Origin: Mycoplana rhizolycopersici
GTDB lineage: Bacteria > Pseudomonadota > Alphaproteobacteria > Rhizobiales > Rhizobiaceae
Length of the DNA: 64,000 nt
Direction of reading: 5' to 3'
Assembly: GCF_013378445.1 (NCBI RefSeq)
Contig: NZ_JABXYK010000002.1
Coordinates: 310,001 to 374,000, forward strand
Position numbers and translations under genes: made by a program. Within the stretch, counting starts at the first letter, position 1. The number at the start of each line of letters is the position of its first letter. Positions 1-64,000 of the stretch are shown here, piece after piece. The notes below the pieces were generated by a model. The model ran no database searches. It was not told the origin of the DNA and saw only the letters and a program-made list of their open reading frames with translations.

Positions 1-732
<732 letters not shown>

Positions 733-825
733 AGACTGCGACAGATTGGCGGAACAGAACGAGCATTTCGATTGCAGGGCTGACCAAAGGCGTCGGGCCT
801 GAATGCCTCGTATGTTGCCATGCGG

Positions 826-900
826 CGCATGGGCGGCTATACGGGTGCCAATCACCACGGACCCGGTGAAACTCCGGGTGGCTCTTCTGGCCGCCGATCC
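826..900 (+). promoter_or_regulatory. Folded leader of the SulP transporter gene, candidate riboswitch
   Basis: The untranslated region before the SulP gene can fold into a compact multi-stem structure. An outer stem pairs GGCGGC (832-837) with GCCGCC (890-895). Inside it are a hairpin GGTG/CACC (844-847 with 853-856) and a perfect six-pair hairpin ACCCGG/CCGGGT (861-866 with 874-879). This is seen directly. Identity is inference: the shape and the transporter downstream suggest a cis-regulatory RNA. Candidates among known alphaproteobacterial motifs are the sul1 motif and the nhaA-I (Li+/Na+) class; I cannot decide without a covariance search. Confidence 0.45.
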
Positions 901-981
901 GCCAGACAACGCAAATGCATCAAATCACTCACATGCCGGCTTTCCAGCCGGCCTGGATGCATGGAATTTGCGAAACTTTCC

Positions 982-2466
982 ATGAAAACCACGTTCTCCT
1001 CCTACCGGCACGAATGGTTCTGCAACATTCGCGCAGACATCCTCTCGGGCATCGTCGTCGCCCTTGCCCTGATCCCCGAAGCGATCGGCTTCTCCGTCAT
1101 TGCCGGCGTCGATCCAAAGGTGGGCCTGTTCGCCTCCTTTGCCATCGCCTGCGTCTCGGCCTTCACCGGCGGCCGTCCCGGAATGATTTCGGCTGCGACC
1201 GCTGCAACCGCAGTGCTCATGGTCACGCTCGTCAAGGAGCACGGCCTGCAATACCTCTTCGCGGCGACCCTGCTGATGGGCGCCATCCAGATTGTTGCCG
1301 GCATGCTCAAGCTCGGCCGGGTGATGCGCTTCGTCTCCCGCTCCGTCATCACCGGCTTCGTCAACGCGCTGGCGATCCTGATCTTCATGGCGCAATTGCC
1401 CGAACTTATCGGCGTGCCGCACCTGACATACGTGATGATCGCTGCCGGGCTCGCCATCATCTATCTCTTACCCTACCTCACGAAGGCGGTGCCGTCGCCG
1501 CTCGTGGCGATTCTCGTCCTGACCGCGATCGCCTGGTGGGGTGGGCTGGATCTGCGCACCGTCGGCGACCTTGGCGAGCTTCCCTCGGCACTGCCGATTT
1601 TCGCCCTGCCGCAGGTGCCGCTGACTCTCGAGACGCTGCAGATCATCTTCCCCTATTCTGTGGCGCTCGCCGCAGTCGGCCTGCTGGAATCGCTGCTGAC
1701 GGCACAGATCGTCGACGACATGACCGACACGACGAGCTCGAAGAGCCAGGAGTGCATAGGCCAGGGCGCGAGCAATATCGCCTCCGGCCTGATCGGCGGC
1801 ATGGGCGGCTGCGCCATGATCGGGCAATCGGTGATCAACGTCACCTCCGGCGGCCGCGGCCGCCTGTCCACTTTCGTCGCTGGCGCCTTCCTGCTGTTCC
1901 TGATCCTCGTCCTTGACGACCTGGTGCGGATCATACCGATGGCCGCACTGGTGGCGGTGATGATCATGGTCTCGATCGGTACGTTCTCCTGGCGCTCCAT
2001 CATCGATCTTCGGAAGAACCCGCTACCGTCTTCCATCGTGATGCTGGCAACGGTGGTCACGACGGTTGGAACGCACGACCTCGCCAAGGGCGTCCTCGTC
2101 GGCGTGCTCCTCTCCGGCGTCTTCTTCGCCGGCAAGGTCGCGCGCCTCTTCAGGGTCAGCTCCGAAACGGATGCGGGCGGCCGGGTCCGCACCTACGTCG
2201 TCGAAGGCCAGGTCTTCTTCGCCTCCACGGAGAGCTTCGTCGCGGCCTTCGACTTCGCCGAGGAGCTGGAGAAGGTGGTGATCGACGTCTCCAATGCCCA
2301 TCTCTGGGACATCAGCGCCGTCGGCGCCCTGGACAAGGTGGTGCTGAAGTATCGCCGCCACGGCATCGAGGTCGAAGTGAAGGGGCTGAACGAGGCGAGC
2401 GCCCACATGCTCGACCGCTTCGCCGTCCACGACAAGGAAGGTGCGGCCCTGCCGGCGTCGCACTGA
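982..2466 (+). CDS. SulP family anion transporter with STAS domain
   Basis: An inner-membrane SulP/SLC26 transporter of about 494 residues. The membrane domain (about residues 15-390) has the usual pattern of hydrophobic segments, beginning with [19 protein letters not shown]. The motif around [21 protein letters not shown] is typical of the branch that includes cyanobacterial BicA-like Na+/bicarbonate transporters, so bicarbonate or another anion is as likely as sulfate. A C-terminal STAS domain begins near residue 408 ([15 protein letters not shown]). The start at 982 is preferred, but an in-frame ATG at 961 is possible; neither has a strong ribosome site. The structured leader lies just upstream and a strong terminator follows. 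Confidence 0.9.
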
Positions 2467-2475
2467 ATTCGACCG

Positions 2476-2505
2476 AAAAAACCCGGCGGTTCGCCGCCGG
2501 GTTTC
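2476..2505 (+). terminator. Rho-independent terminator after the SulP gene
   Basis: A perfect stem CCCGGCGG (2482-2489), TTCG tetraloop and CCGCCGGG (2494-2501) is followed by TTT and preceded by six A residues. It can therefore stop transcription from both sides, between the SulP gene and the convergent secreted-protein gene. Confidence 0.9.
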
Positions 2506-2532
2506 TGATCAACTTTGTTCGGCTTGCACCAC

Positions 2533-3720
2533 TTAGTCGTTAGCTGTGACCGTTACGCCCAGAACCTGCGGGATCGTGTTCGGCGCGCCCATCGCAGCCC
2601 CCATGATCATGGGGAAGGGCACGGGGTTTGCTGGTGCTGCGGTAATCTTGAGCGATTTCGGATCGTCGAGATAGGTGTTCACGGCCTGCGAGATCTGGTT
2701 CTGCAACTCGGGCATGTTCAGCTGTGCGATCATCAGTGGCACCAGCCCCTTCAGCGATTGCGCCATCTGATCGCCGGAAACGCCCTGTTCGGCGCCGACC
2801 ACGTCCAGCACCTTCTTCGTCAGCGACGCATCGTTGAAGCTGATCTCGGCGCTGTTGAAAGTCAGCTGCTGCAGCATGCCCAGCATCGACATGCCGAGCG
2901 CGTTGTTCGCCTCTTCCCTGTTGGGGTTGGCTTGCGCCGTCTCCACCGCTTCGCGCATCGTGTTCATGAAATCGAGCGTGTAGCCCGAAATCGCAAAGGC
3001 CAGGTTCAGCCTTCCGACGTCGTTGAAATCGAAGGCATATTCGTCGACGGAGAAGAGGCCGCTGCCAAGTTCCCAGCTGCCCTTCATGTCGATCTTGCCT
3101 TCGATCGTCTGCAGCCCGAGCTTTTCGATCGTATCCTTCCCCTTCGGGTCCTGGATCGTGGTCAGGTCCGCCTTGATGTCGGAGACCGAGCCGTCGAAGT
3201 CCATCCCGGCGTCGTTCGCGCGGCGTTCGATCCTGCCTTCTATGCGGGAGGTGGAAAAGACTTCCTTGCCCTTGTTGGTGACCGTGATCGGGCCGGTGGT
3301 CGCGGTCTCATAGAAAAGCATGGTGTCGAGCGTCTTGCCGTCCGCCTTGGCGGGGATGGTCAGCCCGCCAAGCTGGATGTCGGAGGCAACGATCGTCGTG
3401 TCGCCTTCGGTCCTGTTGATGTCCGGAAAGCTGACCGTTTCGATCCTGTAGCCGCCGTCGCCGTCCTCTTCGACGCCCTCAAGCGTGATGTCGCCGAGTT
3501 CCAGCGCCTCGCCGCCTGTGGGCGTGACCTTCGTTGCCTGCAGCGTCAGGGTATCGCCGTCGACCGCGATGTTGCCGTAGGTCACCGTCAGGCCGCTTGC
3601 GCTGTTGGCTGCATTGAGCTTGGCGACGAGGTCGGCGCCGTCGAGCGCGAAGGCGGGGCTTGCGATCGCCGCAAGCGCGACGCTGGCGAACATCTTACGG
3701 AGAGTGCGGTTATAAAGCAT
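2533..3720 (-). CDS. Secreted conserved hypothetical protein
   Basis: A 395-residue protein with a clear Sec signal peptide (MLYNRTLRKMFASVALAAIA, cleavage after SPAFA). The start at 3720 is fixed by this signal and by the ribosome site AAGGAACC just upstream; a longer reading frame to 3798 has no signal. The mature part is rich in beta-strand-like, Thr/Asp/Gly-rich segments in the first two thirds and more helical later (LTKKVLDVVGAEQGVSGDQ). I do not recognise a catalytic motif. A periplasmic or surface role is likely from the signal alone. It converges on the SulP gene and shares its bidirectional terminator. Confidence 0.8.
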   Translation of the reverse strand: MLYNRTLRKMFASVALAAIASPAFALDGADLVAKLNAANSASGLTVTYGNIAVDGDTLTLQATKVTPTGGEALELGDITLEGVEEDGDGGYRIETVSFPDINRTEGDTTIVASDIQLGGLTIPAKADGKTLDTMLFYETATTGPITVTNKGKEVFSTSRIEGRIERRANDAGMDFDGSVSDIKADLTTIQDPKGKDTIEKLGLQTIEGKIDMKGSWELGSGLFSVDEYAFDFNDVGRLNLAFAISGYTLDFMNTMREAVETAQANPNREEANNALGMSMLGMLQQLTFNSAEISFNDASLTKKVLDVVGAEQGVSGDQMAQSLKGLVPLMIAQLNMPELQNQISQAVNTYLDDPKSLKITAAPANPVPFPMIMGAAMGAPNTIPQVLGVTVTAND

Positions 3721-4158
3721 AATGGTTCCTTCTTGTCGTGCCGGCCGTCGGCCGTCGTCCGGCTCGGAAACGTTTGATACGGCTTGTCTATTCGTCATGC
3801 AAATTGGCGTCGCATCCCGCGCCGGGCGAAATGGTAAACGTCACTATTTCACGTCAATGGTGGCGGGAATGAGGGCGGACCGGCTGCCGGGACCGTCGAC
3901 ATGGCGCTGCGTGATGATGCTGATCGCAAACCGGTCGGTGCCCCGGAAACCCTTGTCCGGCCGAGAGACTATCGCCGTCCCGTGGACGGTTTTGCCGTTG
4001 CACTTGTCGCACGCCCTGTCCCTGCTGACACTGCGATGCTTCGCGGCCGTCGATTGCCTGCGTATCTTGGGTTTGCCGGCAACCTGGCAGGCCGGCTATC
4101 CACAGCGCAATCGCCCGGTTTCCTTGCCGCGAATCGGGCTTTTCGGTAGTCAAGTCCC
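3721..4158. other. Intergenic region before parC, nothing recognised
   Basis: About 440 bases between the divergent secreted-protein gene and parC. The open frames here have no ribosome site or recognisable protein composition, so I call none. Promoters for both neighbours must lie here, but no clear box stands out. Confidence 0.6.
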
Positions 4159-6438
4159 ATGGGACAAGAGATTTTGCCGCCCGGTGGCGGAGACGACGAC
4201 AATATCCTTCCGGTCGACCTGAAGGCGGCGCTTGAAGAGCGCTACCTTGCCTATGCGCTGTCGACGATCATGCATCGCGCGCTGCCTGACGTGCGCGACG
4301 GCCTGAAGCCGGTACACCGCCGCATCGTGCATGCGATGCGCATCCTGCGGCTGGATCCCGGGCAGGCCTACAAGAAGTGCGCCCGCATCGTCGGCGACGT
4401 GATGGGTAAGTTCCACCCCCACGGCGACGCCTCGATCTACGATGCGCTGGTACGCCTGTCGCAGGATTTCGCCATCCGCTATCCGCTGGTGGACGGGCAG
4501 GGCAACTTCGGCAATATCGACGGCGATAACGCCGCGGCGATGCGCTACACCGAAGCGCGCATGACCGATGTCGCAACCCTGATCCTCGAAGGTCTCGACG
4601 AGGACGCGGTCGATTTCCGTCCGACCTACAACGAGGAGGACGAGGAGCCGGTCGTGCTGCCGGGCTCGTTCCCGAACCTGCTCGCCAACGGCGCCTCGGG
4701 CATTGCCGTCGGCATGGCGACCTCCATCCCGCCGCACAATGCGCACGAGCTCTGCGATGCGGCCCTCCACCTGATCAAGCACCCCGACGCCACCGTCGAG
4801 GATCTGATGTTCGATCCGGCGAACCCGCAGAAGGGCGGGGTCGAGGGGCCGGACTTTCCGACCGGCGGCATTATCGTGGAAAGCCGCGCGAGTATGCTGG
4901 AATCCTACCGCACCGGCCGCGGCGGGTTTCGCGTGCGGGCGAAGTGGGAGACGGAAGACCTGGGGCGCGGCGGCTATCAGATCGTCGTCACCGAAATCCC
5001 CTACCAGGTGCAGAAGTCGCGCCTGATCGAGAAGGTCGCCGAACTGCTTCTGGCGCGGAAGGTGCCGCTGCTGGAAGACATCCGCGACGAATCCGCCGAG
5101 GACGTGCGCATCGTGCTCGTGCCGAAGAGCCGCAGCGTCGATCCGACGCTGCTGATGGAATCGCTGTTCAAGCTGTCCGAGCTCGAAAGCCGTATTCCGC
5201 TGAATATGAACGTGCTCTCGATGGGACGCGTGCCGCGGGTGATGGCGCTGAACGAGGTGCTGTCGGAATGGCTGGCCCATCGCCGCGAAGTGCTGGTGCG
5301 CCGCTCCCGCCACCGGCTGGCTGCAATCGAGCGGCGGCTGGAAATCCTCGGCGGCTACCTCGTCGCCTATCTGAACATCGACGAGGTGATCCGCATCATT
5401 CGCGAGGAGGAAGAGCCGAAGCCGGCGCTGATGGCGCGCTTCTCGCTGACCGACCTCCAGGCCGAATCGATCCTCAACATGCGGCTTCGCTCGCTGCGCA
5501 AGCTTGAGGAATTCGAGATCCGTACCGAGTTCGACGGGCTGACGAAGGAGAAGGCGGAGATCGAGGCGTTGCTGGCCTCCGAGCCGAAGCAATGGCAGAC
5601 CGTCGCCTGGCAGATCGGCGAGGTGAAGAAGAAGTTTGCCAAGGCGACCGAGATCGGCCGCCGCCGCACCCAGTTCTCGGATGCGCCGGAAACCGACATC
5701 GAGGCGATCCAGCAGGCGATGATCGAGAAGGAGCCGGTCACCGTCGTCATTTCCGAGAAGGGATGGATCCGGGCGCTCAAGGGACACATCGCCGATACGT
5801 CCGGCCTGCAGTTCAAGGAGGGTGATGCCCTCAACGTGGCTTTCCCGGCGCAGACAACCGACAAGATCCTCGTGCTGACGACCGGCGGCAAGGTCTACAC
5901 GCTCGGCGCGGACAAGCTGCCGGGCGGACGCGGCCACGGCGAGCCGCTGCGCATCATGGTCGACATGGAGAACGATCAGGACGTCCTGACCGCCTTCGTG
6001 CACGATCCGGCCCGGAAGGTTATCCTCGCCTCGCAGGCCGGAAACGGCTTCGTCATCGCCGAGACGGAGATGATCGCCAACACCCGCAAGGGCAAGCAGA
6101 TCATGAATGTCGGCATGCCGGACGAGACCAAGCTCGTGGTGCCCGTGCGCGGCGACCATGTCGCCGTCGTCGGTGAAAACCGCAAGATGCTGATCTTCCC
6201 GCTGGCGCAGCTGCCGGAAATGTCGCGCGGCAAGGGCGTGCGCCTGCAGCGCTACAAGGATGGCGGCGTTTCCGACATCCGCTGCTTCGCGCTCGACGAG
6301 GGCCTGACTTGGGACGACAGCGCCGGCCGCAACTTCGTACGCAGCAAGGAAGAGCTTGCCGAATGGCTCGCCGACCGCGCCAGCGCCGGTCGCACGGTGC
6401 CGAAGGGCTTCCCGCGCAGCGGCAAGTTCAGCGGATAG
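4159..6438 (+). CDS. parC: DNA topoisomerase IV subunit A
   Basis: A 759-residue type IIA topoisomerase A subunit that cuts and rejoins DNA to unlink daughter chromosomes, working with ParE. The N-terminal winged-helix and tower region starts with [20 protein letters not shown]. The catalytic tyrosine is in [10 protein letters not shown] (about residue 131), and the [20 protein letters not shown] segment (Ser/Asp of the quinolone-resistance region) is intact. The C-terminal part is the short beta-pinwheel typical of alphaproteobacterial ParC rather than the longer GyrA one. The lack of a GyrA-box QRRGGKG supports ParC over GyrA. It stands alone between unrelated genes. Confidence 0.95.
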
Positions 6439-6605
6439 CGCATTTCCAGCCGAAGCGGCAGCGCTACGGCGTCGGACAATGCGATAATCACAAGCCCCTG
6501 GAGCAGGCGGGCGAAAGCGCGCGCGGCTTTGTGACAATGGCCTGCGTGGAGTCATAGGATGGGGCGTCAGGGCTGGGCTCGAGAAGTCGCAGCCCGCTTC
6601 ACGGC

Positions 6606-7004
6606 TCAGGAGCCGGAGGGCAGGGGGACGGTGAAGTCGCGCAGGAAGCGCGTCGCCCCGTCCTCGTCGATCTCGCCGGCGGCGACGCCGAACACGAGTT
6701 CGATGACCCGACCCTGGTCAGCATCGACCAGCAAACCATTGATATAAAGGAACATAAACGCGGCCAGAAAGCCCGTTCTCTTGTTGCCGTCCGAGAAGGG
6801 GTGATTGCGAACGATACCGTAAAGGTAGGCTGCGGCGAGGACGAACAGATCATCTTCACCGTAGGTCGCCTTATGTTGCGGGCGGGCAAGCGCGGCCTCC
6901 AGCGCATTTTCGTCCTTCAGTCCCGGTAGACCACCGTGCTCTTGCAGCTGTTCATGATGAACGAGTTCGATAGCCTCGCGCGTCAGCCACTTCACCCGCT
7001 TCAC
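6606..7004 (-). CDS. doc: Death-on-curing (Doc/Fic) family toxin
   Basis: A 132-residue Fic-fold protein. The motif HPFSDGNKRTG (His68-Arg76) matches the Doc signature HxFx(N/D)(A/G)NKR, where the Lys replaces the Gly of AMP-transferring Fic proteins. Characterised Doc enzymes phosphorylate and inactivate elongation factor Tu. The start is a GTG at 7004 that overlaps the antitoxin stop codon by four bases (GTGA), so the two are translationally coupled. The pairing with an AbrB-like rather than a Phd antitoxin is seen in other rhizobia but is less familiar. Confidence 0.92.
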   Translation of the reverse strand: MKRVKWLTREAIELVHHEQLQEHGGLPGLKDENALEAALARPQHKATYGEDDLFVLAAAYLYGIVRNHPFSDGNKRTGFLAAFMFLYINGLLVDADQGRVIELVFGVAAGEIDEDGATRFLRDFTVPLPSGS

Positions 7005-7222
7005 TTGGCAAGTTCACGCAAGGCGACGCGATACTTTCCCATTCCGATGCTCGCAGCCCGAAGTTGTTCGGCGAGGTCCGCATTCTGCGGAACGAGCGTG
7101 AGCTGGCCATTGTCTTCTGTCAGGGTCAATTCGTCGCCCGCCTTCACGCCCAGGCGTTCAAGCACTTCCTTCGGGATGATGATGCCTTCGGAATTGCCGA
7201 TCTTGCGGACGGTGACGTTCAT
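7001..7222 (-). CDS. AbrB/MazE-type antitoxin
   Basis: A 73-residue protein with a swapped-hairpin AbrB/SpoVT DNA-binding domain at the N-terminus (MNVTVRKIGNSEGIIIPKEV, then LGVKAGDELTL) and a short C-terminal tail (about residues 48-73) likely to bind and neutralise Doc. The start at 7222 gives the exact start of this domain; a much longer in-frame extension to 7528 overlaps the neighbouring transporter and is discarded. It is the first gene of a two-gene toxin-antitoxin operon, and the palindrome just upstream is the obvious autoregulatory site. Confidence 0.9.
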   Translation of the reverse strand: MNVTVRKIGNSEGIIIPKEVLERLGVKAGDELTLTEDNGQLTLVPQNADLAEQLRAASIGMGKYRVALRELAK

Positions 7223-7230
7223 GGCCGTAT

Positions 7231-7261
7231 CCTCATGTTGCAACGTTGTTATAACATGAGG
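7231..7261 (-). promoter_or_regulatory. Palindromic operator/promoter of the toxin-antitoxin operon
   Basis: A perfect nine-base inverted repeat, CCTCATGTT (7231-7239) and AACATGAGG (7253-7261), lies 9 bases before the antitoxin start. The spacer holds a second small palindrome, AACGTT, and a TATAAC box. The placement fits an AbrB-family autorepressor site that covers the promoter. Confidence 0.7.
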
Positions 7262-7286
7262 ATGCGGCAGATCGCAAATCGACCCG

Positions 7287-8207
7287 TCAGGGATGCGTCG
7301 GGGCGGCCACGGCGCACGTGGCCTGCAGCCGGGCGGCTTTCGCCTTGCTGCGCATCTGCCACAGCGAATGGCACAGCAGCGCCAGGATAAGGATGGTGCC
7401 GCCGACGAGCGTCTGGCTGGAGGGCTGCTCGGCGAAGACGATCCACACCCAGATCGGCGCCAGCACCGTTTCCAGAAGATAAAACATCCCGACCTCGGGT
7501 GCGGACAGATATCGCGGCCCCGTCGCAAGGCACCAGAAGGCGAGTGGGATCATCACCAGCCCGTTGAAGAGGATGAAGGCCGGCTGTTCGATCTGCAGCG
7601 TGCCGCCGGGAAGCATCAGGAGCCCGGCAAGGCCCGGGACGATGGCGGTTACCAGCGGCACGAAGCCCATGTCGGCGCCGCTCTTGCGGCTGATGGTGAT
7701 GGCGCTGGCAAGCAGCAAGGCGGAGCAGGCGGCCATCGCATCGCCGAAGAAATTGCCGCTCTCCAGCCCGTCATGGACGATCAGCGCAATGCCGCAGACC
7801 ATGGCTGCCATGGTCGCAAGCGTAGCGTTCGACGGGCGCTCACCGAGAAAGAGCCATGAGAGAAGTGCGGCGAACATCGAGGTGAAGGCGAGGATGAAGA
7901 CGACGTTGGCAGTGGTCGTGTTGAAGACCGCGAGCATGAACGTCAGCGAGTTGATGCCATACAGCACGCCGGCGGCAAGTCCGGCAGGACCCGGGATCAG
8001 CGCCAGCGGACGACGCAGCAGAAGGCGCAGGACCGACCAGATGGTCATTGCGACCAGAAAGGTCGCGATGCTGCGGACGGCAAGCAGCGACCACACCTCG
8101 CCGTGCGCCGAACGTATCAGGGGAATGTCGAAGGACAGGGCCAGACCGCCGACTGCGGTGATCATCAGGCCCTTGCGATGCAGGCTGGGGTCTTGGGCAG
8201 GTGACAC
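7287..8207 (-). CDS. EamA/DMT superfamily transporter
   Basis: A 306-residue integral membrane protein with about ten hydrophobic segments arranged as two EamA repeats (about residues 15-145 and 155-290), the usual length and layout of drug/metabolite transporters. The substrate is unknown; family members export amino acids, metabolites or drugs. The stop lies 65 bases from the antitoxin start, and the gene is separated from bpt by only 15 bases on the same strand, so it may be cotranscribed with bpt. Confidence 0.88.
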   Translation of the reverse strand: MSPAQDPSLHRKGLMITAVGGLALSFDIPLIRSAHGEVWSLLAVRSIATFLVAMTIWSVLRLLLRRPLALIPGPAGLAAGVLYGINSLTFMLAVFNTTTANVVFILAFTSMFAALLSWLFLGERPSNATLATMAAMVCGIALIVHDGLESGNFFGDAMAACSALLLASAITISRKSGADMGFVPLVTAIVPGLAGLLMLPGGTLQIEQPAFILFNGLVMIPLAFWCLATGPRYLSAPEVGMFYLLETVLAPIWVWIVFAEQPSSQTLVGGTILILALLCHSLWQMRSKAKAARLQATCAVAAPTHP

Positions 8208-8222
8208 GCGGAAATCCGATTC

Positions 8223-8984
8223 TCAGTCCGAACTTCCGCCATCATAGCGTTCCCAGCCGCGCGCCATCAGGTGCTCCTGCGGCAGAAACTTTGTTTTATA
8301 GTCCATTTTTCGGGAACCTTTTACCCAGTAGCCGAGATAGACGTGTGGCAACCCCAGCGCCCTGGCGCGGCGAATATGATCGAGAATCATGAAGGTTCCA
8401 AGCGAGCGTTGCTGCTCGTCCGGGTCGAAGTAGGAGTAGACCATCGAGAGCCCGTCGCCCATGCGGTCCGTCAGGGCTACTGCGACGAGCTCCCCCCGGG
8501 GCCGCTCCTCCAGGCCGGCGCCCTCGGTGCGCTTGCGATATTCGATGACCTTGGTGTGGACGTGGGTATCCTCGACCATCATCGCATAGTCGAGAACGGA
8601 CATGTCCGACATGCCACCCTTCTGGTGGCGGCGGTCGAGATAGCGGCGAAACAGCGTGTATTGTTCGCTGGAGGGCTCGGCGGGATATTCGTAGCCGATG
8701 AGATCGCTGTTTGCTGCCTGCACCCGCCGCATCGAGCGCCTGGGCTCGAACTCGTTGACGAGGATGCGCACCGAGATGCATGCCCGGCAGGTTTCGCAGG
8801 CCGGCCGGTAGGCGATATTCTGCGATCGGCGGAAACCGCCCTGCGTCAGTAGGTCGTTGAGATCCGGCGCGCGCTCGCCGACGAGGTGCGTGAAGACTTT
8901 CCGCTCCATTTCGTGCGGCAGGTAGGGGCAAGCAGCCGGAGCCGTCAGGTAGAATTGGGGGGCGGGGGTTGTCTGGGTATTCAT
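8223..8984 (-). CDS. bpt: Aspartate/glutamate leucyltransferase
   Basis: A 253-residue bacterial homologue of eukaryotic arginyl-transferase ATE1. It adds leucine from Leu-tRNA to proteins starting with Asp or Glu, marking them for the ClpAPS N-degron pathway. The N-terminal ATE_N part carries the cysteine cluster [12 protein letters not shown] (near residue 58), and the C-terminal part has the GNAT-like fold ([16 protein letters not shown], then [13 protein letters not shown]). The start [13 protein letters not shown] at 8984 is chosen because family members begin here; a frame 7 codons longer exists. Confidence 0.92.
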
Positions 8985-9163
8985 GTTTTCGGCACGCGAC
9001 TCCAACCGGGCCTGACTGACAATACTAGCATGGCGCAGTTGAGGAAAAGGTCAACCGGTTCGGAGAGCTAGTACCGGCGTTGCCAATACTCCTGGCCGGC
9101 CTTCCGGTCGCCGAGGCCGGCCGCCCGCAAGGGCGGCGGCCGCAACGTTCAGCTGTCGATGTA

Positions 9164-9625
9164 TCAGAAGCCCGAGCGCCGGGCGACGACGGTGCCGAGA
9201 AGCAGGTCGTGCAGCAATCGGCTGCGATCGGTGAACAGGCCGATCAGCAGGATGAAGGGCGTGAGCAGGGCATTGCCCAGCCAGAACAGCACGAGGTAGA
9301 CGACGGAGGTGAGAAAATCCATCGGCCGCCCGTCCACGCGCATCACGGCCAGCCCCATCACGTTCATCCCGACGCTCGCCTGGTTCGGTCCGCCGATCGT
9401 CATGCCGAAATAAAGCATGGCGACGATGACGAAGAGCGCCGGATAAAGCATCCAGCCAAGGCCCAGCGTGATGATGCCGAGGAAGAAGACGACGACTGCC
9501 GCCGGCACCCAGAGAAGGGCGACGATCGCATAGTCGATCAGAAAGGCGAAGATCCGTCGGGACAGCACGCCGCGATAGGCGCGCCAGTCCGTGCTCGGCA
9601 GACGAACCTCGTCATAATTGCTCAT
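9164..9625 (-). CDS. RDD family membrane protein
   Basis: A 153-residue inner-membrane protein. It has the RDD signature arginine/aspartates (YRGVLSRRIFAFLIDYAIVA near residue 18, and DRSRLLHDLLLGT near the C-terminus) and three to four hydrophobic segments. The start at 9625 is fixed by AGGAG seven bases upstream; an ATG at 9649 has no such site. RDD proteins are poorly understood, with some linked to ion or pH homeostasis. It lies downstream of hemB on the same strand but behind a terminator-like hairpin. Confidence 0.88.
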   Translation of the reverse strand: MSNYDEVRLPSTDWRAYRGVLSRRIFAFLIDYAIVALLWVPAAVVVFFLGIITLGLGWMLYPALFVIVAMLYFGMTIGGPNQASVGMNVMGLAVMRVDGRPMDFLTSVVYLVLFWLGNALLTPFILLIGLFTDRSRLLHDLLLGTVVARRSGF

Positions 9626-9685
9626 CGAATGGCTCCTGTGTTCACTCATGCCACTGATATGGGAATTGCTGGCGCAAAAGCAATA

Positions 9686-9709
9686 AAGTCGGATGGCCCC
9701 AAGCCATCC
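9686..9709 (-). terminator. Hairpin terminator after hemB
   Basis: A seven-pair stem GGATGGC (9691-9697) and GCCATCC (9703-9709) with a five-base loop. Read on the minus strand it is followed by a T-rich stretch (GACTTTATT). It lies between the hemB stop and the RDD gene. Confidence 0.65.
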
Positions 9710-9730
9710 GGGTGAATTGCGCGCAGACTG

Positions 9731-10738
9731 TCAGCCCTTCTTCGAAAGCTGCCGGGCGACCTCGACGGCGAAATAGGTCAGGATGCCGTCGCAGCCGGCG
9801 CGCTTGAAGGCGAGCAGCGTCTCCATCATCACCCGGTCCCCGTCGATCCAGCCGTTCATGGCCGCAGCCTTGATCTGCGCATACTCGCCGGAGACCTGGT
9901 AGGCGAACACGGGAAGGCCGAACGCTTCCTTCATCCGAAAGCAGATGTCGAGATAGGGCAGGCCCGGCTTGACCATCAGCATATCCGCGCCTTCCTCCAC
10001 GTCGAGCGCCGCGTCGCGGATCGCCTCGGTGCCATTCGCGGGGTCGATGTAGTAGGTCTTCTTGTCGCCCTTCAAAAGCCCGCCGGTGCCGATTGCCTCG
10101 CGGTACGGCCCGTAGAAGGCGGAGGCGAACTTGGTCGCATAGGACATGATGCCGACGTTCTGGTGTCCGGCGGCGTCGAGCGCCTGTCGGATCGCACCGA
10201 TCCGCCCGTCCATCATTTCCGAAGGCGAGATGATGTCGGAACCCGCATCGGCCTGGACGACGGCAGCCTTGGCCACCTGCTCCACCGTCTCGTCGTTGAC
10301 GATCTCGTCGCCGCGCAGGATGCCGTCATGGCCGTGGCTGGTGAAGGGGTCGAGCGCCACATCGGTGATCACGCCGATCTGCGGCACATGCTTCTTCAGT
10401 GCCCGCGTCGCCTCGTTGATCAGGTTGTCGGCGGCAAGGCTGTTGGAGCCGGTCTCGTCGCGCAGATGCATCTCGATGTTGGGGAAGGTGGCGATCGCCG
10501 GCACGCCCAGGTCGGCGGCTTCCTTTGCCGCCTCGACAAGGCGGTCGACGCTCATGCGGCTGACACCGGGCATCGAGGGGATCGGCTCCACGATATTGGT
10601 GCCGGGGATGACGAAGACCGGCCAGATCAGGTCGTCCACCGTCAGCCGATTTTCCTGCACCAGGCGGCGCGTCCAGTCCGCCTTGCGGTTGCGGCGCATC
10701 CGCCGGTGGCCGGTGATCTGATCGACGACATTGGTCAT
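9731..10738 (-). CDS. hemB: Delta-aminolevulinic acid dehydratase (porphobilinogen synthase)
   Basis: A 335-residue enzyme of full family length that condenses two 5-aminolevulinate molecules to porphobilinogen, the second step of haem and cobalamin synthesis in the C5/C4 pathway. The two Schiff-base lysines are visible in SYATKFASAFYGPYR and MLMVKPGLPYLD. The region that binds catalytic zinc through cysteines in other enzymes reads VALDPFTSHGHDG here, with Asp in place of Cys, so this is the Mg/K-dependent type known from rhizobia and pseudomonads. It has its own terminator downstream and is divergent from the DUF6163 gene. Confidence 0.96.
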   Translation of the reverse strand: MTNVVDQITGHRRMRRNRKADWTRRLVQENRLTVDDLIWPVFVIPGTNIVEPIPSMPGVSRMSVDRLVEAAKEAADLGVPAIATFPNIEMHLRDETGSNSLAADNLINEATRALKKHVPQIGVITDVALDPFTSHGHDGILRGDEIVNDETVEQVAKAAVVQADAGSDIISPSEMMDGRIGAIRQALDAAGHQNVGIMSYATKFASAFYGPYREAIGTGGLLKGDKKTYYIDPANGTEAIRDAALDVEEGADMLMVKPGLPYLDICFRMKEAFGLPVFAYQVSGEYAQIKAAAMNGWIDGDRVMMETLLAFKRAGCDGILTYFAVEVARQLSKKG

Positions 10739-10937
10739 GGAACTGTCCTTGCATGTTTTTCGTGCTCATAGCACGTCGGGACGGCTTACCAGAAGGCGTG
10801 CCCGGATGCGAATGCGGCACAAGGCCGCTTGCCCGGCACATTGCCGCCTGGCCGGAAACCAAAACCGAGCCGGCGCCAAAGGTTCCTATCACCGATCATT
10901 GGTATTATGCCCCGGCGGGGGCTGCTATTGTCCGCCC

Positions 10938-11375
10938 ATGGCTTCTGATTCCCCGAATGTTCCGAGATGGACGCTGACCGATACGCTTTACGTGACGTTC
11001 CTGCGCGTGATGGCTGCCGCCTGCCTCTGGTTCGCGCTTCAGTACTGGGCGATGCTGACCGGTTACTCGCTGGAGGGGAGGGGGCGCTTCGACCTGCTGC
11101 CGCCGGCCTGGAAGGCGGCATCCACGGCGCTGGCGATGATGTTTCCGGTAGCGGCGGTCGGGCTCTGGCTTTTGGCGCCCTGGGGCGCGGTCGTCTGGGT
11201 GCTCGCTGCGGCGACGGAGATCGCGATGCACGAGTTCTTTCCATCGATTTTCGGCATCAACAGGCTGCTGGTGATCGCCCATATCACTGTGGCCGTGATC
11301 TACGTTCTTTTCCAGGGCGCGCTGTTCCTGCAGCGCCGCAAGCAGGCACGGCAGGTAAGGACTGATTTACCCTGA
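10938..11375 (+). CDS. DUF6163-type small membrane protein
   Basis: A 145-residue protein with four hydrophobic segments (about residues 19-40, 60-80, 85-105, 112-132) and a charged C-terminal tail (QRRKQARQVRTD). It resembles a rhizobial family of unknown function usually found between hemB and the ldtR regulator. The start at 10938 (MASDSPNVPRW) is used because the upstream part of the frame looks non-coding and overlaps the hemB promoter. No function can be given. Confidence 0.8.
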   Translation: MASDSPNVPRWTLTDTLYVTFLRVMAAACLWFALQYWAMLTGYSLEGRGRFDLLPPAWKAASTALAMMFPVAAVGLWLLAPWGAVVWVLAAATEIAMHEFFPSIFGINRLLVIAHITVAVIYVLFQGALFLQRRKQARQVRTDLP

Positions 11376-11499
11376 GACAGAGTGGCGAACCGGTAAGGCG
11401 CTGTTAAGGCTGCGGTTTAAGTAGAATTTTAGATGCATTCGATAGGGTCTCACTCAAGGCGGGAAAACAGACACCGCCACCAAAACAGTGAGGCAGAAA

Positions 11500-12009
11500 A
11501 TGAACACGAAGCTTAAGCCGCAGGCGCCCGCAGTCGATATCCACGAAGACGCGATCCGCAACCTGTACATGGAATCCCTTCACCTCGTCGAGCGTCTGCA
11601 CCGCCGTCTGCTTGACGTCATCAAGGACGAGTTCGACCGCGCCGGTCGTTCCGACGTCAACGCCGTCCAGGCGCTGCTCCTCTTCAACATCGGCAATTCC
11701 GAGTTGACCGCCGGCGAACTTCGCTCCCGCGGCTACTACCTCGGCTCGAACGTTTCCTACAACGTCAAGAAGCTGGTGGATCTCGGCTTCATCAACCACC
11801 AGCGCTCGCGCGTCGACCGTCGCTCGGTTCGCATCAGCCTGACCGAGAGCGGCCAGGAAATCGCCGAGACCGTAGCAAAGCTCTACGACCGCCACATCGG
11901 CTCCATCCAGAAGGTTGGCGGCATCGGCGAGAACGAGTTCAACGAGATGAACCGTCTGCTGCAGCGTCTCGACCGCTTCTGGAACGACTCGATCCTGTAT
12001 CGCCTGTAA
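11500..12009 (+). CDS. ldtR: MarR-family regulator LdtR
   Basis: A 169-residue winged-helix regulator. The DNA-binding core runs from about residue 55 to 130: ELTAGELRSRGYYLGSN forms the helix-turn-helix and VDRRSVRISLTESG the wing. The sequence closely follows LdtR, characterised in Liberibacter asiaticus and Sinorhizobium, which activates or controls the neighbouring L,D-transpeptidase gene and tolerance of osmotic stress, and whose DNA binding is relieved by small aromatic ligands such as benzbromarone and phloretin. The start at 11500 lies behind GAGGCAG; an ATG four codons earlier is possible. The target gene ldtP follows 300 bases downstream, as in relatives. Confidence 0.9.
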   Translation: MNTKLKPQAPAVDIHEDAIRNLYMESLHLVERLHRRLLDVIKDEFDRAGRSDVNAVQALLLFNIGNSELTAGELRSRGYYLGSNVSYNVKKLVDLGFINHQRSRVDRRSVRISLTESGQEIAETVAKLYDRHIGSIQKVGGIGENEFNEMNRLLQRLDRFWNDSILYRL

Positions 12010-12043
12010 GGCTGCAGGCCCGAACGGACCGCCAGTACCAGTC

Positions 12044-12080
12044 AAAACCGGGTGCGCCGATGTGCGCGTCCGGTTTTCCG
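12044..12080 (+). terminator. Terminator after ldtR
   Basis: An eight-pair stem AAAACCGG (12044-12051) and CCGGTTTT (12070-12077) with further inner GCGC pairing, ending in a T run. It separates ldtR from the 240-base leader of the transpeptidase gene; nothing else is recognised in that leader. Confidence 0.8.
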
Positions 12081-12315
12081 TTTGGAGGGGCAGGCCATCA
12101 CACGTGCGTTAGCGTTGCGTGCGCGCCCGCGACACGCTTTGGCCATATTGCTATGGGACCGGAGGGTATGGCCCCAGGCATGCGCCCTCCGCATGGCCGG
12201 TTTCCGTTTGTTAACCCTGTTCGTATTAGGTTCCGTGGGATATGGGCCTTTGGTGGCTTCAAAGTTCGCACGGGCGAAGGCCGTTATTGCGGCCGGGTAG
12301 AGAATGGTAGGATAG

Positions 12316-13641
12316 ATGTCTCGCAAGATCGGAAATGATGTGTTTTCACGCCGCACTTTCCTGCGTTCCGCAGCAACGATCGGTGCCGCTGCCGTCGCCG
12401 GTTCCGCCAGCGCGCAGACCGCGATCGACGATATCCTCAACGCTCCCCGCCGCGGCAACTGGGACGATCAGTTCGATGCCAAGGCCTCGCGTACGGCGAC
12501 GGCCGTCGTTTCCAACAATCCGATCTTCGGCCCCGGCTCGGCCGCCCATATCCAGCAGGCAATCTTTGATTACCAGGGCATCGTTTCCAATGGCGGCTGG
12601 CCGATGGTCAATGCGCCGCAGAAGCTTGAGCTCGGCATCAGCGATCCTTCGGTGCAGCAGCTGCGCCAGCGCCTGATCATTTCCGGCGATTTGCCGCGCT
12701 CTGCCGGCATCTCGAACGCCTATGATTCCTATGTCGACGGTGCGGTGAAGCGTTTCCAGGCCCGCCATGGCCTGCCGGCGGACGGCGTGCTCGGCGAATA
12801 CACGCTGAAGGCGATGAATGTGTCTGCGGATGTCCGCCTCGGCCAGTTGCAGACCAACCTTGTGCGCATCCAGGCGATGTCCGGCGATCTCGGCCAGCGT
12901 TTCGTGATGGTCAACATCCCGGCTGCCTATATCGAGGCGGTGGAGAACGATCGCGTGGCGCTGCGCCACACCGCCGTCGTCGGCAAGATCGATCGTCCGA
13001 CGCACGCCATCAATTCCAAGATCTACGAAGTCATCCTCAATCCGTACTGGACCGCGCCGCGCTCGATCATCGAAAAGGATATCGTGCCGCTGATGCGCAA
13101 GGATCCGACCTACCTGACCCGCAACGCGATCCGCCTGATCGACGGGAAGGGAAACGAGGTGTCGCCGGAAACGATCGACTGGTTCGCCGACAAGGCACCG
13201 AACCTGATGTTCAGACAGGACCCGGGCAAGATCAACGCCATGGCCTCGACGAAGATCAACTTCCACAATCCCAACAACGAGTACATGCACGACACGCCCT
13301 CACAGGGCCTGTTCAACAAGCTGATGCGCTTCGAATCGTCCGGTTGCGTGCGTGTGCAGAACGTGCGCGACCTCATCAGCTGGCTGCTGCGCGACACGCC
13401 CGGCTGGTCCCGCCAGGAGATCGAGCGCGTCATCTCCACCCGCCAGAACACGCCGATCAAGCTCTCCCAGGAAGTGCCCGTCTACATCGTCTACGTCACC
13501 GCTTGGTCGGCGACGGACCGGGTCGTGCAGTTCCGCGACGACATCTACGAGCGCGACGGCGTTGCCGAACTGGCGCTGCAGACCAATTTCGGCGTCGAGC
13601 GGTCGGCCGGTTCGGTGGAGCAGGACTTCCTGCCGCAGTAA
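12316..13641 (+). CDS. ldtP: L,D-transpeptidase with Tat signal (LdtP)
   Basis: A 441-residue periplasmic enzyme that makes 3-3 cross-links in peptidoglycan or attaches proteins to it. The N-terminus has a Tat-type signal (SRRTFLRSAATIGAAAVAG, then SASA cleavage). A peptidoglycan-binding helical domain lies at about residues 110-165 (SYVDGAVKRFQARHGLPADG). The YkuD catalytic domain lies at about 195-345, with the His in MHDTPSQGLFN and the nucleophile Cys in FESSGCVRVQN. Neighbouring ldtR is its known regulator in relatives. Confidence 0.92.
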   Translation: MSRKIGNDVFSRRTFLRSAATIGAAAVAGSASAQTAIDDILNAPRRGNWDDQFDAKASRTATAVVSNNPIFGPGSAAHIQQAIFDYQGIVSNGGWPMVNAPQKLELGISDPSVQQLRQRLIISGDLPRSAGISNAYDSYVDGAVKRFQARHGLPADGVLGEYTLKAMNVSADVRLGQLQTNLVRIQAMSGDLGQRFVMVNIPAAYIEAVENDRVALRHTAVVGKIDRPTHAINSKIYEVILNPYWTAPRSIIEKDIVPLMRKDPTYLTRNAIRLIDGKGNEVSPETIDWFADKAPNLMFRQDPGKINAMASTKINFHNPNNEYMHDTPSQGLFNKLMRFESSGCVRVQNVRDLISWLLRDTPGWSRQEIERVISTRQNTPIKLSQEVPVYIVYVTAWSATDRVVQFRDDIYERDGVAELALQTNFGVERSAGSVEQDFLPQ

Positions 13642-13663
13642 CCCCGCCGCGAAATGTCTTCAG

Positions 13664-13697
13664 GGGCCGCGCAACCGATGGGTTTGCGCGGCCCTTT
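13664..13697 (+). terminator. Terminator after ldtP
   Basis: An eleven-pair stem GGGCCGCGCAA (13664-13674) and TTGCGCGGCCC (13684-13694) followed by TTT. Confidence 0.88.
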
Positions 13698-13836
13698 CGT
13701 TTCCGGCCTTTAGGGCGAGGGCATGCCGTTTTTATTTCCCCGTCGGGCTGGAAATGACGCAAACCGCACAGCGGATATTGCCCTTGCCATGCGAGGACGA
13801 TAAACACCGTGCCACCGTCTCAAAGGAGCCTCGAGG

Positions 13837-15135
13837 ATGAGCCTTTCTTCCACCACCGAAGCATTCTTCTCCCGTTCGCTTGCCGATACCGATCCGGATA
13901 TCTTCGGCGCGATCGAGAAGGAACTCGGCCGCCAGCGTCATGAGATCGAACTGATCGCGTCGGAGAACATCGTTTCGCGCGCCGTGCTCGAGGCCCAGGG
14001 CTCGATCATGACGAACAAGTATGCCGAGGGCTACCCGGGCAAGCGCTACTATGGCGGCTGCCAGTTCGTCGACATCGCCGAGGAACTCGCGATCGAACGC
14101 GTCAAGAAGCTGTTCGGCGTCAACTTCGCCAACGTCCAGCCGAACTCCGGTTCACAGATGAACCAGGCCGTGTTCCTGGCGCTGCTGCAGCCGGGCGACA
14201 CCTTCATGGGTCTCGACCTGAACTCGGGCGGTCACCTGACGCATGGCTCGCCGGTCAACATGTCCGGCAAGTGGTTCAACGTCGTTTCCTACGGTGTGCG
14301 CGAAGGCGACAACCTGCTCGACATGGACGACGTGGCGCGCAAGGCCGAGCAGCACAAGCCGAAACTGATCATCGCCGGCGGCACCGCCTATTCGCGCATC
14401 TGGGACTGGAAGCGCTTCCGCGAGATCGCCGATTCTGTCGGCGCCTATCTGATGGTCGACATGGCCCACATCGCAGGCCTCGTCGCCGGCGGCCAGCATC
14501 CTTCGCCGTTCCCGCACTGCCACGTCGCCACCACCACGACGCACAAGTCGCTGCGCGGCCCGCGCGGCGGCGTCGTCCTCACCAATGACGAGGACATCGC
14601 CAAGAAGATCAACTCGGCCGTCTTCCCCGGCCTGCAGGGCGGCCCGCTGATGCACATCATCGCCGCCAAGGCTGTCGCCTTCGGCGAGGCGCTGCAGCCG
14701 GAGTTCAAGGACTACGCCGCCCAGATCGTCAAGAATGCCAAGGCGCTGGCCGAGACGCTGATCGAAGGCGGCCTCGACATCGTCTCGGGTGGCACAGACA
14801 ACCACCTGATGCTGGTCGACCTGCGCAAGAAGAACGCCACCGGCAAGCGCGCCGAGGCAGCGCTCGGCCGCGGCTACATCACCTGCAACAAGAACGGCAT
14901 TCCCTTCGACCCCGAAAAGCCCTTCGTTACCTCCGGGATACGCCTCGGCACGCCGGCCGGCACGACCCGCGGCTTCAAGGAAGCCGAGTTCAGGGAGATC
15001 GGCAAGCTGATCGTGGAGGTCCTTGACGGCCTGAAGGTCGCCAACTCCGACGAGGGCAATGCCGCCGTCGAAGCCTCCGTCCGGGAGAAGGTCGTCAAGC
15101 TGACCGACCGTTTCCCCATGTATCCCTACATGTAA
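13837..15135 (+). CDS. glyA: Serine hydroxymethyltransferase
   Basis: A 432-residue PLP enzyme that converts serine and tetrahydrofolate to glycine and methylene-tetrahydrofolate, the main source of one-carbon units. The conserved start of the fold is seen in [16 protein letters not shown], the substrate region in [11 protein letters not shown], and the PLP lysine in [15 protein letters not shown] (about residue 235). AAAGGAGCC lies just upstream of the ATG. It begins a run of closely spaced genes (8 bases to nrdR) that continues through ribD and ribE. Confidence 0.97.
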
Positions 15136-15143
15136 GGACGGAC

Positions 15144-15623
15144 ATGCGCTGCCCCTATTGCGCCTCGGAAGATACCCAGGTGAAGGATTCCCGTCCCGCA
15201 GAGGACGGGACCGCCATCCGCCGCCGCCGCATCTGCCCGGATTGCGGCGGCCGCTTCACCACTTTCGAGCGGGTGCAGTTGCGTGAACTGATGGTGCTGA
15301 AGAAGACGGGCCGCAAGGCCCCCTTCGACCGCGACAAGCTGATGAAGTCCTTCGAGATCGCGCTGCGCAAGCGTCCGGTCGATCGCGACCGGATCGAGCG
15401 CGCCGTCTCCGGCATCGTCCGCCGGCTGGAGAGCTCGGGCGAGACGGAGATCTCGTCGGAGCAGATCGGTCTGCAGGTGCTGGAGGCGCTGAAGGCGCTC
15501 GATGACGTGGCCTTCGTCCGCTACGCCTCCGTCTACCGCGACTTTTCCCACGTGGACGATTTCGAGAAGACGTTGTCCGAAGTGGCGGCCAAGATTGCCC
15601 GCGACCCCGGCGACGAGGCCTGA
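15144..15623 (+). CDS. nrdR: Transcriptional repressor NrdR
   Basis: A 159-residue repressor of ribonucleotide reductase genes that senses ATP/dATP. The N-terminal zinc ribbon has two Cys pairs ([12 protein letters not shown] and [13 protein letters not shown]), and the ATP-cone domain follows ([18 protein letters not shown]). It has the usual family length. It is packed between glyA (8 bases) and ribD (2 bases), the standard alphaproteobacterial arrangement. Confidence 0.97.
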
Positions 15624-15625
15624 TC

Positions 15626-16732
15626 ATGGCGGTCGCGGCGGAAGACGAGCGCTTCATGGCCGCAGCGATCCGGCTGAGCCTGCGCAATCTCGGCAGGACT
15701 GGGACCAATCCTTCCGTCGGCTGCATTCTCGTCAAGGACGGGGCCGTCCTTGCAACGGGCGTCACCGATCTCGGCGGGCGGCCGCATGCGGAGCGGGTCG
15801 CGCTGGCCGGGGCCGGCGAGGCGGCCCGCGGCGCCACCGCCTATGTGTCGCTCGAACCCTGTTCCCATCACGGCAAGACGCCACCCTGCGCCGAGGGCCT
15901 GATCGAGGCGGGGGTCGCCCGCGTCGTGGTCTCCGTCGTCGATCCGGACGAGCGCGTGTCGGGCAGGGGGATTGCCATGCTCGCCGCCGCCGGGATCGAG
16001 GTCGAGACCGGCGTGCTGGAGGGTGAAGGGCGCCGCGCCCTGGCCGCTTACCTCATGCAAAAGATCAACAAGCGTCCCAATGTAACTCTGAAGCTTGCCG
16101 TTTCCTCCGATGGTATGCTCGGCCGACTCGGCGCGAGGCAGGTGGCCATCACGGGACCGGTAGCGCGCGGGCAGGTACAGATTTTGCGCGCCGAGAGCGA
16201 TGCGATCCTCGTCGGTATCGGTACGGCGCTGGCCGACGACCCCGCACTGACCTGCCGGCTTCCGGGATTGCAGGATCGCTCGCCGATCCGCATCGTTCTG
16301 GATCAGGATCTGCGACTGCCGCTCTACAGCAAGCTGGCGCTGACGGCGCGGGAGGTGCCGGTTATCGACGTGGCCGGCGAACCGCCGCGTTTCGACGATG
16401 CCGCCGACCGTTCGTTTCTGGCGCGCCGCGAGGCGTTGGACGAGGCGGGTGTCGAGGTGCTGCAATGCGATCCGCGCAATGTCGCAGCCCTTTTGGCGGC
16501 GCTTGCCTCGCGCGGGATATCCTCACTTCTGGTCGAAGGCGGGGCCACGGTGGCGAGGAGCTTCCTTGACGCCGGCTTCGTCGACCGGATCCACCTCTAT
16601 TCCGGTGCCGGCCCGATTGGCGAAAACGGGATCGCATCCCCACTTGTGCCAGGCGCTGTGCCGCCGGGCTTCGCGTTGCGCCGCACGATGCGCCTCGGAA
16701 ACGATTTGCTGGAAGAATACGAAAGAGACTAA
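15626..16732 (+). CDS. ribD: Bifunctional riboflavin deaminase/reductase RibD
   Basis: A 368-residue cytoplasmic enzyme catalysing the second and third steps of riboflavin synthesis. The N-terminal deaminase (about residues 5-145) has the zinc motifs PHAERVAL and EPCSHHGKTPPCAE. The C-terminal reductase (about 150-365) starts at RPNVTLKLAVSSDG and includes LLVEGGATVARSF, which binds NADPH. It follows nrdR by 2 bases and precedes ribE by 2 bases, so the three are one transcript. Confidence 0.96.
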   Translation: MAVAAEDERFMAAAIRLSLRNLGRTGTNPSVGCILVKDGAVLATGVTDLGGRPHAERVALAGAGEAARGATAYVSLEPCSHHGKTPPCAEGLIEAGVARVVVSVVDPDERVSGRGIAMLAAAGIEVETGVLEGEGRRALAAYLMQKINKRPNVTLKLAVSSDGMLGRLGARQVAITGPVARGQVQILRAESDAILVGIGTALADDPALTCRLPGLQDRSPIRIVLDQDLRLPLYSKLALTAREVPVIDVAGEPPRFDDAADRSFLARREALDEAGVEVLQCDPRNVAALLAALASRGISSLLVEGGATVARSFLDAGFVDRIHLYSGAGPIGENGIASPLVPGAVPPGFALRRTMRLGNDLLEEYERD

Positions 16733-16734
16733 CG

Positions 16735-17355
16735 ATGTTTACTGGAATCGTAACGGATGTCGGCACGGTCGAGCGGCTCGAGCCCATGAACGAAGGCGTC
16801 CGCCTTCGCGTGCGCACCGCCTTTGATCCGGCGACCATCGACATGGGGGCTTCGATCTCCCATGCCGGCACCTGTCTGACAGTGACCGCGCTGCCGGACA
16901 AGGGCTCCAACGAGCGCTGGTTCGAGGTGGAAGCCTGGGAAGAGGCGCTGCGTCTGACCACGATCGGCGGCTGGCGGCAGGGTACCCGCATCAATCTCGA
17001 GCGGTCGCTCAAGATCGGCGACGAACTCGGCGGCCACCTCGTTTCCGGCCATGTCGACGGCAAGGCCGAAATCCTGGCGGTCGAAGCGGAAGGGGACGCA
17101 ACCCGCTTTACGCTGCGTGCGCCCGCGGGCCTAGAACGCTTCGTCGCGCCCAAGGGCTCCGTCGCGCTCGACGGCACGTCGCTGACGGTCAACAAGGTGG
17201 ACGGGGACGTTTTCGATGTGTTGCTCATCCGGCATACGCTGGAAGTCACCACTTGGGGCGAGCGAAAGGTCGGCGACTTTGTCAATTTTGAGGCCGACAC
17301 CATGGCACGCTATGCCGCCCGCCTTGCGGAATTCCCCGCCGCGCCGACGATCTAG
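16735..17355 (+). CDS. ribE: Riboflavin synthase alpha chain
   Basis: A 206-residue enzyme that dismutates two 6,7-dimethyl-8-ribityllumazine molecules to riboflavin. It has two lumazine-binding barrels: the first starts at MFTGIVTDVGTVERL with SHAGTCLTVT, the second has LVSGHVDGKAEILAV with SVALDGTSLTVN. The stop codon lies inside a 22-base perfect palindrome. Its partner, lumazine synthase (ribH), is found 1.9 kb downstream beyond two unrelated genes. Confidence 0.96.
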   Translation: MFTGIVTDVGTVERLEPMNEGVRLRVRTAFDPATIDMGASISHAGTCLTVTALPDKGSNERWFEVEAWEEALRLTTIGGWRQGTRINLERSLKIGDELGGHLVSGHVDGKAEILAVEAEGDATRFTLRAPAGLERFVAPKGSVALDGTSLTVNKVDGDVFDVLLIRHTLEVTTWGERKVGDFVNFEADTMARYAARLAEFPAAPTI

Positions 17356-17369
17356 AACGTTCTAGATCG
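17348..17369 (+). repeat. 22-bp perfect palindrome over the ribE stop codon
   Basis: CGATCTAGAAC (17348-17358) is followed at once by its exact complement GTTCTAGATCG (17359-17369), and the ribE stop TAG is inside. No T run follows, so it is not a standard terminator. It could form a hairpin in the mRNA end or be a protein-binding site. About 210 bases of unassigned sequence follow before the Hint gene. Confidence 0.75.
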
Positions 17370-17578
17370 TTCGTCCAAGGGCCGAAGCGCCGATCCCTCC
17401 ACCAACTTTGGTGGTAGCCCTACCCCTAAAGCAGCCTGGCTTGGTCATTCGAAGTAATACGGGCAACCGTTGTTACAGTGGGAAGCCATGGGTATGTATA
17501 TTTCTTTATATGACTCCTTGCGGCAGGATATCGAAGTGTAAGTACTGAATCCGTAAATTAAAAGGCAAGGAGAGAACG

Positions 17579-18403
17579 ATGTCTTCAAAGAGTAAGCGGC
17601 CCTCCCAGCTAAATCGGGCTCGACGTAACTTCCTCGGTCTGGCTGCCTCCACGGGGGCTAAAGCTGCTGCAATGGGCGTTCTGGCTTCCTCGATCCTGCC
17701 CGGCCACGCCTGGGCACGTCGCGGCGGCGGTCGTCCCGGCGGCGGTCGTCCCGGCGGGGGGCCTCGCTGCTTCCTGCAGGGTACGTCCATTTCGACGCCC
17801 GACGGGGAAGTCCGCGTGGAAGAACTCCGCGTCGGCGATATGGTGAAAACCGTTCGCGGCGAGAGCATGCCCATTCGCTGGATCGGACACCAGACCTTCA
17901 AACGCTTTGGCCCGACCTGGAACAGCGACGTACTGCCGATCCGCATCGCTCGTCATGCTCTTGACGAGAACACCCCGCGTGCGGACCTTTACGTTTCGCC
18001 CTACCACAGCCTGTACGTGGACGGCGTCCTCATTCAGGCCAAGGATCTGGTGAACGGTTCCACGATCGCTCCGGCTCTTCCGGCCGGCCACGAAGCGGTG
18101 GACTACTACCACATCCTGCTCGACAGCCATGAAGTCGTGCTCGCCGAAGGCGCGCCGGCCGAAACCTTCCGCATCGAGGCGGCCAACCACGAAGTGTTCG
18201 TGAACTTCGCCGAAGTCGACAAGGTGATTCCGATGGCTGCCGTAACCGTCATGGCACCGTTTGCGCCGATCGTGCGCAATCGCGGCCGCGACCACCTGAA
18301 GGCCCTGCTGCGGAGCGCCGTGCTGCCCTTCGCAAAGGCACATGACCCGATCGGCGATGCGCAGGAGCGTTTTGCTGCCCGCGCGCAGGCGCTGGCCGCC
18401 TGA
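17579..18403 (+). CDS. Tat-exported Hint-domain protein
   Basis: A 274-residue protein. It has a Tat-like signal (RARRNFLGLAASTG, hydrophobic stretch, ends near GHAWA), a Gly/Arg/Pro-rich linker (about 47-61), and then a Hint domain (Hedgehog/intein fold, Hint_2 type) starting at Cys63 in CFLQGTSISTPDG and running to about residue 210. Typical motifs are VEELRVGDMVKT, IRWIGHQTF, YVSPYHSLYVDG and HEVVLAEGAPAETF. Such domains can cleave themselves, but in rhizobia they often occur in secreted proteins of unknown role. No obvious extein follows. It sits between ribE and ribH. Confidence 0.85.
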   Translation: MSSKSKRPSQLNRARRNFLGLAASTGAKAAAMGVLASSILPGHAWARRGGGRPGGGRPGGGPRCFLQGTSISTPDGEVRVEELRVGDMVKTVRGESMPIRWIGHQTFKRFGPTWNSDVLPIRIARHALDENTPRADLYVSPYHSLYVDGVLIQAKDLVNGSTIAPALPAGHEAVDYYHILLDSHEVVLAEGAPAETFRIEAANHEVFVNFAEVDKVIPMAAVTVMAPFAPIVRNRGRDHLKALLRSAVLPFAKAHDPIGDAQERFAARAQALAA

Positions 18404-18558
18404 CAGGACTGCTGACGGGATTGCGCGTCGGGGCAACTCGCGCATCTCCTGTCGTTGCCGGGGCTTGCCCTTGCAGGTCCCTTGAAACCGGAGCAGCCGC
18501 GCAGGCGGCTGCTCCCCGTTAGACACGCGTAAATTGCGCCGATGCAGTCGCGGGAAGG

Positions 18559-19071
18559 TCAGTCCTCCTCCGCCCCCGGCTCTCCCTCCCAATAGTCCAC
18601 CGCGCCCTGCGCCCGGCCGACATACCGGAACTCCACCGGGCCGCCAGCGGCAGGCCGGGTCTTGGCCAAGAATTTGGCGGAATCGGGGTATTCGCAGATC
18701 TCGGTGGCAGCCATCGTGGATATGGAGAGGTATTTCAGAACTGTCTGGCCGGTGTTGATCAGGTTATGGGCCGTTTCCGGTCCGCCTGCTGGCGCGCCCA
18801 GCACGTCGCCGGGACCGACTTCGTGGCGCTGATCGCCAAATCGGTAGGTGCCGGTGCCCTCGAGGATGACGAACATTTCCTCCTCGACATGATGGTTGTG
18901 GAAGGGGCAGCCCGATTTCCCAGGCGGCACTTCTCCGTAGCCGATGCCGAGATCCTTCAATCCGAGCAGCGGGCCGAAGGCGACGTCGCGCGATTCGAAG
19001 AAGCTTCCTTTTGTCCAGTGGTCGAGTTTGAGCCTTGCCGGGTTGACGACGGGCTTGCGGGCTTCTGTCAT
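18559..19071 (-). CDS. Cupin domain protein
   Basis: A 170-residue single-domain cupin. The metal-binding motif CPFHNHHVEEEMF (His cluster and Glu, about residues 52-62) and the second motif near GGPETAHNLINTG (His) are present, with PGDV between them. The start MTEARKPVVNPAR at 19071 is chosen as the first Met before the conserved part. The substrate is unknown; an enzyme or small-molecule sensor is possible. It is divergent from ribH and opposite in strand to the riboflavin genes around it. Confidence 0.85.
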   Translation of the reverse strand: MTEARKPVVNPARLKLDHWTKGSFFESRDVAFGPLLGLKDLGIGYGEVPPGKSGCPFHNHHVEEEMFVILEGTGTYRFGDQRHEVGPGDVLGAPAGGPETAHNLINTGQTVLKYLSISTMAATEICEYPDSAKFLAKTRPAAGGPVEFRYVGRAQGAVDYWEGEPGAEED

Positions 19072-19286
19072 GGTCGGGTGTCTCCGGTTGGAGGGCTGCA
19101 AATGTCGCATGGCGAAGATCGACGTTATCGAATGGCGAACATAAGCTGGCGATACGGCACAAGACGGGCCTGTGCGCGCCGGCGCATGAAAAAGTGCGAA
19201 TTTCCTTGCCAATGACGCCCGGTCGTGGTTTGACCGCCGCTCGCCGCGACGATCCGCGTGCCTTTCTTCCAACGTTCGGGTGACCC

Positions 19287-19748
19287 ATGGCAAATGCTGA
19301 AACCCCACATCTCCTCATCGTCGAGGCGCGCTTCTACGATGACATGTCGGACGCGCTGCTGGACGGCGCCAAAGCCGCCCTCGAAGCGGCAGGGGCGACC
19401 TACGACATCGTGACCGTGCCCGGCGCGCTCGAAATCCCCGCTGCGATCTCCATGGCGCTCGACGGCATGGACTATGGCGGCACCGAGTACCACGGCTTCG
19501 TGGCGCTCGGCATGGTGATCCGGGGCGAGACCTACCACTTCGACATCGTTGCCAACGAATCCTGCCGTGCGATCATGGATCTGAGCGTGAGCGAAAGCCT
19601 GCCGATCGGCAACGGTATCCTCACGGTGGAAAACGACGAGCAGGCCTGGGCGCGTGCCCGCCGCTCCGACGGCGACAAGGGCGGCTTTGCCGCACGCGCG
19701 GCATTGCGCATGATTGAACTGAAGAAGAAACTGGGCGGCGTATCGTGA
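19287..19748 (+). CDS. ribH: 6,7-dimethyl-8-ribityllumazine synthase
   Basis: A 153-residue enzyme that joins the RibD product with the four-carbon butanone phosphate to give lumazine, the substrate of RibE. Family motifs seen are [11 protein letters not shown], the catalytic His region [14 protein letters not shown], and [16 protein letters not shown]. It overlaps nusB by four bases (GTGA), so the two are coupled. It is split from ribDE by the Hint and cupin genes. Confidence 0.96.
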
Positions 19749-20215
19749 CCAAGGACAAATCGGACCAGCCGGTGAAGCAGGCGAACCAGCGGGGTGCAGC
19801 GCGCCTCGCCGCCGTTCAGGCGCTTTACCAGATGGAAATCGGCGGCACCGGCGTTCTGGAGATCGTCTCGGAATTCGAGGCGCATCGTCTCGGGCAGGAA
19901 GTCGATGGCGACACCTATCTCAAGGCGGATGCCTCCTGGTTCCGTTCGATCGTCGCCGGCGTCGTGCGCGACCAGCGCAAGCTCGACCCGCTGATCGGCG
20001 CGGCACTCCAGGACGACTGGGCGCTCTCGCGGCTCGATGCCACCGTGCGCGCGATCCTGCGTGCGGGTGCTTTTGAACTGATCGAGCGCCGCGACGTGCC
20101 GGTCGCGGTGATCGTCACCGAATACGTCGAGATCGCCAAGGCTTTCTTCGAGGACGAGGAGCCGAAACTGGTGAACGCCGTGCTGGACCGCATCGCAAAG
20201 CAGGTTCGGGCCTGA
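19745..20215 (+). CDS. nusB: Transcription antitermination factor NusB
   Basis: A 156-residue all-helical protein that binds boxA RNA with NusE/S10 and prevents early stop of ribosomal RNA transcription. Family motifs are [19 protein letters not shown] near the start and [16 protein letters not shown], then [14 protein letters not shown]. The start is a GTG at 19745 overlapping the ribH stop. The ribH-nusB order is the standard bacterial one. Confidence 0.96.
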
Positions 20216-20240
20216 TCGAAAGCGTGTAGGGGGCAAGGAC

Positions 20241-21464
20241 ATGACGGCGGTGGTGGAAGGTCTGGAGCGCGAGCTTTCAGCGGCTCGCCGGAACGTTTTC
20301 CTGCTGGCAGCCGCGCAGGCGATCCTGGCATCGGCCGGCCCCATAGTCTTCTCCGTCGGCGGTCTGGCCGGATATGAGCTTCTGGGCGAAGACAAGTCGC
20401 TGGCAACTGCGCCGCTGACGGGGTTCAACATCGGCGTGGCGCTCGGCGCGGTGCTGGTCGCGATCCTCGCGCGCGCACTCGGCCGCACCTATGGCTTCAT
20501 TTCCGGCGCCGTGCTCGGCGCCTGCGGCGGCCTCCTGGCCGCGATCGCGCTGTTCCGCTCCGAATTCTGGCTGATGGCGGCGGGCTTCCTGCTGGTAGGG
20601 ATCTCCGCCGGCTTCGCCCAGAAGATCCGCTTTGCCGCAGCCGACGCCTCGCCCTCCTTCTACAAGCCTCGGGCGATATCCTGGATCCTTGCCGGCGGGG
20701 TCATTTCCGCCATCCTCGGCCCGCAACTGGTCATCCTGACCAAGGACCTGTTCGAACCGGTGCTGTTCGCCGGCGCTTTCGTCGCGATCGGGCCGCTGTT
20801 TCTGTCGACCATCGTGCTGTTCCTGCTTCTGCGCCTTCCGGACGTCTCGGCCGCCAAGTTCGCAGCCTCTGCGCCCGCCCGTCCGCTGAGCGAAATCGTT
20901 CTCAGTCAGCGTTTTTTGACCGGAATGGTCTGCGGTATCGCAAGCTATGCGCTGATGACCTTCATGATGACGGGCGCACCCCTTGCCATGGTCATCGGTT
21001 GCGGCTTCTCGCCCGAACTCGCCACGCTCGGCATCCAGTGGCATGTGCTGGCGATGTTTGCTCCCAGCTTCTTCACCGGCATGCTCATCCAGCGCTTCGG
21101 GACGGAGAAGGTGGTCGCGGCCGGCCTGCTGATACTGATGGCCTGCGCGGCAATCGCCCATGCCGGCATCGAGCTCTGGAATTTCTGGGGCGCGCTGATC
21201 CTGCTCGGCATTGGCTGGAATTTCGGCTTCATCGGCTCCACCGCGATCGTCGCCTCCAGCTATCGCCCGCACGAGGCCGACAAGGTGCAGGGTTTCCACG
21301 ATATCGTGCTCTTCGGAACGGTGGCGTTCGCCTCGTTCTTCTCCGGCAAAGTCTTCAATGCCTACGGCTGGCAGACGATCAACCTCGTCTTCTGGCCAGT
21401 CACCGGCATCTCGCTGTTCCTCGTTCTGATGCTGCTCTACCGCGGCCGGGCGCAGGCGCGCTGA
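20241..21464 (+). CDS. Major facilitator superfamily transporter
   Basis: A 407-residue inner-membrane protein with about 12 hydrophobic segments in two halves, split by a loop near residue 215 (ARPLSEIVLSQRF). The intrahelical motif ALGRTYGFISGAVLGACGG (near residue 80) is an MFS motif-A-like loop. Its substrate cannot be told. It starts 25 bases after nusB and is probably cotranscribed with it. Confidence 0.88.
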   Translation: MTAVVEGLERELSAARRNVFLLAAAQAILASAGPIVFSVGGLAGYELLGEDKSLATAPLTGFNIGVALGAVLVAILARALGRTYGFISGAVLGACGGLLAAIALFRSEFWLMAAGFLLVGISAGFAQKIRFAAADASPSFYKPRAISWILAGGVISAILGPQLVILTKDLFEPVLFAGAFVAIGPLFLSTIVLFLLLRLPDVSAAKFAASAPARPLSEIVLSQRFLTGMVCGIASYALMTFMMTGAPLAMVIGCGFSPELATLGIQWHVLAMFAPSFFTGMLIQRFGTEKVVAAGLLILMACAAIAHAGIELWNFWGALILLGIGWNFGFIGSTAIVASSYRPHEADKVQGFHDIVLFGTVAFASFFSGKVFNAYGWQTINLVFWPVTGISLFLVLMLLYRGRAQAR

Positions 21465-21651
21465 GCCGTCCTGCAAAGAAAATAAGCCCTTCGCGCCATT
21501 GTGATCAGCCCGCGGCGTCTTGACGCGGCCGATTCGCACTTGCACTCTGCCCCTGTCGTCAACCGCCCGTATTGTGAGGAGGCAAGCGGGCCGCTGGCGT
21601 TTTTTATGGCCGCGTGCTGGGAAATGCGGCTTCACAGGAGGAAATAGCGAA

Positions 21652-23787
21652 ATGGCCATATTATTGGGCGTTATCGCATGCGGGTTGCTCTCGGTGGTCT
21701 ATGCCATCTGGGCAACGCGGTCGGTGCTTGCCGCCGATCAGGGGAACGCCCGCATGCAGGAAATTGCAGGCTATATCCGTGAGGGGGCTCAGGCCTACCT
21801 GACCCGTCAGTACAAGACCATCGCAATTGTCGGCGTCGTCGTTTTCATCGCCGCCTGCCTTCTTCTGTCGTCGTCCGCCGCCATCGGCTTCCTGATCGGC
21901 GCCGTTCTATCCGGCGCGGCCGGCTTCATCGGCATGCACGTCTCCGTTCGCGCCAACGTGCGCACCGCCCAGGCCGCCTCGGTCAGCCTGGCTTCCGGGC
22001 TCGAAATCGCCTTCAAGTCCGGCGCGATCACCGGCATGCTGGTGGCCGGCCTGGCGCTGCTCGGCGTCTCCATCTACTTCTGGGTCCTGACGGCCGTATT
22101 CGGCCATGAGCCCGCCTCGCGCGAAGTGATCGATTCGCTGGTCGCGCTCGGCTTCGGCGCCTCGCTCATCTCCATCTTCGCCCGTCTGGGCGGCGGCATC
22201 TTCACCAAGGGTGCGGACGTTGGCGGCGACCTCGTCGGCAAGGTCGAGGCAGGCATTCCAGAGGACGATCCGCGCAACCCGGCGACCATCGCCGACAACG
22301 TGGGCGACAACGTCGGCGATTGCGCCGGCATGGCGGCCGACCTTTTCGAAACCTACGCGGTGACGGTCGTCGCCACGATGGTGCTGGCGGCCATCTTCTT
22401 TGCCGGCACGCCGCTGCTTGCAACCGCCATGGTCTATCCGCTGGCGATCTGCGCCGCCTGCGTCATCACCTCGATCGTCGGCACCTTCTTCGTCAAGCTC
22501 GGCACCAACAACTCGATCATGGGTGCCCTCTACAAGGGCCTGATCGCAACCGGCGTACTGTCCATCTTCGGCCTCGGTATTGCGACGTGGCTGACGGTGG
22601 GCTGGGGGTCGATCGGCACGGTCGGCGGCGTCGACGTCACCGGAACCGGTCTCTTCCTCTGCGGCCTGGTCGGCCTCGTCGTGACCGCCCTGATCGTCGT
22701 GATCACCGAATACTATACCGGCACCAACAAGCGTCCGGTCAATTCGATCGCCCAGGCATCGGTCACGGGACACGGCACCAACGTCATCCAGGGCCTCGCC
22801 GTGTCGCTGGAATCGACGGCGCTGCCGGCCCTCGTCATCGTCGGCGGCATCATCTCCACCTATCAGCTGGCGGGTCTCTTCGGTACGGCGATCGCCGTAA
22901 CCGCGATGCTTGGCCTTGCCGGCATGATCGTGGCGCTCGACGCGTTCGGCCCGGTGACCGACAACGCCGGCGGGATCGCCGAAATGTCGCATCTGCCGCC
23001 GGAGGTTCGCAAGTCCACCGACGCGCTCGATGCGGTCGGCAACACAACGAAGGCCGTGACCAAGGGGTATGCCATCGGCTCTGCCGGCCTTGGCGCGCTG
23101 GTGCTGTTCGCTGCCTATTCCAACGACCTCGCCTACTTCGCCGCCAACCCGGACAGATATCCGTATTTCGCTGGCATAGGCGAGATCTCGTTCGATCTGT
23201 CGAACCCCTATGTGGTGGCGGGCCTGATCTTCGGCGGCATGATACCGTATCTCTTCGGCGGCATCGCGATGACCGCCGTAGGGCGCGCGGCAGGCGCCAT
23301 CGTCGAGGAAGTGCGGAGGCAGTTCAAGGAAAAGCCCGGCATCATGTTGGGCAAGGAGAAGCCGGACTACGGGCGGGCCGTCGATCTTCTGACGAAGGCT
23401 GCGATCCGTGAGATGATCGTGCCCTCGCTGTTGCCGGTGTTGGCTCCGATCGTCGTCTACTTCGGCGTACTGCTGATCTCAGGCTCCAAGGCTTCCGCCT
23501 TCGCAGCGCTCGGCGCCTCGCTTTTGGGCGTCATCGTCAACGGCCTCTTCGTCGCGATCTCCATGACGTCGGGCGGCGGTGCCTGGGACAATGCGAAGAA
23601 GAGCTTCGAGGACGGATTCGTCGACAAGGACGGCCACCGGCATCTGAAGGGTTCGGAGGCGCACAAGGCCTCCGTCACGGGCGACACCGTGGGCGACCCC
23701 TATAAGGACACGGCCGGCCCGGCTGTGAACCCGGCGATCAAGATCACCAATATCGTGGCCCTGCTGCTGCTGGCTGTTCTCGCCTGA
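21652..23787 (+). CDS. hppA: Membrane-bound K+-insensitive H+-pyrophosphatase
   Basis: A 711-residue integral membrane pump that uses pyrophosphate hydrolysis to move protons. About 16 hydrophobic segments are visible. The pyrophosphate/Mg site is seen in [20 protein letters not shown] and [19 protein letters not shown], and again in [16 protein letters not shown]. The segment [10 protein letters not shown] has Lys where potassium-dependent enzymes have Ala, so it should not need K+. The start at 21652 is fixed by AGGAGGAAAT just upstream and by the N-terminal membrane helix; a longer frame to 21520 is unlikely. Confidence 0.96.
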
Positions 23788-23808
23788 AATTCCAATGTGC
23801 TGAATATG

Positions 23809-23840
23809 AAACCGCGGGGTTTTGCCCCGCGGTTTTTTTC
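23809..23840 (+). terminator. Bidirectional terminator between hppA and bamE
   Basis: A ten-pair stem AACCGCGGGG (23810-23819) and CCCCGCGGTT (23825-23834) followed by a run of T and preceded by A residues. It serves both convergent genes. Confidence 0.92.
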
Positions 23841-23860
23841 GTTTCTGGATCTGGCTGGCT

Positions 23861-24328
23861 CTACTGAGGCTGGCTCAGCGCGTTGCGGATCGCCGCGTTC
23901 GGGTCGGCACCGCCCTTCAGCAACTGGCCGAGGAAGGTCTGTTCGACGCCGCCGGTCGGCGTCGTGCGCGAGATCATGTCGAACGGCACGCCGTCCTTCA
24001 TCGTATAGTTCGCCAGCCGGTCGACATTGCCTTCCTTGTTGAAGTAGACGGCCAGGATGCTCTGCTCGATCAGCTTCGGCTTCATGAAGGCCACCGGACG
24101 GGAGCGCTTCTGCGAAATGTAGTAGAAGACCTCGGTATCGAAGGTCGCCGTCGTCGAAGGCGTCCCGAGCGACAGCAATACCTGTTCGCGGGACGAGCCG
24201 ACGGGAGCCAGCGCAAGCGTCTGCTGGTCGACCACATAGCCCTGGTTCAAGACTTCGCCCGTCTGGCAACCGGCGAGCACGGCGGAGGAAAGCGTAATGG
24301 CAATGGCAGTGCTGCGCAGCAAATTCAT
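23861..24328 (-). CDS. bamE: Outer membrane protein assembly factor BamE
   Basis: A 155-residue lipoprotein of the BAM complex, which inserts beta-barrel proteins into the outer membrane. The signal peptide MNLLRSTAIAITLSSAVLAGC ends in a lipobox (LAGC), which fixes the start at 24328. The SmpA/OmlA fold follows, with the family segment VGSSREQVLLSLGTPSTTATF (about residues 45-65) and VFYYISQKRSR. It converges on hppA and is divergent from the chaperone gene. Confidence 0.93.
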   Translation of the reverse strand: MNLLRSTAIAITLSSAVLAGCQTGEVLNQGYVVDQQTLALAPVGSSREQVLLSLGTPSTTATFDTEVFYYISQKRSRPVAFMKPKLIEQSILAVYFNKEGNVDRLANYTMKDGVPFDMISRTTPTGGVEQTFLGQLLKGGADPNAAIRNALSQPQ

Positions 24329-24487
24329 ATCAGTCCCAAAATACCGTCTCTTCAACGACAATCCCCTTGAGGCTAAGATGGCCCACAAGCCATTGCAATT
24401 CGTGGATGCTTCGGTAAACCAGCTTCGGCTGTCATGCAACACGGCAGGGCCAGCCCATGCCCTTTCAATCAGCCAAAACTAGGCGTT

Positions 24488-25036
24488 ATGATGATTTTCG
24501 GCCTGTTCAGGAAAAAAAATGCGAACCAGCGCATCGTTGAGCGTCAATACGCCCATCTGACCGCGGCTGCGCGCCAACCTCATCTCTACGAAAGCCTCGG
24601 CGTGCCCGATACGGTCATGGGACGGCTGGAAATGCTTTCCGCCGTTCTGATCCTGTACTTCCGCCGTACGCGTGTTTCGGGGAGGTCCGGGCAGGAGATC
24701 GCACAGCAGATCGTCGACGCCTTCTTTCAGGACGTCGACCATTCCATACGCGAACTCGGCATCAGCGACGTGGGCGTACCGAAGCGGATGAAGAAACTGG
24801 CAGGGCGTTTCTATGGCCGCCTCGAATCCTACGCAACGGCGCTCGATGCTTCTGACGAAGAAGCACTTGCGCAGGCGCTGAAACGGAATATCTATCCCGA
24901 TGATATCGAATCCGCCCCGGACATGCAGGGCTTGGCGCATTACCTTTCTGCTGCCGAGGCTCACCTTGCCGCGCTGGACGAGTTCGTCATCGAAACCGGG
25001 GATGCGCAGCTACCTCCGGCAGGAGCTGCCGCCTGA
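24488..25036 (+). CDS. Ubiquinol-cytochrome c chaperone (CBP3 family)
   Basis: A 182-residue homologue of mitochondrial Cbp3, which helps build the cytochrome bc1 complex. The domain covers about residues 40-165: DTVMGRLEMLSAVLILYFRR, then FFQDVDHSIRELGISDVGVPKRMK. This family is mainly alphaproteobacterial and mitochondrial. Two ATG codons in a row (24488 and 24491) could start it. The next gene, yceD, is 27 bases away, so they are likely one transcript. Confidence 0.9.
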   Translation: MMIFGLFRKKNANQRIVERQYAHLTAAARQPHLYESLGVPDTVMGRLEMLSAVLILYFRRTRVSGRSGQEIAQQIVDAFFQDVDHSIRELGISDVGVPKRMKKLAGRFYGRLESYATALDASDEEALAQALKRNIYPDDIESAPDMQGLAHYLSAAEAHLAALDEFVIETGDAQLPPAGAAA

Positions 25037-25063
25037 GCCGGCTGCATCCGCAAGGAAACGACA

Positions 25064-25615
25064 ATGAAACATCATGAAGACATGCCATTCTCCTATCTCG
25101 TGAAGGTGGGGCATATCTCGTCCAATCCGGTGACGGTGACGATTGTCGCCAGCGCCGCGGAGTGCGAGGGGCTGGCGCGGCAGTGGGGCATCGTCGGCGT
25201 CAACGCGTTTTCCGCGGAGTTCGAAGTCAAGCGCTGGAAAAAGGACGGGGTGCGCCTGAAGGGACGGGTGAGCGCGGACATCGTCCAGACCTGTGTCGTG
25301 ACGCTGGAACCGATGGGGTCAAAGATCGACGAACCGATCGACGCCATCTTCGTGCCGGAGGGCTCGAAGCTCGCCCGTGGCCCGATTCTGGAAGGCGGCG
25401 AGATGCTGCTCGATCCCGACGGACCGGACAGCCCCGAAACCTTTCAGGGCGACACGATCGATGCCGGCGCCGTGGCCGCGGAGTATGCGGCGATGGCGAT
25501 CGACCCCTATCCGCGCAAAGAAGGTGTGGCTTTCTCGGCCCATGTCGAGAGTACGGAGGCGGATGACGCAAAACCGTCGCCTTTTGCCGCATTGAAGGAC
25601 TGGAAAAAGAACTGA
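25064..25615 (+). CDS. YceD/DUF177 family protein
   Basis: A 183-residue protein of the DUF177 family, linked to 23S rRNA/ribosome assembly and usually found next to rpmF or plsX. Seen are the RLKGRVSADIVQTCVVTLEPM core (Cys and neighbours) and acidic segments such as LLDPDGPDSPETFQGDTID, then LAIDPYPRKEG-type ending (MAIDPYPRKEGVAF). It lies between the bc1 chaperone and plsX, as commonly seen in rhizobia. Confidence 0.9.
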   Translation: MKHHEDMPFSYLVKVGHISSNPVTVTIVASAAECEGLARQWGIVGVNAFSAEFEVKRWKKDGVRLKGRVSADIVQTCVVTLEPMGSKIDEPIDAIFVPEGSKLARGPILEGGEMLLDPDGPDSPETFQGDTIDAGAVAAEYAAMAIDPYPRKEGVAFSAHVESTEADDAKPSPFAALKDWKKN

Positions 25616-25717
25616 ATGGGCATTTGAGCCCTCTACAATTCAGTTGTCACCCGGACGAAAAGCGGTATTTTGACCGAAAATCCGCCCCGGGGGCTGGAGA
25701 ATAAGGACTGGACTCGC

Positions 25718-26776
25718 GTGGTCAGAATTTCCGTTGATGTCATGGGTGGCGATTACGGCCCGAAGGTCGTCATCCCTGGCATAGCCAAGGCGCTCGAACG
25801 TCACCCCGACATTCGCTTCTGCCTATTTGGCGTTGCATCCCAATGCTTGCCGCTGCTCGACAGCTACCCCAAACTGAAGGAGGCGAGCACGTTCACCGAT
25901 TGCGAGATCGCGATCGGCATGGACGAGAAGCCCAGCCAGGCGCTGCGCCGCGGCCGCGGCAAGTCTTCCATGTGGATGGCGCTCGACGCAGTGGCAAAGG
26001 GCGAGGCGGATGTGGCGGTATCGGCCGGAAACACCGGCGCGCTGATGGCCATGTCGAAATTCTGCCTGCGGATGATGGCCGACATCGAACGGCCGGCGAT
26101 CGCCGGAATCTGGCCGACTCTGAAAGGCGAGAGCATCGTGCTCGACATCGGTGCGACAATCGGCGCCGACGCCAATCAGTTGTTCGACTTTGCGCTGATG
26201 GGCGGCGCGATGGCGCGCGCCCTGTTCGAGATCGAGCGCCCGACGCTCGGCCTGCTGAACGTCGGCGTCGAGGAGATCAAGGGCCAGGAAGACGTCAAGG
26301 CGGCGGGCCAACTCATTCGCGAAGCCAATTTTGACACGATCGACTACTATGGCTTCGTCGAAGGCGACGATATCGGCCGGGGCACCGTCGACGTGGTCGT
26401 GACCGAAGGCTTTGCGGGCAACATTGCCCTGAAGGCTGCGGAGGGTACCGCCCGCCAGATGGCGGAGTATCTGCGTGCAGCGATGTCGCGGACGTGGCTT
26501 GCCAAGCTCGGCTACATTCTGGCCAAGAGCGCATTCGACCGGTTGCGCGAGAAGATGGACCCCCGCAAGGTCAACGGCGGCGTCTTCCTCGGCCTTAACG
26601 GCATCGTCATCAAGAGCCACGGCGGCACGGACGCCGAGGGTTTTGCGGCGGCGGTGGACGTTGGCTACGACATGGCCCGCAACGGGCTGAAGGAAAAGAT
26701 TGAAAACGATCTGAAGAGATATCATGCCAACCGACCCGTCCAAGGCGCGGCCAGCAGCATGAGTGACGGGATATAG
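25718..26776 (+). CDS. plsX: Phosphate acyltransferase PlsX
   Basis: An enzyme of about 352 residues that makes acyl-phosphate from acyl-ACP, the first step in phospholipid synthesis by the PlsX/PlsY route. Motifs are [13 protein letters not shown] at the start, [14 protein letters not shown], and [18 protein letters not shown]. The GTG at 25718 is used because the family begins one or two residues before RISVD and an AAGGA lies upstream; a TTG at 25670 gives a 16-residue extension. It precedes fabH by 8 bases, the standard lipid pair. Confidence 0.94.
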
Positions 26777-26784
26777 GAATTAAG

Positions 26785-27756
26785 ATGATCCGTTCAGTGG
26801 TTCGCGGTTTCGGGACGGCACTTCCGAAGCGGGTGCTCACCAATCGTGAGCTTGAGAGCATGGTCGACACGTCCGATGAATGGATCGTGCAGCGGACCGG
26901 CATCCGCCAGCGCTACATTGCCGGCGAGGGCGAGACGACGGCCTCGCTGGGAGAGGCGGCGGCGCGCGAGGCGCTCGAGCGCGCCGGCCTGACGCCCGCG
27001 GATATCGATCTGATCATCGTTGCCACCTCGACCCCGGACAACACCTTTCCCGCCACCGCCGTCAACATCCAGAACCGGCTCGGCATGCATCACGGTTTTG
27101 CCTTCGACGTGCAGGCGGTCTGTTCCGGCTTTGTCTATGCCGTGACCACGGCCGATGCCTATATCCGCGGCGGCCTCGCGCGCCGCGTGCTGGTCATCGG
27201 CGCCGAAACCTTCTCGCGCATCCTGGACTGGACCGATCGCACGACCTGCGTCCTCTTCGGCGACGGTGCGGGTGCGATCGTGCTGGAAGCGCAGGAGGGA
27301 ACCGGAGACGTGTCAGACCGCGGCGTCCTGACGGCCCAGCTTCGTTCCGACGGCGCTCATCTCGAAAAGCTCTATGTCGATGGCGGTCCGTCGTCCACCG
27401 GCACGGTGGGGCATCTGCGCATGGAAGGCCGTGAGGTCTTCAAGCACGCGGTCGGCATGATAACCGACGTCATCGTTGCTGCGTTCGACGCGACCGGCCT
27501 CACGATCGACGATCTCGATTGGATGGTGCCGCACCAGGCCAATCGTCGCATCATCGACGGTTCCGCCAAGAAGCTCGGCATCCCCCTGGAGAAGGTCGTG
27601 GTCACGGTGGACCTGCACGGCAACACTTCGGCTGCATCCATCCCGCTCGCACTCGCGTCGGCTGCGGGCGACGGGCGCATCAAGGAGGGCGATCTCGTCC
27701 TGCTGGAGGCGATGGGCGGCGGCTTTACCTGGGGGGCGGTGCTGCTTCGCTGGTAG
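26785..27756 (+). CDS. fabH: Beta-ketoacyl-ACP synthase III
   Basis: A 323-residue enzyme that starts fatty acid synthesis by condensing acetyl-CoA with malonyl-ACP. The catalytic triad is visible: Cys in [12 protein letters not shown] (about residue 113), His in [10 protein letters not shown] (about 250) and Asn in [14 protein letters not shown] (about 280). Length is normal for the family. It follows plsX closely. Confidence 0.97.
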
Positions 27757-27862
27757 TCGTCGCACCCGCATACCCTACTTCAACGGCGCTTGACCGACAG
27801 GGGCAAGGGAAATACTCTGACCCGATAACTGAGCGCTTTCAATAAGAAAACGGTGGGAGAAG

Positions 27863-28201
27863 ATGAGCGGCAAAACCGTGACACGCGCAGATTTGGCCGA
27901 ATCCGTCTTTCGGAAGGTCGGTCTCTCCAGGACTGAATCCGCAGAACTCGTAGAAACCGTCATCGATGAAATCTGCAATGCCATCGTCCGTGGCGAAAGC
28001 GTGAAGCTTTCCTCCTTCGCGACCTTCCAGGTCCGCGACAAGAACGAGCGCATCGGGCGTAATCCGAAAACGGGCGAGGAAGTGCCGATCTCGCCCCGGC
28101 GCGTCATGACCTTCAAGGCGTCCAACGTCCTCAAGCAGAGGGTTTTGAAGGCGCACACCGCCCGCAAAACCAAGCAGAAGGTCCAGTCGTCCGCGTCCTG
28201 A
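27863..28201 (+). CDS. ihfA: Integration host factor subunit alpha
   Basis: A 112-residue DNA-bending protein of the HU/IHF family that acts as a dimer with IhfB. The DNA-gripping arm is seen in [22 protein letters not shown], with the key Pro, and the helical body in [19 protein letters not shown]. The C-terminal Lys-rich tail ([13 protein letters not shown]) is longer than in E. coli, as in other rhizobia. It is preceded by GGGAGAAG. IHF is also a host factor for many phage integrases, though that link to the prophage here is only inference. Confidence 0.95.
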
Positions 28202-28321
28202 TTGGTGCACAGGCTTTGGACGAGGCCGATTCTGTGCTTGAAAAAAGTGTGACAACCCGCTGAAATGCAAAGACTCGCCGGCTTCCCGGCTTTGAGTCGC
28301 AAATGTCCTTCGGTGAGGTTT

Positions 28322-28855
28322 ATGATGGAGAAGAGCCCCGACGCGTTCCGGACCATCAGCGAAGTCGCAGACGATCTCGACCTGCCGCAGCATGTGCTTC
28401 GCTTCTGGGAGACCCGTTTTTCGCAGATCAAGCCGATGAAGCGGGGCGGCGGTCGCCGCTACTACCGACCTGATGACGTCGAACTGCTCAAGGGCATCCG
28501 TCATTTGCTCTATGATCACGGCTATACGATCAAGGGCGTCCAGAAGCTGCTGAAAAACAACGGAAACAAGTTCGTTGCGGCGATTGCGAGCGGCGACCTG
28601 GCGACCGTCGAGGCGCTGGCCGCGGCCAGCCAGGAAGAACCCGCTGCGCCGAAGACGGCGGACGACGACCAGATCGTCGGGCGCGCCAAGGCGCCGGCCA
28701 GCCGCCGGTTCTTTTCCTTCGTCGGCGGCGGAGGCGAAGATACGCCCGAAATCTCGATCGGAAAGAGCAGCGTATCCAAGGAGGACCGGGCGCTCCTGCA
28801 GGAAGCGCTCTACGACCTCCTGGAATGCAAGCGCCTGCTCGATCAGGTCCGCTGA
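28322..28855 (+). CDS. MerR-family transcriptional regulator
   Basis: A regulator of about 177 residues. The MerR winged-helix domain is at the N-terminus: [22 protein letters not shown], then the wing [20 protein letters not shown] and the following helix [17 protein letters not shown] (up to about residue 80). The rest is Ala/Glu-rich and low in pattern, with no ligand-binding Cys motif. Two adjacent ATG codons (28322, 28325) could serve. In rhizobia this gene regularly follows ihfA and precedes a tRNA-Pro, as here. Confidence 0.9.
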
Positions 28856-29431
28856 CACCGGTGCGCTGAAACGCTGCCTGTGCTGCTCCACGAAAGGGAC
28901 CGCAATCGGTTCGCTCGGGGCCTTACAAGGCCGGGTTCGGCGCGACGGGCCACATAGTCCATCCTCCGCCGTGCCTTCTCCCTGATGCGCGTTGCTCTGT
29001 AGACTTGCCGTCTCCGCGACGTCTGCCTCGTTGTGCGGGTCAGGAGCTTCACCGAATCACGACTGCGCCGCCGGACGCGGGCATACATTGCTGAGCGCCC
29101 GTCCGATTGCGGCTTTACGAATGCCTCGACCCGGCGCGTTTCCGCTCAATCCCCGGCTTGTCGAATTCGGGCGTCCGTCCTCGGTGGATCTCGTCAAGAT
29201 CCGTCCTCCGGCCTGATCTGTCCATCAAGGAAAGGCGCCCGCGAGAGGGGTGCAGGCGAGACCATTTTTTCGTCCGGAAGACGGCAGGATCGTTGCCGGT
29301 TTTTATCCGGAACAAATGCCCGTGCCGGCCGTTAGCCTGCCGCACCCTCTCATCGTCGCGTCGCTGACACGAATCATTGCTACAGACGGTCGCAGGGGAA
29401 GGGCATTTCAATGATCGGGAGGATACATCCT
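28856..29431. other. Unassigned 575-base stretch
   Basis: No convincing gene. Several overlapping frames exist without ribosome sites. The only structure I see is GGCCTTACAAGGCC (28919-28932), a short palindrome without a T run. No tmRNA, RNase P or SRP RNA signature is present. Confidence 0.5.
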
Positions 29432-29794
29432 ATGCACAACTCTGCACCCCGCTGGGCCACTCCCGTCCACGTCCATCTGCAATGCGGTCTGGAGCGTGGA
29501 TTCGTCTGCGTCCACGACGCGCTCGACTTCCTTGAACATGAATGGCCGAGCCGAACCGGCGCTCTCTACGCCCGTGCTGCGAACCTGTGCCGCGTGGCGC
29601 TGGATGGCGGCCTGCCCGCCGACATGGCCCGCGAGGCCTTCATCTTCGCCTGCCTGGAGGCCGGTATGCCGGTCGCAGGCGAACGACGCTCCCGCCGTCG
29701 TCACGAACACGTCGGCGATACACTTGCAGCCAGCCTCGTGGCCCACCACGCCGCCGAGACGCGGATGGCCCACGCTCTCGCCCACGGCGGCTGA
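29432..29794 (+). CDS. DUF982 family protein
   Basis: A 120-residue protein of the small, mostly rhizobial DUF982 family of unknown function. The pattern WATPVHVHLQ, then RGFVCVHDALDFLEHEWPS, then YARAANLCRVALDGGLPAD-MAREAFIFACLEAGM matches the family core (about residues 8-75). A charged Arg/His-rich tail follows. The start at 29432 has GGAGG nine bases upstream, better than the ATG at 29411. It sits between the MerR gene and tRNA-Pro. Confidence 0.82.
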   Translation: MHNSAPRWATPVHVHLQCGLERGFVCVHDALDFLEHEWPSRTGALYARAANLCRVALDGGLPADMAREAFIFACLEAGMPVAGERRSRRRHEHVGDTLAASLVAHHAAETRMAHALAHGG

Positions 29795-29995
29795 CGCCGA
29801 ACGCTGGCTCGATGGCGGCTGACGCCACTGGCCGGCTGTTCAACGGTTTGCAAAGCCCACGCATCGGTCCCTCGCCACCATGGCCGACAGCCAATGGGTA
29901 CCGAACGCATAGACGGCAAACATGAGGACAGAACCGAAGCGCTTCTTGCGAAGCGTTCCCGGTTGAACTCAATACTCTGAAATATTTGAGAAAAA

Positions 29996-30072
<77 letters not shown>

Positions 30073-30179
30073 AACCGAGGAAAGCCCTATAATCTCGGGC
30101 ATTTGGATGCAAGGGCAAAAATGCTTGCTCAAACGAAAAAAAGAACAAACGGCGGGAAAAAGCGGGGTAAGGAGCAGAA

Positions 30180-30201
30180 AGTCCCACGGAAGTCCCACGG
30201 A
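30180..30201 (+). repeat. Tandem 11-bp direct repeat at the accessory boundary
   Basis: AGTCCCACGGA occurs twice in perfect tandem (30180-30190 and 30191-30201), 108 bases beyond the tRNA 5' end. Base composition drops in GC soon after. It could be an arm-type or core site of an integrase, but nothing in the window confirms this. Confidence 0.5.
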
Positions 30202-30686
30202 TGTTCACGCTCTGTTTTGTGATAAATTGGACGCCTCGGCCGCCTCGATAGCCTCGGAACCATCATATTCCTGATTTGGGGGTCCCGCGTTCGGATCGCG
30301 GAGGGATCATAATAATAATCAACAGCTTAATATACTTTTTGCGCTCCGCGCCGTGCGCCATCGGTTTACCAAATTTACCAGCATTTACAGGGCATGCCGC
30401 ATGGCACATGAGTGGCGCATGATTGATGATTGCGCGCCGACGCAGAAGCAAGTCACGGATCATTCTAGCTTTGACGCAATAATCAAGGTTCATTGGTATC
30501 TGAGAGATGCTGACAGGGGATCGTGGCAAGCGTCGGCACCGGCTTCAGGTGCAATCTATCGGAAATTCAGGGCTGTTGTAATTCGTGGACTACGGAGTGG
30601 CGGTGATGCCTCTCCGAACAACAGGGAGATTGTTGGCCTCATCCCAAGTTCCAATTGCTTCTGGAAAACATTAGATTCAGACCGGA
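30202..30686. other. AT-richer stretch without a recognised gene
   Basis: About 480 bases of lower GC. A small hairpin CCGCG-TTCGGAT-CGCGG (30284-30300) resembles a tRNA T arm but no other tRNA part is found. Short frames on both strands lack ribosome sites. The promoter for the three-gene cassette should be here. Confidence 0.5.
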
Positions 30687-31685
30687 ATGGCTTCCACCGG
30701 TAACGACCTCGTCAACATAGAAAGACAACGCATGCACGTGCTCCCTAAAGGAAAGACCTTTCGGCTCGATGGCGACCTCACAGTCAAAAAGGGCGACCAC
30801 TTCTACGGCGTCGAGTGCAACGAATGCGGAAAATGGATCGCGCTATTTCCGGATAACTCTAAAGGTCGCACCCCTGTAACTATCAGCGGTGAAGGGCTAA
30901 TCAGTACACCATGCGCATGCGGGTACGATGGCGATTACTCCGCGGAGCAGATGAAGCCTTTTAAAGCAAATTTCACGCGCACTTCATTTCGCGAACAACG
31001 GGTCAAGGCGAGCGGCGGAGAACGAAAGCCTTTTCTGCCTAGCTACAAAGGCGCAAAGGTGACCTTAGGCCCGGAAATGCTCGAGCGTCGTCCGGCTGCC
31101 GCCCAAATTGTCGCCCGGTCGATCGCCGCCTGGACTTATCTTGAAATTGCGACAGCAGAAATCCTTGCCCTCTTATTAAAGGCTGATACCGATGCGGCCG
31201 CAGCAGTGTACCTTAGCCTACAGAACGCGCGCGCTCGGCAAGACGTACTCAAGGCTGCCGCGAACTCCACGCTCTCAAACGATGACCTCTTACTTCTCAA
31301 TGCCCTGCTGGCGATCAAGTCCGGTCTAGAAAAATCGCGCAATGCGCTTGCGCACGGGGTCTTCGGGATCTGCGTGAAAATTCCGGACGGGATTGTTTGG
31401 TGCGAAACTACAGACTTTATCAAATTTGGCCGCGAAAACGCCGTTAACGGCCTAACAGAGAGTGCACGGCAGACTTTTCACAAGCGGATGTACGTCTATC
31501 AACTCGCTGATCTAGAGACGATCGCTCAAGGTATCGCTGACTTGGAAAATCAGTTTAAATTTTTCTCGGGCTACCTTAGATCGACATCGAGCGAATCCAA
31601 ATTATCTCGCTATGTTGAGCTGTGCTCCCACCCCAAGGTGGCGAGAGAAATCGCAAAAATGAAAGCCGGTTCCGAGAATCAGTAG
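30687..31685 (+). CDS. Zinc-ribbon protein with HEPN-like motif, hypothetical
   Basis: A 332-residue protein I do not recognise as a named family. The N-terminal part has a zinc-ribbon pattern: CNEC (Cys44, Cys47) and CAC (Cys76, Cys78). A helical region from about 135 to 300 contains SRNALAHG, in which Arg218-Asn219 and His223 form the RNxxxH pattern of HEPN RNases and toxins. No transmembrane segment is visible. The next two genes follow closely on the same strand, so it is likely the first gene of a small operon. Codon use and GC are lower than in the core genes. A toxin or defence nuclease is a fair inference, not shown. Confidence 0.75.
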   Translation: MASTGNDLVNIERQRMHVLPKGKTFRLDGDLTVKKGDHFYGVECNECGKWIALFPDNSKGRTPVTISGEGLISTPCACGYDGDYSAEQMKPFKANFTRTSFREQRVKASGGERKPFLPSYKGAKVTLGPEMLERRPAAAQIVARSIAAWTYLEIATAEILALLLKADTDAAAAVYLSLQNARARQDVLKAAANSTLSNDDLLLLNALLAIKSGLEKSRNALAHGVFGICVKIPDGIVWCETTDFIKFGRENAVNGLTESARQTFHKRMYVYQLADLETIAQGIADLENQFKFFSGYLRSTSSESKLSRYVELCSHPKVAREIAKMKAGSENQ

Positions 31686-31714
31686 ACCAAATTGGCAAAG
31701 CCCACGGAGGAGAA

Positions 31715-32077
31715 ATGCCGATTACATTCAACATGCTGTCCGAAGGTGGCAGCTGGATGATCGAATCTTCTGGTACATTTATTGTGCCAGGGGACGCCTT
31801 GGGATTCCAGATCCCCCTCGACGACCTCTCCTTCAGTCTCCGTTTCATGCCAGGAGGGGGGCAACCTCGCATTGTCGTTGGAAGCGCAGATGAGAAGTCT
31901 GTTACGCTGAATCTGATCAGCTTTGAGGCGTCAGGTGAGACGGCCTTCATGACCTCAGTAGGCACCTACAAAAACTCCGAGCTTAGGCTATCTCTTGTTG
32001 TGGGAAATGTTGGCTCGGGCGGCAGGAGTTCAAAATTAAAGACTGTTAGCTACTCCTTCTTCCGAAGGATTGCATAA
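31715..32077 (+). CDS. Small beta-rich protein, DUF6864-like
   Basis: A 120-residue protein. The start at 31715 is set by GGAGGAGAA just before the ATG. The sequence alternates hydrophobic and polar residues (ESSGTFIVPGDALGFQIPLDDLSFSL-type pattern), with a FMPGGGQPRIVVGS segment and a C-terminal aromatic-basic end (SYSFFRRIA). No signal or membrane segment is seen. It recalls the DUF6864 group of small proteins, but I am not sure. It follows the zinc-ribbon/HEPN gene by 29 bases, and the next ATG overlaps its stop codon (TAATG), so the three are coupled. Confidence 0.7.
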   Translation: MPITFNMLSEGGSWMIESSGTFIVPGDALGFQIPLDDLSFSLRFMPGGGQPRIVVGSADEKSVTLNLISFEASGETAFMTSVGTYKNSELRLSLVVGNVGSGGRSSKLKTVSYSFFRRIA

Positions 32078-32364
32078 TGGCCGGGAACAGAATTCAGCTT
32101 CCCGAAAATACCGAACTAGCATCTCAGTTGATTACCGAACAGTCTAAGGAGCGCGGTTTCATTGGGCAGTTGGTCGGGACAAAAGAACACGCCCCCACGA
32201 ACATAGCGGCCATCGTTTTGCTTCTGAGCCTGATTGCGCTGATTGCTACTTTCTTTGTCGGAGCAGCGTATCCGGTGTGGGAACTTGGCAACGCTCAGAC
32301 GGCGCTCGGGACTATCGTCACGACGACGATTGGGTATTTGTTTGGCCGCCACACCAGCAGTTAA
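32077..32364 (+). CDS. Small two-helix membrane protein
   Basis: A 95-residue protein with a polar N-terminus (about 40 residues), a strong membrane helix (about 43-65, AAIVLLLSLIALIATFFVG) and a second weaker one (about 74-91, ending TIGYLFGRHTSS). Its ATG overlaps the stop of the preceding gene by one base, so translation is coupled. The layout, a soluble HEPN-like protein with a small membrane partner, recalls abortive-infection systems with a membrane effector, but this is inference from architecture only. Confidence 0.75.
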   Translation: MAGNRIQLPENTELASQLITEQSKERGFIGQLVGTKEHAPTNIAAIVLLLSLIALIATFFVGAAYPVWELGNAQTALGTIVTTTIGYLFGRHTSS

Positions 32365-32523
32365 GCCTTTCAGCTTGGGAAGCTTGCGACGTTCCTTCTC
32401 CCTCAAAGGCTTAGAGGTAAAACTGGTTCAAGCTGACCCAAACGCTGTCAATGGGTTAGCAACGTCCTGTAAAACTCCGATCGTCCGCAAGCAGCCCCCC
32501 CTAAGCAGAATGGCAGTTAGTTG

Positions 32524-32565
32524 CCGGGCCGCACAACTGATAGTGCGCCCGGTTCTCTTTATATT
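32524..32565 (+). terminator. Terminator of the three-gene cassette
   Basis: A stem of CCGGGC, bulged C, GCAC (32524-32534) with GTGCGCCCGG (32543-32552), followed by a T-rich tract (TTCTCTTTATATTTT). It lies 160 bases after the small membrane protein gene. The surrounding 32365-32769 holds no recognised gene. Confidence 0.78.
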
Positions 32566-32769
32566 TTCTGGTCAAGGTCGAATGCGGGTTGATGAATCAA
32601 CTCGCCTAGCGGCTTGGTGCACTCGAAGGGCAAAGCCTGAAGAAACTTTGACGGGTACCCATCCATGCCAAATTCGACGCGGCTCAGATCAAAAGCTCAA
32701 ATCCCTCACTGCTATATTGAGAGTACGCCCGCGTTACGTTAGTGCTACCGTAGGTAAAGCGGGGAGAAA

Positions 32770-34824
32770 ATGTCCATGGTTAAACTTATAGGAAGCGTCG
32801 CCGACGACACGTTCGAGCTGTCGGGCAGTTACGATGAGATTTCAGCCGAAGCGGGATCGGGCTTTGATATCGTTCGGCTCACGGCTGATGCGAGCGCTTC
32901 CCGTTTTATCCTCGACGAGCCGTCGGGCGTTGAGCAGATCGACCTGAGAAGCTCTTATCTTACCGGAACTGATCAGGATGATTTGTTCGATGTCAGCGGT
33001 GTCTCAAGCATCGTCGGGGAATTCCTCGACAGCGATTACGGTGTTGGCGATAATGGCTATTTTCGCCTTGGTGGGGGAAACGATATATTCATTGGCCACG
33101 TCGGCCGCGATTTGATCAACGGGGGCTCTGGCAACGACACACTCGCGGGTGGAGCGGGCGACGACTGGTTCATTGTTTCCGATAGTTCTGGGACTGACAC
33201 CTTCGACGGCGGCGACGGCTCGGATAAGCTTATCATTAGTGGACTCGTGTCGATCAACGAACTCAGGCTATCTATAGCCGCCAGCATCGAGACCTTAACG
33301 CTTGAGTTTGGTCATTTAAGGGGCACAGAGGCGAGCGATATATTCGATCTAAGTGGTGTTTCTACTGTTAGGTATTTCGACGACAACGACGATCCACACG
33401 ATATTATACTCGATAGCGGCAATGACATTTTCGACGGATCAGCCACCGGAGACCGGGTCAGGGGCGGAGACGGGATTGACTGGCTCGACGGACGAGATGG
33501 AAGCGATGGGCTCCATGGCGAGGCCGGCGACGATGTACTCTACGGTGGTGCCGGAAACGATGTCCTTCGGGGCGGGGACGGCATGGATACCATCGACGGC
33601 GGTGCCGACGACGACGAGATAGACGGTGGAGATGGCGACGATGTGCTCAAAGGCGGTGATGGAGCCGATTATGTAACGGGCGGCTCTGGCAACGACTTAA
33701 TAGAAGGCGGTTTTGGCAACGACTTTCTCGTCGGGGGCCAAGGGAGTAACGTTCTGAAAGGTGGCGATGGTAACGATGTTTTTCTGATATCAGGAAATGA
33801 TACCGTCGACGGCGGTGCAGGCTACGACAAGATAAAGCTATCAGGTACTTTGACACTGGCGTCGATAGTTGCTTCAGAGACTTTCCCCGGTATTGAAGGT
33901 ATCGATGTTAAGATCCTCAGGGGAACAAATGACGCCAACGAGTTCGACCTCAGAGGCATGGAAGTTCTTGGTCGAGTTTCACTTGGCGATGGATCTGACT
34001 ACTATCTTGGCGCATCTGGCGACGACAAGGTCGAAGGAGGCGCCGGCGATGATTATCTCTCCGGGAATGCGGGACGAGATTGGCTCCAGGGAGATCGTGG
34101 GAAGGACGTATTAAGAGGTGGCTCTGGGAACGATACGCTCCGTGGCGGTAGCAGCAACGACATATTGAATGGAGGCCACGGTAAGGATGTCCTCGATGGA
34201 GGCAAAGGTAATGATAGCTATTTCGTCGACAATAAGGGCGACCAAATTTCGGAGTTTGCAAAGGAAGGCAGCGATTTCGTCCGGGCCTCAGTAAGCTTCA
34301 CTCTTCCCGAGCATGTTGAATACCTGACGTTAACGGGAAAAAGCAATCTGAGCGGCACAGGTAGTGCTTCTCGGAATTTCATTACCGGCAACAGCGGAAA
34401 CAACACTCTTGAAGGCGCGAAGGGGAATGATGTTTTGAAGGGAGCGGCCGGCAACGACAAGCTCGTTGGCGGGCGCGGTTCCGACGATTTGTTCGGTGGA
34501 AAGGGCAAGGACATTTTTCTGTTCAAATCACTGCTGGATTCCACCAGTGAAAAATCCGGTCGCGATACAGTTTCAGACTTCTCACAGAAGCAGGGCGACA
34601 GGATCAATCTTTCAGCAATCGATGCGAAGTATACCACAATTCGAAACGAGGCTTTCACCTTCATCGGGCGCGACAAATTTTCGGAAAAGGCCGGAGAGCT
34701 GCGATACGAGAAGAAAGGTGGAGACACTTATGTCTATGCGGACGTCGACGCAGACGGCAAAGCTGACCTGTGCATCCATCTGGATGGTTTAGTCTCATTC
34801 AGGGCAAACGATTTTATCCTGTAG
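32770..34824 (+). CDS. Large RTX calcium-binding secreted protein
   Basis: A 684-residue protein made mostly of glycine/aspartate-rich RTX nonapeptides (GGxGxDxLx) in blocks at about residues 115-150, 220-345, 410-480 and 520-580, separated by beta-strand-like spacers. The C-terminal 100 residues match the serralysin M10 C-terminal domain with a type I secretion signal (TVSDFSQKQGDRINLSAIDA, ending NDFIL). There is no signal peptide and no protease zinc motif, so this is a calcium-folded extracellular protein, not a protease. The start has GGGGAGAAA upstream. No type I secretion genes lie nearby. Two further RTX proteins in the window share the C-terminal domain. Confidence 0.92.
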   Translation: MSMVKLIGSVADDTFELSGSYDEISAEAGSGFDIVRLTADASASRFILDEPSGVEQIDLRSSYLTGTDQDDLFDVSGVSSIVGEFLDSDYGVGDNGYFRLGGGNDIFIGHVGRDLINGGSGNDTLAGGAGDDWFIVSDSSGTDTFDGGDGSDKLIISGLVSINELRLSIAASIETLTLEFGHLRGTEASDIFDLSGVSTVRYFDDNDDPHDIILDSGNDIFDGSATGDRVRGGDGIDWLDGRDGSDGLHGEAGDDVLYGGAGNDVLRGGDGMDTIDGGADDDEIDGGDGDDVLKGGDGADYVTGGSGNDLIEGGFGNDFLVGGQGSNVLKGGDGNDVFLISGNDTVDGGAGYDKIKLSGTLTLASIVASETFPGIEGIDVKILRGTNDANEFDLRGMEVLGRVSLGDGSDYYLGASGDDKVEGGAGDDYLSGNAGRDWLQGDRGKDVLRGGSGNDTLRGGSSNDILNGGHGKDVLDGGKGNDSYFVDNKGDQISEFAKEGSDFVRASVSFTLPEHVEYLTLTGKSNLSGTGSASRNFITGNSGNNTLEGAKGNDVLKGAAGNDKLVGGRGSDDLFGGKGKDIFLFKSLLDSTSEKSGRDTVSDFSQKQGDRINLSAIDAKYTTIRNEAFTFIGRDKFSEKAGELRYEKKGGDTYVYADVDADGKADLCIHLDGLVSFRANDFIL

Positions 34825-34915
34825 GCTTGGTGGACCATTCAGCTTGGGAAACTCGCACTAAGACGCTCTCGCAGGACCGTTGACTTGTTCGCTGCACCGT
34901 GAACATTAGCAGAAC

Positions 34916-35128
34916 ATGAGCAATCATGAGTACCGCATAGAAGTCTGGGACCGTGAGGGCGGCGAACGGATCGAGACCTGCTGCCGTTCAACAAACTGGC
35001 AGATCCTCCAGTTCGCGTAGAAGGGAGTTATCGGTGCCTTTCCTGGAAGATTTCTGATCCAGTACAACGGCGACCATGTCACAGGACGCGCCGAAGTCCC
35101 TGACACGCCTCCCGTCGGCGACTGCCCT
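34916..35128 (+). pseudogene. Small phage-type gene broken by an amber stop
   Basis: The frame starts MSNHEYRIEVWDREGGERIE and is cut by TAG at 35018-35020. Beyond it the same frame stays open and still looks like coding sequence (FPGRFLIQYNGDHVTGRAEVPDTPPVGD), running without another stop into the next gene. The intact protein would be about 70 residues and resembles small rhizobial phage proteins. A decayed gene, or an artificial stop from sequencing error, are both possible; suppression is less likely. Confidence 0.65.
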
Positions 35129-35347
35129 ATGCCCGCCAACGGTATCTGCCTGTTCGACCTTCCCGAATGGTACGAACTGTACGCTCAATGCGACGCATGC
35201 GGCCACAGCGCCATGGTTGATCGATATGCAGAGGCAATGCAGAAGGTGAAGGGCAATCGGCTTGTGGACGTTGCGGCAAAGCTCAAATGCGCCAAATGCA
35301 AGATGCGCGGCAAGAGCCGCTTCCTGGTGAGGAAAATACCGCGATGA
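35129..35347 (+). CDS. Small zinc-finger protein
   Basis: A 72-residue protein with two Cys pairs, CDACGHS (about residues 21-24) and CAKCKMRG (about 54-57), typical of a zinc ribbon. The first residues PANGICLFDLPEWYELYAQC are of the type found in rhizobial phage and plasmid small proteins. It is in the same frame as the broken gene before it, so it might be the end of one longer gene. It overlaps the next gene by four bases (ATGA). Confidence 0.7.
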   Translation: MPANGICLFDLPEWYELYAQCDACGHSAMVDRYAEAMQKVKGNRLVDVAAKLKCAKCKMRGKSRFLVRKIPR

Positions 35348-35514
35348 ATGACGAGAAGTCGAACGGGCAAAAGGCAGCCAGCATTCACGAGGAACACTGG
35401 TGCCAGCACCCGGGATGTAAGAGGTGGGGAAGTTTCGGCTATGACCGCGGCAAGGGCGCGATCGATTGGTGGTGCGCGGAGCACCGGCCGGTGGAAAACG
35501 AGCGATATCAGTAG
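35344..35514 (+). CDS. Small Cys/His protein of phage type
   Basis: A 56-residue protein. Its Cys/His pattern (HWCQHPGCKRWGSFGYD, then WWCAEHRP) suggests one zinc site. Start at 35344 overlaps the previous stop (ATGA). Such proteins are common in rhizobial prophages; function is unknown. Confidence 0.7.
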   Translation: MNDEKSNGQKAASIHEEHWCQHPGCKRWGSFGYDRGKGAIDWWCAEHRPVENERYQ

Positions 35515-35595
35515 CGATCCAATATCGATCATCGCTGCTTGACTCTCGCGTGTGTCCTGTCAGTTTGCGCCCATCGCGCGAGCAAGGGGGCTGCA

Positions 35596-36981
35596 ATGGC
35601 GACAATTTACGGGACCGACGGCGACGACACGATTTTTGGCACCGCAGGAGACGACACCTTCATCGTCTACGGTGGCGTTAACAAGGTGATGGGGAGTGGC
35701 GGTCGCGATACCATCGTATTCAGCGGCAAGAAATCAGATTACTCGGTGACCTATTCATACGACAGCATGATCGGAGGAGGCGCCGTCGTGGTGGATCAGC
35801 GAATCGGCAAGCCGGACGGGCACAACATTACATCGGATATTCTTGTACTTAAGTTTGCCGACGTGACTGTCGAGATTGATAAGACACCGTTCCTGCCTGG
35901 CATCCCAGAGTTGCCAGAGAACCCAGAACTGCCGGAAATCCCCGACTGGCCGAATGAGGCGCCGGAAGACCTTCAACTATCGAAAGCACTGGTCGCGGAA
36001 AACAGCAAGGTTGGCACTGTCGTGGGTGTGCTTTCTGCCATGGATTGGGATTTGGATAGCCTGAGCTATTCGTTGACCGACAACGCCGGTGGCCTGTTCC
36101 AGGTCGCAGGCGCAAAGCTCGTCACGGCCAAAGCCATCGACTACGAAAAGGTGCAGAAGGATACCGTAACAGTAAAAGTTACCGACGAGCACGGCGCCAG
36201 CGCGAAGAAGACATTCACCATCACCGTTGCCGACGTGATCGAGACGATTACTGGCAAATCGAAGGCGGAGACGTTGAAGGGCGGCCTCGGCGCCGACCTG
36301 ATCAAGGGCAATGGCGGTAACGACAAGCTCTACGGCCATGCCGGCAACGACCAGCTGAAGGGCGGTTCGGGCGCCGACATCCTGATCGGCGGCAAGGGCG
36401 CCGATCGGCTGGACGGCGGCGCGGGCAAGGACACGGCTTCTTATCAGGATTCGACGAAGGGCGTCACTGCCAGCCTTGCCAAGTCTTCGGTCAACACCGG
36501 CGAGGCCAAGGGCGACGTCTATGTCTCGATCGAGAACCTGACCGGCTCTCGCTTTGCCGACAAGCTGACCGGTGACAGCAAGGCCAACGTGTTGTCAGGC
36601 GGCGCCGGCAAAGACGTACTGATCGGCGCTAAGGGTGCGGACGACCTCTATGGCGGCAAGGGTGCGGACACCTTCGTGTTCAAGTCACTCTCTGATCTCG
36701 CCACCTCGAAGGCAAAGACCGACACGATCTTCGACTTCTCCCAGAAGCAGAAGGACCTGATCGACCTTACCGGGATCGATGCGATTACCACGAAGTCGGG
36801 CAACCAGGCGTTCGCCTTCGTCGGCACGGAGAAGTTCTCCAAGACCGCAGGCGAGCTGCGCTATGCCAAGGAGAAGGCCGACACCTACGTCTACGGCGAC
36901 GTCAACGGCGACGGCAAGGCCGACTTCGCCATTCACATCGACAGTCTTGTCAACCTCAAGGCTGGAGACTTCATTCTCTGA
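35596..36981 (+). CDS. RTX calcium-binding protein with cadherin-like domain
   Basis: A 461-residue secreted protein. The start at 35596 has AGGGGG upstream. The N-terminus begins directly with an RTX unit ([18 protein letters not shown]), followed by a beta domain, a Pro/Glu-rich linker ([14 protein letters not shown], about 105-125), a cadherin-like domain (about 125-215, [20 protein letters not shown]), an RTX block (about 220-300) and an M10-type C-terminal domain with secretion signal ([19 protein letters not shown], ending AGDFIL). The C-terminus is close to that of the larger RTX protein upstream. The second half is clearly GC-richer than the first, suggesting mosaic origin. Confidence 0.9.
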
Positions 36982-37085
36982 TGAGGCGTAATCCGTGGTG
37001 GGTCTACGCGATTTTGATCGCCGTCGCGCTGGGCGCGGCGGCGAGTATCGTTGGGAGAGTTGGACAGGCATTTGGGGTGTGGTGA
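36981..37085 (+). CDS. Tiny membrane protein, hypothetical
   Basis: A 34-residue frame, [20 protein letters not shown] and a short tail, with one membrane helix. Its ATG overlaps the RTX stop codon (TGATG), so it may be coupled to that gene. Its stop abuts the convergent DUF1515 gene. It is too short for certainty, but the hydrophobic pattern and junction fit a real small protein. Confidence 0.45.
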   Translation: MRRNPWWVYAILIAVALGAAASIVGRVGQAFGVW

Positions 37086-37424
37086 TCAAACAAGTCCGAG
37101 CTTTACGGCAATCCACTTGCCGAAGGTTGCCAGTGTTGCGCCGAATGCCGCCGCCACCATCACAATGAGCAAACGCATGCCGATGAAGCGCTCTTTCCAG
37201 CGCCCGATATCGGCAGTAATCGGCTCCATTGTCTTCAGTCGCGAATCGAGGTCGGACAGCTTCCGATCCACATCGTCGATGCGGCGATCCATCGCTTCCG
37301 ACTTCTGGTACTGCTGCTTGCGATCCGCCCGCGCCTGATCCTGATCGGCCAGAATGCGATCAACTTTGGCGTCGAGGGAGCCGAGCTGCTGGTGCACGGC
37401 GGCATCTATTTCCGGTGGCGACAT
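37086..37424 (-). CDS. DUF1515 family phage protein
   Basis: A 112-residue protein with a coiled-coil N-terminal part (HQQLGSLDAKVDRILADQ, then MDRRIDDVDRKLSDLDSRLKTME) and one C-terminal membrane helix (MRLLIVMVAAAFGATLATF). This is the DUF1515 layout, found mostly in rhizobial prophages near lysis genes, so a spanin- or holin-like role can be guessed but is not shown. The start at 37424 has AGGAG upstream; a longer frame to 37475 does not. Confidence 0.82.
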   Translation of the reverse strand: MSPPEIDAAVHQQLGSLDAKVDRILADQDQARADRKQQYQKSEAMDRRIDDVDRKLSDLDSRLKTMEPITADIGRWKERFIGMRLLIVMVAAAFGATLATFGKWIAVKLGLV

Positions 37425-37531
37425 TTCGGCTCCTGAGGGGCATAACTTCTTGACGCTTGCGCCATCAACTAACATCTTCTTGCTGTCTACCGCGGCGCCA
37501 TGGATGGGCGCCGCAGGATAGGAGAACCGTC

Positions 37532-37765
37532 ATGATCCAGCGCTACCTTCCCAAGGAAAGTTTCGTCGATCCTGCTGGCCTATCAATGCTCGGGAGCACG
37601 TTCGACGAGATCTGTCGCCAACGCGGAATAGAGGCCGACGGCCCGGAGGCAACCGCCCTCGCTGGCCTCTTACTCCGCCACTACCGGGCCGGCATCCATG
37701 ACCGCGAAAAGCTGCTCGCCATGGCCGGCGATGCGGTTCAAGCCTTGTTCGGCGGCGCCCAGTAA
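37532..37765 (+). CDS. Small rhizobial conserved protein
   Basis: A 77-residue soluble, helical protein (MIQRYLPKESFVDPAGLSML, then FDEICRQRGIEADGPEATAL). AGGAG lies nine bases before the ATG. Similar small proteins beginning I-x-R-Y-L-P-K are widespread in rhizobial chromosomes; function is unknown. It is on the plus strand within the minus-strand prophage and overlaps the end of the holin-like gene by 28 bases. Confidence 0.7.
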   Translation: MIQRYLPKESFVDPAGLSMLGSTFDEICRQRGIEADGPEATALAGLLLRHYRAGIHDREKLLAMAGDAVQALFGGAQ

Positions 37766-37917
37766 GTCAGCACCGCCGGCAGAAGCGTAGTGATGGCGTA
37801 GAGTGCGAGATAGCCGTACCAGGGCGTGCCCTCGGGCATGAACGGCAGGCCGATCGTACCGGTAGCGGCGCCCCCGGCTGCGGCTGCGATGGCTTTCGAA
37901 ATCTTCTGCATGGTCAT
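37738..37917 (-). CDS. Small holin-like membrane protein
   Basis: A 59-residue protein with two hydrophobic stretches around a short turn (SKAIAAAAGGAATGTIGLPF, then WYGYLALYAITTLLPAVLTY). AAGGAGC lies just before the ATG, inside the end of the endolysin gene, and the ATG overlaps the endolysin stop by four bases (ATGA). Size, membrane character and coupling to the endolysin suggest a holin or lysis accessory protein. The order endolysin then holin is the reverse of lambda. Confidence 0.72.
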   Translation of the reverse strand: MTMQKISKAIAAAAGGAATGTIGLPFMPEGTPWYGYLALYAITTLLPAVLTYWAPPNKA

Positions 37918-38708
37918 GCTCCTTTCTTGTGCCGTGCATAGGCAGCGGCCAGCTTCATGTCGTACTTGTTGGCTGCGTATCCGGGGCCGTTGTAGCGGGA
38001 GGCAAAGCCGGCCCAGTCGCCACGCTGGAGGGCGGCAAACATCCCGGGGTTGGCCTTGATGAAGCGAATCATGCCCTCAAGCTGGTTCGCCTCGCCCTTG
38101 GCGAAGTCGTTGACCATCGCGACGGCACTATCGAAACCGCAGGCCTTGTGGTTGAAGCCCATGACCTGACCGAGCCCCCATGACGTGGAAAGGGCCGCAA
38201 TCTCGGCCCCGGCAATCTGGGTGCATCGATCGATCCGGGCGAACGAGGTAGAGGGATAGGCGCCGGCCTTCCAATTGGCATAGGCGAGACCTTCGGCGGC
38301 AAGAGCGTCCCTCACTTTCCCGCTCGTCATCTTCCAGGCTATATGCGGCTCATAGAGGCACTTCACCGCTCCCGACGCGTAGAAGCCGGATCCTGCCGCC
38401 TCTACCTCGTTGACGGCGCGGATCTTCGCCTCCTCTATGCCGTGGGCCGCGGCGAGCCTCGCGAAGTCAGCAGACGACAGCTTGGCGCCCGTCCCTATGT
38501 AGAAGGGCTTTGCCTCTGCCGGACCGTCCTTCGCCCTCAACCGCTCCCACGTTTTCGCCCCGGCAATACCATCGGCAACGAGGCCTTCCGCTATCTGAAA
38601 CAGCCGCACGGCAGCTTTGGTTTTCGCGCCGTCGATCCCGTCGGCCGGCCCGGGATTATAGCCGAGCGCGATCAAGCGCCGCTGGAGGTCCTGGACGGTC
38701 GAGTCCAT
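37914..38708 (-). CDS. Endolysin: N-acetylmuramidase with peptidoglycan-binding domain
   Basis: A 264-residue lysis enzyme that degrades the glycan of peptidoglycan. The N-terminal peptidoglycan-binding domain (about residues 3-58) has VQDLQRRLIALGYNPGPADG and TKAAVRLFQ. The C-terminal DUF3380/N-acetylmuramidase domain (about 80-260) has the catalytic Glu region AKIRAVNEVEAAGSGF and family segments such as STSWGLGQVMGFNHKACG and FASRYNGPGY. No signal peptide is visible, so a holin is needed for release. The start at 38708 (MDSTVQDLQ) has AAAGGA upstream. Confidence 0.93.
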   Translation of the reverse strand: MDSTVQDLQRRLIALGYNPGPADGIDGAKTKAAVRLFQIAEGLVADGIAGAKTWERLRAKDGPAEAKPFYIGTGAKLSSADFARLAAAHGIEEAKIRAVNEVEAAGSGFYASGAVKCLYEPHIAWKMTSGKVRDALAAEGLAYANWKAGAYPSTSFARIDRCTQIAGAEIAALSTSWGLGQVMGFNHKACGFDSAVAMVNDFAKGEANQLEGMIRFIKANPGMFAALQRGDWAGFASRYNGPGYAANKYDMKLAAAYARHKKGA

Positions 38709-38797
38709 ATTGATTTTCCTTTGACGTTTGCCGGGTGGCGTCAAGCGAGGTAAGGTGCGGACGCCTGAACGATCAGGCCGGCACTTGGAGTAAAATC

Positions 38798-38989
38798 GTG
38801 GCCACAGAACTCACACCAATTCGGTGGTACCATCGCCTCGTTCCGGGACTGGTCGCGCGGCTAACGGCTGCGAACTCGCTGGCCGCGAAGGATCAGCGCG
38901 AATTTGCGGATCGTTATGTGCGTGCGCTTGGGCCGATTGAAACAGGCCCCATCACGGCCGGAAAAATCCAAGCTTCGCGCGCTCCCTGA
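38798..38989 (+). CDS. Possible small protein, weak
   Basis: A 63-residue frame starting with GTG at 38798, with TTGGAG seven bases upstream (MATELTPIRWYHRLVPGLVA). It is on the strand opposite to its neighbours and lies in the 290-base gap between the endolysin and the DUF4376 gene. I do not recognise it. It may be noncoding. Confidence 0.3.
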   Translation: MATELTPIRWYHRLVPGLVARLTAANSLAAKDQREFADRYVRALGPIETGPITAGKIQASRAP

Positions 38990-38999
38990 CCAGGGAAGA

Positions 39000-39389
39000 C
39001 TACGGCCAGTAGCGATCGTTGGCGAAATCTGCCGGGATCGGGCTCATATCCTTGATGACACGCGCCGCATGAATGAGCGCTGCCTTGCGATTGACGACGG
39101 CATTGCCGAAAGCAATCAGGGTCGGAGCGTCCATCACATGCAGGCTGTTGTCGGCGGCAATCCATGTGAAATCGGTATCACCCCCATACCAGCGATAGTC
39201 GCCGGGCTGTGCACCGTTCACGATGGCGGCGATGGCGAGGGCGCCAGCGCCGGCAATGTTCTCCCGGTCCTGGTCGCGCGTCTGGTAGAGGACGCCGCCG
39301 AAGACAAGGCCGGCGACAATGCGCCGGTCGCGCTCGGCGTTGACCCGATCAGCGCGGGCAGCCTGATCTTCTCGAATGTCAAACCGCAT
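39000..39389 (-). CDS. DUF4376-type phage protein
   Basis: A 129-residue protein of the DUF4376 type, found at the end of tail operons in many phages and often linked to tail-fibre assembly. Seen are RIVAGLVFGGVLYQT near residue 24, YRWYGGDTDFTWIAADNS in the middle and a helical C-terminus. It overlaps the next upstream gene by 11 bases. Confidence 0.75.
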   Translation of the reverse strand: MRFDIREDQAARADRVNAERDRRIVAGLVFGGVLYQTRDQDRENIAGAGALAIAAIVNGAQPGDYRWYGGDTDFTWIAADNSLHVMDAPTLIAFGNAVVNRKAALIHAARVIKDMSPIPADFANDRYWP

Positions 39390-39792
39390 CGGTAGCCTCG
39401 ATCGTCAGGGTGCGAGGGATGAAGGGAAACGGCGGCTGGAAGTCGAACACATAGGTGCCCGGCATATCGGTGGTGAAAGCGAAGGCGGCGCCGTCTGTTA
39501 CCGCCGTCACGCCGTTGAACTGCACCACGGTCCCGGCCGGGAGTGCGCCGGCCACCTCGGTAATGCCGTCCGCTGTGATAGATGCCGCTTCGGGCACGTC
39601 AAGCAACGGCCGATCGGCAATGTTGCCATCACCATCGACCCATTGCGTGGCATCGTCGGCCGAGACGTGGAGCAGGATATGCTCATTCTCGGCATCCTCC
39701 ATTTGCAGATAGCAAAGCTCTTCGTTGGCACAGGCGCCCGTCGAGAGGATTTCGCCCGTGTCGGTCCTGTACTTCGCATAACGGACGTTCAT
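39379..39792 (-). CDS. Hypothetical phage tail-associated protein
   Basis: A 137-residue protein rich in beta-like segments (MNVRYAKYRTDTGEILSTGA, VVQFNGVTAVTDGAAFAFTT, GTYVFDFQPPFPF). It lies 6 bases after the host-specificity gene and before the DUF4376 gene, a place where phages often encode small fibre or fibre-chaperone proteins. No known family recognised. Confidence 0.75.
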   Translation of the reverse strand: MNVRYAKYRTDTGEILSTGACANEELCYLQMEDAENEHILLHVSADDATQWVDGDGNIADRPLLDVPEAASITADGITEVAGALPAGTVVQFNGVTAVTDGAAFAFTTDMPGTYVFDFQPPFPFIPRTLTIEATDAV

Positions 39793-39798
39793 GTCCGA

Positions 39799-42700
39799 TC
39801 ACCTCTTGGTTGCCATCAGACGCATGTACCTGTTGCGCGCGGTCACCGTGCCGGCGCCATAGACCGACGAGCACCTGACGGAATAGGTGACCGTTCCAGT
39901 CCCCGTGAAGGAGGTATCGGAGAATGAGAACGAAACCGTTGGCCGGATCGCGTAGCGCGCATTGGCCGAGGACGGGTCCAGGCCAAACGAGGAATCATTG
40001 ACGGTGATTGTGTTGATGACCGTGGTGCCTCGCAGGAGCTCGACCGTCGTCACAGTCGTGCCGGGGGACGATGTCCAATACTGCGCACTCTGGTTGATGC
40101 CGAAGGAAACGACGATGTCGATGGCGTCGGCATCAGCCAGGCTGATCGACGCCGACTGGATCGTGACCGTCGTCGCTCCGCTCGGCCCAAAGTCACCAGT
40201 GTTCCCGTTGGAATATGCGCTGGATACCAGCGTCACGGCATTGGCGCGGATCCGATCTGTAGTGACGCCACCCAGAACGAGGCGGTCGGCGGTGATCGTA
40301 CCGGCTTCGATCTTGGCGGCCGTAATTGCACCGTTTGCGATCTTGACGGCGGTAACTGCGCTGCTGCCCAGCTTATCGTTTGTGATGGACCCGTCTGCAA
40401 TCTTGCCGACAGTGATGGAGTTAACGGCCAGATGATCGGCCGTGATCGCCCCATCGACGATCAGTTCGCCACCCTTCTTACGGCGAATGATGACATTGGT
40501 GATGAAGGCGTTGTTCGAGCCACCGCCGACGCGCGTAATTTCGATGCGGTTCAGCCGGTCGGCAGCAGCCGGGGCGCTCATCGTCCCGATCGCGCGCTGC
40601 CAGCCGACCGAAGTGCCATCAAGGGCTACCGTGCTTCCCGAGATGTAGGCGCCTGCACCGTACCAGACGCAACGGACTCGAAAGCCCCACGAAGCCCCAG
40701 AGCCCGAGCCCGCGCAGTCGAACTGAACGTTAAACTGCTCGCCGCCTTGCAAGGGGACATCGAGGCCGGCGGTCGTCATGGTGCGATCGTCAGCGACGCC
40801 GGGCGTGGAGAGGATGTAGTCGCCACGCTGCGGCGGGCGTGCGCCGCCGCCGACGACGTTCCAGCCGGTCGGATACGAACTCCAGCCGGCATTGTCCCCG
40901 GTCAGCCACTGCCCGTTCGGGGCAATGTTCTCCCAGTCCATGATGACGAGCTGCTTTGCCGTGATCGAGTTCGCGGCAATGTGATTCGCACCGACGCTGT
41001 TGGCTGCGATCTTTGCAGCTGTCACAGCTTCTGCCGCGATCTTTAGCGCCGTCACGGAGCTGGCGCCGAGTTCGGTTGCTGTGATCGTGCCCGCTGCGAT
41101 CTCGTTAGCCGTGACCGCATTAGTGTTGATCTTGTCGGTGGTGACGGCATTGGCGGCGATCTTCACCGCGATGATGGCGCTGGACGCGACCTCAGTTGCC
41201 GTCACCGCCCCGGCGTTGATCTTTTCGGTCGTGATGGCATTGGCGAGGACCTTCACCGCCGTGACTGCGTTTGTAGCGATCTCTGTCGCAGTCACGGCAC
41301 CCGCATTGATCTTCGCCGTGGTAACCGCATTGACCGCAATCTTGTCGGCAATAATTGCACCGTCAACGATCAGTTCGGCGCTTGCCATCTTTCGGAAGAC
41401 AAAATCCGTCAGCCAAACGTTGCCGGTAGTACCATCGCCTACCAGCGTGATGTTGAGCTCGGTCACTCCGCTGGGTGCTGTGAAGACTGCGGTTCGCTTC
41501 ACCCAAGTGTTAGCGGCCAGATCCCCGGCGCCGTAAGGGTACCCGGCCAACAACGAGTTGTCTTGGCTTCCAATGCGAAGTTTGCTGTTACCACCCGAGC
41601 CGTCCCAAGCGCTGTCCCTGCGCACATAAAACTCAATGTAATACTGCTCGCCAGCGGTTACCGCCAGCTTGGGCGGAAAATTGAAAGCTGTAGTGGCGCC
41701 CGCCACGGCACCGTTGATCCGCAACGCGGTTGGTTTGCCGGTCGGGGATGTCGAAATCGTAGCCCAGGTGCCACGCGGCGACGTGCTGACAAACGGGGAA
41801 TTGGTCTCAATCTCTGCGCCCGCAAGCGGGTTCTCCAAACTGGCAACCAACAGTTTCTGGACCGTGATGGCGCCGGCGGCGATCTCGGTTGCCGTGACTG
41901 CGCCGGCCGCGATCTTGCCCGCTATAATGGCATTCGCGGCGATCTTGTCGGCGGTGATGGCGTCCGTGGCTATCTTGGACGCAATGACGGCGTTTGCGGC
42001 CAGCTTCGGCGTGGTAACGCTATTGTCCGTGATTTCCGTCGCGACGATGGTGCCGGCAATGTCCGCCGCAGACACACTGGCCGTCCAGGCACCCGACGCG
42101 TAGCGATAGAGCTTGCCGTTGTAGAACGCCTGCCGCCCCTCGAAATTCCCCGTTGTCGGCAGAGAGGTGACGATCTCGACCGGCGTGAGGCCGGCGGCGA
42201 ACTTCGCCGTCGTGATCGCCGCGTCAGCAATTTTGGACGCAATGACAGCCCCGGAAGCGATCTTGTTGACCGTCACGGCATTGTCGGCGAGCTTCGCCAT
42301 CAGGATCGCGTTATCTGCGACCTTCGCCACCTGAACCGCATTGTCGGCGAGCTTCGCCGTCACAACGGCAACGTCGGCCAGTGCTGCGGCGACGACAGCC
42401 TGATTGTCGATCAGTTCCGTTTTGACAGCGGCAAGCTTGATCTTGAGATCGGAAACGGCGCGGTCGGCGAGCTTCAGCTCTGTCACGGCCCCGGTCATAA
42501 TCTTGTTGGCTTCGACTGCCGCATCGGCGAGCTTCGCCGCGACGATCGCGCCGTCCAGGATATCATCTGCCGCGAGCAGGATTTCCGGCGTGGTGACGTC
42601 AAGCCAGTCCGACCAGGTCGTTTTGCGATCCGATACCGGGACGAGGATACCCCGCGCCTGATAGGTGACCTTAGGCAGGAGATTTTGCGAGATCAGTATC

Positions 42701-44454
42701 GCGCCGGCCGATGGCTCGTCTGTACGGCCGCGCAGGACCACCTCAGCCGTGGCTTTCAGCCTGACGGCAAACTTTATCGCTGAAACGTCGATCAGCCGGC
42801 CGGCGTCGTTGTCCCACGACAGCAGGATCGCAGGGCGGCGAGGAACCCCCAAACCATCCTTGACTTCAGCCGGGGCGGCGTACCAGTCAACGATGGGCTG
42901 CGGCAATGGCTTGCTGCGATCCAGCTCGCCGTCCGGCTCGGCGCGGAAATCAACATCCTGTTCCCAATCGTAATCGGTCGGATCGACCTCGGTCATATCC
43001 ACAACGATGTCGAGGTTTTCGCGGTCGATCACGCCGTCTACGCGGAATTTCTTCGAGACGTAGCCATTGCGAACAGAGGTCCAGGTGACGAAGTCGCCCG
43101 GCATCAGAGGCCAGTATTTCGGTGGCAGGACGAAGGTGTGGCGCCGCGCGCGTCGGGCTTCCTCGAGCGCAGACTTCATCAGCCGCTGGACCTGCGCCTT
43201 GTAGGGCACGAAATCCAGCGTGACGTCGGAAAGCAGGCGGCGATTGCCGTCCTCGGCCTCGAACGTCGGGCTGTAGCGCGGCGGCGCCGGCTTGGCGTTC
43301 CAGCCTTCTGCGGGCGACGGATAGGTCGCGACGATACCGTTGATCGTGTCAGCCAGGCCGAAGAACGGCGAGAAGGACTGCTCTTCGGTGGACAGGATAT
43401 CGGCGTCAGTGATGCCGTAGGTGGACACATCCGATGCACCAATGTGCATGGTGTATTCGCCGCCGGCCTCCGAAAGACGCGCCTGTGCGCTCGTCAGGAT
43501 CGCCTTGACCGCATCGGCGATCTGCGCGCCAACCTGAATTTCGCCACCGCACCGGAACATCGGTTCCAGCGCGCCGCCGGTGCCCTTGATGGTGGCGCGG
43601 CACTTCCCGATTGCCGCAATCCACGCCGACACCGGTAGGCGCGCGGCCGACATGCCCTGGAGGCCGTAGAACCACGTTCCCTGGAAGGTAACGCCGCGCA
43701 GGACGTTATAGAGCTGGACGGCGGGCAGGTGGTCGCCGTCGCCGCCCCAGGTCGAAGGGTCGGACCAACGCTGCGGGCCAACGCCGCCAACGGAGCTGTC
43801 TTTCGAAGGATCGTAGAGCTTGATGCCGTTCAGTTCGAACTTGAACTGCGGAAAGCCGGTGAACAGCTCTTCCTTGATCTGCGCGGTGATGACGACATAG
43901 GCCACGCCCACGCCGACGCGAGTATCCTGATACGGCCGGTTCGGCGACGACACCGTGTTGACGAGGAAGGGATCGGCGACGGTCTGGGTGCCGTCGTAGA
44001 ACTTGATCCACAGCGCATTGTCGCCATCATCCTCATATTCCTTAACCGGGAAACCCCAGTCGGGATATGCGTGGTTGTCATAGTCGATCGTGCACTTTTC
44101 GCCATTGACCCAGAGGCCGGCGAGCGAGCAGCCCGGCAGATCGGCAAGCGCGATCACCTGCGTGAAGTAGGCATTCGGCGTCTTGCCGCCATCGGCCCAC
44201 GTGTTGGCATAAACAAACGAGCCGGCCGTCGCCGTGTAGCCGATCGGGAAAGATCGCGCCACATCGCCACCGGACTGCAACTGGCCCTGGATCGCGAACG
44301 GCGTCTGTTCTGGCTGGCCCGCCAGCGACGAAGCGAGCAGGTTCAGGCCGATGCCAACTGCAGCCTTGAGGATGAATGCACCGACACCGCCGGCGAGGAA
44401 CGTGCCGGCGAGCAGCCCGCTGATGCCGGCCGCGATGCTGGAGAAAATCGCCAT
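39799..44454 (-). CDS. Host-specificity (tail tip J-like) protein with repeat region
   Basis: A 1551-residue protein. The N-terminal 45 residues are hydrophobic, as in other phage tail-tip proteins. A J-type tip attachment domain follows (about residues 60-600, e.g. WSDPSTWGGDGDHLPAVQLYN and RHTFVLPPKYWPLMPGDFVTW). From about residue 630 on there are many short repeats of the form (A)xxITxxKIAxxA, grouped at about 630-750, 810-870, 1025-1175 and 1335-1415, alternating with two carbohydrate-binding-like beta domains (LAGAEIETNSPFV... and WENIAPNGQWLTGDN...). The C-terminus is likely the receptor-binding end. It is the largest gene of the prophage and probably sets host range. Confidence 0.9.
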   Translation of the reverse strand: MAIFSSIAAGISGLLAGTFLAGGVGAFILKAAVGIGLNLLASSLAGQPEQTPFAIQGQLQSGGDVARSFPIGYTATAGSFVYANTWADGGKTPNAYFTQVIALADLPGCSLAGLWVNGEKCTIDYDNHAYPDWGFPVKEYEDDGDNALWIKFYDGTQTVADPFLVNTVSSPNRPYQDTRVGVGVAYVVITAQIKEELFTGFPQFKFELNGIKLYDPSKDSSVGGVGPQRWSDPSTWGGDGDHLPAVQLYNVLRGVTFQGTWFYGLQGMSAARLPVSAWIAAIGKCRATIKGTGGALEPMFRCGGEIQVGAQIADAVKAILTSAQARLSEAGGEYTMHIGASDVSTYGITDADILSTEEQSFSPFFGLADTINGIVATYPSPAEGWNAKPAPPRYSPTFEAEDGNRRLLSDVTLDFVPYKAQVQRLMKSALEEARRARRHTFVLPPKYWPLMPGDFVTWTSVRNGYVSKKFRVDGVIDRENLDIVVDMTEVDPTDYDWEQDVDFRAEPDGELDRSKPLPQPIVDWYAAPAEVKDGLGVPRRPAILLSWDNDAGRLIDVSAIKFAVRLKATAEVVLRGRTDEPSAGAILISQNLLPKVTYQARGILVPVSDRKTTWSDWLDVTTPEILLAADDILDGAIVAAKLADAAVEANKIMTGAVTELKLADRAVSDLKIKLAAVKTELIDNQAVVAAALADVAVVTAKLADNAVQVAKVADNAILMAKLADNAVTVNKIASGAVIASKIADAAITTAKFAAGLTPVEIVTSLPTTGNFEGRQAFYNGKLYRYASGAWTASVSAADIAGTIVATEITDNSVTTPKLAANAVIASKIATDAITADKIAANAIIAGKIAAGAVTATEIAAGAITVQKLLVASLENPLAGAEIETNSPFVSTSPRGTWATISTSPTGKPTALRINGAVAGATTAFNFPPKLAVTAGEQYYIEFYVRRDSAWDGSGGNSKLRIGSQDNSLLAGYPYGAGDLAANTWVKRTAVFTAPSGVTELNITLVGDGTTGNVWLTDFVFRKMASAELIVDGAIIADKIAVNAVTTAKINAGAVTATEIATNAVTAVKVLANAITTEKINAGAVTATEVASSAIIAVKIAANAVTTDKINTNAVTANEIAAGTITATELGASSVTALKIAAEAVTAAKIAANSVGANHIAANSITAKQLVIMDWENIAPNGQWLTGDNAGWSSYPTGWNVVGGGARPPQRGDYILSTPGVADDRTMTTAGLDVPLQGGEQFNVQFDCAGSGSGASWGFRVRCVWYGAGAYISGSTVALDGTSVGWQRAIGTMSAPAAADRLNRIEITRVGGGSNNAFITNVIIRRKKGGELIVDGAITADHLAVNSITVGKIADGSITNDKLGSSAVTAVKIANGAITAAKIEAGTITADRLVLGGVTTDRIRANAVTLVSSAYSNGNTGDFGPSGATTVTIQSASISLADADAIDIVVSFGINQSAQYWTSSPGTTVTTVELLRGTTVINTITVNDSSFGLDPSSANARYAIRPTVSFSFSDTSFTGTGTVTYSVRCSSVYGAGTVTARNRYMRLMATKR

Positions 44455-44463
44455 GATGTCTCG

Positions 44464-44895
44464 TCACAAGAACTTGAGAAAATGCGTCTCGGCTGGCGCG
44501 TAGCCGCGCCGCTCATAGAGGGCGGAGACGTCGTTGCTGGCGAGCGAGGCCATGCCGATGACGACGCACCCCTGATCCCTGGCCCACGCCTCGTAGGCGT
44601 CGAGCATTCTCACAGCTCCACGCCCGCGATGGGCCTCGGCGACAAACCAGACGGTTTCCTTTGCCCACCGGCCGGAGCCGAAGGGATGGTCAAAGGCGAC
44701 AGCCATCAGAATGCCTTGCGCAACGCCGCCGACGTCGAGGACGAAGCAGCAGGCGTCAGGACTGTCCAGATGGTGGAGGAAGAGCGCGTGGGCATGCGCG
44801 CCGCTGAACGGCCACGGAAATCCGGCCGCTATATGGCTCTGCTTCAGCAACAACGCGCAGCGTTCGCGATCGGACGCGGCGGCATGGCGGATCAT
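44464..44895 (-). CDS. GNAT family acetyltransferase in the tail operon
   Basis: A 143-residue GNAT protein. The acetyl-CoA-binding motif is seen in FVAEAHRGRGAVRMLDAYE (about residues 83-100), with beta-strand GILMAVAFDHP before and SALYERRGYAP near the end. The ATG at 44895 overlaps the previous stop (ATGA), so it is part of the tail operon. In related phages and gene transfer agents this place before the tip protein usually holds an NlpC/P60 peptidase, so its substrate may be a tail or cell-wall component; this is inference. Confidence 0.85.
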   Translation of the reverse strand: MIRHAAASDRERCALLLKQSHIAAGFPWPFSGAHAHALFLHHLDSPDACCFVLDVGGVAQGILMAVAFDHPFGSGRWAKETVWFVAEAHRGRGAVRMLDAYEAWARDQGCVVIGMASLASNDVSALYERRGYAPAETHFLKFL

Positions 44896-45545
44896 TTGGC
44901 TTTGGCCTTTTTGCTCGCGACCTTGCCGTTCTTCCGACCCCAGAAAAACTCCCATTCGCCCACGGTCGGAGCGTCCTGAAAGAAATTGTCCGTCGCCGAT
45001 CGCAGGCGCTGGCTTGTGTCCGACCGGGTATCCGGATTGCTGCGCATCAGCTCCTGCGTATGGCTGACGCAGGTCAAGGTGACGCTCCCAGCCTCGTTTT
45101 CTTCCGGCGTCTTGATCTCGATTTCATCGACAAAGCCGGTAAAGCGGCAAAATGCGGGAGCAACGAGCAGCCGCGTATCAGGACTGAGGAGGCCCCGATA
45201 GACCTCGACGCGCGCCTGTTTCATATCGTAGAGCCGGACCGCCTGCTGGACGAGGTCGTTAATCTGGCTCATGACGATGGGGACCGACTGCACCGTCACG
45301 TTCGACACCATCGGAATGGCGCCGATCGATATCAGCGTGCCGGTTCCGTACCAGGTGCGCTCGACGGGAAGGCCGGTATCGGGATGAGTGATGGGCGCGA
45401 CAACGTTGCCGACACCCGACCAGAAGCCGGACGCCTGCGGGCCGCCCGTGACGCGATCCCGCGCGATGATCCAGAGGAAGTCACGCGGCACAAGGCGGCG
45501 TCCGGCCAGCGCGGCCGAATTTTCATAGGACAGGTTTCTGGGCAT
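44892..45545 (-). CDS. Phage tail protein before the tip protein
   Basis: A 217-residue protein (MPRNLSYENSAALAGRRLVP, later VEVYRGLLSPDTRLLVAP and GSVTLTCVSHTQELMR). The pattern suggests a baseplate or tail-tip protein similar in place to gene transfer agent gp13 (DUF2163), but I cannot assign it to that family. The C-terminus is Lys-rich (GRKNGKVASKKAKAK). Confidence 0.75.
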   Translation of the reverse strand: MPRNLSYENSAALAGRRLVPRDFLWIIARDRVTGGPQASGFWSGVGNVVAPITHPDTGLPVERTWYGTGTLISIGAIPMVSNVTVQSVPIVMSQINDLVQQAVRLYDMKQARVEVYRGLLSPDTRLLVAPAFCRFTGFVDEIEIKTPEENEAGSVTLTCVSHTQELMRSNPDTRSDTSQRLRSATDNFFQDAPTVGEWEFFWGRKNGKVASKKAKAK

Positions 45546-45614
45546 GGATCAATCAGCCTGTTCGTGGAAGGCAGGCGCCGACGCATCGGCGCCGGCGGCA
45601 TGTTCGATCGACGG

Positions 45615-45812
45615 CTATTCAGTCGGCGCGGGGGCCGGCTCGGACGGTCGCACCGGTTCCTTCACCACCGAATGATCGTGCCCGCCGTTGAAGACGACAT
45701 CGCCTTCATCATCATAGACGCGCACGCCCATGCCATCGACCTCGCAACGCGATCCCTGCACGGTGAAGAGAAGCGTGCCGCCCTTGCGGACCTCGTAAGT
45801 CTTGTTTGCCAT
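45615..45812 (-). CDS. Small phage protein, hypothetical
   Basis: A 65-residue protein starting MANKTYEVRKGGTLLFTVQG, beta-like, with a Pro/Glu/Ala-rich tail. The start at 45812 follows GAAAG; the upstream extension overlaps the preceding gene. It is part of the tail operon. No function recognised. Confidence 0.7.
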   Translation of the reverse strand: MANKTYEVRKGGTLLFTVQGSRCEVDGMGVRVYDDEGDVVFNGGHDHSVVKEPVRPSEPAPAPTE

Positions 45813-45840
45813 TTCTTTCGTCCCTTCGATGTCTGATTGA

Positions 45841-46065
45841 TCATTCGGCCCCGGCGGACTCGCCATCGATGACGACGACAGGCACGTTCTCGCCGGGATC
45901 TTCGCCAACGATGGACGCGACGAATTCGGGATCATGCGCCTTGAGCCGGTTCAGCGCGGCGGCGAGCTGCTGAGACAGCTTGTCAATGCCGGTCGCGTAC
46001 CGCTCGACTTCCGCTTGCAGAGAGGCGTTCTGGGATTTCAGGCTATTTATGTACGTCTGCGACAT
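45841..46065 (-). CDS. Small coiled-coil phage protein
   Basis: A 74-residue protein with a predicted coiled coil at about residues 5-45 (SLKSQNASLQAEVERYATG) and an acidic C-terminus. It lies between two tail genes on the same strand. Function unknown. Confidence 0.72.
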   Translation of the reverse strand: MSQTYINSLKSQNASLQAEVERYATGIDKLSQQLAAALNRLKAHDPEFVASIVGEDPGENVPVVVIDGESAGAE

Positions 46066-46113
46066 GGGATGCGCTCCATGGTTGGATTGACTTTAGGAAG
46101 GAACGAGGCGGGC

Positions 46114-46755
46114 TTATCGAGCTTCGATCGCTCTGAAGCTGATTGCGCCACGGCCGGTGACGAGATCGGCCGGCGTCGAGATCGAGCCCGGAACGATCGT
46201 CATGAGGCAAAAGGGTTTGTGAACCGACACTGCGTCACCAACGGCCGTTTCCGGCCAGAAGTGCGGACGAACCTCGACACCGCCAGCAACGCCAGCACCA
46301 CTCGCCACGACGCGATTGACGACGCGATGAAGATTGCGCGAGCCGATGCGCAGAAAGTCGCCGCGCGAGACGACATAGCCCGCCGGGAGATCCGAAACCG
46401 TCAATTCCTTGTTGCTGGCCCAGCGCGCGCTGAGTGTGGCCGTGTGCCCGCTGAACGCCGAGCCGGTTGGCCAGGAGCCATTCGGATAGGCGATCGGGAA
46501 GCAGCGGGACAACGGATAGGCCAGAAACTGCTGCTGCCCACCGTCGAGAACGTCGAGCCGGGCGCGCCAGTAATCAAGATCGTTCGGCGAGAGCGTCGTC
46601 GTCGCATAGGCAGCCTGCCAAAGGGGGGCGCCAAGATCTTTGACAACAGTCACGCCACCGGCGGCGCGAGACTGTTCCTCACGGCGCAAAAGCTGGAACT
46701 CGGTGGCCCAGCCAGGGAAGTCCGCCAGCAGATCGAAGGGAAGGCTTATCGGCAT
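46114..46755 (-). CDS. Phage tail protein after the tape measure
   Basis: A 213-residue protein starting MPISLPFDLLADFPGWATEF, two bases after the tape-measure stop. It has segments RREEQSRAAGGVTVVKDLGAPLWQA-like and DLPAGYVVSRGDFLRIGS, which recall proteins found at this position (distal tail) in alphaproteobacterial siphophages. A frame with TTG nine bases earlier exists. The exact family is not certain. Confidence 0.75.
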   Translation of the reverse strand: MPISLPFDLLADFPGWATEFQLLRREEQSRAAGGVTVVKDLGAPLWQAAYATTTLSPNDLDYWRARLDVLDGGQQQFLAYPLSRCFPIAYPNGSWPTGSAFSGHTATLSARWASNKELTVSDLPAGYVVSRGDFLRIGSRNLHRVVNRVVASGAGVAGGVEVRPHFWPETAVGDAVSVHKPFCLMTIVPGSISTPADLVTGRGAISFRAIEAR

Positions 46756-46757
46756 GA

Positions 46758-48713
46758 TTACCAACCCTTCTGCGGACGAGCTCGAACGATCTTGACGACA
46801 CGTGCTTCCAGTTCCGCATTCGCCTTCGCGAGTCCCTTCTCCAGCCGCACGACGGCAGCTTCATCAGCACCCCGTGCATCAATGTTGTTGACATTCGAGA
46901 AGTTAAAACCGTCACCCCCGGCCTGCCCACGTGCAGATGAAGGCAGGCTCCGATCGCGGGCGTCCATCTTCGAAAGAGCCGACAGCGTATGGTTCGGGAT
47001 GATTTGCGCGCCTGGTCGGACATTGAGCAATTCCGGTCCCTCTTCACCCACCCACGTAAGTCCTCCCCGCCAACGATCGGAGCCCTTTGCGTTGCCGGGC
47101 AGACCAAAGATGCGCCCGAAGAACTTTCCGAGAAGTCCGCCACTCTCACCGCCAGATCCAGCAGTGCCGAAGAGGGAAGAGAACGCACTGTTGAGCAACT
47201 CATCGGAAAGGCGCGCCAGCGCACCTTGCAGCGCCTCCGTCGCCTTCTTGCCATCGAGCAGATCCTGGACGAAGCCTTGGGTTGTATCAGCTGCCACGTC
47301 ATTGAATTCGGCGAGGCGATCCTGCAATTCTTCCTGGCTACGCGTGAGACGGATTGTTTCCTGCTCGGCGGAACTCATCTCTACCGCGAGCGCGGCGAGC
47401 GCATCCTTCTGCGCTGGCGTCAGGTCGATCCCGGCACGGAGCGCTTGCGCCAGAAGTTCGTGCTCATAGCGCAGCTTTCCAGCCGACTCGCTCGTCAACC
47501 CGAGCGCTTGCTGCTCGACTGCCTGCGTCGCGATGAATTCCCGCGCCTTGTCGATGATCTGCTGATATTCGTCCACCGCAGTCTTGCCGGCACTCTTCCC
47601 CTTGGACGAACTGCCAAATCCGCCGGGCGGCGATTTGGGCGGGGTCCATGTGCGTTCAGCGGAACGATCCATGCTGGTTACACGGCCATTGAGAACGCCA
47701 GTAATGCGGGCACCCTCCTCGGAGAGTTGCCGCAACTCGTCCTTAAGCGCCGCGACCTTTCCGGACACGCCCGCAAGTGCGGTGTTCTTGCTGTCCTCGA
47801 ACCCCAGGTCCCGAGCGACCGATGAGAGTTTCTCAGTTTCCTCACGCTGCGCTTGCTGCTTCTCCAGGATTTCGGTTTCTATTTCCAGCCGGCGCTTGTC
47901 GATCTCTATTTGACGGTTCTTAAGCGTGCTGTTCGCCTGGTTCTGGAAGTCGCGGAAGCCATCGATGAACTCGGCGAGGCTGTCGGCAGCGGACACGATC
48001 GCGCTTTTCAGGGCGGTTCCGACAGTGCTTGCAACGATGTTGAACTTGCGATCAACCTCGGCCGCCCGTTCGATCAACTGCTCATCCATGAGGATGCCGA
48101 GATCGTTTGCAGCCTTTATTTGAGCGCGGATGCCGGCCTCGCCCTGCTCGATCAACTGCACGAATTTCTCGCCTCCGGAGCCGCCAAACACCTCGTCGGC
48201 GATGCGGATCTGCGCTGCCCGGTCGAGATGGCCAAGCTTGCCGATGATCTCCGTAAAGAGAGCGGAGGGATCTTCGAGCTTGGTCTTCAACGTTTGCGCA
48301 TCGAGGCCTAGCCGCTGAAACGCCTCGGCGGCGGCGCCGCCGCCGGTAACGATGAACTCATCCGCGCGCAGGCTGAGTTCTTTCAGTCCGTCGACCATGG
48401 CGTCGACGCCAACGCGGTTTTGCTCCGCGACGAACTTCATCTCCTGGAAAGCCTTGACACTGACGCCCGCCCGCCGGGCTTCGTCACCGATCGCAGCAAC
48501 CTCGCTGGCGGCTTGTCGGGCCGATGATACGAGGCCGGCCACGCTCAAAGGGATCGCCAACGCGCCAAGGCCGAGGGCTGTCGTCTTGATGCGGGCGAAG
48601 GCTGCCGTCACTTGGCCGGCGGACGTGCGCGCAAGCGCCGTGAACCGACCCAGGGCGGCCTCGGCGTTACGGGTGACGGCAGTAATGAAGACGGGAATTT
48701 CAGGACGGCTCAT
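46758..48713 (-). CDS. Tail tape measure protein
   Basis: A 651-residue protein that sets tail length and helps DNA pass into the host. It has a helical N-terminus with hydrophobic stretch (TTALGLGALAIPLSVAGLVS), a tape-measure core (about residues 75-260, AGVSVKAFQEMKFVAEQN), a long coiled coil (about 275-350 and 410-500) and a C-terminal domain near SALFGTAGSGGESGG-type Gly-rich sequence and LTWVGEEGPELLNV. The start at 48713 (MSRPEIPVFITAV) is chosen over a longer frame that overlaps the chaperone gene more. A 650-residue tape predicts a fairly short siphovirus tail. Confidence 0.9.
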   Translation of the reverse strand: MSRPEIPVFITAVTRNAEAALGRFTALARTSAGQVTAAFARIKTTALGLGALAIPLSVAGLVSSARQAASEVAAIGDEARRAGVSVKAFQEMKFVAEQNRVGVDAMVDGLKELSLRADEFIVTGGGAAAEAFQRLGLDAQTLKTKLEDPSALFTEIIGKLGHLDRAAQIRIADEVFGGSGGEKFVQLIEQGEAGIRAQIKAANDLGILMDEQLIERAAEVDRKFNIVASTVGTALKSAIVSAADSLAEFIDGFRDFQNQANSTLKNRQIEIDKRRLEIETEILEKQQAQREETEKLSSVARDLGFEDSKNTALAGVSGKVAALKDELRQLSEEGARITGVLNGRVTSMDRSAERTWTPPKSPPGGFGSSSKGKSAGKTAVDEYQQIIDKAREFIATQAVEQQALGLTSESAGKLRYEHELLAQALRAGIDLTPAQKDALAALAVEMSSAEQETIRLTRSQEELQDRLAEFNDVAADTTQGFVQDLLDGKKATEALQGALARLSDELLNSAFSSLFGTAGSGGESGGLLGKFFGRIFGLPGNAKGSDRWRGGLTWVGEEGPELLNVRPGAQIIPNHTLSALSKMDARDRSLPSSARGQAGGDGFNFSNVNNIDARGADEAAVVRLEKGLAKANAELEARVVKIVRARPQKGW

Positions 48714-48915
48714 TTGTCGGCAATTTCCTGATCGATTTGGATTTGCCGCTCGCCGCCGCAATGCGGCGGACAGCTTCTCGCGAGAAGGCGGTCGGCGCCT
48801 GAAAGCCCCCGGTCAGCCCCTCCAAGGCCAGATTGAACTCGACAAGCGTGGCGTTCCAGAACTCCGCCGGCCGCCATCCCAGGTGACTAGGCGATGTCGC
48901 TATCCGGAACGCCAT
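48700..48915 (-). CDS. Phage tail assembly chaperone (Rcc01693 type)
   Basis: A 71-residue protein with the family pattern LGWRPAEFWNATLVEFNLAL, shared with the small tail chaperone of Rhodobacter-type gene transfer agents. It overlaps the tape-measure start by 14 bases. In siphophages such chaperones bind the tape measure protein during tail building. Confidence 0.82.
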   Translation of the reverse strand: MAFRIATSPSHLGWRPAEFWNATLVEFNLALEGLTGGFQAPTAFSREAVRRIAAASGKSKSIRKLPTNEPS

Positions 48916-48932
48916 TTTGACGTGTTCGCTGA

Positions 48933-49337
48933 TCAGAAGGGGCTGAGCGGATTTCCCAGGACGGCATCCTCGGCAATCTCGTGCGCGGATCGTTGATCCC
49001 GCCTGGTCGAGCCGCCGCGCGCATGGGCGGTAAATGCGGTCTCGACAGCGACCTGCCAGCTGTCAGAATCCGCGATAGAGATATTGTCGTCACGCAGGAT
49101 GCGCGCGCAAAGGCCGGAGGCCTTGTCCTCATCGTCGGCGACGATTAGCGCGCGCACCGCGCACGCGACGGCGAACGGCTCGAACGAGAACAGCCGTCGA
49201 TAGATGGTTTCGATGCCGTCGGCGTTCATGGCCTTGGACAAGCGGACGAGACCAGACCAGGTGACGGCGATCCGAAACTCGATGTCGCCGATCCTTACCT
49301 CAGCCTCTCCACGCAAGGGGTTGGACGGAGCGTCCAT
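48933..49337 (-). CDS. Tail assembly chaperone-like, gene transfer agent gp10 type
   Basis: A 134-residue protein. The segment NPLRGEAEVRIGDIEFRIAV at the start and the helical middle (LVRLSKAMNADGIETIYRRL) match the gene transfer agent gp10-like family found between the tail tube and the small chaperone. It shares one base with the tail tube gene start region, so the two are coupled. Confidence 0.8.
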   Translation of the reverse strand: MDAPSNPLRGEAEVRIGDIEFRIAVTWSGLVRLSKAMNADGIETIYRRLFSFEPFAVACAVRALIVADDEDKASGLCARILRDDNISIADSDSWQVAVETAFTAHARGGSTRRDQRSAHEIAEDAVLGNPLSPF

Positions 49338-49747
49338 CAGGCGGCTGCCTCGAAGACGGCGTTGTTCATCGAGAACGTGATATCGATCTGCAACTCACTG
49401 CTCTTGTCGCCGTTGAGGTTGCTGTTCGTGAAGATGGCGTCGCCCTCGAAGGTGCCGAGGCCGGGCACAACGACCTGATAGGTCTCGACCACCTGGTTAA
49501 TGGCGTCGGCGACAACCGTCTTCATGGTGACGCTCGACACGAAGGCACCCTGCCCACTGACGACGATCGATTGAATGCCGTACATGCTGGCCTTCTTGAG
49601 CTTCGAGCCGGGAGCAAGGCAGTCCGGCTTGGTGATGTCGATCTCTTCGTTATTGATCTGGATTGATCGCTGCTCGGTGATGCAGACGGGATCGAAGCCG
49701 TCGGCGCCATCCGAGCGCTTGATCACGAGTTCGCGTCCAAGTGCCAT
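49337..49747 (-). CDS. Major tail tube protein
   Basis: A 136-residue protein of the tail tube family (MALGRELVIKRSDGADGFDP, ITKPDCLAPGSKLKKASMYG, VVPGLGTFEGDAIFTN). The beta-rich pattern and position after the tail terminator and before the chaperones fit the tube subunit of TP901-1/GTA gp9 type. Confidence 0.85.
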   Translation of the reverse strand: MALGRELVIKRSDGADGFDPVCITEQRSIQINNEEIDITKPDCLAPGSKLKKASMYGIQSIVVSGQGAFVSSVTMKTVVADAINQVVETYQVVVPGLGTFEGDAIFTNSNLNGDKSSELQIDITFSMNNAVFEAAA

Positions 49748-49777
49748 GATAATGGTCCTCTTCTCAGGGTTAAGCCG

Positions 49778-50242
49778 TCAGTTCGCGGCCGTTGTGGGAT
49801 CAGAGGCGAGCGTCTTGTAGCTCACCGAATAGGTCAGGCTGCCGACGCAGAGGGACAGCCCGGTCTGGTGATTGACGTAGTGCCGGCTGGACATCAGCAC
49901 GGTCTCGACGGTGAGACCTGGCGCCTTCACCGCGGCACCCATCGCCGCCTCGATGACGACGCACAGCTCGTCGAACTCTTCTTCCGGATCGTCGTCGCGC
50001 AGGTGCACGATGATGGAGAGCGGCAGGTCGCGGTCATATCCGTCCTCGCCATTCAGCCCGGCAAAGGCGCGGATCGTCGCCCGCTCTTCGCCGTCGGCCC
50101 AGCTCAGCGTCAGGGCCGGGAGCATCTCCTGCGGAATTGGCCCGGATCGGCCACGCTTGACCTTGCCCGCCGCCTCAAGACCGGGGATGGCTGCCAGGCG
50201 GTCACGGTAGAAGTCGAAGATCCGGGTGCGAAGGTGCGCCAT
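49778..50242 (-). CDS. Tail terminator-like protein
   Basis: A 154-residue protein (MAHLRTRIFDFYRDRLAAIP, then DLPLSIIVHLRDDDPEEEFD and LTYSVSYKTLASDP). The mix of helices and strands and its position before the tail tube fit the tail terminator (lambda gpU-like) role. Its ATG overlaps the stop of the gene before it (ATGA). Confidence 0.75.
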   Translation of the reverse strand: MAHLRTRIFDFYRDRLAAIPGLEAAGKVKRGRSGPIPQEMLPALTLSWADGEERATIRAFAGLNGEDGYDRDLPLSIIVHLRDDDPEEEFDELCVVIEAAMGAAVKAPGLTVETVLMSSRHYVNHQTGLSLCVGSLTYSVSYKTLASDPTTAAN

Positions 50243-50553
50243 CAGGCGCCCCCTTGGCCGATGTCGCGCAGTGCCTGTTCGGCGACGGCGAAGCTGTAGC
50301 CCCTGCCGATGATGTCCTCTCGCGACAGTTTACCGTCGCGAAGTCGGCGCACGTCGGCGCGGACAGCGCCGCGGAGCTTGGCGGGAAGCTGCTGCCACGG
50401 GCGCTGCGCCATGCCGCTGACAGTGCGGCGGGCATCAACCTTGGCTTCGGTTTCCTCGGAAGAAAACAGAACCTGGCAGAGCGTGCCGAGCGGATCGCTG
50501 GCAGCCACCGGCGGCCCTATTGCCGTTTCCGGAATGGAAGTCCGTTTCGTCAT
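50242..50553 (-). CDS. Phage protein, head-tail region
   Basis: A 103-residue protein starting MTKRTSIPETAIGPPVAASD. The second half is helical and basic (QLPAKLRGAVRADVRRLRDG). The start at 50553 lies one base after the previous stop, behind GGGAGA. Function unknown; it stands where head-tail connection or tail-completion proteins are usual. Confidence 0.7.
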   Translation of the reverse strand: MTKRTSIPETAIGPPVAASDPLGTLCQVLFSSEETEAKVDARRTVSGMAQRPWQQLPAKLRGAVRADVRRLRDGKLSREDIIGRGYSFAVAEQALRDIGQGGA

Positions 50554-50554
50554 G

Positions 50555-50917
50555 TCATATGTCTCCCGAGAGATGGATGCGCACCATGGCGCGCCCGTCG
50601 TCACTATTATCGCGGATCTCGAACGCGGCATTGACGCCGGTTCGCACCCCGTTGCGATCGAGTTCATGGATGATGACGCTGTCGCGCTGGCTCATGAGCC
50701 CCGCGACGCTTTCGGCTGAGACCGACAGCAGGTGCGTGGTGCCTTCGACCGCCTGGCCGAGTTCTTCTGCCAGATCGATCTCGCGCCATTTGCGCAGGAT
50801 CCCGCGGACGGGCGGCCGGCCGATGCCGGCAATGGTGAAGACGGCATCGACATTGCCGAAGGTTTTTTCGAAAGCCGCCCCCATCCGCCGGAACAGCGCC
50901 GGCCGCGCGTCGATCAT
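50555..50917 (-). CDS. Head-tail joining protein (lambda FII-like)
   Basis: A 120-residue protein (MIDARPALFRRMGAAFEKTF, DAVFTIAGIGRPPVRGILRK, ending MVRIHLSGDI). Position and size match head completion/FII-type proteins that join head and tail. It overlaps the gene before it by four bases. Confidence 0.72.
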   Translation of the reverse strand: MIDARPALFRRMGAAFEKTFGNVDAVFTIAGIGRPPVRGILRKWREIDLAEELGQAVEGTTHLLSVSAESVAGLMSQRDSVIIHELDRNGVRTGVNAAFEIRDNSDDGRAMVRIHLSGDI

Positions 50918-51291
50918 TTGCCGGCGCCGCTCTTGGCTGCGGCCTCAAGGGATGCGACCCGATCGGCCAGCACCTTGTTATCGTCGAGCAACTGGTCACG
51001 TTCCTTTGTCACCTTGTGGAGATCCTGCTCCGCCTCCGATGCGCGATCGAGGAGCATGTCGCGCTCGTCACGGATCGTGTCGAGAGTCGCCTGCAGGTTG
51101 GCGATCTCGCTGGACTGGGTCTGCGCGCCGCTTTCGGGGCCGCCCGTCCAGTCGCCAAAATTGGCGCGAAGGCTGATAACCTCCTCGTCGCTCAGGCCAG
51201 TCTTTCCGCCGAGGGGAACGGGCTTGCCCGGCGCATAGGTCTTGTTGCCGCATTTCACGGTAACGTTGAACTTCTCGGTTTTCGTGCTCAT
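50914..51291 (-). CDS. Phage protein with C-terminal coiled coil
   Basis: A 125-residue protein. The N-terminal part (KFNVTVKCGNKTYAPGKPV, then GLSDEEVISLRANFGDW) is compact; residues about 60-115 form a coiled coil (EIANLQATLDTIRDERDMLL). It follows the capsid gene; similar small proteins at this place act in head completion, but the role is not certain. Confidence 0.72.
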   Translation of the reverse strand: MSTKTEKFNVTVKCGNKTYAPGKPVPLGGKTGLSDEEVISLRANFGDWTGGPESGAQTQSSEIANLQATLDTIRDERDMLLDRASEAEQDLHKVTKERDQLLDDNKVLADRVASLEAAAKSGAGK

Positions 51292-51364
51292 GGATCTCTC
51301 CGATCGGGTTCTTGCAACAGGAGATCGCCCGGCAATGCCGGACGATCACGCGTCGTGCCGGGCG

Positions 51365-52396
51365 TCAGCGCACCAGCGCAAACAGGCTGGCGTTCGGTTC
51401 CGGAACGATGGGAAGCGGCGCCGACTGCGTCTGCACGACGGTGCGGGACGGGTTTCGTTCGGCCCACATGTCGGGGAAGCGCTCGACCGACCGGAGAGAC
51501 TGGTTGTCGAGGATAGCGCCGTAACCGAACATGCCCTGGAACTGGAAGGGATCGAAGATGCCGACGCCGTAGGTGGACCAGAAGTTGTTCTTCACCCCGC
51601 CGACGGTATAGGGCTGCGAGTACTGGACGAAGGTCAGCTCGCCGATCGTGCCGAGCACGGTCGAGTACTTGTTCTCGGCCCCGGTCGAAACAACGCCGAG
51701 TTCCATGCTGCCCGTTGCCTGACGACGATTGTCGAGCATTTCCATGAAGCGCGCAGACCGTTTCAGGAAGCCCGCAGCTCCACCGCCGAGCAGAACCTCG
51801 CGAGCGGTAAAGCCGTCGGTGTCGACGAGCAGTTGGCACCATTCCTCGATATCGTCATAGGGATCGACGTCGGTCTCACCCCAGCGCGCCGTCGAGGTGA
51901 GCGCGATGGTCAGTGCGGCATCGCGACCGTAGTTGATCGTCTGCGTCGGATAGTCCTCGCCGACAACCGTCACCTGTCCGGTGCGGATCGCCTGCGAGCA
52001 CATGAACTCCTCGCGGCGGGTGACACGCATATCCTGATCGTCGATGATCATGGCGAGGTTGTAGGCGTAGCGGTCGGCCGGCGACATCTCGCCGCCGATG
52101 CGCTCGCCGGGAATGCGGATCATGTTGCCGCGCGGGCGCAGCGTGTTCTGCGGCTTCACGTAGGCCGGCGTGAAGCTCGTGGCCTTGAAGCCGCGATTGG
52201 CGCTGTCCTTGCCCGGAACGTCGGGATGGACGAAGGGAGCAAGCTCGCGATCCGGCAGGATCTTGTCGAAGACGATCTCTTCGGCATCCGACAGCACGGT
52301 CGTACCGAAATAGCGATCGCGAAGGAACGCTTCCGGCCGGTCGCGCGGCGGCAGAACCGCGGTGAGTTCTGCCGTATTCAGGAGAATATCAGCCAT
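51365..52396 (-). CDS. Major capsid protein (lambda gpE family)
   Basis: A 343-residue protein with the HK97-fold gpE family pattern: ELTAVLPPRDRPEAFLRDRY near the start, PDVPGKDSANRGFKATSF, and a C-terminal region LPDMWAERNPSR-like (FPDMWAERNPSRTVVQTQSA). Length matches the lambda capsid protein (341 residues). It lies directly after the decoration protein, as in lambda. Confidence 0.93.
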   Translation of the reverse strand: MADILLNTAELTAVLPPRDRPEAFLRDRYFGTTVLSDAEEIVFDKILPDRELAPFVHPDVPGKDSANRGFKATSFTPAYVKPQNTLRPRGNMIRIPGERIGGEMSPADRYAYNLAMIIDDQDMRVTRREEFMCSQAIRTGQVTVVGEDYPTQTINYGRDAALTIALTSTARWGETDVDPYDDIEEWCQLLVDTDGFTAREVLLGGGAAGFLKRSARFMEMLDNRRQATGSMELGVVSTGAENKYSTVLGTIGELTFVQYSQPYTVGGVKNNFWSTYGVGIFDPFQFQGMFGYGAILDNQSLRSVERFPDMWAERNPSRTVVQTQSAPLPIVPEPNASLFALVR

Positions 52397-52423
52397 GGAT
52401 GGTGCCCTTTCTGGGAGATGGCG

Positions 52424-52780
52424 TTACTTCAGCGTGCGGACGTAGAGGGGCGCGCCTTCCTTGCGGAACGCAGCCTCGACGGTCGCGGCGGTGTGACCCG
52501 TGCCGAAAACGAGTTTGGTGGAATCGAAGGCGCCGGAGGCATAGGCCGGCACGACCAGGTCGCCGCCGCTGGCGTCGGCATCGGCCGCAAGCACAAGGCC
52601 CGGCGTCTGGGAACCATCGGCGGAGGCGGTCAGCGACAGGGTATACTTGTCGCTTGCGGTGATGTTGCCGAGCACGGCACCACGCTTGAGGTTCTGCCCG
52701 CTGATCAGCGTGACGTTGCGGGTGATCACCGGCACGTCGCTGACGAGCAGGTCGTTCGGGGAAAAAGTCGCAGTCGCCAT
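52424..52780 (-). CDS. Capsid decoration protein (lambda gpD family)
   Basis: A 118-residue protein with the head decoration family pattern (ARNVTLISGQNLKRGAVLGN-type segment, LVLAADADASGGDLVVPAYA, ending APLYVRTLK). It trims and strengthens the expanded capsid. Position between scaffold and capsid is that of lambda D. Confidence 0.92.
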   Translation of the reverse strand: MATATFSPNDLLVSDVPVITRNVTLISGQNLKRGAVLGNITASDKYTLSLTASADGSQTPGLVLAADADASGGDLVVPAYASGAFDSTKLVFGTGHTAATVEAAFRKEGAPLYVRTLK

Positions 52781-52783
52781 GGC

Positions 52784-53323
52784 TCAGGCTCCCTTGCGGT
52801 TACGGCCGTGCAGGCCATTGATGAAGTTTCCGACCGAGGCGGTCAGATGCTGGCGCGGCGACGAGCCGCCACCGGCGTCACCGGCCCCGAGTGCCGGCAC
52901 GCGGCCTTTCATCTTCCCGGCCAGCCGACCGTTTGCCGCCGAGGACGACAGCAGCGCGCCGGCTTCCTTTGCGGAGTAGTGGCGCTTGCCGAAGGCGAGT
53001 TCGGCGGCGAGCCCCGGATTGGTGTCGGCCTTCGGGTGCGTCAGGATCGCGTGAATGCGACCCTGTTCGGCGCGCCGGATGGCCGAGGCGGAACGGCCCT
53101 CGGACTGCTCGTCCTCTTCGCTGGGCGCTTCGTCCTCGGCGTCTTCGTCCGGCTTTTCCTCTTCGGCGTCCGGATCACGTTCCTCGTCGGACGCATCCTC
53201 GTTGCGCTCGTCATCGGAGACCTGCTCGTCGTCCTCGATGTCTTCCGGGCGCTCGTCTTCCATCTTGCCGCGCACAGCGGCGAGCACGCTGCGAGCCAGC
53301 GTGGCACGGGTCAGCTTCGACAT
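52784..53323 (-). CDS. Acidic scaffold-like protein
   Basis: A 179-residue protein. Residues about 22-75 are extremely acidic (ERPEDIEDDEQVSDDERNED), the rest is more basic and Ala/Gly-rich (AEQGRIHAILTHPKADTNPG). Placement right after the S49 protease, where lambda has its Nu3 scaffold, and the low-complexity acidic part suggest a capsid scaffold. Confidence 0.75.
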   Translation of the reverse strand: MSKLTRATLARSVLAAVRGKMEDERPEDIEDDEQVSDDERNEDASDEERDPDAEEEKPDEDAEDEAPSEEDEQSEGRSASAIRRAEQGRIHAILTHPKADTNPGLAAELAFGKRHYSAKEAGALLSSSAANGRLAGKMKGRVPALGAGDAGGGSSPRQHLTASVGNFINGLHGRNRKGA

Positions 53324-53346
53324 TCCTGTCTCCTGTGATTTTGGGA

Positions 53347-54252
53347 TCAGCCGGCGGTCCGGCTCAGTTCTGCTTCGAAGGCCGCAAGGACCTGAGTGGG
53401 CCGCGCCACAGCATCGGCGAGACCAGCCTCGACCGCCTTCTGGCCACGGTAGACACCCGCCTCTGTCGCCAGCGCGGATTCCAGTGAGAGCCGGCCGGCG
53501 CGGAAACGGGAGACGGTTGCGGCGAACTCGACGCGAAGCTCTTCGAGCTCGGCAAGTTCGCGCTCCACCACTTCCTTCGGCAGGGGCTCATAGGGGTTGA
53601 GGTCGGCCTTGTGCGCGCCGGCCTTCAGGATCGTGACGTTGAGCCCTTCCTTGGCGAGCCAGGCGCTCATGTCGACATGCATGGAAATGACACCGATCGA
53701 ACCGCAAATGCCGGTCGCTGGGATGACGATCTGACGCGCTGCGGCGGCCAGGAGATAGCCGGCCGAACAGGCATGATCTGTCAGAACCGCAATCGTCGGT
53801 TTGGCCTTCGACAGCTCGAAGATCAGCTCGGCGCAATCGAAGGCGCCGGTCACTTCGCCGCCAAAGCTGTCGACCTCCAGAATGACGCCCTTGATAGAGG
53901 CATCCTGAATGCAATCGGCGACCTGGACGCCGATGCCTTCATAGCTTGTCATGCCGCTGGACTTACCGAGCCACCTGCCCTTGTTGACGAGGGAACCTTC
54001 GATCTCGATGAGAGCTATTCCTTCCGCCGCGCGATCGGGACCGCGGTAGATCTTGTCACCCTCCCAGTCGACCGCGTTGCGCAGCTTCTGGCCGACGAGG
54101 CCCATGCTCTCGTCGCCAGAGATGGCGACGGCGGCCTCCGGATGCCCCAGAACCCTAGGACCGAAGGCGCGGGCTATGACGTCGCCTTTGGCCGGATGCA
54201 GCATCAACGGTGTGTTGAACATGCGGCTGGCGATTTCGGGATAGTTCGTCAT
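53347..54252 (-). CDS. S49 family capsid maturation protease (lambda gpC-like)
   Basis: A 301-residue serine protease of the ClpP/SppA fold that processes scaffold and portal during head maturation. Seen are the IALIEIEGSLVNKGRWLGKS strand, GVILEVDSFGGEVTGAFDCA, and the catalytic Ser region VLTDHACSAGYLLAAAARQI with GICGSIGVISMHVDMS. The start overlaps the portal stop by four bases. Confidence 0.92.
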   Translation of the reverse strand: MTNYPEIASRMFNTPLMLHPAKGDVIARAFGPRVLGHPEAAVAISGDESMGLVGQKLRNAVDWEGDKIYRGPDRAAEGIALIEIEGSLVNKGRWLGKSSGMTSYEGIGVQVADCIQDASIKGVILEVDSFGGEVTGAFDCAELIFELSKAKPTIAVLTDHACSAGYLLAAAARQIVIPATGICGSIGVISMHVDMSAWLAKEGLNVTILKAGAHKADLNPYEPLPKEVVERELAELEELRVEFAATVSRFRAGRLSLESALATEAGVYRGQKAVEAGLADAVARPTQVLAAFEAELSRTAG

Positions 54253-55967
54253 GTGCGCCTCCGGATCGAGGGAATGCCAAGGGCATGGCGGGTCGACCGG
54301 CGGCCGTTCACCTGTTCCTCGATCTCCGTGTCCTGATCCTGATCATCGAGCGGCGCGCCGCCGTTGTGGCCGACCATGCCGTCACCCATGGCCGGGTGCT
54401 TCAGACCGCGCTCGGCATAGTAGCGAACCTCGCGCGCCAGCTCGTCGGCATCCGTCTTCCAGTCGCGGCCTTGTTCGGCCGCCTCGTGCTGCAGCGTCGT
54501 GAGACCGCGTTCGAGACGTTCGCCGGCAGCCTGCGCCTCACGTAGCGGGTCGATCCAGCCGCGGCCGGGACCGATCCAGTCGGCATGGCACCAGGCGGCG
54601 GGGTTCTCGTCAAAGGGAACGGCCCCCGCCGGGATCTCGACGAGCCTGCGATCGAATACCTCTTCCAGCCAGGCCCGGTAGATAGGCGCCATAAACTGGG
54701 CTGCGAAGTTGCCCTTCTTCGCGGTGAAGCCGCGCCAGATCTCCAGAAGGGCGGCGCGCGCGGAGGAGTAATTGACCTGGCTCCAGTCCATCGTCAGCTG
54801 CTCATAGGTGAGGCCGACAGCAGAGGCGATCTTGCGCAGCGCCGCATTCACGAAGGCCTCGAAGTTCGCATTCGGATGTTCCGGCTTCATCAACTTCGCC
54901 TGCTCACCGGGCTGCAGCATGTTTATCCTTACGCCGGGAATCTCGATCGGAGCTGCGCCGTAGTAGGCTTTCTGCGCCTCAGCCATCTCGCCGTAGAGCT
55001 TGCCGAGCGTGCCCGTGTTGACCTCGGCACCCATCGCATCGAGGAACTCTTCCGGATCGAAGGGGGTCTCGATGAAGGCGGCCATGACAGCGTTCAGCAG
55101 CGCCGCCTGGCTTTCGAAGTCCTCATAGTCGGTCGATTGTTTGATCGAACGCATGACCGGCGCCCAGTCGGAGACGCCGCGCGTCATGCCTGCCCGCTTC
55201 TGCTCGAAGCTGTGCACCACGACGGGCCGACCCCATTCGGTGGCCCGCTCGACATATTCCCATGACCAGATACCGGTATTGCCGGCATAGACGTCGCCGG
55301 GATGCGACTTGCGGAAATGATAGCCCTGCGGCGCGCCGTAGCCGTCGATCGCGACGCCATCACGCAGGAATTCCTCGTCCATCCGGCCGTTTGGATTGCA
55401 GCAACGCGCCGGATCGATCACATGTACCGCGGTCGAGAACTGCGGCGCATCCTCCTGCCAGATGATGATGCCGAAGGCCTCGCCCTCAGGGCCGAAGCGC
55501 TGGCGTGCGGCAAGGCCGAGGATACCGGCCATCGTCTTCGTCCGCTCGGCATCGCACCAGTTGTCGACATCGTTGGTGTAGTCCCGCCACAGCGCCTCGA
55601 TTCGGTCGCTGATCTCCTCGGCCTGATCGAACGTCATGTTGAGCGAGACGTGGTTCGGCCGTGCCGCGAGACGCCAGCCGGCGCCGACGATGTTGTCGAC
55701 GAGACGCGAGGTGCCGGCAGCACCCCAGCCATCATTGCGGGCGACGTCGTTCAGGCGATCGACAAGGGTGCGGCGCGACCAGCTGAGCGCGGTCTGGCCG
55801 GAATAGTTGCCCACGTCCCACTTGGCAAAGTTCGGATGATCGTAGGCTGCACCCTGATAGGCGGCCGACGACATCGCCCGGTTCTTCGCCATCTGGACAC
55901 GCGCGGCGGCGCGCACCTGCGGGGCAAGCGGACGGGCGTCGGGACCGAGGATCTGCGGCGCCGTCAT
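54249..55967 (-). CDS. Phage portal protein, lambda family
   Basis: A 572-residue protein that forms the dodecameric DNA gateway of the head. Motifs include ALSWSRRTLVDRLNDVARND, NIVGAGWRLAARPN, FRKSHPGDVYAG, and MDWSQVNYSSARAALLEIWR, all typical of lambda gpB-type portals. It overlaps gpW and the protease gene by four bases each. Confidence 0.94.
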   Translation of the reverse strand: MTAPQILGPDARPLAPQVRAAARVQMAKNRAMSSAAYQGAAYDHPNFAKWDVGNYSGQTALSWSRRTLVDRLNDVARNDGWGAAGTSRLVDNIVGAGWRLAARPNHVSLNMTFDQAEEISDRIEALWRDYTNDVDNWCDAERTKTMAGILGLAARQRFGPEGEAFGIIIWQEDAPQFSTAVHVIDPARCCNPNGRMDEEFLRDGVAIDGYGAPQGYHFRKSHPGDVYAGNTGIWSWEYVERATEWGRPVVVHSFEQKRAGMTRGVSDWAPVMRSIKQSTDYEDFESQAALLNAVMAAFIETPFDPEEFLDAMGAEVNTGTLGKLYGEMAEAQKAYYGAAPIEIPGVRINMLQPGEQAKLMKPEHPNANFEAFVNAALRKIASAVGLTYEQLTMDWSQVNYSSARAALLEIWRGFTAKKGNFAAQFMAPIYRAWLEEVFDRRLVEIPAGAVPFDENPAAWCHADWIGPGRGWIDPLREAQAAGERLERGLTTLQHEAAEQGRDWKTDADELAREVRYYAERGLKHPAMGDGMVGHNGGAPLDDQDQDTEIEEQVNGRRSTRHALGIPSIRRRT

Positions 55968-56200
55968 CCGAACACCACGCCGCGAGACCGGGCACGAGCC
56001 GAGGATCGAAGGCCGAGCTGCGCCTCGAGGCTGCGGATGTACTGGCGGAGCCTACCGGCATCGGCCACCGAATAGGTGACGGTTTCGCCGTTGTAGGCGA
56101 GGCTGACTGTCGCCTCGCCGATCTCCAGCTTGTGGAGGGAGGTGCGCGCTTCGTCGAGCCGCGCCTGGATAAGCGCGCGCTGCTCTTCGGTCAAAGACAT
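55964..56200 (-). CDS. Head-tail joining protein gpW
   Basis: A 78-residue protein with the gpW pattern (LIQARLDEARTSLHKLEIGE, VTYSVADAGRLRQYIRSLEA). In lambda gpW joins the head before tail attachment and lies between terminase and portal, exactly as here. Confidence 0.88.
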   Translation of the reverse strand: MSLTEEQRALIQARLDEARTSLHKLEIGEATVSLAYNGETVTYSVADAGRLRQYIRSLEAQLGLRSSARARSRGVVFG

Positions 56201-56209
56201 GGAAACGTC

Positions 56210-58252
56210 CTATCGGTTGCGGGCTGCGTTGCGGGCGGCACGAGCCAGTGCCGCGGCGACGCGCGCGGACTGGTCATTCTCGGTCGGCTTGTCAGCCAGA
56301 GTCTTGAAGCTGTCAGCGCCCGGCATGAGCAGCTCCTCTATGTCGTGCTGTTCAGGAACAGGCGTCTTTTCGATACGATCAGCCACGGCATCCCACTCGT
56401 CATCGCCCCAATACGGAAGGCCGAGCCGGTAGGCACCGGCGAGGCTCTGGTTCAGCATGTCCATCGCCTCGTTGCGGCGGCCCTCAGAAAGGCGCCAGAC
56501 GTAGCGGGTGTGTCCGGTACGCTTTGACTTTTCCGGCACGCGGGACTCCGCCGTCGCCTGTCTGAAGAATTCGTCGCCGAGACCGCGGGCAAACTGGATG
56601 TAACCGGCCTGCGCCGGATCGTCCTTCTTGAAGTCGCGATAGAGGCGCAGTTTGAAGGCCGAGGCGTTGAACGTGTAGAAGCGCGACGTCCATTTCTGCT
56701 TCTTGCGCCGGCCCTTCTTGTCGTGCTCATGCGCCTGGGCGATGGCGGGTGCGGCATCCGAGCTGCCGCCACGCACCATGATCACCTTCGACTTTGGATG
56801 GCGGCGGACCCAGCCATAGACATCATCGGTATAGGCGTTGCCGTCGATCGCCAGAAAGTCGCAAGTGCGCTTACGTCCGGCGACATCGGGGAACTGCCGT
56901 ATCAGAAGCCGGTCAAGTTCGTCGCGGACCTGCGTTTCCGAGATATGCCCGGAATGTTCCTTGAACTCCGCAAGATGGCGACCGGCACGATTGTCGATGA
57001 CGCCGCAATCGATCACTGCGCGGTAACGGTTACGACCATAACCGACGAGGGTCCATTCGACGCGGTCGCCCTGGACGTCCACACCGATGACCAGTACGAG
57101 CGCCTCGGCGGGAATGACGCCGCGGGCAAAGCCGGTATCCTCGGCGCGGTCACGGAGCACTTCCCAGTCGACGGCCTTGTTGTCGGCTTCATAGGCAAGG
57201 CCGAGCCAGTCGTTGAAGAACGTCTGCTCTGCGCCCGATCCGTCCTCGCGCTTCTCCGGACCGCCTGCCTGCAATCCCAGATATTCGGCGGCGAGGTTCT
57301 CCCAGCGCTCGAACGGCGAATAGGCCATCCAGATCCGGAACGACCGATGCCGCCGCGCCCGCTCCGGATATTTGGCGACCCACCTGGCGCCGTTCTCCGG
57401 CTGCACCATCCACTCGCGATGATGCTCCTGGATCTCGCAGCCGCATTCGACGCATACGAAGTGCGCCTTCTCCGGGTGCGCGGGGTCGATATGGTCCCGC
57501 ATGTTCTCCCAGCGCAGATCCTGCAGGTGTCCGCAGTGGGGACAGGGAACGTGATAAGTCTCCTGCGTGCCCTCGTCGAAGTTCTGCGTGATCTTGCAGC
57601 CGGGCGACACCATCGGCGTCGAGATCTTGAAGATCTTGCCGGTGAAGAACGCCTTCGTTCGGCTGTCGGCCTGGACCTCCGGATCGCCGGCCTCATTCTT
57701 CTGCCACTTCGCCAGGTCGTCCTGGACCTGCTTGCGCGGCGAGATCATCGACAGGCCGGCGGGCGAATTGGCGCCTGCCGCCTGGATCGCGCCGCGCCCG
57801 TCGATCCGCTCCTTGTAGAGCACCTTGTTGCTGGCCTCGCGGCTGTTCGTCGAGAACAGCGCGGCAATCCGCGGCGTCTCCCGCACGAGCGGCATCAGCT
57901 TCGTTTTCGACCAGCGCGCGGCGTTCTCTTCCGTCGGATGGACGTAGAGGAAGTCGCCGGGCGTCATGTCGAGCGAGCCGAGCGTGAAGATGTTGGCGCA
58001 GATCGTGCCGCCAATCTGCGCCGACTTCGCCAGGCTGACGACGTTGCAGGGATCTTCCGGCGACAGCGCCCTCAATATCTCCGAGAAGAACGGCACCAGC
58101 CGCTCATTATACGGGCCGGCGTGGTCGGTGATGCGCTCGGAAAAGACGATGTTGTCCTTTGCCCATCGCAGATAGTCGACCGGCGGCGGTGGCTCGGTGA
58201 CCTCGGCCAACACGTCATAGACGAGCCTCGCCGGGTTATAGAGCATCGTCAT
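56210..58252 (-). CDS. Terminase large subunit (GpA family)
   Basis: A 680-residue DNA packaging motor and nuclease. The N-terminal ATPase region has NVVSLAKSAQIGGTICANIF (Walker-A-like) and the C-terminal nuclease starts near LVLVIGVDVQGDRVEWTLVG (Asp). Cys pairs in CPHCGHLQDLRWE and CVECGCEIQEHH form the zinc-binding insert typical of GpA. It overlaps TerS by four bases. GpA-type enzymes usually cut at cos sites. Confidence 0.95.
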   Translation of the reverse strand: MTMLYNPARLVYDVLAEVTEPPPPVDYLRWAKDNIVFSERITDHAGPYNERLVPFFSEILRALSPEDPCNVVSLAKSAQIGGTICANIFTLGSLDMTPGDFLYVHPTEENAARWSKTKLMPLVRETPRIAALFSTNSREASNKVLYKERIDGRGAIQAAGANSPAGLSMISPRKQVQDDLAKWQKNEAGDPEVQADSRTKAFFTGKIFKISTPMVSPGCKITQNFDEGTQETYHVPCPHCGHLQDLRWENMRDHIDPAHPEKAHFVCVECGCEIQEHHREWMVQPENGARWVAKYPERARRHRSFRIWMAYSPFERWENLAAEYLGLQAGGPEKREDGSGAEQTFFNDWLGLAYEADNKAVDWEVLRDRAEDTGFARGVIPAEALVLVIGVDVQGDRVEWTLVGYGRNRYRAVIDCGVIDNRAGRHLAEFKEHSGHISETQVRDELDRLLIRQFPDVAGRKRTCDFLAIDGNAYTDDVYGWVRRHPKSKVIMVRGGSSDAAPAIAQAHEHDKKGRRKKQKWTSRFYTFNASAFKLRLYRDFKKDDPAQAGYIQFARGLGDEFFRQATAESRVPEKSKRTGHTRYVWRLSEGRRNEAMDMLNQSLAGAYRLGLPYWGDDEWDAVADRIEKTPVPEQHDIEELLMPGADSFKTLADKPTENDQSARVAAALARAARNAARNR

Positions 58253-58929
58253 TCGGCGCCGTCCTCGTCGTCTTCAACGTGCTCGGGAAGGTCCGCCTGG
58301 CGCTTGCGGAAATCCTCCGCCGCCTTCGCGCGAACACTGCGGAAAGTTTTGAGCAACGCATGCTGCACGTCGTGCTGGGGAATGCCGAACTGCGCGGCCA
58401 TGACCTTCGCCATCTCGCCAATCCCCATTTCCATGACCTTGAACGCCTCGGCCGCGACCCGTCCCATCTCCCGGCGCGCGACCTCGGCAAGCATGTAGCG
58501 GCCGATTTCGAGCATCTCCTCGCGCTCGGCCTTTTCGGTCGCGATCCGCTCGCGACGAAGGCGGAGCTGGGCCAGCTCGTCCTGCGTCGGATCGGTCGGC
58601 GCCGGGGGCAGCGTTGGCGCCGACACCTGCTTCCGATCGGGCTCGCGCCGTTCTGTCGGTGGGGCCTGCGGTTCCGCCGTGCGATCGGCCGGCATCGCAT
58701 CAGCACTCAGGGCAGCCGCACCGTTCGCACCGAAACGCTGGCTGGGGTCGAGGAACCGGCGAAGCTGCTGCTTGGCAACCTCGGCCCGGATCTTCGCATA
58801 GCGCCCGGCGCCCTCGATCGCGTCGCCGCTGATCTGGCCCTCGGCGATGTACTGAGAGACGCGCCCTGGCGAAACGCCGATATGGGCCGCGAACTCGCCC
58901 TTGCTCATCGCCACCGCAGTGCCGTCCAT
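58249..58929 (-). CDS. Terminase small subunit-like protein (Nu1 type)
   Basis: A 226-residue protein. A helix-turn-helix is seen at the N-terminus (SKGEFAAHIGVSPGRVSQYI, residues 9-28) followed by a wing (EGAGRYAKIRAEVAKQQL). The rest is helical and ends in an acidic tail (EHVEDDEDGAE) that would bind TerL, as in Nu1. The start may also be the ATG at 58908. CTAAAG repeats lie immediately upstream and are candidate binding sites. Confidence 0.85.
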   Translation of the reverse strand: MDGTAVAMSKGEFAAHIGVSPGRVSQYIAEGQISGDAIEGAGRYAKIRAEVAKQQLRRFLDPSQRFGANGAAALSADAMPADRTAEPQAPPTERREPDRKQVSAPTLPPAPTDPTQDELAQLRLRRERIATEKAEREEMLEIGRYMLAEVARREMGRVAAEAFKVMEMGIGEMAKVMAAQFGIPQHDVQHALLKTFRSVRAKAAEDFRKRQADLPEHVEDDEDGAE

Positions 58930-58981
58930 CTTTAGGCGCTCGCTCGTCTTTAGCCGTTTCGTCTTTAGCGCCCGACTTTAG
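58930..58981 (-). repeat. Four CTAAAG boxes before the terminase genes
   Basis: On the minus strand CTAAAG occurs four times in 52 bases (plus-strand CTTTAG at 58930, 58948, 58963 and 58976, spaced 18, 15 and 13), each preceded by G/C bases (GSCTAAAG). They abut the TerS start. In lambda, Nu1 binds repeated R sites at cos right before its own gene, so these are candidate cosB boxes. The rest of the gap to 59076 has no gene. Confidence 0.6.
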
Positions 58982-59076
58982 GCTTCAGAAATTCACACGG
59001 TCTGGACAATACCAGCGGTGCCAAATACCCGCAGCGCCGGTCTGGCCGGGGAGGACCCGCGAATTGGGTTGAACGG

Positions 59077-59823
59077 TCACCGGGCCGTCCGCATGGCACG
59101 GGCGAAGGCGACCGTGAAGTTATCGTCGATGGTCGCGGCGACATGCCGCTCGACGACGGCTTCGAGCTGAAGCCTGACCCGATAGCCCTCAGACCTGATG
59201 AAGAGCATCACCGGGAAGACGCTGTCGTCCTTCGGGCTGCGCTGCCAGACACCCGGAAACATGTGTCCCCCACGCTTCGGGACGAAGTACCGCGCGCTGC
59301 GATAGTTCTTGTTCCGCTTCAGGCTGGCGTCGCTGCGAACACGGGTAGCCCCAGCGCCACGATAGTCAATCTTCAGGTCGGCCATCACGCGGTTCAGGAA
59401 GCCCTGGGTGGTGTTGCCATACCGATCGAGCGGAGTGCGCTCCGCAGGGACGGCTACCTCACCACGCATCATCAGGCCCCGCTCGATCAGCTGCCGCTCG
59501 AAGGCTTTATGCGTCCGTCGACCGCCTTGGATCTGCGGGCCGAGGAAGGCCGTTGCGGGCAATGCCCCCTTGGTTCGATCACCGGTGACAACGACAGCCG
59601 CCCGCATGTTCTGCCGGGTGGCACGGTCGTAGACAACACCGCGCTTGGCATATGGGGTAGGGCGGTCGAACACCCGATCCATTTCCTTCTGCACCGCGAG
59701 GCGTCCGCCCTTGGCCGTCTCGTTCAAGGCGAGCATTGCCGCGTACGGCATTTGCTTGCGGGCGACATCGGACATGGAACGTTCGAACTTTCGAAGATCG
59801 AACCTAACCTCGGTGTCGAGCAT
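59077..59823 (-). CDS. Prophage minor tail protein Z-like
   Basis: A 248-residue basic protein. The start at 59823 has GAGGA upstream and begins MLDTEVRFDLRKFERSMSDV; the longer frame to 59958 is unlikely. The pattern MPYAAMLALNETAKGGRLAV and GVWQRSPKDDSVFPVMLFIR recalls the minor tail protein Z family. In lambda Z follows FII, but here the gene lies before the terminase genes, so it may be displaced or have another role. Confidence 0.65.
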   Translation of the reverse strand: MLDTEVRFDLRKFERSMSDVARKQMPYAAMLALNETAKGGRLAVQKEMDRVFDRPTPYAKRGVVYDRATRQNMRAAVVVTGDRTKGALPATAFLGPQIQGGRRTHKAFERQLIERGLMMRGEVAVPAERTPLDRYGNTTQGFLNRVMADLKIDYRGAGATRVRSDASLKRNKNYRSARYFVPKRGGHMFPGVWQRSPKDDSVFPVMLFIRSEGYRVRLQLEAVVERHVAATIDDNFTVAFARAMRTAR

Positions 59824-59893
59824 GGCCGTCCTCAAAGCAATGCCGCCGTTACAGCGACGGGATTCATGATCGCCCCCATCGGCTGGCAAAGCA

Positions 59894-59924
59894 AAACCCG
59901 CCGAGCGTTTCCGCCAGCGGGTTT
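59894..59924. terminator. Symmetric hairpin, terminator-like
   Basis: AAACCCGC (59894-59901) pairs with GCGGGTTT (59917-59924) around a 15-base loop; on the minus strand the T-rich side is GGGTTTTGCTTT. It lies between the minor tail Z-like gene and the opposite-strand RTX gene; 59925-60125 has no gene and becomes AT-rich towards the RTX start. Confidence 0.6.
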
Positions 59925-60125
59925 CTGAACCTGATCTAACGTGCTGACTATCTGTCAACTTCCAAACGCGGGCAACACCTTTTTGAAGTTGTCGAATTAG
60001 CTATATGTCTCAGTGCCTTAGATGCATTTGCATCTGGCTTGTGGAGCTTGCTTTCAAAAATACTCGCTGATAGGTTGAACCATGAATTGTCTGGGGTGTG
60101 GAACTAGGCATCAGGGGAATGATTG

Positions 60126-61325
60126 ATGGTAAACATATACGTGAACAAAGGCTTTCCATTCGGTCTGCATAGATTTCAAATGTTTGGCGGATTATTTAGT
60201 CCTTACGTTGATCATGCTCTCGGGAAAAACAGCTTTCGTTCGCATGACTATTGGGGTGAATACAAGACTTTCGATATAAAGGGGACTGGATTTAGATACA
60301 CCGAAAGTGGAAATAAATTCAAATCCGGAACTATTACAGATATTGTCGTTTTTGATCCAAATGGTAAAGTAAATAGTTCACTTTCTGTTTCACCGTCAGA
60401 GAAATTATTTTCTATAAAAGGACTATCTTTAAAATCAAAGGAGTTAGTCAAATTTATCGATAATGAGAATGTATACCAATACGGTAAGTATGACAAGTAC
60501 TACGTTATCTTTGAGAAGAATGTTTTTAAAGGGAGGGATTTGTTCAGAGGTGGCAATCTTGCAGATGAAGTTAACCTGCAAGATGGGGACGATGTTGCTT
60601 ACGGGTATGGGGGAGATGATATTTTATCTGCTTCTTCGGGTAGAGATATACTATATGGCGGCGATGGGAACGATCAACTTGATGGTGGGGCAGGGAAAGA
60701 TTTTGCATACGGTGGCAAGGGTGACGACACCTTGTTGTTGGGGCCTGGGAATGATGTGGGGTATGGAGGCAGTGGCGCCGACGGATTAAACGGTCAACAT
60801 GGTAATGACAGACTTTATGGCGATCGTGGGAATGATCTTCTGGAGGGGCACAACGGGAACGATACCCTTTATGGTGGCAGCGGAAGCGATACGCTGAGAG
60901 GGGATCGAGGCAACGATAAATTGGTCGGTGGTACCGGTGCGGACTCTCTTGTTGGGGGCGAGGGAAGAGATACATTTATCTTCACCTCTGTGAAAGATTC
61001 CTTTTACAGTAAAAAGCTCGCCCATAAATTTCTGCTCATTGACAAAAACGGTGACCAGCTCCAGGGCTTTGATTGGATTGAAGACTTCTCTAAAGGTGAC
61101 AAGATAGACCTGAGAGCAATCGACGCGAATATTCATACGCCCAAGAATAACAAATTCACTTGGATAGGCGAATCGGAGTTCAGTGGTGCGGCTGGAGAGC
61201 TTCGCTTCCAAGGTTATCATGGCCCCGGAATATTGTTCGAAGGCGACACGAACGGCGATAAGATTGCAGATATTGCGGTGGCTCTAAGGGGCTACAAACC
61301 AGTCGTCGAAGACTTCTTCCTTTGA
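60126..61325 (+). CDS. RTX calcium-binding protein, AT-rich insertion in the prophage
   Basis: A 399-residue protein read opposite to the phage genes. The first 140 residues are of unknown type, Lys/Phe/Tyr-rich (MVNIYVNKGFPFGLHRFQMF). Residues about 145-295 hold RTX units ([20 protein letters not shown]). The C-terminal M10-type domain follows (WIEDFSKGDKIDLRAIDANI, ending VEDFFL). Codon use is much AT-richer than its neighbours, a sign of recent transfer. No signal peptide, so type I secretion is expected. It is very likely a cargo (moron) gene, expressed in the lysogen from its own promoter. The 220 bases after it hold nothing recognised. Confidence 0.88.
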   Translation: MVNIYVNKGFPFGLHRFQMFGGLFSPYVDHALGKNSFRSHDYWGEYKTFDIKGTGFRYTESGNKFKSGTITDIVVFDPNGKVNSSLSVSPSEKLFSIKGLSLKSKELVKFIDNENVYQYGKYDKYYVIFEKNVFKGRDLFRGGNLADEVNLQDGDDVAYGYGGDDILSASSGRDILYGGDGNDQLDGGAGKDFAYGGKGDDTLLLGPGNDVGYGGSGADGLNGQHGNDRLYGDRGNDLLEGHNGNDTLYGGSGSDTLRGDRGNDKLVGGTGADSLVGGEGRDTFIFTSVKDSFYSKKLAHKFLLIDKNGDQLQGFDWIEDFSKGDKIDLRAIDANIHTPKNNKFTWIGESEFSGAAGELRFQGYHGPGILFEGDTNGDKIADIAVALRGYKPVVEDFFL

Positions 61326-61546
61326 CTAAAGGAGTGCAGTCAAAGGCATCAACGTCCTAATACGGTAAAGAAAGGTAGACGCGTTCAAAGATGAGCGCGA
61401 CTCGGCGACCTCCATCGCTTGCGCGCGATAGTGGACCTCTAGTTATGCCCTGCGTTAGCTGAAGGCTCGTCTGCGGCCCAGTCTAAAGCGAAATGTGCCT
61501 CGTCAATTCGATTAACTAGTTTCGCCCACCATCAGCGATCGGGCTG

Positions 61547-62338
61547 CTAAGGGTTTGGTGACGGTGGGAACCTTGACTGGTTGCAGCCAATCCACGGCCT
61601 GCGAGCGGGAAAGAAGGTGGAAAGTGAATGGCTTTCCAAGTTGTTCTTTAATTCCATGTGCAGGGCTACCAGCGCATCCTGCCAAAGCTGCCAGTCGAGC
61701 CGGGAGAGAATGTCACCGCGCAGCGAACGGTCCAGCTTCCACTTCCGATAGGCGCCCTTGACGGGACGATGGCGGCGCTGGTCGAAGCCGTTGTCGGTAT
61801 AGGTGTAAACGCGCCCGAGCCTGTCCTTTGCCTTCCTGTCAATGAACCACATCGCGCGCCCATTCACATCGAGCATCGGCCGGGCCACTGGCTCAGACGC
61901 GTCCCAGGACGGCCCACGGCCCAGCATGGCGGCGCTGATGACTAGGTTAACCACGTGCCTGCCGTTCAGCCTGTCGCTTCGGCTGCGCTGTTCCTCGGCA
62001 ATCCGATCCACCTCAGCGCGGATCAGCCCATACGGATCCTGCCATTCGGGGAAGGGGTTCCAGCCGTGCGCGATCTCGAAGCCTTCGCGGCTCGCCAGCG
62101 CGCGCACCGCGTCACCGACGAGCACCGCATCGGATGCCGGCTCGCCCTCATAGATGTAGCTAGGGATCGTGCCGTAGGCGTTCGGGCTACGGTCGATCAT
62201 GGTGCCGAGTGCGGCGATCTCGACGATCGCATTCCAGCTCGATCCCGCGACGACAGAGCCGCCCCCACCAGCGCCGATCTTCGGCAGCTCGTGCACGAAA
62301 GCCCAGGTCAGAAGCTTTTCGATCGTGATTTTCTTCAT
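61547..62338 (-). CDS. Conserved phage protein of unknown function
   Basis: A 263-residue protein (MKKITIEKLLTWAFVHELPK, VVNLVISAAMLGRGPSWDAS, FIDRKAKDRLGRVYTYTDNG). No signal or membrane segment. Its position after the primase gene and the repeat array suggests a role in replication, recombination or its control, but no motif proves it. I believe similar proteins occur in other rhizobial prophages. Confidence 0.75.
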   Translation of the reverse strand: MKKITIEKLLTWAFVHELPKIGAGGGGSVVAGSSWNAIVEIAALGTMIDRSPNAYGTIPSYIYEGEPASDAVLVGDAVRALASREGFEIAHGWNPFPEWQDPYGLIRAEVDRIAEEQRSRSDRLNGRHVVNLVISAAMLGRGPSWDASEPVARPMLDVNGRAMWFIDRKAKDRLGRVYTYTDNGFDQRRHRPVKGAYRKWKLDRSLRGDILSRLDWQLWQDALVALHMELKNNLESHSLSTFFPARRPWIGCNQSRFPPSPNP

Positions 62339-62349
62339 CTTTCCCTCTT

Positions 62350-62594
62350 CTGACCAGTTATGACCAGTTTCTGACCAGTCGAATGAATAGTTTTATCTCT
62401 ATGTTTCATATGCTTGGACCAGTTTGACCAGTTCAAGCGTCTCTACCTATGTCCATTCCCTCCACACCTCCCCATCCTCATATGTATAGACACGCGCAAA
62501 CTCGTCAGAACTCGTCAGCCCTATTGATTTCATTGTCTTTTCCATCACCTTGAAGTGGTCAGGCACTCGTCAGCAACACGTCAGAACTGGTCAG
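62350..62594. repeat. Eleven-copy two-orientation repeat array, candidate phage origin
   Basis: The gap between the primase gene and the next gene holds TGACCAGT at 62351, 62361, 62372 and 62425, with one GGACCAGT at 62416. Its reverse-complement form ACTsGTCA follows in AACTCGTCAG (62499, 62509, in perfect tandem), AAGTGGTCAG (62553), CACTCGTCAG (62564), AACACGTCAG (62575) and AACTGGTCAG (62585). Spacing within groups is 9-11 bases, one helical turn. An AT-richer section (62380-62415, 62520-62550) separates the groups. This looks like an iteron-type replication origin or a strong operator. Confidence 0.72.
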
Positions 62595-62626
62595 ATACAG
62601 CCCCGTAAGGTGGGGTTCCGGGGAGA

Positions 62627-64000
62627 TCACCGGTCCGGAAATTCGTCGGGAAACGGCGCATCGGGATCAAAGCGGCCCTCAGGCGGATCGGAAGGCGAGG
62701 CGCGCGCAGGCACGTTCGAAAGCCTGATGCCGATATAGACGACGCCGGTATCCGTTCGCTCCTTCGAGAACTTCTTGCCCATGATGCGCCCGAAGCTGGT
62801 CACGTTCATGGGTTTCCCGCCCTGGTCGATCGTGTCGTCGCAATAGGCCTGGTAGAGCACCTTGCCCTGCAAGGGCGGCGCGTTCGCATCCCTGATGACG
62901 CAACGACCAACGAAACCCGCTGTTCGGTCCATGTCGTCGCGATACTCCTGCGTGGCTCGCTCGACGGCCTCGGGGATGATCAGGCCCTCCCGAAGGAAGA
63001 TGTGAACCCCCTCGATCAGCCAGTTGAGGATACCCGGATATTCGGGCTCGAACGACGAGACGATCTCCTCGAACTCTCGCCTGTCCTCCTTGGCGATCTT
63101 GTTCGGCCAATGGATCACGGCCATTCGCCGCCAGATGCCGTCGTCCGTGCCAGTGATCCGCGGATAACCATTGCCGCTCATGATGGCGATGAAGATGGGC
63201 AGGAAGTCGGTATAGCCTGAGAAGAGGTCGCGCGCGGTGATCATCTCGCCACCCGTCAGTTCTTTCACGAGGTTCTCGCGCAGATCCTCGCCCTCCGGCA
63301 GCTCCTTGACGCGCAGCAGGCGCTTTCCGAGCAATCGGGCAAGGTCGGGGCTCGCGCTGCCCGAGGATCCGCCTTCGCCGATCAGGCTGGTAGCAGGCAA
63401 CGTCACCGCCGCCTCGCCAAGCAAGCGGCAGAGCGTTTCCATGTAGACGGACTTGCCATTGGCACCGTCACCATAGTGGAAGAACAGATACTGCACCGTG
63501 ATCCCCAGCAGCCCCAGGCCCGAACTGACTTGCACCAGGCGGCGCACGGCCGGATCGGGCAACTTGCTGTCTATGAAGGCCATCCACTTCGGGCACTTCG
63601 CGCCGGGCTTGTAGCGCACCGGAATGATGTGGGTGATCATGTCCTGCCGGCGATGACCGGGGATCACCTCCAGCGTCGAATCGATACACGCTTCGATGAA
63701 CTCGGGCGCATCTGGCGTCTCCGCCGTGCTCTTGTGGCGCGGGTTGCGCCTGCGCTCGGTCTTGCGGCCAAAGCGCAGGGTCGCATTCTCCACGGCCACC
63801 ATCATCCGATCGGTATTGAAGTCATTCGGATCGCGCATGATGTGCGGCGCGGCGCATTCCAGCGCTGCGTTCATCTTCGCCACGTTCTTCGAGGTGACAG
63901 CATGATCAAGGCGCCGCTTGACGCGTTTGCCATGAGATTCCTTCGCCTTGAGGGCTTCCGTCGCGAGTCGTTTCTCGATCGGGCCGCGCTCTTCCTCCGA
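62627..64000 (-). CDS. P4/D5-type phage primase-helicase, N-terminus outside the window
   Basis: A superfamily 3 helicase of the P4 alpha/D5 family that would unwind and prime phage DNA. The frame is open to base 64000 without a stop, so the 458 visible residues are the C-terminal part and the primase part lies beyond the edge. Seen are the Walker A FHYGDGANGKSVYMETL, Walker-B region GKRLLRVKELPEGEDL, the sensor DFLPIFIAIMSGNGYPRI and DDGIWRRMAVIHWP, followed by a C-terminal winged-helix-like part (NVTSFGRIMGKKFSKERT). The repeat array starts 33 bases after its stop. Confidence 0.93.
   Translation of the reverse strand, partial: SEEERGPIEKRLATEALKAKESHGKRVKRRLDHAVTSKNVAKMNAALECAAPHIMRDPNDFNTDRMMVAVENATLRFGRKTERRRNPRHKSTAETPDAPEFIEACIDSTLEVIPGHRRQDMITHIIPVRYKPGAKCPKWMAFIDSKLPDPAVRRLVQVSSGLGLLGITVQYLFFHYGDGANGKSVYMETLCRLLGEAAVTLPATSLIGEGGSSGSASPDLARLLGKRLLRVKELPEGEDLRENLVKELTGGEMITARDLFSGYTDFLPIFIAIMSGNGYPRITGTDDGIWRRMAVIHWPNKIAKEDRREFEEIVSSFEPEYPGILNWLIEGVHIFLREGLIIPEAVERATQEYRDDMDRTAGFVGRCVIRDANAPPLQGKVLYQAYCDDTIDQGGKPMNVTSFGRIMGKKFSKERTDTGVVYIGIRLSNVPARASPSDPPEGRFDPDAPFPDEFPDR

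Follow-up and report, generated by a model that had tools for sequence, protein, structure and literature searches.

Results

Genes and repeats at the locus

The window (the whole 64,000-nucleotide stretch that we analysed) ends within a gene for a D5_N/SF3-type helicase, the 3' part of which lies at 62627..64000 on the minus strand. The protein comprises 604 aa in all, with its start past the end of the window. At full length it matches PF08706 (D5_N, E 8e-13), and its in-window part matches phrog_1156, DNA primase (E 8e-111). The next gene on this strand, after an array of repeats, encodes a 263-aa protein of the phrog_9306 family (61547..62338, minus strand, E 6e-71), for which we found no convincing Pfam match. 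Farther along on the same strand are a minor-tail/neck-like gene, a small terminase gene (58249-58929, downstream of the helicase and ~3.4 kb from the array; phrog_57, E 4.5e-24), and genes that a family search matched to large terminase (3.9e-179), portal (1.4e-127) and head maturation protease (1.6e-97). Since terminase, portal and head maturation protease genes adjoin, we regard the element as a tailed-phage prophage. The element as a whole does not fit a PICI or phage satellite, as it has packaging and head genes of its own beside the putative origin.

The gene upstream of the helicase lies outside the window and was read in locus L003, where it matches Zn_Ribbon_Prim and DUF7146, with Toprim_3 below its cut-off; a phage-repressor-like gene is found beyond the helicase in the same locus. 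These matches of the upstream gene suggest that primase-like and helicase functions are divided between two proteins. An earlier note on this DNA had described the neighbour of the array as a D5/P4-type primase-helicase. The D5_N helicase is indeed present, while the primase part of that description seems to belong to the separate upstream gene. We also note a 400-aa RTX/serralysin-C-like protein encoded at 60123-61325 on the plus strand (PF00353, E 8e-36; PF08548). Its gene lies between phrog_9306 and the tail and packaging genes on the strand opposite to its phage neighbours and looks like carried cargo.

The intergenic region between helicase and phrog_9306 genes is 288 bp long with a GC content of 47.9%, compared with 62% in the genes on either side. 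Within it 243 bp hold 11 copies of an 8-bp word, five on the plus and six on the minus strand, each at most one mismatch from TGACSAGT. The array starts 33 bp past the last base of the helicase gene, and the phrog_9306 gene starts 12 bp beyond the last site. The arm on the phrog_9306 side is made of plus-strand sites, with three outer copies of TGACCAGT (62351..62358, 62361..62368 and 62372..62379), an AT-rich segment (62380..62415, AT 0.72), and an inner pair consisting of GGACCAGT (62416..62423) and TGACCAGT (62425..62432). A central spacer of 67 bp (62433..62499, AT 0.49) separates this arm from the other and contains, on the minus strand, a G-rich purine tract GAGGATGGGGAGGTGTGGAGGG (62458..62479) and, at its helicase-side end, a 10-bp alternating purine-pyrimidine tract TATACATATG (62479..62488). 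The helicase-side arm is made of minus-strand sites, with an inner pair of TGACGAGT (62500..62507 and 62510..62517), an AT-richer segment (62518..62553, AT 0.61), and four outer sites that read TGACCACT (62554..62561), TGACGAGT (62565..62572), TGACGTGT (62576..62583) and TGACCAGT (62586..62593). We write the consensus as TGAC[C/G]AGT because the plus-strand sites include GGACCAGT and the minus-strand sites comprise TGACGAGT three times, TGACCACT, TGACGTGT and TGACCAGT.

Start-to-start steps in coordinate order are 10, 11, 44, 9, 75, 10, 44, 11, 11 and 10 bp, so that sites within a group follow one another at helical spacing (9–11 bp). Each arm thus consists of an outer group of three or four sites and an inner pair 44 bp apart, and the two arms are mirrored about the 67-bp centre. 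Read on the helicase strand, four outer and two inner forward sites are followed by the centre and then by two inner and three outer reversed sites. Around the array GC skew shows no clear switch.

The 11 TGACSAGT-like sites of the intergenic region compare with a mean of 0.63 and a maximum of 5 in 3000 dinucleotide shuffles, and the eight exact TGACSAGT matches with a mean of 0.03 and a maximum of 2. A test blind to the word found a best 8-mer with 10 copies, against 3.5 (maximum 5) in 150 shuffles. Elsewhere in the window, scanned in 245-bp stretches at 5-bp steps, there are never more than two TGACSAGT-like sites. These data bear out most of what the earlier note had read from the letters, namely eleven copies, five one way and six the other, in about 245 bases, steps of 9–11 bases inside groups (measured as 9, 10 and 11 bp), and AT-richer DNA between the groups. 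It had further described a single word together with its reverse complement. The two orientations hold, whereas the uniform word does not, exact TGACCAGT occurring only five times in the array.

Relatives keep the layout and change the word

The same genome carries a second prophage in which a primase-like gene, helicase, array, phrog_9306, small and large terminase and portal follow in the same order. Its array has a similar plan, with GGACA-type (GGACAG-type) words first and TGTCC-type words past the centre. At the same position in related genomes we observed the words TTGCACCAGT, GCGAGGGT, AGGGACG and others; one locus, L006, has no evident array.

Helicase loci were gathered from viral contigs and genomes, two of the source lists being the best 80 matches. 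From 216 loci with a helicase match we obtained 177 helicase ORFs, with 40 duplicates dropped and with a closed 3' end, at least 200 bp downstream, a score of at least 100 and unique last 150 residues required; this set still includes near-identical copies and a few fragmentary ORFs (e.g. L040 and L080). An array was called when, within 600 bp of the helicase stop on its 3' side, the best 8-mer scored at least 2 above the maximum of 10 shuffles. By this rule 119 of the 177 loci have an array and 58 do not, and at a margin of at least 1 the number with an array rises to 137. All but one of the 119 arrays (118/119) have at least two sites in each orientation. Control regions under the same rule gave 4/165 (1.5–2.1 kb further on), 3/159 (upstream of the helicase) and 5/176 (inside the helicase gene), and 19/165, 21/159 and 14/176, respectively, at a margin of at least 1.

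Single linkage groups the words of these arrays into 13 clusters at a distance of 0.25, 18 at 0.15 and 5 at 0.35. Architecture is conserved among relatives and the word is not. The expectation that an array would be found beside homologous helicases therefore holds for 119 of 177 loci, but mostly with words other than the original one. A search of relatives for TGACCAGT is misleading because most of them use other words, and TGACCAGT as a conserved feature was rejected, as most relatives carry other words at the same place.

Of the 177 loci, 134 have a same-strand phrog_9306-like gene no more than 3.2 kb away, as do 97 of the 119 array loci. For the remaining 22 of 119 arrays no same-strand phrog_9306-like gene was found in the 3.2 kb examined, some loci being shorter than this. 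As a separate observation, seven loci (L119, L123, L128, L151, L213, L215 and L221) have a different-looking helicase C-terminus and no array under our test; four of them come from genome records of Qipengyuania, Novosphingobium, Erythrobacter and an Erythrobacteraceae MAG.

Geometry and centre of the arrays

The 119 arrays comprise 832 steps between successive sites on the same strand; 341 of these measure 9 bp, and 428 fall within 9–11 bp. Only 61 of the 119 arrays divide cleanly into two blocks with no more than one site facing the wrong way. In these 61 an arm of five to six sites is found on the left in 42, on the right in 45 and on both sides in 31, with 6+6 the commonest pair of arms (10/61). 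Mirror symmetry of the arms averages 0.73 compared with 0.63 when steps are reordered (41 non-redundant arrays, p 2e-6). Arms of 9-21-67-9-9 bp recur within 2 bp in L099, L165 and L182, which share the word GGGAGGAT, and in L207, which has the word CGGCCCGAA.

We analysed the centres of 54 non-redundant arrays out of 71 usable ones. The longest alternating purine-pyrimidine run averages 12.2 in these centres, compared with 6.9 in shuffles and 6.4 beyond the array. Runs of at least 9 are present in 44 of the 54 centres (shuffle mean 9.3, maximum 15) and begin at a median of 14% of the spacer, beside the helicase-side arm. Of the 54 centres, 29 have the pattern GGG-n(0-6)-GGG on the helicase strand (shuffle mean 13.3, maximum 21), and 1 has its C-rich form. 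Over the 54 loci the AT content is 0.485 in the centre, 0.517 in the gaps between outer and inner sites and 0.362 beyond the array.

Covariation of the word with the helicase C-terminus

We presume that the helicase C-terminus (residues 507-574, 62720..62923, minus strand) forms a winged helix. The assignment draws on family matches in relatives: a Pfam scan of the C-termini of 45 diverse relatives from the 119 gave Pox_D5 in 17 and RFX_DNA_binding in 3. The window's own helicase C-terminus matched no Pfam model in the winged-helix region. A PDB profile search with the C-terminal alignment returned four weak matches, all named primases (best E 0.0087). Within this region we place a putative recognition helix NVTSFGRIMGKKF at residues 546-558 (62768..62806, minus strand) and a putative wing loop at residues 560-567 (62741..62764, minus strand).

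Over all 119 arrays, word distance shows a rank correlation of 0.56 with distance in the ATPase region and 0.50 with distance in the winged helix, both beyond 500 permutations. The partial rank correlation is higher for the ATPase region (0.33) than for the winged helix (0.15), and discordant triples also lean to the ATPase region (5402 vs 4232 at a margin of 0.05; 227 vs 141 at 0.1). Global tests of covariation (partial Mantel, discordant triples) thus give the winged helix no special place. Nearest neighbours, in contrast, favour it: word distance is 0.142 to the locus closest by winged helix and 0.191 to that closest by ATPase, compared with 0.526 for all pairs.

A different picture emerges among close relatives. 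In 508 pairs with an ATPase distance below 0.2, which are not independent and are drawn from the 97 array loci with a phrog_9306-like gene, word distance correlates more strongly with the winged helix (rho 0.72) than with the ATPase region (0.41) and phrog_9306 (0.45). In the 0.1–0.2 bin of ATPase distance the values are 0.59, 0.06 and 0.24, respectively. At ATPase distances of 0.5–0.8 the advantage of the winged helix is gone (0.15, with ATPase 0.19 and phrog_9306 -0.09). The pair L035 and L036 differs by 3% in the ATPase region, by 31% in the winged helix and by 25% in phrog_9306, and has the words GCGATAGTT and TTGGAGGGTT.

We then scanned 399 helicase columns over 1454 pairs, with word distance corrected for ATPase distance. 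The columns most strongly associated with the word are 564, 560, 562 and 566, which lie in the presumed wing, followed by 546 at the start of the presumed recognition helix. In within-cluster permutations all five top columns fell in the winged-helix region in 0/200, and the observed contrast was likewise reached in 0/200. Close behind 546 (0.37) rank two columns that lie elsewhere than in the winged helix, 184 (0.36) and 113 (0.35); both likewise pass the permutation 95% level for the best column, which is 0.33. The result differs among clusters. The top columns are 562, 560 and 564 in a 41-member cluster, and 564, then 539, 162 and 546 in a 35-member cluster. In the window's own 32-member cluster column 206 leads, followed by 512 (inside the winged-helix region), 411 and 228, with 552, 561 and 564 in fifth to seventh place, and here the residue-level signal is weak. 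Collectively the word covaries in part with residues of the helicase wing.

Beside these tests we noted that L177 and L178, the record names of which share one source number, have near-identical winged helices but different words, TTCAGGCCC and TTCGGGCCG; a recent re-coding is possible.

Isolated phages

We applied the same array rule, with 20 shuffles, to a sample of phage records consisting of 12 hand-picked from the 30 matches listed of 921 with a helicase match. Eight of the 12 pass it: Pseudanabaena Pan4, Aurantimonas AmM-1, Rhodobacter RcapNL, Paracoccus Pthi1, Methanoculleus L4768, Synechococcus Yong805-1, Enterococcus 4995_2 and Dinoroseobacter R4C, the last of which looks like GC-rich low complexity. 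None was called in Rhizobium RR1-A, Staphylococcus IME1365_01 or Microbacterium MiGM15, and Streptomyces Dubu was left out because the region taken there spans only 80 bases. No origin is marked in the annotated phage regions that we examined. In Rhodobacter phage RcapNL (L229, 3653-3973) the array extends with its last sites as far as the annotated 3' cohesive end, which suggests that origin and cos may adjoin.

Discussion

The array is most likely an origin of replication, or an essential part of one, that is read by the neighbouring helicase. More specifically, we consider it highly probable from the sequence comparisons that it serves as replication origin for a tailed phage that has become a prophage and is recognised there by the phage's own D5-type helicase. 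The earlier note had suggested an origin from the position of the array, and comparison supports this, in that 119 of 177 helicase loci have a repeated word 3' of the helicase compared with ~2–3% of control regions. Further support comes from P4, from SaPI/PICI Rep and from SCCmec Cch2, where repeats 3' of the helicase are an origin or an origin-like binding site, and from the association of the word with the presumed DNA-binding wing, which is the strongest one although not in every test.

We propose that the C-terminal winged helix of the helicase would bind each 8–10 bp word and that the five to six words per arm, set on helical turns, would gather one hexamer, as the counts of sites per arm suggest. 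With the arms pointing in opposite directions, the two hexamers so loaded would face one another. These hexamers may then melt the AT-richer tracts, the centre with its alternating purine-pyrimidine tract, or both, after which the separate primase-like protein encoded upstream would prime.

The best reading by analogy is that the origin belongs to the P4/SaPI/PICI kind, that is, an iteron origin 3' of a self-loading helicase. In the P4 record, 8-bp repeats of either orientation carry the annotation "ori type 1 repeats", with crr directly 3' of alpha and ori elsewhere. As in the window, these repeats run both ways, neighbours are often 9–11 bp apart, and crr lies 3' of the helicase gene. Among the 11 P4 repeats that we compared, five contain TGAACAGT, one base off TGACCAGT. 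The portions of PMC4234260 used here describe alpha as binding its repeats via a winged helix. P4 differs in being a satellite with two separate sites and with primase and helicase in a single protein, whereas here there is a separate primase-like gene and one compact two-arm array, and most relatives studied here have words quite different from those of P4. Our automatic 8-mer count yielded no iterons in the downstream regions of P4 and BIP-1, and the P4 repeats are taken from the record's annotation.

SaPI and PICI origins resemble the window array in lying directly 3' of rep and in being recognised by the Rep C-terminal domain, according to the sections of PMC7581432 and PMC6092414 that we drew on; for SaPI Rep the former describes an iteron origin directly downstream of the helicase gene, and the latter includes a plasmid maintenance test for a PICI. 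Those elements are satellite islands, however, while the arrays described here belong to tailed phages and prophages with their own packaging genes. Also unlike in SaPIs and PICIs, the centre in the window is only moderately AT-rich (0.49), with the AT-richer DNA between outer and inner sites, and centres here have an alternating purine-pyrimidine tract and often a G-rich tract. Cch2 of SCCmec is likewise of the D5_N type with repeats 3' of its gene, and its isolated C-terminal domain binds a putative origin just downstream (PMC7581432, in part). It has only three iterons, without a two-arm array of five to six sites.

The mechanism is of a type already known. What looks new is that tailed phages and prophages have it, that the geometry is kept while the word changes, and that there is covariation with the wing and a central tract. 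A 2018 paper states in the text consulted that the organisation is common to PICIs and to "no other known bacterial replicon" (PMC6092414), a claim that the tailed phages and prophages described here appear to contradict. Among the papers that our literature searches listed, we noticed none describing such an array in these phages.

Other functions for the array have to be weighed against this origin. The earlier note offered an operator for an unseen repressor as its alternative. We weighed an operator for a repressor, or for the phrog_9306 protein itself, that regulates the phrog_9306 gene. It would account for the outer sites on the phrog_9306 side falling in the phrog_9306 leader and for the presence of a phrog_9306-like gene within 3.2 kb in 97 of 119 array loci. 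Yet the 22 arrays for which none was found on the same strand (some loci holding less than 3.2 kb) weaken this idea and make the phrog_9306 protein an unlikely reader. In close pairs the word tracks phrog_9306 (0.45) less well than the helicase winged helix (0.72), and the strongest column associations, in a scan that covered helicase columns, lie in the helicase wing. A mirrored layout of 5-6 + 5-6 sites about a conserved centre would, moreover, be unusual for an operator. We therefore regard an operator as very unlikely, with autoregulation through helicase binding being possible. Chance, or an artefact of repeat expansion without function, has a negligible probability. Short words can recur in low-complexity DNA and 2–3% of control regions pass the array test, but shuffles and controls speak against it, as do the arrays at 119 of 177 loci, which are related in geometry and differ in word.

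Two further functions concern the phage DNA itself. With a small terminase gene downstream on the same strand and with the sites of RcapNL running up to the annotated 3' cohesive end, the array could be a packaging (cosB-like) site read by the small terminase. This is highly improbable given that the word is most associated with the helicase wing and that the P4 crr repeats, which are annotated as cis-required for replication, have the same position and style. P4 at the same time provides the precedent for a cis-required or incompatibility site that is not the start point itself, as it has crr plus a distant ori made from the same type 1 repeats. We consider such a site very unlikely at this locus, where there is no second word cluster in the window (at most two sites per 245 bp, the prophage extending past the window) and where the AT-richer tracts and conserved centre suggest melting at the array. 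PICI and SaPI origins 3' of rep are, in addition, described as the origin itself in the parts of PMC7581432 and PMC6092414 cited above.

Returning to the helicase-read origin, we tentatively suggest a wider generalisation, which we hold as a possibility somewhat short of likely. Tailed phages and prophages of Alphaproteobacteria, and probably phages of other bacteria and of a methanogen, may share a P4/PICI-type two-hexamer origin in which geometry is held within groups while the word is repeatedly re-coded via a few wing residues. Co-resident origins would then be mutually blind, a Z-DNA-prone tract inside one arm would mark the site of strand opening, and the 119 natural protein-word pairs, many of them closely related, could make the code readable. 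If the covariation holds, natural helicase-word pairs make the origin specificity of D5 helicases directly testable, and likewise the way in which prophages that share a genome keep from firing one another's origins. For many tailed phages, a large group, the arrays supply a specific candidate origin that can be put to the test.

A final comparison concerns Bordetella phage BIP-1 and pRN1, for which a stem-loop origin 3' of the rep gene has been proposed (PMC4234260, in the passages used here). Both resemble the window locus in having a putative origin 3' of an SF3 helicase gene with a winged helix; pRN1 differs in that its origin is described as a stem-loop without iterons. BIP-1 (L224) does not pass our copy-number test, with 5 copies against a shuffle maximum of 6. 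By eye, the sequence 3' of its replication gene shows a 9-bp unit twice in direct and twice in inverted orientation, which suggests that the proposed stem-loop may be a small 2+2 two-arm iteron array.
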